From assembly GCA_944323735.1 (NCBI GenBank), contig CALUTO010000016.1:1-42187 (forward strand): DNA of 42,187 nucleotides, written 5' to 3'. The position numbers were made by a program, and so were the translations under genes. A model generated the notes under the pieces. The model ran no database searches and was not told where the DNA came from. It worked only from the letters and a program-made list of their open reading frames with translations. Origin of the DNA: Candidatus Gastranaerophilales bacterium (GTDB lineage Bacteria > Cyanobacteriota > Vampirovibrionia > Gastranaerophilales > Gastranaerophilaceae). Of this stretch, positions 1 through 42,187 are shown piece after piece. Numbering within the stretch: position 1 is the first letter of the stretch; each line of letters begins with the position of its first letter.

Positions 1-12
1 TTTTCCATACTC

Positions 13-64
13 ACACAATAACTCGGAAGTTTGGAAATGGAACACCGTTTCCGACTTATTGTGT
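13..64. repeat. Imperfect palindrome
   Basis: A 9-bp arm at 13-21 (ACACAATAA) is complemented at 56-64, and after one C-C mismatch a further TCGGAA/TTCCGA arm continues inward to a loop of about 18 nt. It lies in non-coding DNA at the window edge, so its owner is unknown. It could be a transcript stem-loop or the end of an element outside the window. Confidence 0.55.
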
Positions 65-290
65 CGCTTTTGTATCAATTATAATTATTGTTTTTTATGA
101 ATAATAAATATATTTATCTACTCTCTGAAGAAAAAAACAAATAACAAATAAAATTTACTTATGAAAAATATGAGATTCCGAGTTTCTTTAAAAAACTTCC
201 AACTTATATAATTTAAATTTTATTAAATTTTATTAAACTTTGTTTAATTTTTATTTAAAAAGTTCCTCTTAAATTTCAACAAATTTTCAA

Positions 291-430
291 CACTGTCCTG
301 TCCCAAAAATCCTGAACTGTCCCAAAATTCCTGAACTGTGCCTAAATTCCCGCCATTTAAGGTTTTGAGACACTGTCCTGTTTTAGACATTGACGGACAG
401 TAATCGGACTTTTTTGACAGTTCAGGAATC
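291..430. repeat. Cluster of short direct and inverted repeats
   Basis: Two tandem 19-bp units starting CTGAACTGT lie at 312-330 and 331-349, preceded by a partial unit. The core ATTCCTGAACTGT (327-339) is present inverted at 417-429, and CACTGTCCTG occurs at both 291 and 371. AAATTCCGAC is also repeated at 432 and 503. The 1-860 stretch otherwise holds no gene I can support; it resembles decayed or regulatory DNA. Confidence 0.5.
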
Positions 431-793
431 TTATTTTTAGCAAATTCCGACTAAAAAAATCAAGATATATTTGAAACACAGCCCTATTGGTTCAAAAAAA
501 TCAAATTCCGACAATGTCTGTTCAATGGCAGCATTAATTGGACTTTGGCTTTTCAGTAATCTGATTAAATTTCAGGCTAATTTAAAAATATTCTTTGTAA
601 TTTTATGTCCTGATAAAGTCCGATTTCGTCCGGTTTGATTTTTTATAATCAAGCAACTTCCGACGGCTGATATTTAGCGTTGTTGGGCATACTTTCCCAA
701 CCGACAGTTTATTGTCAAGACAATCAACTGGACATTAAAAGACACCAGTTCCGCAAATTTTCACAAAAATATCATAAACTTAAGTTAGAAGGC

Positions 794-827
794 AGAAAGG
801 TAAGCTATGACTATAACTTACCTTTCT
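794..827. other. Strong stem-loop downstream of tRNA-Arg
   Basis: AGAAAGGTAAG at 794-804 pairs perfectly with CTTACCTTTCT at 817-827 around a 12-nt loop. It lies about 35 nt beyond the 3-prime end of the minus-strand tRNA-Arg. No T-run follows it in either direction, so it is not a classical intrinsic terminator; it may cap the tRNA trailer. Confidence 0.5.
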
Positions 828-862
828 CATACTTTATAAATTTTGACTCTTGTCGCAAAAAA

Positions 863-936
<74 letters not shown>

Positions 937-954
937 ATCTATCAATGTTTCCTT

Positions 955-1021
955 CGCAACCGCAGGCGGTTTTTATTTATAACCGTGAACTTCGTTCACT
1001 TAGCCAGCGAGCTACCAGGGC
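955..1021 (-). other. tRNA-like 5-prime fragment with hairpins
   Basis: On the minus strand, about 25 nt (1021 down to 997) resemble the acceptor and D-arm start of the adjacent tRNA-Arg (GCCCTGGTAGCTC versus GCCTTGGTAGCTC). The rest of a cloverleaf is missing. It is followed by a perfect 6-bp hairpin (GTGAAC/GTTCAC) and then by AACCG/CGGTT at 958-971, which on the plus strand is followed by T-rich DNA. Best read as a tRNA remnant or att-like duplication in the leader of the tRNA transcript. Confidence 0.4.
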
Positions 1022-1354
1022 AAACATGTTTGATATTTCACAACCACCGGACATTCTCTCAAAAAATAAAATTTTATTAAGTTTACCGGTAAGTCAACAA
1101 GATATTATATTTATAACATATAAATTTTTTCATGCAATATTTAATCTTAGAAATGTATATAGCAGTTTACACAATACTTACAGGAAAATGGACTGGCAGC
1201 TGATTTGGCAATTTTAATCTGTAATAATTTTGATGCAGCAAATGTTTTAAAAACTAACTCCAGCCGTATTGCCATAAAATCACTCAAGTAAATGATATTA
1301 TTGTTATATAAATTATCTATAATTAACTCATAATTAATCAAACAGGAGATATAA

Positions 1355-2602
1355 ATGGAGCAGCAGCAGCAGACACAAACAAAACAGAAAATGAATTTTT
1401 CCGCTTATTTTACCGCCAAAGTAGCTCCGGCTGCGAAAAAAATAGAAGAATACCGGAATAGAATTGTTACAATATCAGCAATATGGACAACCGTTGTCGT
1501 AATTCTTTCACTGTTTCCGGTCGGCTCTGCAGTGATAAATACAAAAAATCCGGTTTTTGGAGATAGTCTGGCTCTGGGCTTCTTTTATATCGCCGGCCCT
1601 GTGATAATTTTTGCACTTTTGCCTGTATTGACGGCTAAAAATATATATCATATTTTCGCAAAAGAAATCCTTATACCCAGGCTGCTCGGTTTCTGGGGAA
1701 AATTTACATATACTCCTCCGGCAAATATTTTTGCTGCCTTATATAAAGTCATTAAAAACAAATCAAGTATAAATGGCTTTTTCATAGAGCTGAGAGGTCA
1801 GAAAAACTCAACTATATCAATAAATCCCACTATTCTTGCACGTTTGCTCGAATTTTCAAATGTTACATATGATGACAAAATTACAGGCAAACATGCAGAT
1901 GTAGATATTGAATTAACTGAACTCGAAACATATTATACAGTTAAAACCAGAAACAGAGAAGGACAAACAAAATACAGAAAATCAACAACATTCAAGGGTG
2001 TTGTATTCAGTGCCAAAATGAATAAAAATTTCAACGGACTGACAGTCCTGTCTTACAACAATATTGACAAACACAGAGCACAGTATCCAAAAGTATCAAA
2101 AGGCAACATTAGCACAATGGATCTTTCAGATGTATTGAGCCTGGGACGACAGGTTGCGGACATGGTTGACACGATTAAAAACAACACTGAGGGCAAGAGT
2201 GCCGGAGAAGTGGTTATGGAAGCAAAAGACAGAGCCATAGCCAGAGAACAGGAAAAACAACAAAGAAAAAAAGAACCGTTACAGGATGTTATGCTTGAGG
2301 ATCCTGCTTTTAATCAAAAATTTAAAATGTGTTCTACAGACCAGATTGAAGCAAGGTATATTTTTACAACAGCATTTACTGAAAGATTTATGAAAATAGC
2401 GGAAAGTTTTGATTACAGAATAAAAGCTATATTTATAGATAATAATGTTTATATTCTTGTTGATCGCAGAAAAGACTGGTTCAAAATTCCGTTTTTCAAA
2501 TCCTGCGAGGCTCCTGAAAACTACAAAGATTTTTTGATTGAATTCTCAAGACTGATAAGTATTGTAGAAGTTCTAAAACTCAACCAAAACACAGGCATGT
2601 AA
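1355..2602 (+). CDS. DUF3137-family membrane protein
   Basis: The 415-aa protein matches the DUF3137 family by pattern; its function is unknown. A Gln-rich cytosolic N-terminus precedes two hydrophobic segments (about residues 37-60 and 74-93). The long remaining domain carries the family-like stretch FKGVVFSAKMNKNFNGLTVL near residues 208-228 and a C-terminal beta-rich part (about 345-395) with IDNNVYILVDRRKDWF. A good ribosome site (AGGAG, 7 nt before ATG) supports the start. It is monocistronic, with its own terminator immediately downstream. Family assignment is from remembered motifs. Confidence 0.75.
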   Translation: MEQQQQTQTKQKMNFSAYFTAKVAPAAKKIEEYRNRIVTISAIWTTVVVILSLFPVGSAVINTKNPVFGDSLALGFFYIAGPVIIFALLPVLTAKNIYHIFAKEILIPRLLGFWGKFTYTPPANIFAALYKVIKNKSSINGFFIELRGQKNSTISINPTILARLLEFSNVTYDDKITGKHADVDIELTELETYYTVKTRNREGQTKYRKSTTFKGVVFSAKMNKNFNGLTVLSYNNIDKHRAQYPKVSKGNISTMDLSDVLSLGRQVADMVDTIKNNTEGKSAGEVVMEAKDRAIAREQEKQQRKKEPLQDVMLEDPAFNQKFKMCSTDQIEARYIFTTAFTERFMKIAESFDYRIKAIFIDNNVYILVDRRKDWFKIPFFKSCEAPENYKDFLIEFSRLISIVEVLKLNQNTGM

Positions 2603-2636
2603 AAAACTGCGTCACTCAATTTTTTTAACAAACAAG

Positions 2637-2668
2637 AAATGACCTCTGTTAAAGGAGGTCATTTTTTT
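2637..2668 (+). terminator. Intrinsic terminator after the DUF3137 gene
   Basis: AAATGACCTC at 2637-2646 pairs with GAGGTCATTT at 2655-2664 around an 8-nt loop, followed by TTTT. It ends the plus-strand DUF3137 transcript and may also act on the convergent basic-protein gene. Confidence 0.85.
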
Positions 2669-2684
2669 CAACGGTTATCACATT

Positions 2685-3059
2685 TTATCTTCTGTGATTT
2701 CTGCGATGATTATCGTGTCTGTTTTGTCTTTTGAAAAAGTTAAATTTTTTATTTTGTTTTTTAGTGACTTTTTTTTGATTTTTGTGGAATATTTTAAAAC
2801 GTTTTTCTTTTTGTTTTTGTGCTTTGAATTTTGACTGCTGATGTTTTTTGAAAACCTGATGCTTTTTCGCAGGTGATTTTTTTTGCGGTTTTTTGTGTCC
2901 GGGTTTTGCAGGCTTTTTGGGTGCTGGTTTATGTCTCAGCTCTTTGCGCTGATTGTTTTTTCCGTCACGATGATGCGGTGCGGCAAAACACTCTGCACTC
3001 AACCCCATGCCGGCAAACAAACAGCCGATGATAAACAGTGATAAAAACTTCTTTTTCAT
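2685..3059 (-). CDS. Secreted Lys/His-rich polycationic protein
   Basis: A 124-aa protein of unknown function. Residues 1-28 form a clear Sec signal peptide: a KKK n-region, a hydrophobic core, and a likely cleavage site after CFA. The mature part is almost wholly Lys, Arg, His, Gln, Pro and Phe with very few acids, first in KP-rich then in KF-rich blocks, and ends RRNHRR. It is probably unstructured and strongly cationic, suited to binding anionic envelope polymers, metal or nucleic acid outside the cytoplasm. I chose the internal Met over one 12 codons upstream because AGGAG lies 5 nt before it. Confidence 0.7.
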   Translation of the reverse strand: MKKKFLSLFIIGCLFAGMGLSAECFAAPHHRDGKNNQRKELRHKPAPKKPAKPGHKKPQKKSPAKKHQVFKKHQQSKFKAQKQKEKRFKIFHKNQKKVTKKQNKKFNFFKRQNRHDNHRRNHRR

Positions 3060-3267
3060 ACAAACTCCTCTTATTCCTTTTATTTTTTTATTCAATAATT
3101 ATAACGAATAAAAAGCATTACTGTTCATTTTTGTAAATTTTATTTAATATTTTTTTTATAAAAGCAATTTTATCATTTATGGTACTTAAATAAGTTGTAT
3201 ACCGGATGCAGATAATAAAAAACCGGAAAATACTTTCATAAAATCCGCTGCAAACAAGGGATTGCTA

Positions 3268-4068
3268 ATGTCTATAAAATTTAACACCGCATACAGGGTA
3301 TATAAAAACCTGCTGCAAAACCATCAAAAAATAATAAGTAAAAATCTGGGACAAAATGTAATAATTGTGCCTACATCTAAGAAAATATGCAAAAGGAACA
3401 GCATTTCCCGGGAAGCAGCAAACAGTTTAAACACAGCAGAGTATCTGGAAAAGATTTATTATTTATTAAAGCAGAAAGGATATAACATACCCGATATATG
3501 TATTGATGAATTTCAGCTGCCGAGAAAATTAAACACACTCAGCTTTCAAACAGGAGACTGGAATGTTTACGGCCCCGGCAGATTAGAAATATTTTCACCT
3601 TATCTTATCTTTCATGAAGAGGGACATTTTTTACACACAAAAAATTTAAAATACGGACAATCTTTTTTTTCTGTATTACATCGTATAAGAAATATTTTTA
3701 AACCACTTTTTACAAAACAGGAAAAATGCCTGCTGATAAGCGACTTCAAAAGAGCATACGAAGAAGGCTTTTTTGACTGGATAGAACCTGAAAAATACAG
3801 GAAATATTCAGACAAAAAAAGTTTCACGGATTTTATTAAAACACCTGAAAAATATCTTTCTAAAAATGCTCTCTCCAGTGCAGAAGAATTTGTAGCAGAC
3901 TATTTTTCACTTGCTACATGCGGGTTTAAATTTTCTGCGCAAATAGCATTGAAATACAAAGAATTACATGGACCTGATATAAAAACAATAATTACAAAAA
4001 ATGAAATCAATGATTTACTGCAATACCGGAAAAATCTGGAAAAAAGACTATCTGTCGATATGCAGTAA
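3268..4068 (+). CDS. Putative zinc metallopeptidase (HEXXH)
   Basis: A 266-aa protein of no family I can name with certainty. HEEGH at residues 116-120 is a classic HEXXH zinc site preceded by a hydrophobic strand (YLIF). AEEFVADYFS at 205-214 lies at a distance and in a context typical of the third, Glu ligand of gluzincins. There is no signal peptide or membrane segment, so it is probably cytosolic or exported by another route. The N-terminal 80 residues are basic and helical. The ATG at 3268 is preferred over an in-frame TTG two codons upstream because AAGGG is correctly spaced only for the ATG. A fortuitous HEXXH match is possible. Confidence 0.6.
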   Translation: MSIKFNTAYRVYKNLLQNHQKIISKNLGQNVIIVPTSKKICKRNSISREAANSLNTAEYLEKIYYLLKQKGYNIPDICIDEFQLPRKLNTLSFQTGDWNVYGPGRLEIFSPYLIFHEEGHFLHTKNLKYGQSFFSVLHRIRNIFKPLFTKQEKCLLISDFKRAYEEGFFDWIEPEKYRKYSDKKSFTDFIKTPEKYLSKNALSSAEEFVADYFSLATCGFKFSAQIALKYKELHGPDIKTIITKNEINDLLQYRKNLEKRLSVDMQ

Positions 4069-4080
4069 ACATCATTATAT

Positions 4081-4115
4081 AAAAAACAGTTCAACTATAA
4101 ATAGTTGAACTGTTT
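4081..4115. terminator. Bidirectional terminator between convergent genes
   Basis: A perfect 14-bp stem (4084-4097 with 4102-4115) with a 4-nt loop lies between the zincin-like gene and pheS. On the minus strand a run of T follows at once, so it is an excellent pheS terminator; on the plus strand GTTTATAT follows. Confidence 0.9.
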
Positions 4116-4118
4116 ATA

Positions 4119-5153
4119 TCAAAACTGTTTCAAAAATCTAACGTCATTATTGAAGAACAACCTGATGTCATCTATACCCCATTTCAGCATGGAAAGACGT
4201 TCAACTCCCATACCGAAAGCAAATCCGGAATAGACTTCGGGGTCAACGTCAACATTTCTCAAAACATTCGGATCAACCATGCCGCAGCCGAGAATTTCAA
4301 GCCAGCCCGTGCCCGAGCAGGTACGGCAGCCTTTTCCTTCGCACATTATGCACTGAACATCAACCTCTGCAGACGGTTCCGTAAAAGGAAAGAAGCTGCT
4401 TCTGAATCTTGTTGGTCTTGAAGCACCGAAATATAATCTTAGAAATTCATTCATAACCCCTTTTAAATCCGCAAAAGTAGTATCTTTGTCAACAATCAGT
4501 CCTTCTATCTGATGAAAGAGATTGTTTTTTCTGGCACTAACAGACTCTTTTCTGTAAACCCGTCCCGGTGATATAACTCTGATAGGCGGTTTGCTTGTCA
4601 GCATCTGATGAATTTGTGCGCCGGATGTCTGGCTTCTTAGAACAACATTAGGTGCTACTTTTGTATAAAATGTATCCTGCATATCTCTGGCCGGATGGTC
4701 TTTCGGGGTATTAAGCATATCAAAATTGAAATATTCTGTTTCTACCTCGGGCGAATTTTCATTATGTACTAATGAAAAACCCATTCCCTGAAAAATTTCC
4801 ACAATTTCATTTATTGTTCTTGTCAACGGATGAACCTTTCCGTAAGGCACAAAAGAACCCGGAAGAGTAACATCTACTCTGTCTTTTTCCAATTTTTCAT
4901 TCAGCTCTTTTTTATATATAATTTCATATTTTTCATTGAGTTTTGCCTCAATATCAGATGATATTTTATTAGCAAGAGGCCCGATAATTCTTTTTTCCTC
5001 ATTTGACAAATCTTTCAGATTTTTCTTTATATTGGTCAATTCGCTTTTACGGCTGAGATATTCATTCCTGATATCATCAAGTTTTACGGTACTATCGGCT
5101 ATTTCGATAGCAGAAAGTGCTTTTTGGTGAATATTTTCTAACGTCTGCTGCAT
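4119..5153 (-). CDS. pheS: Phenylalanine-tRNA ligase alpha subunit
   Basis: The catalytic subunit of the alpha2-beta2 phenylalanyl-tRNA synthetase, which charges tRNA-Phe in the cytosol. At 344 aa it is normal length. An N-terminal coiled coil (about 1-90) for tRNA binding is followed by the class II core, with motif 2 region VLRSQTSGAQIHQML and RVYRKESVSARKNNLFHQIEG, and motif 3 GFAFGMGVERLSML near the C-terminus. The CXXC-type knuckle CIMCEGKGCRTCSGTGW is present. RBS AGAGGA precedes the ATG. The partner pheT is 12 kb away on the other strand, instead of adjacent as in many bacteria. Confidence 0.97.
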   Translation of the reverse strand: MQQTLENIHQKALSAIEIADSTVKLDDIRNEYLSRKSELTNIKKNLKDLSNEEKRIIGPLANKISSDIEAKLNEKYEIIYKKELNEKLEKDRVDVTLPGSFVPYGKVHPLTRTINEIVEIFQGMGFSLVHNENSPEVETEYFNFDMLNTPKDHPARDMQDTFYTKVAPNVVLRSQTSGAQIHQMLTSKPPIRVISPGRVYRKESVSARKNNLFHQIEGLIVDKDTTFADLKGVMNEFLRLYFGASRPTRFRSSFFPFTEPSAEVDVQCIMCEGKGCRTCSGTGWLEILGCGMVDPNVLRNVDVDPEVYSGFAFGMGVERLSMLKWGIDDIRLFFNNDVRFLKQF

Positions 5154-5269
5154 TTTTTTTCCTCTGTTTATTATTCTTATATATTATTATACAACGAGAA
5201 AAATTTCGTGGTCTATTCAGATTTTCGGGGACTTATATAACAATATCAACCAATAATGGCTAAATTATC

Positions 5270-5381
5270 ACTCTGAACTCGTTTGACTGCTTTGGCCGAA
5301 ATCTTTCATTTCATACAAAATGTCCGGTTTTACACCGGGTCTTGCCGGAGGTAAAATTCCGAAACAAGTTAGGAATGATAT
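5270..5381 (-). repeat. Dispersed intergenic repeat, copy 1
   Basis: On the minus strand this stretch aligns without gaps to 24106-24222 (plus strand), with roughly 85 percent identity over the first 100 nt by eye. The shared core includes TGTTTCGGAATTTTACC and AAACCGGACATTTTG. It fills most of the 300-bp gap between dnaA and pheS. No promoter or T-box-like leader for pheS was recognised there. Confidence 0.75.
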
Positions 5382-5455
5382 TATATTTATCTCTTAATAA
5401 TATTTAGCGGAAGGTATATATAACTCCCGATTTTTGTTTAATGAGTCAATTATAA

Positions 5456-6835
5456 TTACTTATTTAACTTATTTGTAATATTAGAGACAGTTTGAGCAAG
5501 AATACTATTTGTATTAAGTTCTTTTTTTATTTTGTCATATGAATAAATAATAGTAGTATGTTTTTTCCCGAAATAGTCGCCTATTGACGGAAAACTCAGG
5601 TTCGTTAAATCTCTTGCAAGATAAATTGCCATCTGTCTTGCTTCTGCTATTTTTTGAGAACGGCTGGCTCCTTTCATATCTTTTGCTGAAACGTTGTAAT
5701 AGTGTGCTATTTCATCAATAATAGATTCGATTGTAATATCTTTTTTATGTTCACTATAACCTATTATCTTTTTTACATTTTCCAAAGACAACTCTACTTC
5801 GTTTATGCTGGCATATGCAGTAACCCTGTTAAAAGCCCCTTCAAGTTCTCTTATGTTATTTGAATAAACAGTTGCAAGAAATTCAATTATATTCGGAGGA
5901 ACTTTTATTTCAGAATTCTGTGAAAGATTCATCAAAATAGCCATTCTTGTTTCCACATCAGGCACCTGAATATCAGCCATCAGTCCCCACTCAAACCTGC
6001 TCACCAGTCTGTCTGAAATCGAGGGAATTTCTTTCGGAGTCCTGTCGCTGGTAATAACTATTTGTTTTCCTGCACTGTGTAATGTATTAAACGTGTTAAA
6101 AACTTCTTCTTCCGTTCTCGTCTTGCCGGCAATAAGCTGTATATCATCAATTAACAGCACATCTGTTTTTCTGTATTTGTTTCTGAATTTGTTCATTTTA
6201 TCAACTCTGTCGCCGCCGTTTGCAAGAGCATTAACAACATCATTTACAAATTCTTCTGCCTGTACAAACTGCACTTTCAGTTCAGGTTTATTTTTAATTA
6301 TATAATGTCCTATTGCCTGCATTATATGAGTTTTTCCAAGCCCCGGACCGCCGTATATATAAAGCGGATTATATTTTTCGCCGGGATGCTGTGCAACGGT
6401 TTGTGCAGCCACAAAAGCCAGTTTATTGTTTGAACCCACTACAAAATTTTCAAACTTGTATTTCAGGTTTAAATTCGAAGACTGCATTTGTGTAAGACTG
6501 TCATATTTCGGCTTCAGAGTCTGAAAAGAATCATCCTTTTTTGTTCTGCTGCTTGCTCTTTTTTTGAACTTTGCAGCCAGTTCTTCATCATAAATTATTT
6601 TAAACTCGAGTGTTCTGCCTGTAATTTGATTTATGGCATCAATAATTTCTTCATTGTGGTTTTTTCTTAAAATATTTGGAGCAAACGCCTGACCTGTATG
6701 AACAACAAAAGAATTTTCATCATAATACTGCGGTTCCAACGGCAAAATCCACGTTGAAAATGTAGTATCAGGAATTTTGTTTTCTAAAATTCCTAAAATT
6801 TCATTCCACACATCTGCTATTTTTTCCTGACTCAT
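5456..6835 (-). CDS. dnaA: Chromosomal replication initiator DnaA
   Basis: The AAA+ initiator that binds DnaA boxes and opens the origin. At 459 aa it shows all four domains: an N-terminal protein-interaction domain (1-80), a linker, the ATPase core with Walker A GGPGLGKT (162-169) and Walker B LLIDD (227-231), and a C-terminal helix-turn-helix with SRSQKIAEARQMAIYLAR and the DnaA signature ending GKKHTTIIYSYDKI. No dnaN follows it, and no run of TTATCCACA-type boxes is visible in either flank, so the origin is probably not beside this gene. Confidence 0.97.
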   Translation of the reverse strand: MSQEKIADVWNEILGILENKIPDTTFSTWILPLEPQYYDENSFVVHTGQAFAPNILRKNHNEEIIDAINQITGRTLEFKIIYDEELAAKFKKRASSRTKKDDSFQTLKPKYDSLTQMQSSNLNLKYKFENFVVGSNNKLAFVAAQTVAQHPGEKYNPLYIYGGPGLGKTHIMQAIGHYIIKNKPELKVQFVQAEEFVNDVVNALANGGDRVDKMNKFRNKYRKTDVLLIDDIQLIAGKTRTEEEVFNTFNTLHSAGKQIVITSDRTPKEIPSISDRLVSRFEWGLMADIQVPDVETRMAILMNLSQNSEIKVPPNIIEFLATVYSNNIRELEGAFNRVTAYASINEVELSLENVKKIIGYSEHKKDITIESIIDEIAHYYNVSAKDMKGASRSQKIAEARQMAIYLARDLTNLSFPSIGDYFGKKHTTIIYSYDKIKKELNTNSILAQTVSNITNKLNK

Positions 6836-6885
6836 GTTCTTATATTACAACAAAATATTTAATCGGGAGTTTTATGTTAAGATTA

Positions 6886-6914
6886 TTGAAATTGAAATAA
6901 AATAGTGTTATAAT
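6886..6914 (+). promoter_or_regulatory. Sigma-70-type promoter of the small SFG-leader gene
   Basis: TTGAAA (6886-6891) and a perfect TATAAT (6909-6914) are separated by 17 nt, about 36 nt before the ATG at 6951. It lies in the divergent gap with dnaA. Confidence 0.75.
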
Positions 6915-6950
6915 ATATAAGCTATAGGTAGAAAAGGAAAGGAGTTTTCA

Positions 6951-7229
6951 ATGCGTGTAGGTTTTTCCAGCGGTAATTTGATGTCTTGTCAGCCACTTAG
7001 TTTTGGTAGCGGCGCAAATCCCAAAGAAAAACCGGATACAAATCAAAAACCTCTTCCTGAAACTGAATCTGAAAAACAACTAAAAATTTTACAGAACAAA
7101 TACAACATGCTGAGCAAAAAATATGACTTAGCTTTGCGTTTAGCAGCAGCTTCCACTAATTTTTCAGCAGCTGAATACAACAACATGGTAAAATCCGTTA
7201 ATGCATCTAAACATTATGCAGCTAATTAA
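6951..7229 (+). CDS. Small SFG-leader protein
   Basis: A 92-aa protein of unknown function. The first 20 residues carry the leader shared with five other proteins here, ending PLSFGSG (SFG at 17-19). A Pro/Lys-rich linker (22-40) and a predicted coiled coil or helix pair (about 40-90, EKQLKILQNKYNMLSKKYDLAL) follow. There is no signal peptide or membrane segment. It has a strong promoter and RBS (AAAGGAAAGGAG), so it is likely well expressed. Its stop overlaps the convergent yraN by 8 bp. Confidence 0.75.
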   Translation: MRVGFSSGNLMSCQPLSFGSGANPKEKPDTNQKPLPETESEKQLKILQNKYNMLSKKYDLALRLAAASTNFSAAEYNNMVKSVNASKHYAAN

Positions 7230-7578
7230 GGCTTATATTTTTTAAATGCTCGATTTTAGGATTTTCCGGTGTAAGAATGGATATTATATCTATTCTAAAG
7301 TTTTTATACTGTTCTTTAGTTTGTTGTATATAAAAAAGCGCAGTCTGCCAGATATGTTCTAACTTTTTTTTACTTACTGCCTCAAACGGATGTCCGCAGC
7401 GGATTGAAGTTCTTGTTTTTACTTCAACAAAAACCAGTGTATTTTTTTCTTTTGCAATAATATCTATTTCAGAAAATTTTGAATAGCGAAAATTTGTCTC
7501 AAGAATTTTATATCCCGATTTTTTTAAGTAATCCGCCGCTATTCTTTCGCCGATTTTTCCGATTTCACTATTTTTCAT
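7222..7578 (-). CDS. YraN/UPF0102 family protein
   Basis: The 118-aa protein has the nuclease-like fold signature of the family: GERIAADYLKKSGYKILETNFR at the start, EIDIIAKEKNTLVFVEVKTR in the middle (D and the E-V-K triad resemble the PD-(D/E)XK active site), and a helical end. It is often grouped with Holliday-junction-resolvase-like enzymes, but its biochemical role is poorly defined. It is the last gene of a four-gene operon; its start overlaps the stop of the WYL gene by 11 bp, indicating translational coupling. Confidence 0.88.
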   Translation of the reverse strand: MKNSEIGKIGERIAADYLKKSGYKILETNFRYSKFSEIDIIAKEKNTLVFVEVKTRTSIRCGHPFEAVSKKKLEHIWQTALFYIQQTKEQYKNFRIDIISILTPENPKIEHLKNISLN

Positions 7579-8482
7579 ATATGCCTATAATTTTGTCTAT
7601 ATGTTCCACAAAACCGTCTCTTACCGATTTCGGATAGAGAATTTCACAGTTTTCTCCGTACCTGAGGAGTCTTGTATAAAAAGTTTTTAGATCTTCATTT
7701 GTATTTGAAACCATCAAATAGTTATTATTTTCAGTTTCGACTATTTTTTCATTCATTTTCAATACATAACACAGTGCGAGTCTGTGCAGCAATATATATG
7801 TTATGTATTTTGAAGATTTATCAGGAGTTGATTTTTGGGGCAGCTGGGTAGTCAAAACTATATCGTTCAGCTTTATTTTGACTGTTTCATCATTCACAAA
7901 ATCGTATCCGGTCAAATATACATATTCCTTTTCGTACAATATCTTTCTCGGATCTATTTTATATTCTTTCTGCTTATTTTTTTCAACTACGGTTATTTTA
8001 AGTTTTTGCCTGTCATTACACAATTTTTCAAATTTCTTTACCTTATCTGCTTCAGTTGTTAAACAAAAATCTTTTAGACCAATGTTTCTTTTATTTTCTG
8101 CGAACCTTTTTTCTGTGTCTTCATCAAACATTTGTTCTACCATATCGAAAAAATCCATCAATTCTTTATTTGTTTGATTTAAATATATTTTTTCCGCATA
8201 GTTTCTAATAAATTTATATATCCTCAGATTTTCATTATTCAGATTAATCAAACTCAAAGAATTTTTCATAACATATTTTTTATTTTTTTTATGAATCTCA
8301 AAACCCAGCAATTTTAATGTATTTATATATTTATTAAAAGTTTCGTACGTATATATCGGCTCTATGTCATCATTTTCAGCAACAATCTCCATCATCTCGT
8401 CCATACTGACAGGAGATTTTGACAGTGCTTTTAAAACCTGAAGTATTCGTAAACCTGAGTCAGCAACTTTTTTGTTTTTCAT
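7568..8482 (-). CDS. WYL-domain transcriptional regulator (second of pair)
   Basis: A 304-aa regulator with an N-terminal winged helix (about 8-75, RILQVLKALSKSPVSMDEM). The WYL-like sensing domain is around 165-220 (IDPRKILYEKEYVYLTGYD, a degenerate WYL box), and the C-terminal WCX extension ends RLLRYGENCEILYPKSVRDGF. WYL proteins usually control transcription in response to a nucleic-acid-type ligand. The 23-bp overlap with the upstream WYL gene suggests a heteromeric pair. What it regulates is not shown by the sequence. Confidence 0.8.
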   Translation of the reverse strand: MKNKKVADSGLRILQVLKALSKSPVSMDEMMEIVAENDDIEPIYTYETFNKYINTLKLLGFEIHKKNKKYVMKNSLSLINLNNENLRIYKFIRNYAEKIYLNQTNKELMDFFDMVEQMFDEDTEKRFAENKRNIGLKDFCLTTEADKVKKFEKLCNDRQKLKITVVEKNKQKEYKIDPRKILYEKEYVYLTGYDFVNDETVKIKLNDIVLTTQLPQKSTPDKSSKYITYILLHRLALCYVLKMNEKIVETENNNYLMVSNTNEDLKTFYTRLLRYGENCEILYPKSVRDGFVEHIDKIIGIYEK

Positions 8483-9464
8483 TTGTATATAATGCCTTTA
8501 CATTTTTTAATTCAAGTAAAAATTCGTGAACATAAGATTGAGGAGTCAAAAGCCGGCAATCGGTACCGAAGGAGATTATTCTCTGTAAAAAGTTAAATTT
8601 GCTTAGAACTTTTGCTTCAACAACTATATAATCTTTATTTTCAATTATTATACGTTCAAATCTGCCCGGAGTATATGTATTCCGGGAAAATCCTGTCAGC
8701 TTATATGTGACTGTTAAAATATCAGATTTATACTGCTCAAGAATAAGTTTTGCATTGCTGAAAAATATGGGACTAACACTTTTCAGCCTGTCGATTCTTA
8801 AATAACCGATATTTTTATATCTTAAATTGTAACCCCACAGATACATTACCCTGTTTTCAAACATAACAAAATCAGGTATAAAAATAGTACATTCGGTATT
8901 GTAAAATTTTGATCGGTATTTCACTTTTAAAATTTGTTTTGTCTCGCAATATTTGACAAGCTGTTTTACAAAATTTTCGTCAACCTTTTTTAATGCATGC
9001 CTGTGCAGCAGTGTTTCAGTATCCTCATTTTTTACAGTGAAAACAGAAAATTTTTCATAGAGTCTGTTAGTTTTATACAACAATTGCCAGTTTGCAAAAG
9101 AGGTTATTCCTTCTCTAATTTTTTGAAGCCCGTTTAATACATTCTCCGAAATTTCTGTAGAAAACGGATGTTTTATCAAAACATATTTATATTGCGTTGA
9201 AATATCAGGTCGTTTAATAATACAGCCGCTTTCACGAAGAGCCCTGACTATATTTGTAATTGTGTCGTTAGATATTCCTTTTTGCAAAACAGGATCTTTT
9301 TCAAAAGCTTCATTAATGTCCTGTCTGCTTCTTGGGGACTCTAAAAGTAATTTAAACAAAAGAAGTATTCTATATCCTGTTTTTGTTATATTAGGACAGT
9401 TTTCTATTTTTTGTGTGTCGTCTGTTATTTCCTTTGTTTCTTTAACTTTTTTTGATGCCGGCAT
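8460..9464 (-). CDS. WYL-domain transcriptional regulator (first of pair)
   Basis: At 334 aa it has a charged N-terminal extension, an HTH (about 28-95, GYRILLLFKLLLESPRSRQDI) and a WYL-type central domain (ILKVKYRS, then FIPDFVMFENRVMYLWGYNLRYKNIGYLRIDRL). The C-terminal WCX-like part contains RIISFGTDCRLLTPQSYV. It starts 4 nt after the stop of the activase-like gene, with no good RBS, so it is probably coupled to it. It is divergent in sequence from its neighbour but has the same architecture. Confidence 0.78.
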   Translation of the reverse strand: MPASKKVKETKEITDDTQKIENCPNITKTGYRILLLFKLLLESPRSRQDINEAFEKDPVLQKGISNDTITNIVRALRESGCIIKRPDISTQYKYVLIKHPFSTEISENVLNGLQKIREGITSFANWQLLYKTNRLYEKFSVFTVKNEDTETLLHRHALKKVDENFVKQLVKYCETKQILKVKYRSKFYNTECTIFIPDFVMFENRVMYLWGYNLRYKNIGYLRIDRLKSVSPIFFSNAKLILEQYKSDILTVTYKLTGFSRNTYTPGRFERIIIENKDYIVVEAKVLSKFNFLQRIISFGTDCRLLTPQSYVHEFLLELKNVKALYTNEKQKSC

Positions 9465-9468
9465 TTGT

Positions 9469-10530
9469 TTAAGAAATCTCTATTTTTTTTATTTGAGAAA
9501 TAGGATTATTGGGATTATTTTTTTCCTCGTTAATAGAAATCTTGTTGATAATAGTTGCTCTCTTTTTACGGAACAACATATCGGTAAAAGCTTCTATTCT
9601 GGTAATAAATCCTGCTTCTCCGGTATGTTCGTCTACTGATAAACTAAGATGGGGTTTGTTGTATTTTCTTGCCTGTCTTGCAATTTTCTCAACCATAATA
9701 GAATCAGGTCCGCAGCCAAATGCATTTATTGTAATTATACCGTCAATTTTGTTATCCTGCAGGTAGTGTCCCGCCGCACCGGTCATTTCATACTCATTTG
9801 CCCAGTAAAGCTCGGACTCCATAGCTGAAATACCTTCCTCGAGCTGTTCTTTTGAAAGCTGTTCTGCAGTAAAAGCTTTTACATCAAGCTTTTCCAGCTT
9901 ATCAAAAATTTTCATCGAAATTCTATCATCAAAAATATTATAGTTGTGAGCAAGAACTGCAACATTTATAGGATATTCTTTCTGAGAACCGGCAATAACA
10001 ACCTGACCTTTTTTGGCATATCTAAGCGCATCTTCAAATTTAAGACCTGAATTCAGCATAATTTTAAAATTATTATATACTCTCCAGCCGGCTTTTGAAG
10101 CCTGTTTTATTCTTTTTTCATCTGTAATGCCAAAATCCTTTACGCACTCTTTTAAAAATGCATAAAGCCCGCCGTTTTTTTCTGATTTGTCAAGCGTTGC
10201 GTCAATTATAGTAAAATCCTTTTTTACCACATTTCTGACAAGATCCGGAAGCCCTCTGATTTTTGAACAGTTGTAAATTTTGTAAGCAATAGACTGTATA
10301 GAAGGAACAAAAATTTTATCAATTCCTTTGTCTAAAAGATTTAAAATATGTCCCACATAAACTTTTATAGGCAGACAAGTCTCGGAAACAACCAGTGCAG
10401 AACCACGGGACATGGTTTCTTTTGTAGTCCTGTCTGATATAACAACTTCTATTCCCAAATCTTCAAAAAACCCGAACCAGAATGGGAAATAACTGTAATA
10501 AGACATTGCTCTGGGTATTCCTACTTGCAT
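9469..10530 (-). CDS. Acyl-CoA dehydratase activase-related protein
   Basis: A 353-aa member of the CoA-enzyme activase-related family (DUF2229-type, linked to 2-hydroxyacyl-CoA dehydratase activation). It opens MQVGIPRAMSYYSYFPFWFGFFEDLGIEVV, typical of the group. Conserved cysteines in SETCLPIKVYVGH (about residue 53) and NAFGCGPDS (about 270) could ligate an Fe-S cluster. The ASKHA ATPase domain found in long members is absent, so this is a stand-alone form. It is first in the operon with two WYL regulators and yraN; RBS AGGCGG. Its substrate partner is not in the window. Confidence 0.75.
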   Translation of the reverse strand: MQVGIPRAMSYYSYFPFWFGFFEDLGIEVVISDRTTKETMSRGSALVVSETCLPIKVYVGHILNLLDKGIDKIFVPSIQSIAYKIYNCSKIRGLPDLVRNVVKKDFTIIDATLDKSEKNGGLYAFLKECVKDFGITDEKRIKQASKAGWRVYNNFKIMLNSGLKFEDALRYAKKGQVVIAGSQKEYPINVAVLAHNYNIFDDRISMKIFDKLEKLDVKAFTAEQLSKEQLEEGISAMESELYWANEYEMTGAAGHYLQDNKIDGIITINAFGCGPDSIMVEKIARQARKYNKPHLSLSVDEHTGEAGFITRIEAFTDMLFRKKRATIINKISINEEKNNPNNPISQIKKIEIS

Positions 10531-10841
10531 TTTACCGCCTTTTTGTTTGCTCTTAACTAATTATTCAGATTATAAATCAAAAGAATCTTTTTTGTTAGTC
10601 AGTCAAAACTCTTAAATATTGTAAAAAAATTTATTGTAAGTTGAAATTGTAATAAAAACCTGTTAAACCGGACATTTTAGATAAATTATTTTCTTAACAA
10701 TCCTTATACAAACTTAATAATTCTATAGAATAAGTGTTTATTTTACACATTATTTGTAAAAATATGTTAAAATGAACTACACAGTTAGCAATTTATATTT
10801 TTCATGTGTATTTAGGAATTGTAGACTTTGGCAGGAAATAA
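10531..10841. other. Intergenic region with a possible repeat remnant
   Basis: A 311-bp AT-rich gap between divergent transcripts. CCTGTTAAACCGGACATTTT at 10659-10678 matches the core of the dispersed repeat (5270 and 24106 copies), apart from a short gap. No clean promoter pair was found, although TTAAAAT at 10767-10773 could be a -10 for the downstream pair of SFG-leader genes. Confidence 0.35.
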
Positions 10842-11852
10842 ATGAAAGTTGAACCATTAAATTATACTAGACCGTACAGAACAAACAATTTACACACTCA
10901 AAACAACAAAAATAACAATGCAAAACCTTCTTTCGGAAATTTATTTGTAAGTTATTCGAACATGCTAGAAAACGGTGGATTTATAGCAGAATTTTTGTCT
11001 GTTGACACGCTTGGCATGATGGGACCGAGAACGGTACAGGGCTTTTTAAGAAACCATGAAAAACTCGGTCATCTGAACTACCGGGCAGGAAGAGAAGAAG
11101 CAGTGAGAGAACTCTTATCCGGCCCTGCGTATTACTATGTTCCCCTTGCCATACTCACAACAGCAGGCCTTTTATTCGGCAGAACCGCACGTGTAAATTC
11201 AGAAGTTCTCAAAAATCTCCACAAAGTAATGAAAAATGTAGGCGGAGATATAAAAAATGCCGCTGAAATAAAACAGAATTTTGTTAAAAAAGTTATGGAC
11301 GATGCATTTGACGGTTTCACTCACGAACGTGAAAATATAGATAAAATCGGCAAAATTTTTAATGAAATAGTTGAAAACAAAAAGTCTCCTGCATCCCTAA
11401 AAGAATGGTTTGGCGGTTTGTTCCGCAAAAAAGACAAAAATGGTTTTTCATTGAAAAAATCAACTCAAAAAGCAGAAGAACTTTTGACATCTGTAAATAA
11501 AGCAAACGGAAAAAATCTTGATAATACAACAGTCATAAAAGTTGCAGGAGAAAACTATAAACTGGCACATTTTATGAAAGATGTTTCTAATTATCTGGAT
11601 GATTTTACACAAAAAGCTGCAAAAACGACAGAACCCGCAGAAGCATTTATTGACAAATTCCACAAAAAAGCACTCACGCTTAAACACACAGCTAATGTGC
11701 TTGCACTGTCCGGACTTTCAGCATTTTTGATTATCATTCCAAAATTATACAAAACCGGAGAAAGTTTCCCCGGCATGGAAGGATTAGAACCTTCAACAGA
11801 ACAGGCAGCAGGTACACAGCCCGCTGAGAATGCAAAAAAGGAGGCAATATAA
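10842..11852 (+). CDS. SFG-leader membrane protein, paralogue A
   Basis: A 336-aa protein of unknown function. An Asn/Lys-rich leader ends KPSFGNLF (SFG at 30-32). A hydrophobic segment lies near 95-112 (YYYVPLAILTTAGLLFG), a soluble helical domain spans about 120-280, and a second membrane segment is near 288-305 (ANVLALSGLSAFLIIIP). The tail is acidic, Pro/Ala-rich. RBS GCAGGAA. The next gene starts directly after its stop and has the same order of leader, RE-rich stretch, hydrophobic segment with VP, loop and C-terminal membrane segment, so the two are probably paralogues working together. Confidence 0.7.
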   Translation: MKVEPLNYTRPYRTNNLHTQNNKNNNAKPSFGNLFVSYSNMLENGGFIAEFLSVDTLGMMGPRTVQGFLRNHEKLGHLNYRAGREEAVRELLSGPAYYYVPLAILTTAGLLFGRTARVNSEVLKNLHKVMKNVGGDIKNAAEIKQNFVKKVMDDAFDGFTHERENIDKIGKIFNEIVENKKSPASLKEWFGGLFRKKDKNGFSLKKSTQKAEELLTSVNKANGKNLDNTTVIKVAGENYKLAHFMKDVSNYLDDFTQKAAKTTEPAEAFIDKFHKKALTLKHTANVLALSGLSAFLIIIPKLYKTGESFPGMEGLEPSTEQAAGTQPAENAKKEAI

Positions 11853-12773
11853 ATGAAAATAAACAATCATTTAAGCACTCCTGCATATAATAATAAATAC
11901 GGAAGCAAACAAACAAACACTTCAACAAATCCTGCATTCGGAGATTTGAAAACCGTTGGCAGCAAAATTTTGAAAGAATGTAACTGCGACAACGGTTCAT
12001 TATCCCGCTACGCATTTTTGTTCATAAGTTTTGTATTTTTGGTAGGAAGCAGATTTGTTGAATCAAGAAACAATGACGAAAGAAGAGAAGTTTTAACCCG
12101 TGATATTCCGGCAGTTGCTCTTTCCGGCGGCGGCGTACCGATTATGACAGGTGCTGCTGCGTATGCAATTACAAAAAAATCAGGTATTCCGATTTCGACA
12201 TCAAAGAAAAAAGATTCTATTCTTCATGCCGCTCTCTGCTCACAAAAACAGGTCAAGGACTGGTATTCTGATTTAAAAAATGCAGACAATCCTCTTATAA
12301 ATTTAATGAACACAGTTGAGCGACACGGCGGAAATATACGTAAAGTTATGAACAGGTTCGGTTTTGAAAAAGAACTTGGTGCAATTTCAACATCACTTGA
12401 AAACAAAGATATTATTACTGCAGCACAAACAGCACAGCAAAATGGTTCTGAAAGTTTTAAAACATTAGAAAACCTTATCAGAAATATTCCTGAAGACAAT
12501 AAAGTTTTAAAATTCGCAAAAAATGCGCAGGCATATGTAAAAGTCGGGGGTATTGCAGTAACAGCAGGACTGCTGGGCTTTCTTCTTCCCCGTTTAAACA
12601 TACTTATCACCAATAAAAAACATGAAAAAAAGAGCAAAGAAACAAAAATTCCTGCAAAAATACCTGCACCTCAGACAGAAAATAAACTTTCTGTTTCAGG
12701 AATAAAAGCTTCTGCGACATTAGGTTTGCATAACTCATCTGCAATACAGACGTTTAAAAGTTTTCTGGGTTAA
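11853..12773 (+). CDS. SFG-leader membrane protein, paralogue B
   Basis: A 306-aa protein of unknown function, abutting paralogue A (TAA then ATG, with AGGAGG inside the tail of A). The leader ends NPAFGDLK (AFG at 28-30). Hydrophobic segments are at about 53-67 (YAFLFISFVFLVGS), 87-107 (AVALSGGGVPIMTGAAAYAI) and 228-250 (YVKVGGIAVTAGLLGFLLP). RREVLTRDIP before the second segment mirrors REEAVRELLSGP of paralogue A. The tail is Lys/Pro-rich. It overlaps the convergent ACT-like gene by 4 bp. Confidence 0.7.
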   Translation: MKINNHLSTPAYNNKYGSKQTNTSTNPAFGDLKTVGSKILKECNCDNGSLSRYAFLFISFVFLVGSRFVESRNNDERREVLTRDIPAVALSGGGVPIMTGAAAYAITKKSGIPISTSKKKDSILHAALCSQKQVKDWYSDLKNADNPLINLMNTVERHGGNIRKVMNRFGFEKELGAISTSLENKDIITAAQTAQQNGSESFKTLENLIRNIPEDNKVLKFAKNAQAYVKVGGIAVTAGLLGFLLPRLNILITNKKHEKKSKETKIPAKIPAPQTENKLSVSGIKASATLGLHNSSAIQTFKSFLG

Positions 12774-13012
12774 AACTTCATTTGCTGAATTTCTATCTCT
12801 TCGATATCGCATAGTTGATTTGCAACATCAATTGCTTTTATATCATCAATGATTTCTAAAAGAATAAGACCTTTTGGAGAACATTGTCCGTTTATTTCTT
12901 CATGGAGCCCTATTCTTGTTTTAATTATACAGCCGAATTTTGTAAGCACTTCCTGTACTGCAATAGCACTTTGAAGTCTGTTGCTTATATTTATTCCGAG
13001 GATTGTAGTCAT
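12770..13012 (-). CDS. Small ACT-like regulator (TM1266-type)
   Basis: The 80-aa protein looks like the ferredoxin-fold (ACT-like) family annotated as iron-only hydrogenase system regulator. It opens TTILGINISNR, has a central IIKTRIGLHEE, and continues with a strand GLILLEII and a final helix-strand pair. The RBS AAGGAG is 7 nt before the ATG. No hydrogenase maturation gene is in the window, so its target is unknown. A generic ACT-fold metabolite-binding protein is the main alternative. Confidence 0.55.
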   Translation of the reverse strand: MTTILGINISNRLQSAIAVQEVLTKFGCIIKTRIGLHEEINGQCSPKGLILLEIIDDIKAIDVANQLCDIEEIEIQQMKF

Positions 13013-13036
13013 TTAAATTTCTCCTTCTAATAAAGA

Positions 13037-13060
13037 AGCCTGCACAGGATAGTGCAGGCT
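13037..13060 (-). terminator. Terminator after the Hsp20 gene
   Basis: AGCCTGCA (13037-13044) pairs with TGCAGGCT (13053-13060) around an 8-nt loop. On the minus strand it is followed by TCTTTATT. It separates hsp20 from the ACT-like gene. Confidence 0.7.
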
Positions 13061-13072
13061 GTTTCAGTCCTG

Positions 13073-13525
13073 TTATTTCACTTCCAGTTTCCGATTTTCT
13101 TCTTCTGATTTTTTTAATTTCGGGAGGTCAAGATGCAAAACTCCGTGTTCCAGCCTGGCCTGTGCTTCTTTTAAATTTATTTCATCAGGGAAATAAATTG
13201 TTCTTGAATAATTTCCGTAGCGAAATTCAGTCTTGTGATATTTATGATTTTTTTCCGTCTTTTCTTCCTGTTTTTTTGCGGATATTGTGACCGACGTTTT
13301 ATTTATATCAATATCCAAATCTTCTTTTTTCACTCCGGGTATTTCCGCCTTTACTTTATATTCATCATCAAATTCCTGTATATCAACCGGCATGGACATA
13401 CCATCGATTTCTTTCTCAAGAATATACTCCGGAAAAACTGTATCAAAACTCTTTTTTAATATAGTATTTATCTCATCATTTAATGTACTCATAAATGTGT
13501 CGGGTTTTCTTATCAAATATTTCAT
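13073..13525 (-). CDS. Hsp20/alpha-crystallin small heat-shock protein
   Basis: An ATP-independent holdase chaperone of 150 aa. The alpha-crystallin domain covers about 45-145: PVDIQEFDDEYKVKAEIPGVKKEDLDIDI, then TVTISAKKQEEK, FRYGNYSRTIYFP and a final ARLEHGVLHLDLPK in place of the usual A-x-x-x-n-GvL motif. The C-terminal I-x-I anchor is weak (RKLEVK). I start at MKYLIRK because AAGGAGG lies 5 nt upstream; the more distal Met has none. The downstream hairpin is its terminator. Confidence 0.9.
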   Translation of the reverse strand: MKYLIRKPDTFMSTLNDEINTILKKSFDTVFPEYILEKEIDGMSMPVDIQEFDDEYKVKAEIPGVKKEDLDIDINKTSVTISAKKQEEKTEKNHKYHKTEFRYGNYSRTIYFPDEINLKEAQARLEHGVLHLDLPKLKKSEEENRKLEVK

Positions 13526-13576
13526 TTTAGCCTCCTTAGCCGATATTGCAGCGTAGTACATATATTTTTAATAAAA

Positions 13577-13611
13577 AAAATGATACTTACATTACCTGTA
13601 AGTATCATTTT
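13577..13611 (-). terminator. Strong terminator of the 13641-13955 gene
   Basis: A 15-bp stem (13577-13591 with 13597-13611) with loop TTACC is followed on the minus strand by a run of eight T. It insulates the hypothetical gene from hsp20. Confidence 0.9.
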
Positions 13612-13640
13612 TTATTATTGCTATTTACTATTATGATTTT

Positions 13641-13955
13641 CTACTGTTCACTTTTAGAAAACTGTTCATCCATTTGCTCCAGCTGTTTTTTCTTTAAATT
13701 ATGAACAACAGCGTCAACCAGAAGCTCGTATGATTTCATATTCTGGATTTCCGGAGAAAATTCTTTTATCAATGTTTCACGCACCATTTGCTCAAGACGG
13801 TTATTGTTCCTGTTTGAATCTCCTTCTGAACAAATCATATCAATATATTTTGAATTTATTTTGTAATCCTGAATTTGGGAAAACATCAGCCACTTTAACT
13901 TTGGCTTTATTGATTTTAAGTGTTTTACAATTTTAAGATTTTTTAAATTAAACAT
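13641..13955 (-). CDS. Hypothetical protein
   Basis: A 104-aa protein of unknown function. It has a Lys-rich amphipathic N-terminus (residues 1-25), a middle segment with ICSEGDSNRNNN, and a helical, charged C-terminus ending KKKQLEQMDEQFSKSEQ. There is no signal peptide or membrane segment. RBS GAGGT lies 6 nt before ATG, and a dedicated strong terminator follows, which supports it as a real, monocistronic gene. Confidence 0.6.
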   Translation of the reverse strand: MFNLKNLKIVKHLKSIKPKLKWLMFSQIQDYKINSKYIDMICSEGDSNRNNNRLEQMVRETLIKEFSPEIQNMKSYELLVDAVVHNLKKKQLEQMDEQFSKSEQ

Positions 13956-14133
13956 ATAAACCTCACCGACTATATGGTTTTTTTAATTTTAAACTTTCAC
14001 ATTTATACTAACGGGACTGAATAAATTAATTTACATAATTATAGTGTTCTCTTAACAAAATGTTACTTTATTCAATTTTAGTTAATATTTATAACATTTT
14101 CTCTTTTTATTCACTGTTTGTCAAATTTAACTT

Positions 14134-14162
14134 TTGCATAAGTCTCCAAAAAATGTTATAGT
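14134..14162 (+). promoter_or_regulatory. Putative promoter of a short transcript
   Basis: TTGCAT (14134-14139) and TATAGT (14157-14162) are separated by 17 nt in an otherwise empty 465-bp gap. The next signal downstream is a terminator only about 45-65 nt away. Confidence 0.4.
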
Positions 14163-14168
14163 AATTAA

Positions 14169-14234
14169 AATTTAGGAGTTTTTTTATAACATAAGGAAAA
14201 TCATCGACGTAATTTTATAATTACGTCTTTTTTT
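14169..14234 (+). ncRNA. Candidate small RNA with its own terminator
   Basis: A transcript from the putative promoter would begin near 14169. It would end at a hairpin GACGTAATT/AATTACGTC (14206-14214 with 14219-14227) followed by seven T. No plus-strand gene precedes the terminator, so it must serve a short RNA or act as a leader attenuator for the lysozyme-amidase gene at 14421. A tiny open frame after TAGGAG cannot be excluded. Confidence 0.4.
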
Positions 14235-14420
14235 CTCACTTGAACTCTGCTCTGTTTAAAAAGGGAAACAGCCCGAATTAAACACATCAAAAAAACAAGT
14301 TTAAGTTTTTATTTTCTTTATGAATGTAAACTAATATTAATTCTTTCAATTATATATATCAATTTCTCAGGATAAAAAAACTTTATCTATATGAGGGATA
14401 TTAATATTTTGGAGAGAAAA

Positions 14421-17057
14421 ATGATTACACTTGCTGCTATAGGCAGAAATCAGGAAGTTAAACAAACAACGACACCGGCTTTACAAAAAGCTGAAAAAAA
14501 CCTGTTTTCAACTCCCTCCGTAAATACAAATGAAATATCAACAAAACCCGAATTCTGGAATGAAAACACAAAGGCCATTCTTTATAACATTACAAAAAAT
14601 ACAGGGATTGCACCTTACACTCCAACGGTCTTAAAAGATGACAATACAGCAATAAAACATGCCCAAAAACATTTGATTGACCTGCTAAAATATTACGAAG
14701 GCGACAATTATCACTACTATGAAGCAATAACCATACCCTACAAAGACGGATACGGCAGTCTCACCTGCGGCTTCGGTGAATTAACAGACAAACCAAGAAC
14801 ACAGGAAATTGCATATAAAAATTTGGGTGAAACTATTGAAAAATATACAAAAGAAGTAAAAAGATTTCTAAATGTAAAGCTCGGAAAAGAAACCTATGAA
14901 AATCTTCCGAATTCAATAAAAGAAGGTCTTATTGATCTTTGCTATAATAAAGGACTGTCAAGAATAAGTACAAACAAACAGCTTCTGAACGCAATAGAGT
15001 CTAAAGATTACCCGGCAGTAATCAATAATCTGGATTACGTATACTCCGGAAAAACAAATGCAAAAAAAGATGAAGACCCCGGTTTATACAGAAGAAGCCT
15101 TAACAGAATGATTCTTGCGGCAAGAGATTTAAAAGGCAAAGAACTTGATGAAGCAAAAAAGATTATCTCTTCATTTTACAAAAAAGCACTAAATTGCCAT
15201 AAAGAGAATAAATCACAAACCACTGAACTCAACAAAATTTATGAAAATTTTCAAACCGGAAAAATATCAGGCGCACCTGTAAATGTTGAATCCGGAAAAA
15301 TAAAAGTCACTGATAAATACAAAGGGAAAGGCGTATTTGCCGTAGCTCAGGATGCATATATAAACATAAAAGACAAGGGCAATGTAACATTCAAAGAGTT
15401 TTATGAAGAATTTAAAAGAATAAATAGAAACCCTCAGGGCATTTCACTCGGAACTGAGCTTAACGTACCCCTGATTAAAAATATAACCGCACAGGGTACG
15501 ACAGAAGTTTCCGCACCGGTTAATGCTGCTTTAAATACAAACACAAATAAAGAAATACCGGAACAGCAAAAAGCAGAAAAAACCGAAACAAAGACTCAGG
15601 ACGAAAAACCGAAAAAAGGCTTCTGGAAAAGAGTAGGTGACGGTATTAAGTCTTTCTTCAAATCAATCGGTAAAGTTATTTCAGGATTTTTCAACCTGTT
15701 TTCCAGCTGCAGCAACAGAAAAGAAACAGAATGCAAGTCCGGCACCGCAGAGGAAGAAAAAACACAGTTCCAGAAAATGCTTAACGACCCTGAAGTGAAA
15801 ATAATTCAGGATGGAGATTTCCAACTGGTAACAAAAGAACACACCGTAAAAAAAGGCGAATCCATATGGAGAATAGCAAGAAAATACGGTATGGACGAAA
15901 ATATACTTTGCGCAAACAACAATATTAAAAACAAAAACCAGATATCAGAAGGACAAACGCTTAATATCCAAAAACTGGGCTATAAAGTAGAAAAAGGAGA
16001 TAATTTATACAGAATTGCAAAAAAATTCGGCTTAACCATTGAAATTTTGAAAGATATAAATAACATTGATGATGTAGACAAACTCGATGCCGGACAAATG
16101 CTTGAAATTCCAGGTTTTACATATACAGTAAGACCAAAAGACACGCTCTATGCTATTTCAAAAAGAGTCGGTGTAAAACTCGATGACCTGATAAAAATAA
16201 ATAATCTCGACAAAGACGGTATTATTTCACCGGGACAACAAATAAAAATTATATACAACGACAGTGATTTTGCAATTTCTGATGACAAAAAGACAATCAC
16301 CGTAGACAAAAAAACTAACACAACAACAGAGATAATTGATATGAGCGGAGTTGTTAACCTGAAAAACAGAACACTGCTGAAACAAAAACGTAAAATTAAC
16401 GGAAAAGTCGCAGCAACAAGAGCTGTATTTAACCCGACAAAATCAGGAGCTTTGAGCGGCAAAACAATTATAGTAAACGCAGGACACGGCTATTCTCAAA
16501 GCGGTATAGATGCAGGCACACCCGGAAGAAAAGGTCTCGAAGATGAATGGCTTATAAATTATGACAATGCAATGAGACTGAAAGACCGTCTCTGTGCAAA
16601 AGGTGCAAAAGTCATTTTCCTTCAGGGTAAAAAACGTTTAATTATGAATGAGATTAAAAAACCGGAAAACAATGCTGATATGTTTATTTCAGTACACGTA
16701 AATTCACATGATAAACAAACACAGGACAGAACCCAAATTTATTATGCAAGACAAAACCAGAGTAAAAAACTGGCAAATCTTATGGAAAATAAATTTGATA
16801 AATGGATACCGGAAAATGAAAATATTTCCGGTAATGATAAATTCACTGTCGGAGGGAAACAGGACTATGCCCAGTCCAAACACGCAAACTACGATGTCTT
16901 AACAACTATGGAAAAAAATCAAAATAAACCGGGAGTGCTCTGGGAAGTAGCCTTCATGGTTTCCCCGAAGGGAAGAGAAAGAATGAGCAATCCCGAACTT
17001 ATGACAGACTATGCAAAGTGTATGGCAGATGCGGTTGTCGATTATTTTAAAGGATAA
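14421..17057 (+). CDS. Lysozyme-LysM-amidase peptidoglycan hydrolase
   Basis: An 878-aa multidomain murein hydrolase. About 75-255 is a GH24 (T4-type) lysozyme: E93 in YYEG, D109 in YKDG and T115 in SLTCGFGE match the catalytic E-D-T triad, with the spacing from D to T as in T4 lysozyme. A linker with a Trp/Phe-rich amphipathic stretch (400-430) leads to three LysM repeats (about 472-518, 520-564, 567-611). The C-terminus is an Amidase_3 domain (about 680-876) with zinc ligands H689, E709 and H759 and catalytic E842 in VLWEVAF. It lacks a recognisable signal peptide. Start chosen for GGAGAG 4-5 nt before ATG; an upstream Met has no RBS. Confidence 0.88.
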   Translation: MITLAAIGRNQEVKQTTTPALQKAEKNLFSTPSVNTNEISTKPEFWNENTKAILYNITKNTGIAPYTPTVLKDDNTAIKHAQKHLIDLLKYYEGDNYHYYEAITIPYKDGYGSLTCGFGELTDKPRTQEIAYKNLGETIEKYTKEVKRFLNVKLGKETYENLPNSIKEGLIDLCYNKGLSRISTNKQLLNAIESKDYPAVINNLDYVYSGKTNAKKDEDPGLYRRSLNRMILAARDLKGKELDEAKKIISSFYKKALNCHKENKSQTTELNKIYENFQTGKISGAPVNVESGKIKVTDKYKGKGVFAVAQDAYINIKDKGNVTFKEFYEEFKRINRNPQGISLGTELNVPLIKNITAQGTTEVSAPVNAALNTNTNKEIPEQQKAEKTETKTQDEKPKKGFWKRVGDGIKSFFKSIGKVISGFFNLFSSCSNRKETECKSGTAEEEKTQFQKMLNDPEVKIIQDGDFQLVTKEHTVKKGESIWRIARKYGMDENILCANNNIKNKNQISEGQTLNIQKLGYKVEKGDNLYRIAKKFGLTIEILKDINNIDDVDKLDAGQMLEIPGFTYTVRPKDTLYAISKRVGVKLDDLIKINNLDKDGIISPGQQIKIIYNDSDFAISDDKKTITVDKKTNTTTEIIDMSGVVNLKNRTLLKQKRKINGKVAATRAVFNPTKSGALSGKTIIVNAGHGYSQSGIDAGTPGRKGLEDEWLINYDNAMRLKDRLCAKGAKVIFLQGKKRLIMNEIKKPENNADMFISVHVNSHDKQTQDRTQIYYARQNQSKKLANLMENKFDKWIPENENISGNDKFTVGGKQDYAQSKHANYDVLTTMEKNQNKPGVLWEVAFMVSPKGRERMSNPELMTDYAKCMADAVVDYFKG

Positions 17058-17228
17058 TCAAAAAATTAATAATAAAAGTCTGTTGATTTTTTTAAAAGCC
17101 TGATTTTTTCATTTTTCCGGCTGTTAATACAAATAAATAACCGGCGTTCATAACTATTGAACAGCCCTATTTTTTGTGAGAATATAGCATTAAGGAATTT
17201 AGAAAAAGTAAAAAGTAAGGAAAAAGTT

Positions 17229-19685
17229 ATGCGAGTTTCATTAGAATGGCTGAACGAATTTATTGATTTAACAGATATTGAACCTGAAAGAATTGCCCAT
17301 GAACTTACAATGAGCGGGCTTGAAGTGGAAGAAATTGAAAAAACAGGAGCAAAATTTACAAATATAATTACTGCAAAAATCAAAAAAATTGACCGGCATC
17401 CTAATGCAGATAAACTTCATCTCGTAACAGTAGACCTTGGAAACACTGAAAAAACCGTAGTTTGCGGAGCGCAAAATATTGAAGAAGGGCAAATTATTCC
17501 TTACGCTTCTGTCGGCTCAAAAGTCCTAAACAGAAAAACAGGAGAACAGTTTGAACTCACACCTGCAAAAATCAGAGGAGTAGAATCTCAGGGTATGTTG
17601 TGCTCTCAGGATGAACTCGGACTAGAAGGACTTCAGGAAGAGGACGGAATTCTTATTCTGAATAGATTGTACAAAGATTTAAAAATCGGGGAACCGCTTG
17701 AAAAAGTTCTTGACATAAAAGAAGATATTGTATTTGATGTTGCACCGACTGCAAACAGAGGGGACGAAATGTCAGTAATCGGTGTTGCAAGAGAACTTTC
17801 TGCAATATTTAATAAAAAACTTAATTTTTCTCCGCTTCAAGACATTGAAAACCGTAAAGCAGCTGATTTTAAAGTAGAAATTATAGATGAAGACACCTGC
17901 AAATACTATTCTGTCGGTCTGCTAAAAAATGTTGTAATAAAACCTTCACCGGATTGGATGCAAAGACGTCTTGTCGCATGCGGTATCCGGGCTATAAATA
18001 ACATTGTTGATATTACAAATTATGTGCTTCTTGAATACGGAAATCCGCTGCATGCATTCGATATGGATAAATTAAACGGATATCTTTGTGTAAGACGGGC
18101 AAAAGAAGGCGAAAAACTTACAACTTTAGACGGTGTTGAAAGAAATCTTACTCACGACACTGTTCTTATCGCAACTAAAGAAAAAGGTGTATGTGCCGCA
18201 GGAGTATTCGGCGGTGAAAACAGCGAAGTAGACGAAAATACAAAAAACATTGCTCTTGAATCTGCTTATTTTACGCCGGCAACAAACCGCCGCTCCGCAA
18301 GAAGTATCGGCTACAGAAGCGAAGCCAGTGCACGATATGAAAGAGGCGTAGACATAGAATCCACAAAACCGGCTCTGCTTAGAGCAATGCAGCTGATGGT
18401 CGAACTTGCTGATGCAAAAGTTGACGGTATCGTTGAAGCAGGAAAGAACAAACTCGATGATATCGAAATAACACTTAGATATGCACAGATAAAAAGAATC
18501 CTCGGTTCTGAAATTGAAAAAGAAAGATGTATAGAAATTGCGCAGCGGCTCGGTTTTGAACTGCTCGGAAAAAATGATGTTGCTGCAAAATTCAAAGTTC
18601 CGTCCTTCAGAGCGAATGATGTATGCAGGGAAATAGATCTTATTGAAGAGATTTCAAGAATCTACGGCTATGACAAATTTGCACCAACCCTCCCTAAAAA
18701 TACACAGTCCCCTGAAATAACATATGAATCCCGTGTATTAAAACAAATTCATGACATGTTTTTAGGTTCGGGATTTTATGAAGCTGTAACCTCGTCACTC
18801 GTTGGAACACCTATATACAAAGAATTTTCTGTTTCTTTTGATGATACAAAAGCAGTGAAAGTTCAAAATCCCCAGAGTGAAGACCACACAATGCTTCGTG
18901 AAACACTCATGGCAAATATTTTAAATACTGTAAAATATAACCTTTCAAACGGACAAAAAAATGTCTGGATTTACGAAATAGGCAAGACCTATATGATAGA
19001 AACTCCTGCTGACGAAAAATACACCGGTGTCAGAGAAAACAGAATGATTGCCGGTGCTGTTACAGGCTCGCTTGCAAATGATAAATGGACAAAAAAACCT
19101 GAGCCGGATTTCTTTTTCATTAAAGGTCTGATAGAAAATCTTTTTGAGCTGCTTGGCATTGAAAACAGAATACAGTACAAATCTTGTACCGACAAAGATT
19201 TTCTTCACCCGGGGAAAAGTGCGAAAATAATGCTTCTCGGAAAACAACCGGAGGAAATCGGCTATTTCGGCGAAGTACATCCGATTTTAAAAGATAAACA
19301 GAAATTTTTACAAAATGTTTATGTATTTGAACTAAACCTTGAAAAACTCTTAAACGTAATCCACAACACAACTCCGAGATACAAAAAACTTTCCCAGTTC
19401 CCGGAAGTTCAAAGAGATATTGCCTTCATTGTTCCGGAAAACGTAAATCACGAAGAAATTTCAAGAATTATAAAAAAAGCAATTAAAAATAATCTGTACA
19501 ACGGGCAGGAACTCTTTGATATATATCAGGGTGAACATGTAAAAGACGGATTTAAAAGCGTTGCTTACAGAATAAAAATGCAGGACAAAGAAGCTACCTT
19601 AACAGATGAAATCGTAGAAGAACAAATAAATTCTGTCAGAGAAGCTTTGAAAAAATCAATTCCTGATTTGAGCTTCAGAGAATAA
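17229..19685 (+). CDS. pheT: Phenylalanine-tRNA ligase beta subunit
   Basis: The 818-aa partner of PheS. In order: an N-terminal EMAPII-like tRNA-binding domain (about 40-150, HPNADKLHLVTVDLG), the B3/B4 editing domain (about 210-390, with VDITNYVLLEYGNPLHAFD), B5 (about 400-475), the catalytic-like domain (about 480-690), and the anticodon-binding FDX-ACB domain (about 720-818, FPEVQRDIAFIVPENV). I start at MRVSLEWLNEF, which has TAAGGA upstream and is the usual N-terminus; longer in-frame starts lack support. It sits between two amidase-domain genes, far from pheS. Confidence 0.97.
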   Translation: MRVSLEWLNEFIDLTDIEPERIAHELTMSGLEVEEIEKTGAKFTNIITAKIKKIDRHPNADKLHLVTVDLGNTEKTVVCGAQNIEEGQIIPYASVGSKVLNRKTGEQFELTPAKIRGVESQGMLCSQDELGLEGLQEEDGILILNRLYKDLKIGEPLEKVLDIKEDIVFDVAPTANRGDEMSVIGVARELSAIFNKKLNFSPLQDIENRKAADFKVEIIDEDTCKYYSVGLLKNVVIKPSPDWMQRRLVACGIRAINNIVDITNYVLLEYGNPLHAFDMDKLNGYLCVRRAKEGEKLTTLDGVERNLTHDTVLIATKEKGVCAAGVFGGENSEVDENTKNIALESAYFTPATNRRSARSIGYRSEASARYERGVDIESTKPALLRAMQLMVELADAKVDGIVEAGKNKLDDIEITLRYAQIKRILGSEIEKERCIEIAQRLGFELLGKNDVAAKFKVPSFRANDVCREIDLIEEISRIYGYDKFAPTLPKNTQSPEITYESRVLKQIHDMFLGSGFYEAVTSSLVGTPIYKEFSVSFDDTKAVKVQNPQSEDHTMLRETLMANILNTVKYNLSNGQKNVWIYEIGKTYMIETPADEKYTGVRENRMIAGAVTGSLANDKWTKKPEPDFFFIKGLIENLFELLGIENRIQYKSCTDKDFLHPGKSAKIMLLGKQPEEIGYFGEVHPILKDKQKFLQNVYVFELNLEKLLNVIHNTTPRYKKLSQFPEVQRDIAFIVPENVNHEEISRIIKKAIKNNLYNGQELFDIYQGEHVKDGFKSVAYRIKMQDKEATLTDEIVEEQINSVREALKKSIPDLSFRE

Positions 19686-19744
19686 TAGCGCAAATTTATT
19701 TTTTCAGTACCGTTAATACAAAAAAAGAAAGGGAATTTAAATAA

Positions 19745-21136
19745 ATGAAAATAAATAAAATCAGCTTCGGCGCAGTAAAAACACAGATAGCAGAGCCTGC
19801 AGGAAACAAAAATAAAAAAAACGCAAAACTTTCATCGTATAATGATACATTTGAAAGGTCATACACTGCCCCAAAAAGCGGAATTTTGAAAAACACACTT
19901 GCGGCGATTACCCTGTCTCTCGGACTTGCATCTGCTCCTATCAGTACAAATGCACAGCAGTACAGGATAGTCACCACATCCGACTGGATTGTCGGAAAAA
20001 CAACAAGCGACAAAAGTGTCTACGGACTTGCCAAAAGATTTAACATGTCGCCTGAAAAATTCAGCGAAACTTTTGATGTTCCCCTTGACGGCGTGAAAAA
20101 AGGCTATGTATTTAAGGTTCCGTCTCACAAAGTAGACAACGGAGAAACCCTTTCTTCTATTGCAAAAATGTACAAAATGGATGTTGCACTACTTGCTCAA
20201 ATTAATGATATTGATATGAAAAAAGATGCTGCACTAAAACCGGGCGAATATATTTTTATACTTCCTAATAAATCATTGAAAAAAAACGGAGAAAAACAAC
20301 CGTCTGAAGGAAATAGCGCACTTGACTATCTTAACAAAAGAGTATACACAACCTCCGGCAAAAAATGGACAGTTCAATCACTCCACGAACATGTACAAAC
20401 TACAGCTCTGGAAAACGGAAGACCTGCAAACAGACCTTTGCCTTTAATAGATAAAAACGGAAGAATAATTGCAGAATTTAACGTTTTCGAACCGGAAGGA
20501 TACGGCAAACTCGTTAATAAAACAATTATAATAAACACGGGTCATGGTTATAAAGCAAACGGCGAGTTTGATGCCGGCAGCAGTAATGCAATTCTTGCAG
20601 AAAACAAGGCGGGAAAAATAGTCGAAACCACAAACTTTACAGGCAACGGAGGAAAAGCTCTTGAAGAATGGAAGGTAAACAAAGACCTTGGTATTGAAAT
20701 TGCGAAAGAGCTCTGTAAACAGGGAGCAAAAGTTACGGTAATAAGCGGCGACGAAAATCTTGCCGAAAAAGCAATAAGAAAAACTGATGCACATATGCTA
20801 ATCAGCCTGCATAGCAACAATGATACTGATACCGGCATCAGAATTTTATACAATATCCGCAACGGTCTGGATAAACAGGACAAAGAGCTTGCTGATATTA
20901 TGCAGAACAATTTTGAATCAAATTCAAGATTAAGAGGCAAAAATGAACAAAAAGGAGAATCACTTGATATCTTAAGTGCTTCCAAACTGAAAACTCTTGA
21001 TATTCCTGCCGTTATGATACAGACCGGAAATCTTCGGGACAAAAAGGATATACAAAATTTAACGTCGGGATTTTTCAAAAAAGCCCTTGTTCAACAAATA
21101 GAAAACAGTATTTTTGAATATTTTGATAAAAATTAA
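19745..21136 (+). CDS. SFG-leader LysM-amidase with altered catalytic residue
   Basis: 463 aa. The leader MKINKISFGA (SFG at 7-9) is followed by a polar stretch and a late signal-peptide-like or anchor helix (about 45-70, LKNTLAAITLSLGLASAPISTNA). A weak LysM-like unit (about 75-126) and a clearer LysM (128-174) precede an Amidase_3 domain (about 255-462). Zinc ligands H267, E308 and H356 are present. The position of the catalytic Glu in the final V-x-E-x-G motif is Gln426 (VMIQTGNL). It could therefore be an inactive, regulatory or substrate-binding amidase. It follows pheT by 59 nt, with RBS AGAAAGGG. Confidence 0.85.
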   Translation: MKINKISFGAVKTQIAEPAGNKNKKNAKLSSYNDTFERSYTAPKSGILKNTLAAITLSLGLASAPISTNAQQYRIVTTSDWIVGKTTSDKSVYGLAKRFNMSPEKFSETFDVPLDGVKKGYVFKVPSHKVDNGETLSSIAKMYKMDVALLAQINDIDMKKDAALKPGEYIFILPNKSLKKNGEKQPSEGNSALDYLNKRVYTTSGKKWTVQSLHEHVQTTALENGRPANRPLPLIDKNGRIIAEFNVFEPEGYGKLVNKTIIINTGHGYKANGEFDAGSSNAILAENKAGKIVETTNFTGNGGKALEEWKVNKDLGIEIAKELCKQGAKVTVISGDENLAEKAIRKTDAHMLISLHSNNDTDTGIRILYNIRNGLDKQDKELADIMQNNFESNSRLRGKNEQKGESLDILSASKLKTLDIPAVMIQTGNLRDKKDIQNLTSGFFKKALVQQIENSIFEYFDKN

Positions 21137-21180
21137 TTCCGCCACTTTCTTTTAGATATGAATAAAGCTATAATGTTTTT

Positions 21181-22407
21181 ATGAATATTGAGATAGAGGT
21201 AAAGAATTTAACATCAAAAGATGAAAAATCAGCACTGAAAGCCGCAGGTCTCATGCTTGACTCGGGAAGTGCTGATATGTTCAATACTCTTGTCAAGAGA
21301 AGCGAATTTTTATTTGATTTTGTTAAACAAAATGTAAATAAACGGCTTGCTGCTGTTTTAACAAAATCAAATTACAAAAACCTGTTTAAATTTTTGAAAA
21401 ACTACAGTCCTGATTACGAGGACTTTATAGCCTCATCTTTTGCAAAATATGCGGATGAGGATTTGACTGACGAAATACTCGAGTTGCTGCAAAATGGTAC
21501 AGAAAGCGAAAAAACTTATGCAGCAAAGTATTTTTCATACATACCTGATACAATAGCATCAGAAATACTTACAGAATATGCTTTTGCTGACAATGAAGCT
21601 CTTGCCTTCAATTCAGCACAGGCTTTAGGCAAAATGGAAAATAAAGACTCCTATGAAAAGGCACTGGCTTTACTTACAGAAAATGATGATTTCAAAAAGC
21701 TTGCGGCAGTAAGATTTCTCGTTGCATACGGCAACAAACAGGCTGTTCCTTATATCCTTGAAGCAATAAAAACAAGCTCTATGCCTGAAAATATAGCAGG
21801 CGAGCTTCCTTTTCTGGAGCCGCTTCCGGAAGTTCTTCAAACAAACCCCCGGGAACTCACGCTGCCCTGTATTCATTATATACTTTCCGGTTTAACTGAA
21901 ATATTGCCACTTTCACAGGTGTTCGATTTTGAACTTTATGATGTGATTGCGTCTTTGATTGAAAAGAATAAAACCAGCAAAGACAGTCATATTGCAGCAG
22001 TACTCCTGAAAGCTCTGGCACAGTTCAGCACAATTTGCGAAATAGAAAGCTATACATTTGAAGAGGACAAAAATACAAAACTGGAGCTCTGTGCAATATA
22101 TGAATTATTAAAAAAGCAGCCTGAATCCTTCTGGAACGAACAAAAAATGCTTTTATCCGGAGAACTAAAACAGGATAAATTCAGAATTTTACCGGCTCTT
22201 CATATAATTTCGGAGCTCAAGCTGGAAAATACATTTGAACAACTGAAAGAACTTTTGAACAGCAATGACGAAATTGTTATTTGCGAAACGATTACAGCTT
22301 TGAAATCAATAAACAGACTGAACGAAATTCAAAAAGACGAAATATTAAACAAAATCAAAAGTGAAAATATAAAAGCCATAATTTTGAACATGTTTGTATT
22401 AACATGA
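21181..22407 (+). CDS. HEAT-repeat-like alpha-solenoid protein
   Basis: A 408-aa, almost all-helical protein. Repeated units resemble HEAT repeats, clearest at about 85-175 (LTDEILELLQNGTESEKTYAAKYFSYIP, then EALAFNSAQALGKM and DDFKKLAAVRFLVAYG) and again near the C-terminus. There is no catalytic motif or membrane segment; such solenoids usually scaffold proteins. TATAAT ends 6 nt before the ATG and there is no Shine-Dalgarno, so its mRNA may be leaderless. tatD starts 5 nt after it, so the two are probably co-transcribed. Confidence 0.72.
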   Translation: MNIEIEVKNLTSKDEKSALKAAGLMLDSGSADMFNTLVKRSEFLFDFVKQNVNKRLAAVLTKSNYKNLFKFLKNYSPDYEDFIASSFAKYADEDLTDEILELLQNGTESEKTYAAKYFSYIPDTIASEILTEYAFADNEALAFNSAQALGKMENKDSYEKALALLTENDDFKKLAAVRFLVAYGNKQAVPYILEAIKTSSMPENIAGELPFLEPLPEVLQTNPRELTLPCIHYILSGLTEILPLSQVFDFELYDVIASLIEKNKTSKDSHIAAVLLKALAQFSTICEIESYTFEEDKNTKLELCAIYELLKKQPESFWNEQKMLLSGELKQDKFRILPALHIISELKLENTFEQLKELLNSNDEIVICETITALKSINRLNEIQKDEILNKIKSENIKAIILNMFVLT

Positions 22408-22411
22408 TTTT

Positions 22412-23179
22412 ATGCTGATAGATACACATGCGCATATTGATATGGAAGACTATTCCGCTGATTTTGGTGAAATGCTGAAAAGAGCGGAGAATTGCGGTGT
22501 AAAAAAAATTATTATCCCGGGTGTGGAGCCGTCCGGTTTTGAACGTATTTTTGAACTTACTGAAAAATATGAAAATATTTTCGGCTGCGTGGGGGTACAT
22601 CCTGAAGAACTCGACTCATATAATGAACAGGCAGAAGAAAAAATAAAATATTTTCTCAACAAACAGAAAATAGTTGCCTTAGGAGAAGTCGGACTCGATT
22701 ACTATTGGGACAAGACAAGAACAGAACGCCAGAAAGAAATTTTTGAAAAACAAATTTACCTTGCCAAAGAAGCAGGAAAACCTGTAGTCGTACACGACAG
22801 AGAAGCCCATCAGGACACATTTGAAATACTGAAAAAAACCGGCGCAAAAGAAATCGGAGTCATCATGCACTGTTTTTCAGGCAGTGCCGAATTTGCAATC
22901 CAATGCGCAAAAGAAGGTTTTTATATTGCACTCGGCGGGGTTGTAACTTTTAAAAATGCAAAAAAAATGAAAGAAGTTGCACAAGTCATACCTCTTGAGA
23001 ACCTGCTTGTAGAAACAGATTCGCCTTACTTAACTCCTGTACCGTTCAGGGGAAAAAGAAACGAACCGTCTTTTGTAAAATATTCAGCAGAAGAAATTGC
23101 AAAACTCAGGGAATGCTCTCTTGATGAAATAGCAGATGCAACAACAAAAAATGCAATGAAAGTTTTTCAAATTGTATGA
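22412..23179 (+). CDS. tatD: TatD-family metal-dependent DNase
   Basis: A 255-aa amidohydrolase-fold nuclease. Metal ligands are visible in DTHAHID (start), GEVGLDYYWD (Glu), VVVHDREA (His), IMHCFSG (His) and LVETDSPYLTP (Asp). Length and motif order are normal for the YcfH/TatD group, which removes 3-prime or damaged DNA ends and may also act in RNA quality control. It has no separate RBS and follows the HEAT-like gene by 4 nt, so translation is probably coupled. Confidence 0.93.
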   Translation: MLIDTHAHIDMEDYSADFGEMLKRAENCGVKKIIIPGVEPSGFERIFELTEKYENIFGCVGVHPEELDSYNEQAEEKIKYFLNKQKIVALGEVGLDYYWDKTRTERQKEIFEKQIYLAKEAGKPVVVHDREAHQDTFEILKKTGAKEIGVIMHCFSGSAEFAIQCAKEGFYIALGGVVTFKNAKKMKEVAQVIPLENLLVETDSPYLTPVPFRGKRNEPSFVKYSAEEIAKLRECSLDEIADATTKNAMKVFQIV

Positions 23180-23228
23180 AACACAGCCGTAAGTTTGACG
23201 GATTTAAGTATTGAAAGAAAAGTATAAA

Positions 23229-24044
23229 ATGGCTAAAAAAGAAAGACTTGATAAAATACTCGTAGACAAAGGCTATTTTGACACAAAAAGCAAAGCACAG
23301 GGTGCAATTATGGCCGGCGATGTAAAAATAAATGATGAAGTCATAACAAAAGCCGGATATCTATTTGAATTTAAAGACAGCACAAGAATAGAAGTAAAAA
23401 CTTTTCCCTATGTATCACGGGGCGGACTGAAAATCGAAAAAGCAATCAAGGAGTTTCAAATAGATTTAAAGGGCAGAACCTGTCTTGATGCAGGTGCTTC
23501 AACAGGCGGCTTCACTGACTGTATGCTCCAGAACGGCGCAAAAAAAGTATATGCGGTTGATGTCGGATACGGACAAATTGCCTGGAAAATAAGAAACGAT
23601 GAACGTGTAAAAACAGTAGAACGCACAAATATCAAAAACTGTACTCCTGCTGATATTTACGGGAATGATGATGAACTTCCGGATTTTTGTGCAATGGATT
23701 TGTCTTTTATTTCAATAACAAAAGTTCTTGAAAATATAAAAAAACTTATGCAGCCTCAGAAGATTGAAATAGCTGCATTAATAAAACCACAGTTCGAAGC
23801 AGGAAAAGAGTTAGTCGGGAAACACGGTGTTGTCAGGGAAAAAAGCACACACATACTTGTTATAAAAAATGTCATTGAATATGCAAGAACAATCGGACTC
23901 TACCCGCAAAGACTCACTTATTCACCCGTAAAAGGTCCTGCCGGAAATATAGAATATCTTATTTTGCTGTCTGATTGTGAGTCTGATTTTGATATGTCAG
24001 AAATTTCTAAAACTGCAAACAACGCAGCCTCTGAAATGGAATAA
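23229..24044 (+). CDS. tlyA: TlyA-family rRNA 2'-O-methyltransferase
   Basis: 271 aa with an S4 RNA-binding domain at the N-terminus (about 5-65, RLDKILVDKGYF then GAIMAGDVKINDEVITKAG). An FtsJ/RrmJ-type methyltransferase domain follows, with SAM motif LDAGASTGGFTDCML and catalytic-region DLSFISI. Family members methylate cytidine ribose in 16S and/or 23S rRNA; some are annotated haemolysin A. I start at MAKKERLDKIL, the conserved N-terminus, rather than an upstream TTG. It lies 49 nt after tatD, in the same direction. Confidence 0.92.
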   Translation: MAKKERLDKILVDKGYFDTKSKAQGAIMAGDVKINDEVITKAGYLFEFKDSTRIEVKTFPYVSRGGLKIEKAIKEFQIDLKGRTCLDAGASTGGFTDCMLQNGAKKVYAVDVGYGQIAWKIRNDERVKTVERTNIKNCTPADIYGNDDELPDFCAMDLSFISITKVLENIKKLMQPQKIEIAALIKPQFEAGKELVGKHGVVREKSTHILVIKNVIEYARTIGLYPQRLTYSPVKGPAGNIEYLILLSDCESDFDMSEISKTANNAASEME

Positions 24045-24105
24045 AATATTGCAAAAACAGAAACTTATATGAGAGTTTACTCTGCTTATCCCTGAAAGAC
24101 CGTCA

Positions 24106-24222
24106 TAATATCATTGCGAACATGTTTCGGAATTTTACCACTGGCAAGCCCCTGTGAAAAACCGGACATTTTGCACAAAATCAAAGATTTCTGCAAAAGC
24201 AGTCAACGAAGCCCGGGGTAAC
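24106..24222 (+). repeat. Dispersed intergenic repeat, copy 2
   Basis: It aligns to 5270-5381 on the opposite strand, sharing TGTTTCGGAATTTTACC, ACCGGACATTTTG and AAAGCAGTCAA. It fills the middle of the 305-bp gap between tlyA and flhB. A further TATTATAAAG near 24299-24308 may hold the flhB promoter, but no confident -35 was found. Confidence 0.75.
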
Positions 24223-24349
24223 GTTTTTAGCTTTTTTAGTGTAAATACTATATACAAAAAAATAGAAGCTTTTTACCTTTTAGCAATTCATGATAGAATA
24301 TTATAAAGTTAATTTTTGAGTAAAGTCAGAGTAAGGTTAGATATCATAG

Positions 24350-25444
24350 ATGGGTGATGAAGACAAGCAATTTGAAGCTTCCCAGCAAAAATTAGAAAAA
24401 GCAAGGAAAGAGGGACAGGTCGTAAAGTCAAAAGACTTTTCAACAGCTCTTGCTATGATAGTTATGTTTTTTGCAATAGCAAAAGCCGCTCCTTTTATCT
24501 GGGATCAAATTACAAAACTTTTCGTCCTTTGCTATGAGCAGATACCCAACCAGCATCTTGAAAGCATAGGATATCCTTATCTTTTGTTCATAACCCTTCT
24601 GCCGACTATTCTGATTATCGGCCCCATACTTTTTCTTGCTGCATTTATCGGTATTATGGGTGATATGATACAGGTAGGACCTCTTGTCACAATGACACCT
24701 CTGTCACCAAAACTCGACAAACTCAACCCGACAAAATACTTCAAAAATATAATGAGCATAAAAACCCTGTTCGAACTGGTAAAAAATATTTTAAAAGTAA
24801 TAATTCTCGGATATATAGGCTGGATTGTATACCAGTCCCACTTTGAAGTCATTCTCGGACTTGCGGCTATGGATAACAATTTTGCAATAATGCAGGAATT
24901 CGGAAACCTGATTATGGATTTCGTTATGAAAGCAGGTATAGCATTTTTGATTATTTCTGTTGCCGATTATGGTGTAACCAGATGGAAATTTATGCAAGAC
25001 CAGAAAATGTCCTTCAAAGAAGTAAAAGATGAATACAAAAACTCTGAAGGAGACCCCCATGTAAAAGCCGCACTCCGCCAGAGACGTCAGCAAATGCTCC
25101 AGCAGGGTATGATGGATGCTGTTCCCGAAGCGGATTTTGTTGTTACAAATCCTACACATATAGCTTGTGCACTGAAATATGATTCTGAAAAAATGGAATC
25201 ACCCATGCTGGTAGCAAAAGGTACAGAGCTTTTCGCAAAAAAAATAATCGAAATAGCAAAACAACACTCTGTTCCGGTTATAGAAAACCCGCCAGTAGCA
25301 AGAGCTCTTTTCAGAATGGTTGAAATTAACCGGGAAATCCCGCCGGATTTGTATAAAGCGGTAGCAGAAATTTTACTGTTTGTATATAATTTGCGAAAAT
25401 CAAAAAAAGCTAGTAATATAGATACTAGGATGGACAAGAATTGA
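24350..25444 (+). CDS. flhB: FlhB-family type III export apparatus protein
   Basis: A 364-aa inner-membrane switch protein of flagellar or type III secretion. The N-terminus GDEDKQFEASQQKLEKARKEGQV is the typical FlhB/YscU start. Four hydrophobic segments lie within about 33-205, and the cytosolic domain contains the autocleavage motif N267-P-T-H in VVTNPTHIACALKY. Length is normal. Its usual partners (FlhA, FliP, FliQ, FliR) are absent from the window. It is followed 2 nt later by a FliA/WhiG-type sigma factor. The RBS is weak (AAGG about 13 nt away). Confidence 0.92.
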   Translation: MGDEDKQFEASQQKLEKARKEGQVVKSKDFSTALAMIVMFFAIAKAAPFIWDQITKLFVLCYEQIPNQHLESIGYPYLLFITLLPTILIIGPILFLAAFIGIMGDMIQVGPLVTMTPLSPKLDKLNPTKYFKNIMSIKTLFELVKNILKVIILGYIGWIVYQSHFEVILGLAAMDNNFAIMQEFGNLIMDFVMKAGIAFLIISVADYGVTRWKFMQDQKMSFKEVKDEYKNSEGDPHVKAALRQRRQQMLQQGMMDAVPEADFVVTNPTHIACALKYDSEKMESPMLVAKGTELFAKKIIEIAKQHSVPVIENPPVARALFRMVEINREIPPDLYKAVAEILLFVYNLRKSKKASNIDTRMDKN

Positions 25445-25446
25445 CA

Positions 25447-26124
25447 ATGATTAATCAGGCGCAGTCAAAAATTAAAGAATACATAGAAATAGTAGAAAAA
25501 GTAGCGAAAGTAGAACACCGCCGCATACCTTCACATATGGTCGATTATGAAGAACTTGTGAGTATCGGTATAATAGCCGTTCAATCAATGATAAAAGACA
25601 AAACGCCCGAACAACTCGAAAAATACAACAGCTCTTACATTGGCACGGCTGTCAGGTGGGCAATTAGAAACGAATTAAGAAACAGATATAAATGGTATTC
25701 TCTGAAACATACAAAAGAACAGTCTGATTCTGCGGACAGTGCTTCTGTTGACGGAGAAAGCGGTGATTTGGATATATCTCCGGGCAAAGTTAGAGAAGCA
25801 ATCTATGAAACTATCCTGTCTATTGATTCTATTGCAGCAGCATCATCTGACAATGATTCGCCTTTTGATTTTATAAAAGACCCCCATGCCATGCCGGATG
25901 AAAAAGCAGAAATTTCTGAACTCGGCCGTGCAATAAGAGAGGCAATTGCAACACTGCCCCAGAAAGACAGACTTATTGTTGAATATAGATTTTACAGAAA
26001 TATGCAGGTAAAAGAAATTGCCGAGCAGGTCGGTCTTTCTTCCTCCAGAATTACAAGAATAGTTCAGTCCGCCCTGAATCATGTGCGTGAATACCTTATT
26101 CAGCATGAGCATTACAGCTACTAA
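25447..26124 (+). CDS. FliA/WhiG-type sigma-70 factor
   Basis: 225 aa with sigma region 2 (about 28-85: MVDYEELVSIGIIAVQSM, then YIGTAVRWAIRNELRNR), a variable acidic spacer (about 92-150) in place of a clear region 3, and region 4 (about 160-215: LPQKDRLIVEYRFYRNMQVKEIAEQVGLSSSRITRIVQSAL). It most resembles the sigma-28 branch that drives flagellar, chemotaxis or sporulation regulons. The ATG is 2 nt after the flhB stop; a TTG overlapping flhB is a less likely start. The acidic spacer is unusual. Confidence 0.82.
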   Translation: MINQAQSKIKEYIEIVEKVAKVEHRRIPSHMVDYEELVSIGIIAVQSMIKDKTPEQLEKYNSSYIGTAVRWAIRNELRNRYKWYSLKHTKEQSDSADSASVDGESGDLDISPGKVREAIYETILSIDSIAAASSDNDSPFDFIKDPHAMPDEKAEISELGRAIREAIATLPQKDRLIVEYRFYRNMQVKEIAEQVGLSSSRITRIVQSALNHVREYLIQHEHYSY

Positions 26125-26127
26125 AAT

Positions 26128-27114
26128 ATGTATATTTTATTTTTTATTACAACTGTTATCTTATTCATATTTCTCGTCTCGCTCAGTTTAAAATATAAAA
26201 AACTGAAACAAACATTTCGCAATCATAAAAAATCACTACGCAGTATTTTAAAAACAATTAACTCCGTACGATACGGCAATCTTTTCGAGCGGGTTAATCC
26301 TGCCAGCTTTGTGCTTCTTCCCAATTTCTCAGAAAGTATAAACAGAATGATAGAGGCATTTGTCGATAGAGAAAATATGATAAATGAATATCAAAATGAC
26401 TTGAACAAAAAAATTGAAGCATTAAAAGAAATTGAACAGCTGAAAGAAGATTTTGTAGCAACCCTTACTCACGATTTAAAAGTACCAATCATTGCAGAAA
26501 AAAACATGCTGAACTTTCTTCTGGAAAACCGTTTCGGAGACTTAAACGAAAAACAGCGCGAGGCAGTTGTTCATCTGCAAAATTCAAATAAAGAATTAAT
26601 CGAGCTTGTTGAGATAATTCTAGAAACATATAAATTAAAAGAAACAAATTTAAAGCTAAACAAAGAAAATATTGAACTTGATGAACTTATAAGCTCTGTT
26701 ATAGAAGAAATGACACCAATTGCCGAAGCAAGCTCTCAAAAAATAAATTTCAACTCCGGATACAAAGGAAGTGTTTTTATAGACAAATTTTATCTGAAAC
26801 GTGTTCTAAAAAATATAATACTAAACGGTCTTTCTTTTACCGAATCAGGCGGCTATCTTGATATTTCCACAAATAATATACCGGACACCGGTGGGGCAGA
26901 GATAAAAATAACAAACTACGGTGCGGGCATAGATGAAAATGAAATAGAACACATTTTCGATAAATACTATTCTTCTGCAAAAAAATTCAGAAAAATAGGC
27001 ACAGGTCTCGGACTTTATCTCTCGAACAAAATAATCGAAACACATGAAGGAAAAATAGAAGTTAACTCTGTTGAAAATTCCCACACAACATTCAAAATCG
27101 TGTTAAAAAAATAA
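26128..27114 (+). CDS. Sensor histidine kinase
   Basis: 328 aa with one N-terminal membrane helix (4-22), a HAMP-like and coiled-coil linker (about 25-105), a dimerisation domain with phospho-acceptor H115 in LTHDLKVP, and a HATPase_c domain with N233, NYGAGIDENE (263-272) and GTGLGL (291-296). It has no periplasmic sensor, so it probably reads a membrane or cytosolic cue or a partner such as FlhB. It is 3 nt after the sigma gene and has no adjacent response regulator, so it is an orphan kinase. Confidence 0.9.
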   Translation: MYILFFITTVILFIFLVSLSLKYKKLKQTFRNHKKSLRSILKTINSVRYGNLFERVNPASFVLLPNFSESINRMIEAFVDRENMINEYQNDLNKKIEALKEIEQLKEDFVATLTHDLKVPIIAEKNMLNFLLENRFGDLNEKQREAVVHLQNSNKELIELVEIILETYKLKETNLKLNKENIELDELISSVIEEMTPIAEASSQKINFNSGYKGSVFIDKFYLKRVLKNIILNGLSFTESGGYLDISTNNIPDTGGAEIKITNYGAGIDENEIEHIFDKYYSSAKKFRKIGTGLGLYLSNKIIETHEGKIEVNSVENSHTTFKIVLKK

Positions 27115-27125
27115 TTTTTTACGTT

Positions 27126-29210
27126 TTATCTGGCAGTTAAAGGATTCAATGGAGGAGCCGGAGGAGTCGGAGGTTTCGGCGGGGCAGAGGGTTTATTATC
27201 CAGAAAAGTATTGTTAAACGAATTCGGATTTATCTGCTGTGGATTTTGTGCCTCCGCAGGCTGCTGATTATCGCTATTCTGTTCACTGCTCTGTGTTTCA
27301 GAAGCTATGTCATCATCATTGTCTGATTCTGATGGATTTTCTGTTTTCGCCGGCATGTTTCTGTTTTGTTTCAACTGAACCTCCGGATAATCAAACTGTG
27401 ACGCACCGAATTTTTCAGTCAAAATAGTCATGGTATCTTTCCATATCAAGGCAGGGACAGTTCCGCCGTAAATACCGCCGGTTTGTTTGTTATCATCACG
27501 ACCAACCCATATACCGGTTACAACATCGGGAGTGTATCCGTAGAAAGATGCATCTTTATTGTCATCGGTTGTACCTGTTTTAGCAGCAGCAGGCTTGTTA
27601 ATATTTGCTCTTTTTGCAGTACCTGATTCAATTACTGTTTCAAGCATTGCAGTTAGCACCGCCGCTGTGTTCAAATTCAACACCTTCATTACCCTTGTTT
27701 TTGGTGCCTGATAAATTATCTTGCCTCTTGAAGTTTCTATTTGTTCTATTGCATAAGGCTTTACCTTAAATCCGCCATTTGCAAACGTGCCGTATGCAAT
27801 TGTCATTTCATAGAGTTTTACACCGTTTGAACCCAGTGCAATTGTAAGGTCGTATTCAAGCGGGGTAGTTATGCCTAATGAACGTGCAATACCTATAACA
27901 GAGCGCACTCCGACTTCTTTAATAAGTCTTACGGCCATAACATTAGATGAAATTGTTAAACCTGCATACAAAGGCAGCTGTCCTCTGTATCTGTTTCCAT
28001 AATTTTTAGGTGACCATCCGTTCAGGTTAATCGGAGTATCTTCAAGATAATCATTCGGTCCCCAGCCTTTTTCTATTGCCGCAGCGTAAACGAATGGTTT
28101 AAACGCTGAACCCGGGGGTCTTACAGCCTGTGTAACCCTGTCATACTGGCTTTTTCCGTAATCACGTCCGCCTATATATACATACACTTCACCTGTTATA
28201 GGAGAGAACGAGAAAACTGCCGCCTGTGTTTTTGAGCCATACGGTGCAAGGTTTTTATTCATAGAATTTTCAGCTGCTTTTTGAGCCGCATAATTTAATG
28301 TCGTTACGATTTTGTAACCGCCCTGCGAAATTTCAGTTTCGTCAAATCCTAATTCCTCGAGTTCCTGCATTGCATAATCAACAAAATACGGAGCCCTGTT
28401 TAAAGAATAAATATTCGGATTTGAATTTAGATGAAGTTTTTCATCCAGAGCCGCTTTATACTGTTCTTTCGTAATATATCTCATTTTTAGCATACGAAGA
28501 AGAACCTGATTTCTTCTTTCTATTGCAAGCTTTTTATTGTTAAAAGGAGAATAAACAGAAGGTGCCTGCGGAAGCCCTGCAATCAATGCGCATTCTGCAA
28601 GAGTAAGTTCTTTAAGCGGTTTATTAAAATATATCTGAGCCGCACCTGCAACACCATAAGCACCTGAGCCGAGATAAACATTGTTCAAATACATCTCGAG
28701 TATCTGGTCTTTGTCAATTGTTTTCTCTATTCTTGCAGCAACAATAAATTCTTTTATTTTTCTGTCAAAAGTCTTTTCATTGCTCAAAAAAAGGATTCTT
28801 GCAAGCTGCTGGGTTATTGTACTTGCGCCCTGAACAAAGCTTCCGGCTCTTAAATTCACAAGAGTGGAACGAACAAGCCCGACAGGATCATATCCGTGAT
28901 GATGATAAAAATTTTTATCCTCTGTTGCTATTATAGCATTTTTTATATTTTCAGGAACTTTTTCAATATCAACCTTTTCAAACCTGTAAGCAGTAAAAGT
29001 CTTTATAACCTCACCGTCTGAAGAATAAAATTTTGTTACAATATTCGGTTTAAATCCGTCAAGGTTTTGAATAGGAGGAAGAGAGTTTAAATATAAATTT
29101 ACCCCTATAAAAGATGCCAGTCCAACAGAAAACAGAACGATTAAAAGCTGCTTAAACGGATTGTTTTTCTTTGGATTTCTAATTCTCCTTGGTGTATAAA
29201 ATTCAGACAT
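27126..29210 (-). CDS. mrcA: Class A penicillin-binding protein (PBP1A type)
   Basis: A 694-aa bifunctional peptidoglycan synthase. One membrane anchor (20-41) is followed by a GT51 glycosyltransferase domain (about 60-230) with catalytic E97 in ATEDKNFYHHHG and GASTITQQLAR. The transpeptidase domain (about 325-600) has S368-x-x-K in GSAFKP, SSN at 421-423 and KTGT at 544-547. A low-complexity tail rich in Ser, Gln, Asn and Pro ends PPTPPAPPLNP. All active-site motifs are intact. It is convergent with the kinase gene, 11 bp away. RBS GGGGA. Confidence 0.95.
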   Translation of the reverse strand: MSEFYTPRRIRNPKKNNPFKQLLIVLFSVGLASFIGVNLYLNSLPPIQNLDGFKPNIVTKFYSSDGEVIKTFTAYRFEKVDIEKVPENIKNAIIATEDKNFYHHHGYDPVGLVRSTLVNLRAGSFVQGASTITQQLARILFLSNEKTFDRKIKEFIVAARIEKTIDKDQILEMYLNNVYLGSGAYGVAGAAQIYFNKPLKELTLAECALIAGLPQAPSVYSPFNNKKLAIERRNQVLLRMLKMRYITKEQYKAALDEKLHLNSNPNIYSLNRAPYFVDYAMQELEELGFDETEISQGGYKIVTTLNYAAQKAAENSMNKNLAPYGSKTQAAVFSFSPITGEVYVYIGGRDYGKSQYDRVTQAVRPPGSAFKPFVYAAAIEKGWGPNDYLEDTPINLNGWSPKNYGNRYRGQLPLYAGLTISSNVMAVRLIKEVGVRSVIGIARSLGITTPLEYDLTIALGSNGVKLYEMTIAYGTFANGGFKVKPYAIEQIETSRGKIIYQAPKTRVMKVLNLNTAAVLTAMLETVIESGTAKRANINKPAAAKTGTTDDNKDASFYGYTPDVVTGIWVGRDDNKQTGGIYGGTVPALIWKDTMTILTEKFGASQFDYPEVQLKQNRNMPAKTENPSESDNDDDIASETQSSEQNSDNQQPAEAQNPQQINPNSFNNTFLDNKPSAPPKPPTPPAPPLNPLTAR

Positions 29211-29324
29211 ATCTATCCCCGGTCAATTAACGATGATATTTTATCAAATAATAAAATTAAATACAATTATTATTAATATTGGTATCCTAAATCAAAAAAC
29301 TGTTCCTTAAAAAGATGTTTTTAG

Positions 29325-31346
29325 CTATAATTTCAGCCACAGAGCATCATACGGACGTAAACGAACAGAAAGCTTCTTATTTTGAACCCGTGTTCTAATC
29401 ATTTTATCAGAAAGCAAATCTTTCATATAAACGTCTTTTGTTTTTTTGCCGAAATCATCGTCAGTAAAGTTTATAACCGCACGAACCCTGTCACCGGACA
29501 GATTATTTATTACGACAACACGGTCGTTTCCATACGCTCTTACATAAGCAAATATCTCAGGCGAATCAGTTTTTATTTCCGTGAAATCACCTCTGGACAT
29601 TACAGGATACTGTTTTCTGACTTTGATAAGCTTCTGTACCCGTTCATAAACTTTATGATTGTTAGAATTTCCGGGTTTTGCTGCATCATAGAGAGTTTTC
29701 TTTTTGATTGGCCCTCTGTTTATATCACGACTGTCAAAATAGCTGAGCATTTTAACTTTATTTTTCGGATTTGATTTTTGTTTTTGCTCTCTCATTTTTG
29801 CACTTTTCTTTGCATTTGCAAAATTGTTCTGAGCACCGATTTCATCCCCGTAATATATTATAGGCACACCCTTTAAAGACAGGAGTATTGAAAATGCCAT
29901 ACCTATTCTGTCAGGGTCATTGTCAAGAAAATTAGCAAGTCTGCCGCTTACACCATACCCTTTTCTAAAAGCAGCACCCTTGGGTGCAAGCCCGTCAAAT
30001 AGCAATTCTCTGGTCTTTTCGTTTACCATCTCCAGTGTTAATTCGTCATGAACTCTTAGAAATATTGCCCAGGAAGCCGTATCAGGGATTTTGGGAGTTT
30101 GTTTATAAGCTTTCCAGAAATAGGAATTGTCCGCAGTGACAAGTGAGGCCCAGATTGCAGGCATGTACGGAAAATGATATGCAATTTGCACCTCGTCCGT
30201 ACGGGTTATCTGTTTTTTCTGATCTAAAATTTCATGTTCTACAGTTTTTTCAGTTCCAAAATAGGGAAGTATCTGTTTCGGCTGCTGGCAAGCTTCTGCC
30301 TGAATAACAGAACGGGGTGCAACTGTCTGCAAAAACGCACTCAAAAGCTGAATAATCTGATGGGTTTTTGGAAGATTTTCTGCAGTCGTTCCCTCTTCTT
30401 TAATAAAATATGGTATAGCATCCATTCTGAATATATCGACCCCTATATTTGCCCAGAATGCTATTGTCTCCAGCATATAATACAAAACCTCGGGGTTTTC
30501 CCAGTTTACATCCAGCTGAAACGGATAAAAAGTATGGTATACATAATAATCTTTGCCTTTAATGGTGACTTTTCTGTAATGATTATTGTTGATTTCAGGG
30601 AATATAAGCCGGCGTTTCGTGACAGTTCCGTCTTTTTCTTTGTATTCAACCATATAGCCTTTTTTGTCATCTTTATACTGGCGAAATTCAGGCATATCTT
30701 CTCTTACAATAAAGTAATGAAGTTTGTCTATATCTCCTTTTTGTGCCTGCACAAACCATTCATGCTGGTCTGAAAAATGGTTTAATATCAAATCAGCTTT
30801 TATTTTTAACCCACGTTTTCTTGCTTCTGACATAAATTCTTTAAATTCAGCCATTCCACCCAAATCTGCACGTACATTTCTCGGATCTCTTACATCAAAT
30901 CCGGAATCACCCATCGGCGAATCTGCAAAGGGCAATACATATATAGTTGTTACGCCGAGTTCTTTTAAATAATCAAGCATTCCTATAAGAGTTTTAAAAG
31001 TGGCGGGTTTTCCGTTTTCGTCCACACCGTACTGATCCGGATAAAACATGTAAATAACTTCATCCTTATACCAGTCAGCCTCCCTGTTCAAATCCTCCTG
31101 TACAAGTCCGCCGTCCCTTTCTGATTTGGCCTTTTCGGCTATTTTTAAAATTTCCGAATAGATAGTATCGACCTGCTCTTTTCCGTATATATGGGCAATA
31201 GAGGATTTCATTGTTGCTTCAAGCTTTTGAGGAACAGCAACCGGCTCCTTTGCATGTTTTTTAGAACCGGCACTAAACGCACACGGTGCAATTAAATTTA
31301 TAAATGTAAAAAATACGAGAAATAGTGAAAATATTTTTTTTATCAT
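29325..31346 (-). CDS. Exported GH13 enzyme, trehalose-synthase-like
   Basis: 673 aa. A Sec signal peptide (1-26, cut after FSA) precedes a GH13 TIM barrel. Conserved region I is DLILNH (185-190), region II FRMDA with nucleophile D309, region III QAEAC with acid E351, and region IV RVHDE with H433-D434. HDELTLEM is typical of the trehalose synthase/amylosucrase-like subgroup, and a beta-sandwich domain ends the protein. It probably cleaves or rearranges alpha-glucosides in the periplasm; exact specificity cannot be read from the sequence. A longer start exists, but the signal peptide fits the chosen ATG. Confidence 0.82.
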   Translation of the reverse strand: MIKKIFSLFLVFFTFINLIAPCAFSAGSKKHAKEPVAVPQKLEATMKSSIAHIYGKEQVDTIYSEILKIAEKAKSERDGGLVQEDLNREADWYKDEVIYMFYPDQYGVDENGKPATFKTLIGMLDYLKELGVTTIYVLPFADSPMGDSGFDVRDPRNVRADLGGMAEFKEFMSEARKRGLKIKADLILNHFSDQHEWFVQAQKGDIDKLHYFIVREDMPEFRQYKDDKKGYMVEYKEKDGTVTKRRLIFPEINNNHYRKVTIKGKDYYVYHTFYPFQLDVNWENPEVLYYMLETIAFWANIGVDIFRMDAIPYFIKEEGTTAENLPKTHQIIQLLSAFLQTVAPRSVIQAEACQQPKQILPYFGTEKTVEHEILDQKKQITRTDEVQIAYHFPYMPAIWASLVTADNSYFWKAYKQTPKIPDTASWAIFLRVHDELTLEMVNEKTRELLFDGLAPKGAAFRKGYGVSGRLANFLDNDPDRIGMAFSILLSLKGVPIIYYGDEIGAQNNFANAKKSAKMREQKQKSNPKNKVKMLSYFDSRDINRGPIKKKTLYDAAKPGNSNNHKVYERVQKLIKVRKQYPVMSRGDFTEIKTDSPEIFAYVRAYGNDRVVVINNLSGDRVRAVINFTDDDFGKKTKDVYMKDLLSDKMIRTRVQNKKLSVRLRPYDALWLKL

Positions 31347-31437
31347 ATATATATCTTTCGTTAAATTGTATATTGTATTATTGTTTACTACAAAATATGA
31401 AGTCAAGATTTATTAATTTATTTGACAAAGATTTTCG

Positions 31438-31462
31438 AAAAATAGCCCGTATGGCTATTTTT
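31438..31462 (+). terminator. Terminator-like hairpin in a divergent gap
   Basis: AAAAATAGCC (31438-31447) pairs with GGCTATTTTT (31453-31462) around CGTAT and is followed by ATTTTTAT. No plus-strand gene lies upstream, so it may end a short transcript or attenuate the helicase mRNA. A TTGACA at 31422 has no matching -10 at normal spacing. Confidence 0.4.
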
Positions 31463-31592
31463 ATTTTTATAAAAAACTTATTTGCTAAAAATTAAAAACT
31501 TTTAAAACACAAAAATTAAGAATTGTAAAAACAAATCCGCAATAATGTTCAAAAAAATAATGCACAAACTTCATGCAAAAAAAGGGCTTTTT

Positions 31593-33947
31593 ATGAAAAT
31601 ACAAAAAATATCATTTTATTCTTTACCGTTAAACACCCCGAACCGGTTTAAAAAACAGGAACCTGAAAACAGAGAGAACACTCTCTCACGAAGTCTGATG
31701 CCATTTATGCAATGTTACCCGTTGAGTTTTAAAGGATTTGATTATAAAAAAACAATAGATACAAACTATTTTCAGCTTCCAAAAGGAGCAAAACCGGACA
31801 TATTTCAGAAAGCAGCAGCAGAAAATCTTTATACAGGAAATGACGTTATAGTTACCGCCCCGACCGGTACAGGTAAAACAGCAATTGCCCACTATATAAT
31901 TACAAAAAATCTGGAAAACGGTGAAAAAACTTTTTACACAACCCCGTTAAAAGCATTAAGCAATGAAAAATTCAAGGATTTTCAAAAGACTTACGGAAAA
32001 AATAACGTCGGGCTTTTAACCGGCGATACAAAAATAAATATAAATGCACCAATAGTCATTATGACGACAGAAATATACCGCAACATGGTATTCGGAGACA
32101 AATTCAAAGACAGAAATGAAATGCTTAAAAACCTGAAAACAGTTGTTTTTGATGAACTTCACTATCTCGGCGATATCGACAGAGGTGGAATATGGGAGCA
32201 GTCAATTATTCTGTCTGACCCGAAAGTCCAGCTTCTTTCCCTGTCGGCTACAATAGGAAATAAAGAAGATGTTGCCATGTGGATGTCAAAAATAAGACCG
32301 CAGGGAGAACTTGAAACAGCAGCACTGAAAAAGTCTGATGACACTTACCATGCAAATAAAACCGCAGGAAAGCATACTGTTTTGATAGATGTTCCCGCCG
32401 AAAACAGACATGTTGAACTCGAAATAAAACATCTTAAAGCAGAAGCCAAATCCCATGAATTCACGCAAATGTTCTCTAACTCTATAAACAATAAAGATAA
32501 CAAACCAAAAGAACTTTCAACAAACTACAATATGCCGCCATCAATGAATGCCTATGTCTCAACAGTTCAAAAACTTAAAAATGAAGACAAGCTTCCGGCT
32601 ATAATTTTTATTTTCAGCAAAAAAGGTTCAAACTCAGTTATGAAATATCTTAGTGAATTTGGTCCAAAGCTGACAAACGAAGAGGAACAAAAAGAAATTT
32701 CAAATATAATTTCAAAATACAGAAGCAAAGGTAAATATTTAGGCGAATCTTTAAATTTAAAAGCAATATCCAACGGTTATGCAATGCACAATTCAGGACT
32801 TTTGCCCACCCAGAAAGAACTGATTGAAGAACTTTTCCAGAAAAAACTTTTGAAAGTAGTTTTTGCGACAGAAACACTTTCTGCCGGTATAAATATGCCG
32901 GCACGTACTACTATTATAACCTGTCCGAGAAAGCCCTCTTCAACGCCCGATTCAACAGACGGAAAACGCTTTCTAACTCCGAACGAATTCCACCAGATGG
33001 CAGGACGGGCAGGACGGCGGGGTATTGATTTAAAAGGCTACTGCTATGCAATGAGTGTTAATGATGCACAAAATGCAAAATTTGAAGAACTGATGAACGC
33101 TCCGGATAATGATTTAAAAAGCGCATTCAGACCGGATTATTCCTTCATTGCCGGATACTATGATTTCACTTCTGACGATGAATTCATAAAAAAACTTTTC
33201 TCTAAATCATTTTATGCATATGACCGAGATAAAACAACACAGGATGCGAAAACAGAAAGACTGCTTAAAATTTTTAACACAAGAAAATCTGTTCTCAAAA
33301 AAATGAATTTTATTAAGAACGACAATACCCTGACCCAAAAAGGCAAAATGCTCACACGTCTGAACGGATATGAACAAATTCCTATTATTGAAGCAATTTA
33401 TAACAAAGACCTGAAGAATTTTAATGCTATAGAAATTGCATCAATTGCTGCGGCTTTTGCAAATATTGAACCAAAAGCAACAGAACAGGAAGAAAGCAAA
33501 AAAGAACGTCAGGAGGCAGTATTCAAAAACAAAAACCAAAAACTTGAAAAATATATTAATGATTTTGAAAAGACACTGGCTGATTACAACTCATCAATGA
33601 AAAAACTGGATAAAAAATTCAAAAAAGCTGCTATGAATAAAGATGCAATAACACACGTAAACGAATGGGCAGAAGCAAATTCAATATACAAAGACTCCAG
33701 AGAAAACTGGAACAGATTGTATTTTGGCTCTTCCAGAGACACTATACGTGATGAAGGCTCTATGTTCAAAGAGATTACAATGACGGCTGACCTGCTTCGT
33801 CAGATGTGTGATATAGCAAAAACCGGAGAAGAAACATCTGTATCAAAAGATGATATTTTATACTACAAAAAACTGCAAAATACAATGAAAGAAGCAGAAA
33901 GACTAATAACAAAAGAACCTGTAACAGACCCGTCTGCTGTAAAATAA
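31593..33947 (+). CDS. Ski2-like DExH RNA helicase with SFG-like leader
   Basis: 784 aa. A 50-residue leader, MKIQKISFY at the start and PLSFKGFDY at 43-51, precedes the core. Motif I is APTGTGKT (89-96), motif II the DExH box DELH (187-190), motif III SAT (218-220) and motif VI QMAGRAGRRG (468-477). A winged-helix and helical C-terminal region (about 500-784) is reminiscent of DSHCT proteins. Ski2-like enzymes unwind RNA for decay or processing; cyanobacteria have a homologue. I start at MKIQKISF because AAGGG lies 6-7 nt upstream and the leader matches other proteins here; a longer form would add 16 residues. Confidence 0.85.
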   Translation: MKIQKISFYSLPLNTPNRFKKQEPENRENTLSRSLMPFMQCYPLSFKGFDYKKTIDTNYFQLPKGAKPDIFQKAAAENLYTGNDVIVTAPTGTGKTAIAHYIITKNLENGEKTFYTTPLKALSNEKFKDFQKTYGKNNVGLLTGDTKININAPIVIMTTEIYRNMVFGDKFKDRNEMLKNLKTVVFDELHYLGDIDRGGIWEQSIILSDPKVQLLSLSATIGNKEDVAMWMSKIRPQGELETAALKKSDDTYHANKTAGKHTVLIDVPAENRHVELEIKHLKAEAKSHEFTQMFSNSINNKDNKPKELSTNYNMPPSMNAYVSTVQKLKNEDKLPAIIFIFSKKGSNSVMKYLSEFGPKLTNEEEQKEISNIISKYRSKGKYLGESLNLKAISNGYAMHNSGLLPTQKELIEELFQKKLLKVVFATETLSAGINMPARTTIITCPRKPSSTPDSTDGKRFLTPNEFHQMAGRAGRRGIDLKGYCYAMSVNDAQNAKFEELMNAPDNDLKSAFRPDYSFIAGYYDFTSDDEFIKKLFSKSFYAYDRDKTTQDAKTERLLKIFNTRKSVLKKMNFIKNDNTLTQKGKMLTRLNGYEQIPIIEAIYNKDLKNFNAIEIASIAAAFANIEPKATEQEESKKERQEAVFKNKNQKLEKYINDFEKTLADYNSSMKKLDKKFKKAAMNKDAITHVNEWAEANSIYKDSRENWNRLYFGSSRDTIRDEGSMFKEITMTADLLRQMCDIAKTGEETSVSKDDILYYKKLQNTMKEAERLITKEPVTDPSAVK

Positions 33948-33954
33948 ATTCACA

Positions 33955-33985
33955 TAAAAAAAGTTGTGGGAATTTTTCCCACAAC
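33955..33985 (-). terminator. Terminator of the winged-helix gene
   Basis: GTTGTGGGAA (33963-33972) pairs with TTCCCACAAC (33976-33985) around a 3-nt loop. On the minus strand a run of eight T follows, so it terminates the gene at 34010-34567; it may also help end the convergent helicase gene. Confidence 0.85.
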
Positions 33986-34009
33986 GTGTACCGTTAATTT
34001 AAAGCACGG

Positions 34010-34567
34010 CTAAGCTTTAAGAATAAAGCCGCCGTTTTCTGCATTCTGTAGAGCATCTTCGTTCATTTTTGCTCTCAGATTTTTTATGTATTTGTATACA
34101 TAATCTCTTGGCAACTCCAGAACTTCTGCGAGATCTTTTGCATAAACAATAGTATTTTTGTTATTCAAAAAATGATCCAGTACAGCAGATTCTCTTGGAG
34201 TTAAATTCTTCTTAAAAGTTAACTGGATATTTTCTATAGATTTGTCTTGAATTGTTTTGTCAAGTTTTTTGTTTTTCTTTTCAATATCTTTTTTTGCAGC
34301 TTTTAATATTTCCTGTATATCGAGATTTTTTTCAATTTCAAATGACTGCCGTGCAAGCTCACCTATTTTCTCATTTTTTGACTTGTAAACGGAATTTTTT
34401 GTCTCATCTGTATAGTAAGATTTTTCAAGCATTTCATCAACAACATCATGAGTCTCTTTTTCTTCACATATAACTTTGCCTAATCTTTGTGCATATTCTT
34501 CAAGAGTGATTCTCTCGAGAGAGCTTCTCCATTGTTTTATTTCCTCTTTGCTCAGATATTCCGGCAT
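34010..34567 (-). CDS. Winged-helix DNA-binding protein without receiver
   Basis: 185 aa. The C-terminal 65 residues (about 118-184) read as an OmpR/PhoB-type winged helix: LTPRESAVLDHFLNNKNTIVYAKDLAEVL, then YVYKYIKNLRAKM and a final wing with GGFIL. The N-terminal part is charged and helical (coiled coil about 75-115) and is not a receiver domain, so it is probably a one-component or protein-partnered regulator. The start MPEYLSKEE is chosen because AAGGAG lies 10 nt upstream; an earlier Met abuts its purine stretch. It could pair with the orphan kinase only indirectly. Confidence 0.68.
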   Translation of the reverse strand: MPEYLSKEEIKQWRSSLERITLEEYAQRLGKVICEEKETHDVVDEMLEKSYYTDETKNSVYKSKNEKIGELARQSFEIEKNLDIQEILKAAKKDIEKKNKKLDKTIQDKSIENIQLTFKKNLTPRESAVLDHFLNNKNTIVYAKDLAEVLELPRDYVYKYIKNLRAKMNEDALQNAENGGFILKA

Positions 34568-34698
34568 ATTGCTAAATCTCCTTGAGTCAACTATTACTCC
34601 CATTCCTTTTTTTAAGTTATGTATAATCTAGCATAAAACCCCGAAAAAAGTCATAAAATATGTACAAATTTTAAAAATTTTTATTAAACATTTACAAA

Positions 34699-35847
34699 CT
34701 AAAGATTTATTAATTTTTTAGCTTTTTCTCTTGTAATTTTGTCATGTTCAATAATGGTGTCTATATCCGGAACACTCACACTTACATAATTTTCAAGAAT
34801 TTCCTTCGTAATCTCATATATCTGCCAGAGGGAGATTTTTCCTGCTAAAAATGCATAAACAGCTTCTTCATTTGCCGCATTAAGACAAACAGTATATGTC
34901 CCGCCCGCTTTTCCTGCCTCGTATGCCAATTTCAAACACGGAAATTTGTCTAAATCCGGCTCTTCAAAATCCAGTCTTGATGCTTTTACAAAATCAAAAC
35001 TGTTCGTTTTTATTCCCTTTAATCTTTCAGGATAAGAAAGTGCATATTGAATAGGAATATGCATGCTTGGAAATCCGAGCTGGGCAATAACGCTTCCGTC
35101 ATAATATTCAACTGCGCTGTGTACAATACTCTGAGGGTGCACAACAACTTTTATATCTTCATAATTCATACGGAAAAGATGGTGTGCTTCAATGACCTCG
35201 AGCCCTTTGTTCATAAGAGTTGCAGAATCAATTGTTATTTTTTTGCCCATATTCCATTTCGGATGATGTAAAGTTTCTTCAACTGTTGCTTTTTTAATTT
35301 CATCAACAGTTTTATTTCGAAAAGGCCCGCCCGATGCCGTAATAATCAGCCTTTGTACATCTTCCGGATTTTTTATACACTGATGAATAGCACTATGTTC
35401 ACTGTCCACCGGCAAAATTTGAACACCCTTTTCACAGGCAAGCTTCATTACAATGTCACCTGCCATTACAAGCGTCTCTTTGTTGGCAAGCGCAATATCT
35501 ATACCGTTTTCTATCGCTTTTAATGTAGGTTTCAGACCGACTTTTCCTGAAACAGCAACAAGCACCAGGTCATTTTCTTTATCAGAACATATTTCATCTA
35601 ATCCTGCATCACCATACACAACATTTACATGCGAAAATTCTTTTTGAAGAATTCTTGCATTCTCTTCAGATTTAACACAAACATTTTTTACCTTTAACTG
35701 TTTTATCTGCTTTTTGATTAAATCAACATTATCGCCTGCAGAAAGAGAAACGACCTCAAAACATTCCGGCATAGCATTTATAACTTCTATTGCCTGTGTA
35801 CCAATCGAACCGGTTGACCCTAAAATTGAAATTTTTTTCTTTTTCAT
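34699..35847 (-). CDS. dxr: 1-deoxy-D-xylulose 5-phosphate reductoisomerase
   Basis: 382 aa, normal length. It converts DXP to MEP with NADPH, the second step of the non-mevalonate isoprenoid pathway. Visible motifs are the Rossmann GSTGSIG near residue 10, ANKETLVMAGD, the metal-binding PVDSEHSAI, and WNMGKKITIDSATLMNKGLEVIEAHHLF. The C-terminal helical domain is complete. It is the last of a minus-strand series starting with the pilMN-like gene and lies 49 nt after the agmatinase-like gene. Confidence 0.97.
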   Translation of the reverse strand: MKKKKISILGSTGSIGTQAIEVINAMPECFEVVSLSAGDNVDLIKKQIKQLKVKNVCVKSEENARILQKEFSHVNVVYGDAGLDEICSDKENDLVLVAVSGKVGLKPTLKAIENGIDIALANKETLVMAGDIVMKLACEKGVQILPVDSEHSAIHQCIKNPEDVQRLIITASGGPFRNKTVDEIKKATVEETLHHPKWNMGKKITIDSATLMNKGLEVIEAHHLFRMNYEDIKVVVHPQSIVHSAVEYYDGSVIAQLGFPSMHIPIQYALSYPERLKGIKTNSFDFVKASRLDFEEPDLDKFPCLKLAYEAGKAGGTYTVCLNAANEEAVYAFLAGKISLWQIYEITKEILENYVSVSVPDIDTIIEHDKITREKAKKLINL

Positions 35848-35896
35848 ACCTGTAACCTGAATTAATTATAGAATGACAGGATTTTAAACCCTGAAT

Positions 35897-36733
35897 TTAC
35901 AATATCATCAAAACATCACGAATAACTTTAGCACAAACAGCAGTAGAAACCCCGCTGCTATCATAGTCCGGTGCCAGTTCCACAACATCAGCTCCTGCAA
36001 TATCAAAATCTTTTAAATAATAAAGCCACCCGCACAATTCTTTATAACTCATACCGCCCGCTTCAGGAGTACCTGTACCGGGCATAACAGATGTATCAAG
36101 GACATCAATATCAATTGTTAAAAATATTTTTTTATCCCGGAAACACTCAAGCTCCTCAACTCTGTGAATAAGCGTTCCGTATTCGGACATAAGTTCAAAT
36201 TCTTCTTTTAATCCGGAACGTATACCAATCTGGCGTATATTATGAAAACCCGTTAATTCTCCTATGCGGCGCATTACAGAAGCATGAGAAAGTTTTTCAC
36301 CCAGATAATCTTCTCTTAAATCAGTATGCGCATCAAAGTGTACAACTGCCAGATTCGGATATTTTGTTAAACAGGCTTTTAACGCAGGCAAAGTAACAAG
36401 GTGCTCACCGCCTATCCCTAAAAATTTTTTTCCGTCTTTATAAACCTGCAGCACATTTTCTTCAATTAAATCAAGTGATGCTTTAGTATTGCCCAGAGGA
36501 AATTCAAGCTCACCTGCATCGAAAAATTTTACATCACAGAGTTCTTTATCAAATACAGAAGAATATTCTTCCAAACCCCAGCTTGCCGGACGCAGCACCT
36601 CAGGCGCAAACCTGCTGCCGGGACGATATGAACACGTGCCGTCAAAAGGTAAACCTATCATTACAATTTTCGCTTCATTGTAATCAGGCACTGACCCCAT
36701 CCAGTCACGTGAAAGAAACGGCCCTTTCAGCAT
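35897..36733 (-). CDS. speB: Agmatinase/ureohydrolase family enzyme
   Basis: 278 aa. A binuclear manganese hydrolase with all ligand motifs: GGEH, HFDAHTDL and TIDIDVLD, followed by GTGTPEAGG. It is probably agmatinase (agmatine to putrescine and urea), feeding polyamine synthesis; other ureohydrolases (arginase, guanidinobutyrase) share these motifs. It starts 7 nt after the pilO-like stop, so it is probably in the same transcript, an odd pairing of metabolism with pilus assembly. Confidence 0.88.
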   Translation of the reverse strand: MLKGPFLSRDWMGSVPDYNEAKIVMIGLPFDGTCSYRPGSRFAPEVLRPASWGLEEYSSVFDKELCDVKFFDAGELEFPLGNTKASLDLIEENVLQVYKDGKKFLGIGGEHLVTLPALKACLTKYPNLAVVHFDAHTDLREDYLGEKLSHASVMRRIGELTGFHNIRQIGIRSGLKEEFELMSEYGTLIHRVEELECFRDKKIFLTIDIDVLDTSVMPGTGTPEAGGMSYKELCGWLYYLKDFDIAGADVVELAPDYDSSGVSTAVCAKVIRDVLMIL

Positions 36734-36740
36734 ATCAAAC

Positions 36741-37295
36741 CTATTTCTTTGAATACAAAGCTATATTAACTGTACCCAGAAGAATTTTTTTGTTTCTTTC
36801 ATAGGGTTTTATGTCAACTTTTGCTATATTTATCAGGTACGGATAATTGTATATGATATCAAAATAGGACTTGAACTGGGAATATGTACCTATCAACTCC
36901 AGTTTTACAACACAAACATTATAAAAATCTTTAATGTTGTCATAAATTATATCACCTGTGGGAGCAGTATTATATTCAATTGAACGAAGTTTCATATTAT
37001 TTTGTTTAGCAGCAGATATAATATCCTCAAACATTATACCAAAACTGGACATCATATCTCCGGAGCTTTCAGCTTCGTTTGCATAAATTGGTTTTGCGTC
37101 CTGTCTTGCACGCATTTCTTCCTGCTGTTGTTTTTGCTTCAGTGCATTGACTTCATTTTTTAAGTTTTCAACAGCGACTTTTTGGCTTTCCAGAGTTTTG
37201 TATGCATTATAAGCATCCTGAGGCTTCGGGAAAATCATATACCCGCCGATACCAAATGCAATTATTAACGCTACTACAAATAAATTCTTATTCAC
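36741..37295 (-). CDS. PilO-like type IV pilus inner-membrane protein
   Basis: 184 aa. One N-terminal membrane helix (4-21) and a periplasmic coiled coil (about 27-65, LESQKVAVENLKNEVNALKQKQ) lead to a ferredoxin-like periplasmic domain, LELIGTYSQFKSYFDIIYNYPYLINIAKVDI, typical of PilO. It would pair with PilN to align the pilus motor with the envelope. It starts with GTG, with AAAGGA 6 nt upstream. It is 28 nt after the PilMN-like gene. Confidence 0.8.
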   Translation of the reverse strand: MNKNLFVVALIIAFGIGGYMIFPKPQDAYNAYKTLESQKVAVENLKNEVNALKQKQQQEEMRARQDAKPIYANEAESSGDMMSSFGIMFEDIISAAKQNNMKLRSIEYNTAPTGDIIYDNIKDFYNVCVVKLELIGTYSQFKSYFDIIYNYPYLINIAKVDIKPYERNKKILLGTVNIALYSKK

Positions 37296-37323
37296 GGTTT
37301 ATCCTTTCGAGTTTCACACAAAA

Positions 37324-39003
37324 TTACTGAAGCGTAGGCAAATCCTGTATTTTAGGAATTCCGCCGTCTGCAGGGGCATTCGGGTCAACAGGTAAAGGAT
37401 TGCCATTCGCATCTACACCTGCTGCAGCAGCAGCTGCTGCTTCTGCGGCCTTCGTTATAGCATTTACATAGTTTGAATTTGTCAATTCAAATGTATAAAT
37501 CAAATCAGTTGCCTGCTCTATATCAACATAAGCATTTTCATCTTTAATTCCCAATTTAGAAAGGACTAATGATGAATTAGGAACCTGCGATTTTAACCCC
37601 CTAAAGAAAAGATATACATCATCAACTGATACAGTTTCACCTTTTATTGCAAAAGAACCGTTGTCATCTGCATAGAAGGTATTCAACCATACTTTCTGCG
37701 GTATATCTACACCTATAGCACTGTAATATGATATAGTGCTTGTCATATTTTCAACCAGTCTCTTTGAGGCGGTATAAATGTCAAGTTTACCTTTATTCTG
37801 TTTTAAATCGTCAAGTTCTTTTTGCAGTGCCTGCTGTTCTGCCTGAAGTGCACTTGTAGAACTTTCAAAAGATGCAATTGTTTTTTCCAGAGCAAATTTT
37901 ATACCAAAAGAAACTCCTATAATAACAGCCATAACAAGAACCGTTATAGTCGTAAGAAGTTCTTTTGTAATTTCATGACCATAAAAATCAACTGTATCCG
38001 GTGCTTTATAGTCGTTAATATCAAGGAAATTAAACGAAACACTATACTCTCTTGCTTTATATATTGCAGAACCTATAGCCTCCGGGGTAATCAGAGGAAT
38101 ATAGTTAGGTAAAATATTCAAATCAACATTCATAATTGAATTTTTTGCGTACTTGTTACATTCAAGGAAGAGAACTTCTCCGGCTCTTTTCATTTGAATA
38201 GCTAAAATTTCCGCACTTATATAGTTTGTCTCGCTTATAATCATCAATCTGTCTGACGGGAATTTTGAAAGAGCGGCAGAAGCGGCCTGTCCGACTGCAA
38301 TATAAACCTCATCACTGTTAAATGATTTAAGGGCAAGCGGATCTTCAAAATAATCAATAACATTGTAATGATTCATTGAAAATATAGCATAGCTGTTCTG
38401 TGAAACAAGTAAAATATTCCAGTTTTTATTGCCCTGGGCAAAATTTTTGGTAATCTCTGTATATTCCAGAGTTTTTAATAAAGAAGAATATGTGTTTTCT
38501 ATAGCAATCAAATTTGCGCCAATATCAGCAAATATTGTTTTTATTGCTTCAACAACACCTTCTTGAAGAGCTGCGTACAAGACATATCTGTTTTCTGTTT
38601 TATTATTTGCCTGCACTTCCATCCAGCTGACAACAGGTGTATTTTTCTTGAACAGATAAGTTTGTTCGACGTCAGACACCAGTGCGGTGGTAACGCTCTC
38701 ATCATCGAGCGTAGTCGGAAGATAAGTATGTGAAAAATGAACATTTGGCAAATTAACAACAACGTTCGAGTTTGAAGGACTTATTCCGAGTTCTGAATAC
38801 AACTCAAGAATGCTGTTTCTAAAAGCATTATAATCTTCAATCTCTCTTGTTGAAGGATTATAAGCCAATGGACGATTTGCATATTTAACAACCGTCTTTG
38901 TTGCAAGGTCAACCTGTATCATTTCCAGCCCGACGTTTAATGAGACAGAGATACCGATAGTTACCTTAGATTTTGATCCTAGATTTGATAAAAAACTACT
39001 CAT
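37324..39003 (-). CDS. PilM-PilN fusion-like pilus assembly protein
   Basis: 559 aa. The first ~330 residues fit the actin-like PilM fold: TIGISVSLNVGLEMIQ at the start, then VVVNLPNVHFSHTYLP and a second lobe with EVYIAVGQAASAALSKF. FNFLDIN at 325-331 is the short PilN motif that normally docks in PilM. A membrane helix (about 350-370), coiled coil (375-405) and periplasmic PilN-like domain (about 420-510) follow. The tail has an Ala-rich run and a Pro/Asp-rich end. PilM and PilN, usually separate, are joined here. A similar layout could occur in type II secretion (GspL). Confidence 0.75.
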   Translation of the reverse strand: MSSFLSNLGSKSKVTIGISVSLNVGLEMIQVDLATKTVVKYANRPLAYNPSTREIEDYNAFRNSILELYSELGISPSNSNVVVNLPNVHFSHTYLPTTLDDESVTTALVSDVEQTYLFKKNTPVVSWMEVQANNKTENRYVLYAALQEGVVEAIKTIFADIGANLIAIENTYSSLLKTLEYTEITKNFAQGNKNWNILLVSQNSYAIFSMNHYNVIDYFEDPLALKSFNSDEVYIAVGQAASAALSKFPSDRLMIISETNYISAEILAIQMKRAGEVLFLECNKYAKNSIMNVDLNILPNYIPLITPEAIGSAIYKAREYSVSFNFLDINDYKAPDTVDFYGHEITKELLTTITVLVMAVIIGVSFGIKFALEKTIASFESSTSALQAEQQALQKELDDLKQNKGKLDIYTASKRLVENMTSTISYYSAIGVDIPQKVWLNTFYADDNGSFAIKGETVSVDDVYLFFRGLKSQVPNSSLVLSKLGIKDENAYVDIEQATDLIYTFELTNSNYVNAITKAAEAAAAAAAGVDANGNPLPVDPNAPADGGIPKIQDLPTLQ

Positions 39004-39076
39004 TTACTAATTCCATGATTCCAATTTTTTACTAACACATTACAAAAACTGTAAGTTACTTATAATTATATTATAG

Positions 39077-39082
39077 TATAAT
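39077..39082 (+). promoter_or_regulatory. -10 element upstream of the rlmB-like gene
   Basis: A perfect TATAAT lies 38 nt before the GTG start at 39120. The best -35 candidate (TTACTT at 39056) is weak and only 15 nt away, so the call rests mostly on the -10. Confidence 0.4.
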
Positions 39083-39119
39083 GATTATGGCAATAAATAA
39101 AGAGAAAGTAGTTTAAACG

Positions 39120-39875
39120 GTGGATAAAAACAGCATAATATACGGCAAAAATACTATATTTGAAACACTTTTGTCAGATAAACGGCAGATTAATAAAATT
39201 TTCATTTCTAAAAGTGTAAATACTGACGGAAAAATTCAGGAAATCATTGATTTAGCACGTATAAAAGGCATTGTGTTCCAGTTTGTACCAAAAGAAAAAC
39301 TCGCAAAATACTCAGAATTTCCCCATCAGGGAATTATTGCACAGGTCTCACCCGTAAAATACACAAATTTTGAAGAATTTTTAACAACCGGCAGTGAACA
39401 CAAAAAACTTATCATTTTAGACGGAGTAGAAGATCCGCACAATGTCGGCTCTATTATAAGAACAGCTGTTTGTGCCGGTTATGACGGAATTATAATCCCG
39501 TCAAGAAGAAATGCCCAGATAAATGCTACAGTAGAAAAGTCATCAGCAGGTGCAGTTAACCACATAGCAATAATTCAGGTTAATAGTCTTTCGAATACAA
39601 TCGAAAAACTCAAAAAACACAACTACTGGATAATTGCGACAGACGCAAAAGGAAAAGATAATTACTTTGACATTGATTATTGCAATATGAGCTTTGCACT
39701 TATTATGGGCGGAGAAGAGACAGGGGTTTCGAAAAATAATTTGAATAAATCAGATTTCATTGTTAAAATACCAATGTTAAGAAATTTTAATTCACTTAAT
39801 GTTTCTAATGCAGCTTCTGTAATAATTTATGAAAGTGTAAGGCAATGGTTACAATCATCTAATGATAGTGTATAA
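39120..39875 (+). CDS. rlmB: TrmH/RlmB-family rRNA 2'-O-methyltransferase
   Basis: A 251-aa SPOUT enzyme. An N-terminal L30e-like substrate-binding domain (about 1-80, IIYGKNTIFETLL) precedes the knotted methyltransferase domain, with motif 1 LDGVEDPHNVGSIIRTA, motif 2 IMGGEETGVS and motif 3 IPMLRNFNSLNVSNAASVIIYE. It most likely methylates the ribose of a conserved 23S rRNA guanosine (G2251 in E. coli). It starts with GTG and has a weak RBS. rpoD follows 28 nt downstream, so the two may be co-transcribed. Confidence 0.9.
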   Translation: MDKNSIIYGKNTIFETLLSDKRQINKIFISKSVNTDGKIQEIIDLARIKGIVFQFVPKEKLAKYSEFPHQGIIAQVSPVKYTNFEEFLTTGSEHKKLIILDGVEDPHNVGSIIRTAVCAGYDGIIIPSRRNAQINATVEKSSAGAVNHIAIIQVNSLSNTIEKLKKHNYWIIATDAKGKDNYFDIDYCNMSFALIMGGEETGVSKNNLNKSDFIVKIPMLRNFNSLNVSNAASVIIYESVRQWLQSSNDSV

Positions 39876-39903
39876 TTTTATTAACAAATTTTAAGAGGTC
39901 AGA

Positions 39904-40902
39904 ATGGCAAATAAATCCGAAAAATATTCCCATGATGAAAATCCGGAAGAAACAGAAGAAGTTTCACTGGAAGAAATAGAATCGGAACCTGATGATGAAG
40001 AACTCATCATGTCTGTAGATGAGCCAAAAACCGCTGAAAGTGTCAGTTCTGTTAACGCTGACGACTCGGTAAAAATATATTTGCAGCAAATAGGTAAAAT
40101 TCCTCTTTTAACACCCGAAGAGGAGCTTGCAGTTGCGCGTGACATAAAAGAACACAACTCTGACAGATCAAAAGAAATTCTTGTCAATGCAAACCTGAGG
40201 CTTGTTGTCAGTATTGCAAAAAAATATATAGGCAGAGGGCTTTCGTTTCTTGATTTAATACAGGAAGGCAATATGGGTCTGATGAAAGCAGCGGAAAAAT
40301 TTGATTATGCAAAAGGATACAAATTTTCGACCTATGCAACCTGGTGGATACAACAGTCTATTACCCGTGCAATAGCTGATAAATCAAGAATTATTCGTCT
40401 GCCTGTTCATATGATAGAGACGCTGAGCAAAATAAAAAAAGTCACAATGGATTTAACAACCGAAACAGGAAAAGCCCCGTCAAAAGAAGAAATTGCATAC
40501 AGGGTAGGCATTCCTGTTAGCAAACTTTCTGCACTGATAAAATCAGCACAATCCACAATCAGTATCGAAACACCGGCAACAGTAAAAGATGAATCATCAA
40601 AACTCGGCGACTTTATTGTGGATGAACACACACTTTCCCCGGACACAAAAGTCACACAGGAAAACCTCTTCGACGATATAAGAAAAATGCTAAATCAGCT
40701 AAGCCCAAAAGAACGTGATGTTCTGATTATGAGATACGGACTAAACGATGACGGTGCCAGAAAAACACTTGAAGAAATCGGCTCAAGATACGGTGTTTCA
40801 CGTGAACGCATCAGGCAGATAGAAAACAGAGCCATAAGCAAACTTAAAAAAATCTGCAAAAACCATAACCTTAGCAAAAGTCTGAAAAATTATTTTAATT
40901 AA
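39904..40902 (+). CDS. rpoD: Primary (or group 2) sigma-70 factor
   Basis: 332 aa. After an acidic N-terminus (1-50) without region 1.1, region 1.2 ([21 protein letters not shown]) is followed by regions 2.1-2.4 ([25 protein letters not shown], then [18 protein letters not shown]), region 3, and region 4 with [15 protein letters not shown] and helix-turn-helix [19 protein letters not shown]. The short form resembles cyanobacterial SigA/SigB-type factors. Whether it is the primary factor or a group 2 paralogue cannot be decided from one window. RBS AGAGG is 5 nt before ATG. Confidence 0.93.
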
Positions 40903-40920
40903 CAGTATACATAATTAATT

Positions 40921-40950
40921 TAAACGGAAGATTATAAAATCTTCCGCTTA
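40921..40950. terminator. Hairpin between convergent rpoD and SFG gene
   Basis: CGGAAGAT (40925-40932) pairs with ATCTTCCG (40939-40946) around a 6-nt loop, with outer A/T pairs after one mismatch. T-rich DNA follows on the minus strand. It probably ends transcripts from both sides. Confidence 0.7.
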
Positions 40951-40962
40951 AAAAGTAATCTT

Positions 40963-41382
40963 TTACTTTGAATATTTCAAAAAATCTTTTTTTAGTTTAT
41001 CTGCGGTTTTTACAATCACATCGGCAAGTGTTTCTTTTGATGTAGCTTTGTCAACATATACCCGTCTGTTTGTATGCTTAACTTTCTGCGGTTTTTTCTC
41101 AGTTCCGAACAACTTTGCCAGAAATTTTTCTTTTGGTGTTTTTGGAATAGCAGTAACATAAATATCAAAATTGTTACATGTGACATCCTTAATCAAAGAT
41201 GATCTCGGAAAGACATGAATATTCACGTCTTTAGCAAGCTCGCTAAGAGGTTTTCTTGCATTTTCAGCTTCACTAGCCGCATAATTTCCTATCTTTCTGG
41301 CAATCAGATTTTTTGGCGGCATATTCAAAGACATACCGAAAGAAGATTTACTATTTGAATTACAAATGCTTTTAATTTTCAT
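40963..41382 (-). CDS. SFG-leader protein of unknown function
   Basis: 139 aa. The leader MKIKSICNSNSKSSFGMSLN has SFG at 14-16, then a basic, probably soluble alpha/beta body (FDIYVTAIPKTPKEKFLAKLFG, then NRRVYVDKATSKETLADVIV). There is no signal peptide or membrane helix. The RBS GGAGGAG is 2 nt before ATG, a short spacing. I do not recognise a family. It is the sixth protein here with this leader and, at 16 residues, one of the simplest examples. Confidence 0.7.
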   Translation of the reverse strand: MKIKSICNSNSKSSFGMSLNMPPKNLIARKIGNYAASEAENARKPLSELAKDVNIHVFPRSSLIKDVTCNNFDIYVTAIPKTPKEKFLAKLFGTEKKPQKVKHTNRRVYVDKATSKETLADVIVKTADKLKKDFLKYSK

Positions 41383-41461
41383 TACTCCTCCATGTCACAT
41401 ATACTTGTTACTTTATTATTTTATAACAATAAAGATTTTGCAATAACATTACTATTATATT

Positions 41462-42160
41462 GAAGCTTTTAATGGTGAAGGTGTGCAATAATCGCTGATG
41501 TTCAGGAGGTTAAAAATGCAGCATGAGGTTTTCGTTTTCGCATAACAACTGTCATCCTGAAGCGTTGATTGGTGAAAGTGTGCAATAATCGCTGATGTTC
41601 AGGATCTTAAAAACGCAGCATGAGGTTTTCGTTTTCGCATAAAACTGTCATCCTGAAGCATTGATTGGTGAATGAGTGCAATAATCGCTGATGTTCAGGA
41701 TCTTAAAAACGCAGCATGAGGTTTTCGTTTTCGCATAATAACTGTCATCCTGAAGCGTTGATTGGTGAATGAGTGCAAATAATCGCTGATGTTCAGGATC
41801 TTAAAAGCAGTGAGAGAATTAAATAATCATTGCGACTTAAAATACGCCTTGATTTAAACAATTTTGCCCAAATGGTAAGATGCTGAACATCCACACCTGC
41901 CTCACACATCCCCAGCCCTGCGCTTCAGCATGACAGAAAGATGTCATCCTGAAGCGTTTAATGGTGAATGAGTGCAATAATCGCTGATGTTCAGGATCTT
42001 AAAAGCATTGCGAGAATTAAAAAAGCACCGGGCAAGAAATATCCCATGATTAAACAATTCCTCACTACCGGTAAGATGCTGAATATCCCCAACTGACACA
42101 CACATCCCCAGCCCTGCGCTTCAGCATGACAGAAAGATGTCATCCTGAAGCGTTGAATAA
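41462..42160. repeat. Tandem palindromic repeat array
   Basis: Three ~97-bp units begin near 41462, 41559 and 41655, each holding TGCAATAATCGCTGATGTTC. They are followed by two ~199-bp units (from about 41752 and 41951) with the same left end and a different right part. In the long units CGCTTCAGCATGACA pairs with TGTCATCCTGAAGCG (one mismatch, 6-nt loop) at about 41921-41956 and 42118-42153. No gene is seen from 41383 to 42187. The array may continue past the window. Confidence 0.85.
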
Positions 42161-42187
42161 AAAATTCGGGCATTGTGAAATGAATTA

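Follow-up and report, generated by a model that had tools for sequence, protein, structure and literature searches.

A conserved pair of FlhB and sigma factor genes and a second flagellar-type export gene set in Candidatus Gastranaerophilales

Background

Type III export genes have been described in several bacteria that build no filament or do not use the genes for motility. According to Abby and Rocha (2012), the non-motile, host-associated Buchnera retains a basal body and export gate without a filament, for which a role in secretion has been proposed, and the Myxococcales carry a conserved non-motility system (the 'Myxo' NF-T3SS) that was once annotated as a relic and whose conservation was argued to indicate function. 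In the non-flagellated Lysobacter enzymogenes, working flagellar-type export genes affect twitching (PMC7277350). Partial flagellar gene sets have also been reported from gut genomes, where flagellar loss was inferred (Di Rienzi 2013, Soo 2014), and Di Rienzi 2013 gives the P and L rings as missing in MEL.A1.

In this study, we analyze a 42,187-nt stretch of DNA from a Candidatus Gastranaerophilales bacterium (GCA_944323735.1, contig CALUTO010000016.1; hereafter the window), which holds adjacent genes for FlhB, a sigma factor and a histidine kinase. We find that the FlhB and sigma factor genes probably make up the FlhB-encoding part of another flagellar-type export machine, one that bears a rod, lacks a filament and has its own sigma-28-class factor. 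As judged from gene content, this second set (system 2) is present in the lineage both beside a true flagellum and without one; its genes, their conservation and an associated upstream element can all be read from the genomes. On the published descriptions, system 2 would share with Buchnera the retention of a basal body and export gate without a filament, and with the 'Myxo' NF-T3SS the status of a conserved type III set not used for motility. It differs from Buchnera, where a single flagellum has been reduced, in being a second set beside a flagellum with its own sigma factor, from the 'Myxo' system, which falls in the NF-T3SS clade, in having flagellar rod proteins and scoring as flagellar, and from the Lysobacter genes, which act on twitching, in having a dedicated sigma factor and upstream element.

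Results and discussion

The three genes of the window

The features at the locus are as follows.

24271 to 24299, forward strand: putative sigma-70-type promoter ahead of the flhB2-sigma operon (TTTTAC-N17-TAGAAT, read from the sequence)
24350 to 25444, forward strand: flhB2, the export-gate and switch protein FlhB of system 2 (Pfam PF01312, E 1.5e-115; NPTH present)
25441 to 26124, forward strand: sigma-28-class (FliA/WhiG) factor in which regions 2 and 4 are recognized (TTG start; alternative ATG at 25447)
26128 to 27114, forward strand: histidine kinase without a sensor domain, a clade-specific neighbour (HisKA and HATPase_c, Pfam)

Pfam and model searches confirmed the identities and placement given in the preliminary description, including a kinase in which Pfam finds no sensor domain. 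The gaps of 2 and 3 nt that it reported also hold, the first only if the sigma factor starts at the ATG at 25447, the TTG at 25441 giving a 4-nt overlap with flhB2. FlhB of the window narrowly passes the flagellar FlhB model TIGR00328 (350.6 bits, cut-off 349.25), and its NPTH autocleavage motif keeps N, P and H in all 30 loci and T in 18 of them. A Pfam scan of 20 of the other window ORFs found no export gene, as had been stated, and the term orphan fits flhB within the window but not within the genome, where FlhB, FliP, FliF and full-length FlhA each occur twice.

FlhB and the sigma factor form the conserved unit

In 28 of 30 loci from relatives the sigma factor gene follows FlhB directly, and in 78 of 80 named loci FlhB directly precedes the sigma factor. 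This adjacency exceeds chance and extends to other families of the class, where the sigma factors are 31–58% identical. One exception is the genome G023, with no sigma factor beside FlhB2. The gene downstream of the pair varies, and no consistent further partner follows the sigma factor in the 80 named loci; the kinase is there in 6/30 and 29/80 loci only. FlhB and the sigma factor are thus a conserved unit to which one clade has added a histidine kinase, and the kinase as a core part was rejected. Of the trio proposed at first, the pair is very widely kept among relatives, but the kinase is clade-limited and falls outside the unit.

Gene content of system 2

Of the two gate sets in the genome, one tracks flagellin and is the flagellum, and the FlhB of the window belongs to the other; the flagellar export set has an FlhB of its own (locus L023). 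A search of the genome for flhA and fliPQR, suggested in the preliminary description, therefore does recover an export set that is flagellar, but the window pair is not part of it. The genes of system 2 are spread across four or more contigs in four groups: two FlgF/G-like proteins, FlgB, FlgC, a lytic transglycosylase and FliE; FliF, a FliG-like protein, FliH, FlhA and FliI; a FliM/N-like protein and FliOPQR; and FlhB with the sigma factor. The order FliF, FliG-like, FliH is found in 24 of 24 loci, with FlhA next in 23. In 11 of 13 loci from genomes without flagellin no FliI was found 3' of FlhA2, some of these loci ending too early to show it. FliF2 carries the flagellar C-domain. The FliG-like protein gives only sub-threshold Pfam matches, and its predicted model retrieves mixed helical proteins in Foldseek and VIA-align, with no FliG among the matches listed. 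The two FlhA types form two clades (support 100/100), and within a given genome FlhA2 is the better conserved of the two, as in G034 (82% identity to G000, vs 69% for the flagellar FlhA).

Conservation with and without a flagellum

FlhB2 was found in 36 of 39 relatives at identities of 65–97%, and flagellar-type FlhB in 24 of them, comprising 24 of the 25 with flagellin and none of the 14 without a Flagellin_N match. When FliP, FlhA and FliF were assigned to types by our own split at the score gap, the second type was present in 39/39, 36/39 and 38/39 relatives, respectively, and the flagellar type of each in 24/39. Across the window's family, FlhB2 is present in 167 of 170 sampled genomes, including 114 of the 116 in which flagellin is missing, counts that assume that the listed no-match genomes follow the kinship order, so that both FlhB-less members appear. 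Of the 53 family genomes with both flagellin and FlhB2, 52 have a second FlhB match; among the 116 flagellin-less ones there is 1 such match, a gene split over two contigs. Clear FlhB2 is absent from G024, G027 and G038 among the 39 relatives and from G100, G212 and G179 in the larger sampling. In one flagellated and three flagellin-less genera, dN/dS for flhB2 and the sigma factor is 0.013–0.059, many dS values exceeding 1, and flhB2 is under strong purifying selection. System 2 is thus retained under constraint where flagellin and flagellar-type FlhA, FlhB, FliP and FliF are all missing.

It is very unlikely, in our judgement, that system 2 is what is left of a lost flagellum and is being eroded by genome reduction. 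Loss is what Di Rienzi 2013 and Soo 2014 inferred for the partial sets of gut genomes, but FlhB2 is kept in nearly all family genomes without flagellin, its dN/dS is low, system 2 has its own FlhA clade, and flagellated genomes hold it together with a second, full gate set. The sets published as flagellar leftovers behave like a separate machine. The earlier suggestion that a flagellar regulon has been turned to a different use comes close to the comparison in that an FlhB/sigma-28-like pair stands outside the flagellar cluster, but the pair, being kept without flagellin, does not look like a remnant.

A second basal body with an unrecognized hook and filament, or one sharing both with the flagellum, is improbable. 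In its favor, rod proteins are present, and in G009 and G034 the neighbourhood of flhB2 includes FliJ- and FliK-like genes and one for a 278-aa FlgE/F/G-like protein. Against it, this protein falls short of the hook-type frames among the matches listed for flagellated genomes (about 440–560 aa), and the 14 flagellin-less relatives have only one to three Flg_bbr_C matches each, none hook-sized among those listed.

Flagellar and injectisome models

System 2 shares with the flagellar basal body and export apparatus the families FlhAB, FliFHIOPQR, FliE, FlgB, FlgC and FlgF/G. FlhB2, FlhA2, FliI2, FliP2, FliQ2 and FliR2 each score higher on the flagellar model than on the matching Sct model, FliP2 barely so. 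FlhA2, FliI2, FliQ2, FliR2, FlgB (56.8 against 59.05) and FlgC (88 against 102.1) are below the flagellar equivalog cut-offs; the rod and FliE models match, with FliE over its cut-off and both FlgF/G-like proteins over that of the FlgEFG subfamily model. All Sct equivalog cut-offs are missed as well: SctU (323 against 358), SctV (600.5 against 692.25), SctN (537.9 against 604.75), SctR (202.3 against 208.6), SctS (59.4 against 76.5) and SctT (117.3 against 163.05).

That system 2 is a true injectisome, a non-flagellar T3SS, is highly improbable, given the flagellar scores, the flagellar C-domain of FliF2 and the presence of flagellar rod proteins and FliE. In its favor are a gate set without flagellin, the passage of FliP2 over the EscR/YscR/HrcR subfamily cut-off (224.7 vs 179) and a small protein between FliQ2 and FliR2 in G009 with a sub-threshold match to a pilus/secretin N-domain. 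We also think it unlikely that the gate was recruited without secretion of substrates of its own, for instance to control type IV pili or as an inner-membrane 'hat' or nanotube-like body. Precedents have been described for Lysobacter (PMC7277350) and in PMC9380563, but the retained rod proteins, FliE and transglycosylase suggest a structure that crosses the cell wall.

The sigma factor

The sigma factor of the window matches Sigma70_r4 (Pfam, E 4.9e-12), and the nearest solved relatives of its profile are WhiG (7lq4, E 7e-15) and FliA (1rp3, E 8e-14). Residues 1–83 of its predicted model align with sigma-28/FlgM 1rp3, listed first by VIA-align (Z 9.9, rmsd 2.3, 81 aligned), while Foldseek gave no match at E 0.001. 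Unlike FliA and WhiG, it has no Sigma70_r3 (region 3) match at E 0.001, the linker (residues 85–147) is unstructured in the model (mean pLDDT 63.5), and the FliA/WhiG subfamily model TIGR02479 (E 6.7e-24) gives 84.9 bits, below the cut-off of 189.6. The likeness to FliA/WhiG is drawn from profile search and fold comparison. A paralogue lies beside the flagellar FliPQR-FlhB cluster at L023, and no sigma factor was found in the flagellar FlhB locus of G034. The idea of one sigma factor per system was dropped because G100 and G212, without flagellin, have a best sigma factor match nearer to the L023 paralogue (57.8% and 59.1%) than to that of the window.

An upstream element of system-2 operons

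Upstream regions were taken as gaps of at least 60 nt before FlgF/G1, FliE, FliF, FliM/N, FliJ, FlgB or SLT genes, so that some of the 78 are not operon starts; the near-copies L237 and L238 were excluded. A dyad, GAYT-N12-NCATTAA, occurs in 23 of these 78 upstreams vs 2 of 662 others, both of the latter lying before the ORF at the head of this same operon (one in G034, one in G029), and its half-sites occur in the 78 at no other gap from 6 to 21. A location-blind scan of 1.63 Mb of loci, which were picked around system 2 and are therefore not a random genome sample, gave 32 intergenic sites at gap 12 vs 1–4 for every other spacing between 8 and 17, and 28 of the 32 sit 48–154 nt 5' of a system-2 operon. 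The k-mer was first derived from a set of 41 of these upstreams. In the held-out loci ATCATTAA is weak (2/37, p 0.025) and TCATTAAA is found in 5/37 (p 3e-4); because the N12 spacing was noticed after an alignment that included these loci, the dyad counts describe the element rather than test it independently. The dyad is present in just 21 of 37 genomes or loci and scores clearly 5' of flhB2 in 1 of 42. It is absent from the window (one-mismatch matches 11 vs 13.2 expected), and the window's genome has only a one-mismatch copy, 5' of FliF2.

The dyad may be read by the sigma factor of the window, by a canonical FliA-like sigma factor or by an activator, and nothing ties it to the first of these rather than to the others; G023 has the dyad though it lacks a sigma factor beside FlhB2. 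There is a real chance, though we lean against it, that the sigma factor is a long-standing neighbour serving other genes and that another regulator reads the dyad, which fits neither the sigma-70 nor the classical sigma-28 promoter pattern; the flagellin-less G009 also has a FliA-like sigma factor with regions 2, 3 and 4. Speaking against this are the reach of the FlhB2 adjacency into other families and the absence of any other gene that consistently follows the sigma factor.

A possible role for system 2

We infer control of system 2 by the sigma factor, as well as secreted substrates. The machine would build a rod through the cell wall and, having no filament, secrete proteins by way of this rod; a FliK-like protein and the NPxH site of FlhB2 would switch the substrate class. 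The co-encoded sigma-28-class factor would turn on the dispersed operons, probably at GAYT-N12-NCATTAA, and its co-encoding with FlhB2 would tie gate assembly to transcription, with the kinase as a later input in one clade. More tentatively, and with slightly less than even confidence, we propose that nearly all Candidatus Gastranaerophilales and neighbouring families have a surface organelle not described as such in the literature we found, a filament-less flagellar rod for protein secretion. Its construction and timing would depend on its own sigma-28-class factor, encoded beside the FlhB switch and reading an unusual promoter, approximately TTGACTTT-N10-TCATTAA.

If so, the flagella called 'incomplete' or 'decaying' in non-motile melainabacteria of the gut would instead be a conserved machine in its own right, a rereading that would extend to the whole order, gut and environmental. 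Should system 2 secrete proteins, it would give these gut bacteria a near-universal and unstudied means of possibly affecting their host or neighbours. System 2 would also be a natural example of flagellar parts at work without a filament, which bears on the origin of secretion systems from flagella, and would let one test how a sigma-28-class factor behaves when it is linked to the export gate instead of flagellin.

Other upstream sequences

The possible sigma-70-type promoter of the flhB2-sigma operon has a TG one base 5' of its -10, and words around it recur only in close relatives. Some of 76 named loci share words such as TTCATGATA and GTTGAGTAA 5' of flhB2, but upstream words are not common to the clades, and a common promoter there was rejected; many flhB2 upstreams resemble the end of another coding sequence. 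The word GATGATTTT occurs 5' of system-2 operons in 7/50 vs 1/506, and was set aside as a specific element, being probably terminator-linked because in G034 it falls within a hairpin that is followed by a T run. Sigma-28-type promoters, which the preliminary description proposed to look for, are not enriched in the window (7 matches to the classical pattern vs 6.06 expected), but of 11 other genomes that belong to the order and not to the family, 9 carry sigma-28-like elements 5' of the rod operon.

Window operon and gene inventory

In the window, a flhB gene, a sigma factor of the sigma-28 (FliA/WhiG) class and a histidine kinase lie on the forward strand as given in the preliminary description, and all three families are upheld by Pfam and NCBIfam:

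24350-25444, forward strand, flhB (here flhB2)
25441-26124, or from the ATG at 25447, forward strand, sigma factor
26128-27114, forward strand, histidine kinase

Read by eye, the flhB2-sigma operon has a possible sigma-70-like promoter. Elsewhere in the window two LysM and Amidase_3 cell-wall hydrolases (14391-17057, which also carries a phage-lysozyme-like domain, and 19745-21136) flank pheT.

The trio had been called an orphan, a view that does not survive inspection of the whole genome (2.06 Mb in 56 contigs, the window being C16). A second FlhB on contig C27 (locus L023) adjoins FliP and FliR-type genes, and the genome holds two full-length FlhA (C22 and C8), two FliP (C27 and, the second, C12) and two FliF (C30 and C8). 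The window's FlhB belongs to the second flagellar-type export set, here system 2, whose other genes lie on three further contigs:

C29: two FlgF/G-like proteins, FlgB, FlgC, lytic transglycosylase, FliE
C8: FliF, FliG-like (labelled solely from position and sub-threshold matches), FliH, FlhA, FliI
C12: FliM/N-like, FliO, FliP, FliQ, small protein, FliR

The C29 and C8 gene sets are joined into a single run in the relatives G034 and G021, and near flhB2 in G009 and G034 lie a 278-aa FlgE/F/G-like gene and FliJ-like and FliK-like genes, the latter two called from matches under the Pfam cut-offs. FliI does not adjoin FlhA2 in 11 of 13 flagellin-less loci, a count that covers the immediate neighbourhood and includes some stretches that end too soon. 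The small protein between FliQ2 and FliR2 is predicted to be exported (L077:15048-15410, L090:9491-9859); in G009 it hits the pilus/secretin N-domain PF13629 below threshold (E 0.0014), a match not found in the window's genome. On contig C23 (L022:2287-3750) a soluble protein consisting of the FlhA cytoplasmic domain only (FHIPEP positions 321-655), with no membrane part, adjoins a PSP1-domain protein; a third FlhA-like protein of this kind occurs in 37 of 39 relatives.

In the earlier literature, Soo 2014 reports complete flagellar sets in 3 of 9 genomes and infers loss for the remainder, Utami 2018 describes partial flagellar sets, and a published run of flgG, flgG, flgC, fliF, fliH, flhA and fliI would, by its gene order, fit system 2. 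Among titles and abstracts on type III secretion and flagella, with subscription journals thinly covered, we found none describing a second system in Gastranaerophilales, Melainabacteria or Vampirovibrionia.

Distribution and conservation

Across the 39 relatives FliP, FlhA and FliF each split into two score classes, the second type present in 39, 36 and 38 genomes respectively and the flagellar type in 24 each. Window-type FlhB occurs in 36. Flagellar-type FlhB occurs in 24, every one of them among the 25 that bear flagellin, of which only G030 lacks it. One relative, G001, has an unusual 23 Flagellin_N matches, several within open frames of 600-1400 codons. In a phylum sample of 386 genomes, 170 of them from the window's family, FlhB2 is found in 167 of the 170; flagellin is present in 54 and absent from 116, and 114 of the latter keep FlhB2. 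All eight sampled genomes of f8, another family of the class, carry a single FlhB nearest FlhB2 (45-49% identity) with a sigma factor directly downstream (31-36%), and none has a flagellin match; the pair is also present in G365 of family f9 (54% for FlhB, 58% for sigma). System 2 is very probably a conserved second flagellar-type export set.

FlhA1, the flagellar protein, and FlhA2 form separate clades with full support; at 42% identity, FlhA1 of the window's genome resembles E. coli FlhA more than it resembles the FlhA2 encoded alongside it (36%). In relatives for which both proteins were set against those of the window's genome, FlhA2 is the more conserved (82% vs 69% in G034, 79% vs 69% in G028, 94% vs 83% in G022). 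For flhB2 and sigma, across one flagellated and three flagellin-less genera, dN/dS is 0.013-0.059, rough values because many dS values exceed 1. System 2 is not decaying.

Kind of machine

FlhB2, FlhA2, FliI2, FliP2, FliQ2 and FliR2 all score higher against flagellar than against matching injectisome models, with only FlhB2 and FliP2 passing the flagellar equivalog cut-off and FliP2 passing an injectisome subfamily cut-off as well. FliF2 has the flagellar C-domain, and FliE, FlgB, FlgC, the two FlgF/G-like proteins and the transglycosylase would, from their families, supply a rod and passage through the wall. Flg_bbr_C matches number 1-3 per genome in flagellin-less relatives vs 3-9 in flagellated ones. 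The set therefore encodes a rod-bearing basal body and its export gate, without flagellin, and we lean towards its use as a rod-bearing secretion machine.

The sigma factor and a shared upstream element

The 80 best relatives of the window sigma in named genomes reach 93% identity and are labelled mostly Candidatus Gastranaerophilales or uncultured bacterium; within the order identity is 66-94%. In each of the 27 loci with both frames identified, sigma and flhB2 share a strand, at gaps of -4 to 253 nt. Profile search ranks WhiG and FliA top among solved structures, and the predicted structure has region-2 and region-4 helices with an unstructured linker where region 3 would be. That this sigma regulates system 2 is a reading we moderately favour. 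Roughly 2.5 kb from the flagellar cluster of FliPQR and FlhB lies a paralogue (L023:14949-15572), and sigmas that resemble this paralogue more than they resemble the window sigma occur also in genomes without a flagellin match (G100, G212). Canonical FliA-like sigmas with regions 2, 3 and 4 are also encoded (L077:3729-4550, L089:3371-4207), including in flagellin-less G009, 3.8 kb from rod genes.

Word counting found ATCATTAA in 13 of 41 system-2 upstreams vs 3 of 619 others; in held-out loci it was less frequent (2/37), and TCATTAAA occurred in 5/37. Aligned matches showed GACT (or GATT) exactly 12 nt earlier, and the resulting dyad, GAYT-N12-NCATTAA, is present in 23 of 78 system-2 upstreams (gaps of at least 60 nt, some not operon starts) vs 2 of 662 others, and at no other gap in the 78. 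Both outside matches precede the frame of a 307-aa protein, family not assigned, whose gene is the first of the rod operon in both G034 and G029 (L079:2473-3396 and L262) and is possibly a FliK-type or substrate gene. A leave-one-locus-out matrix at 14 bits matched 28/78 vs 1/662 upstreams, and 1 of 42 before flhB2 (in G009). At N12 a location-blind scan of 1.63 Mb gave 32 intergenic sites, against 1-4 for any other spacing, and 28 of the N12 sites lie 48-154 nt before a system-2 operon. Such exact spacing suggests a promoter or two-part operator, and we infer that the flhB2-linked sigma may read it.

In G023 (L093 and L253) the rod and FliF operons are broken up by extended intergenic regions in which similar words recur. 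Of 11 genomes from the order but outside the family, 9 have a sigma-28-like element, TAAA-N16..18-CGAY, ahead of the rod operon, vs none of 6 inside the family, so regulation may have passed from one factor to another.
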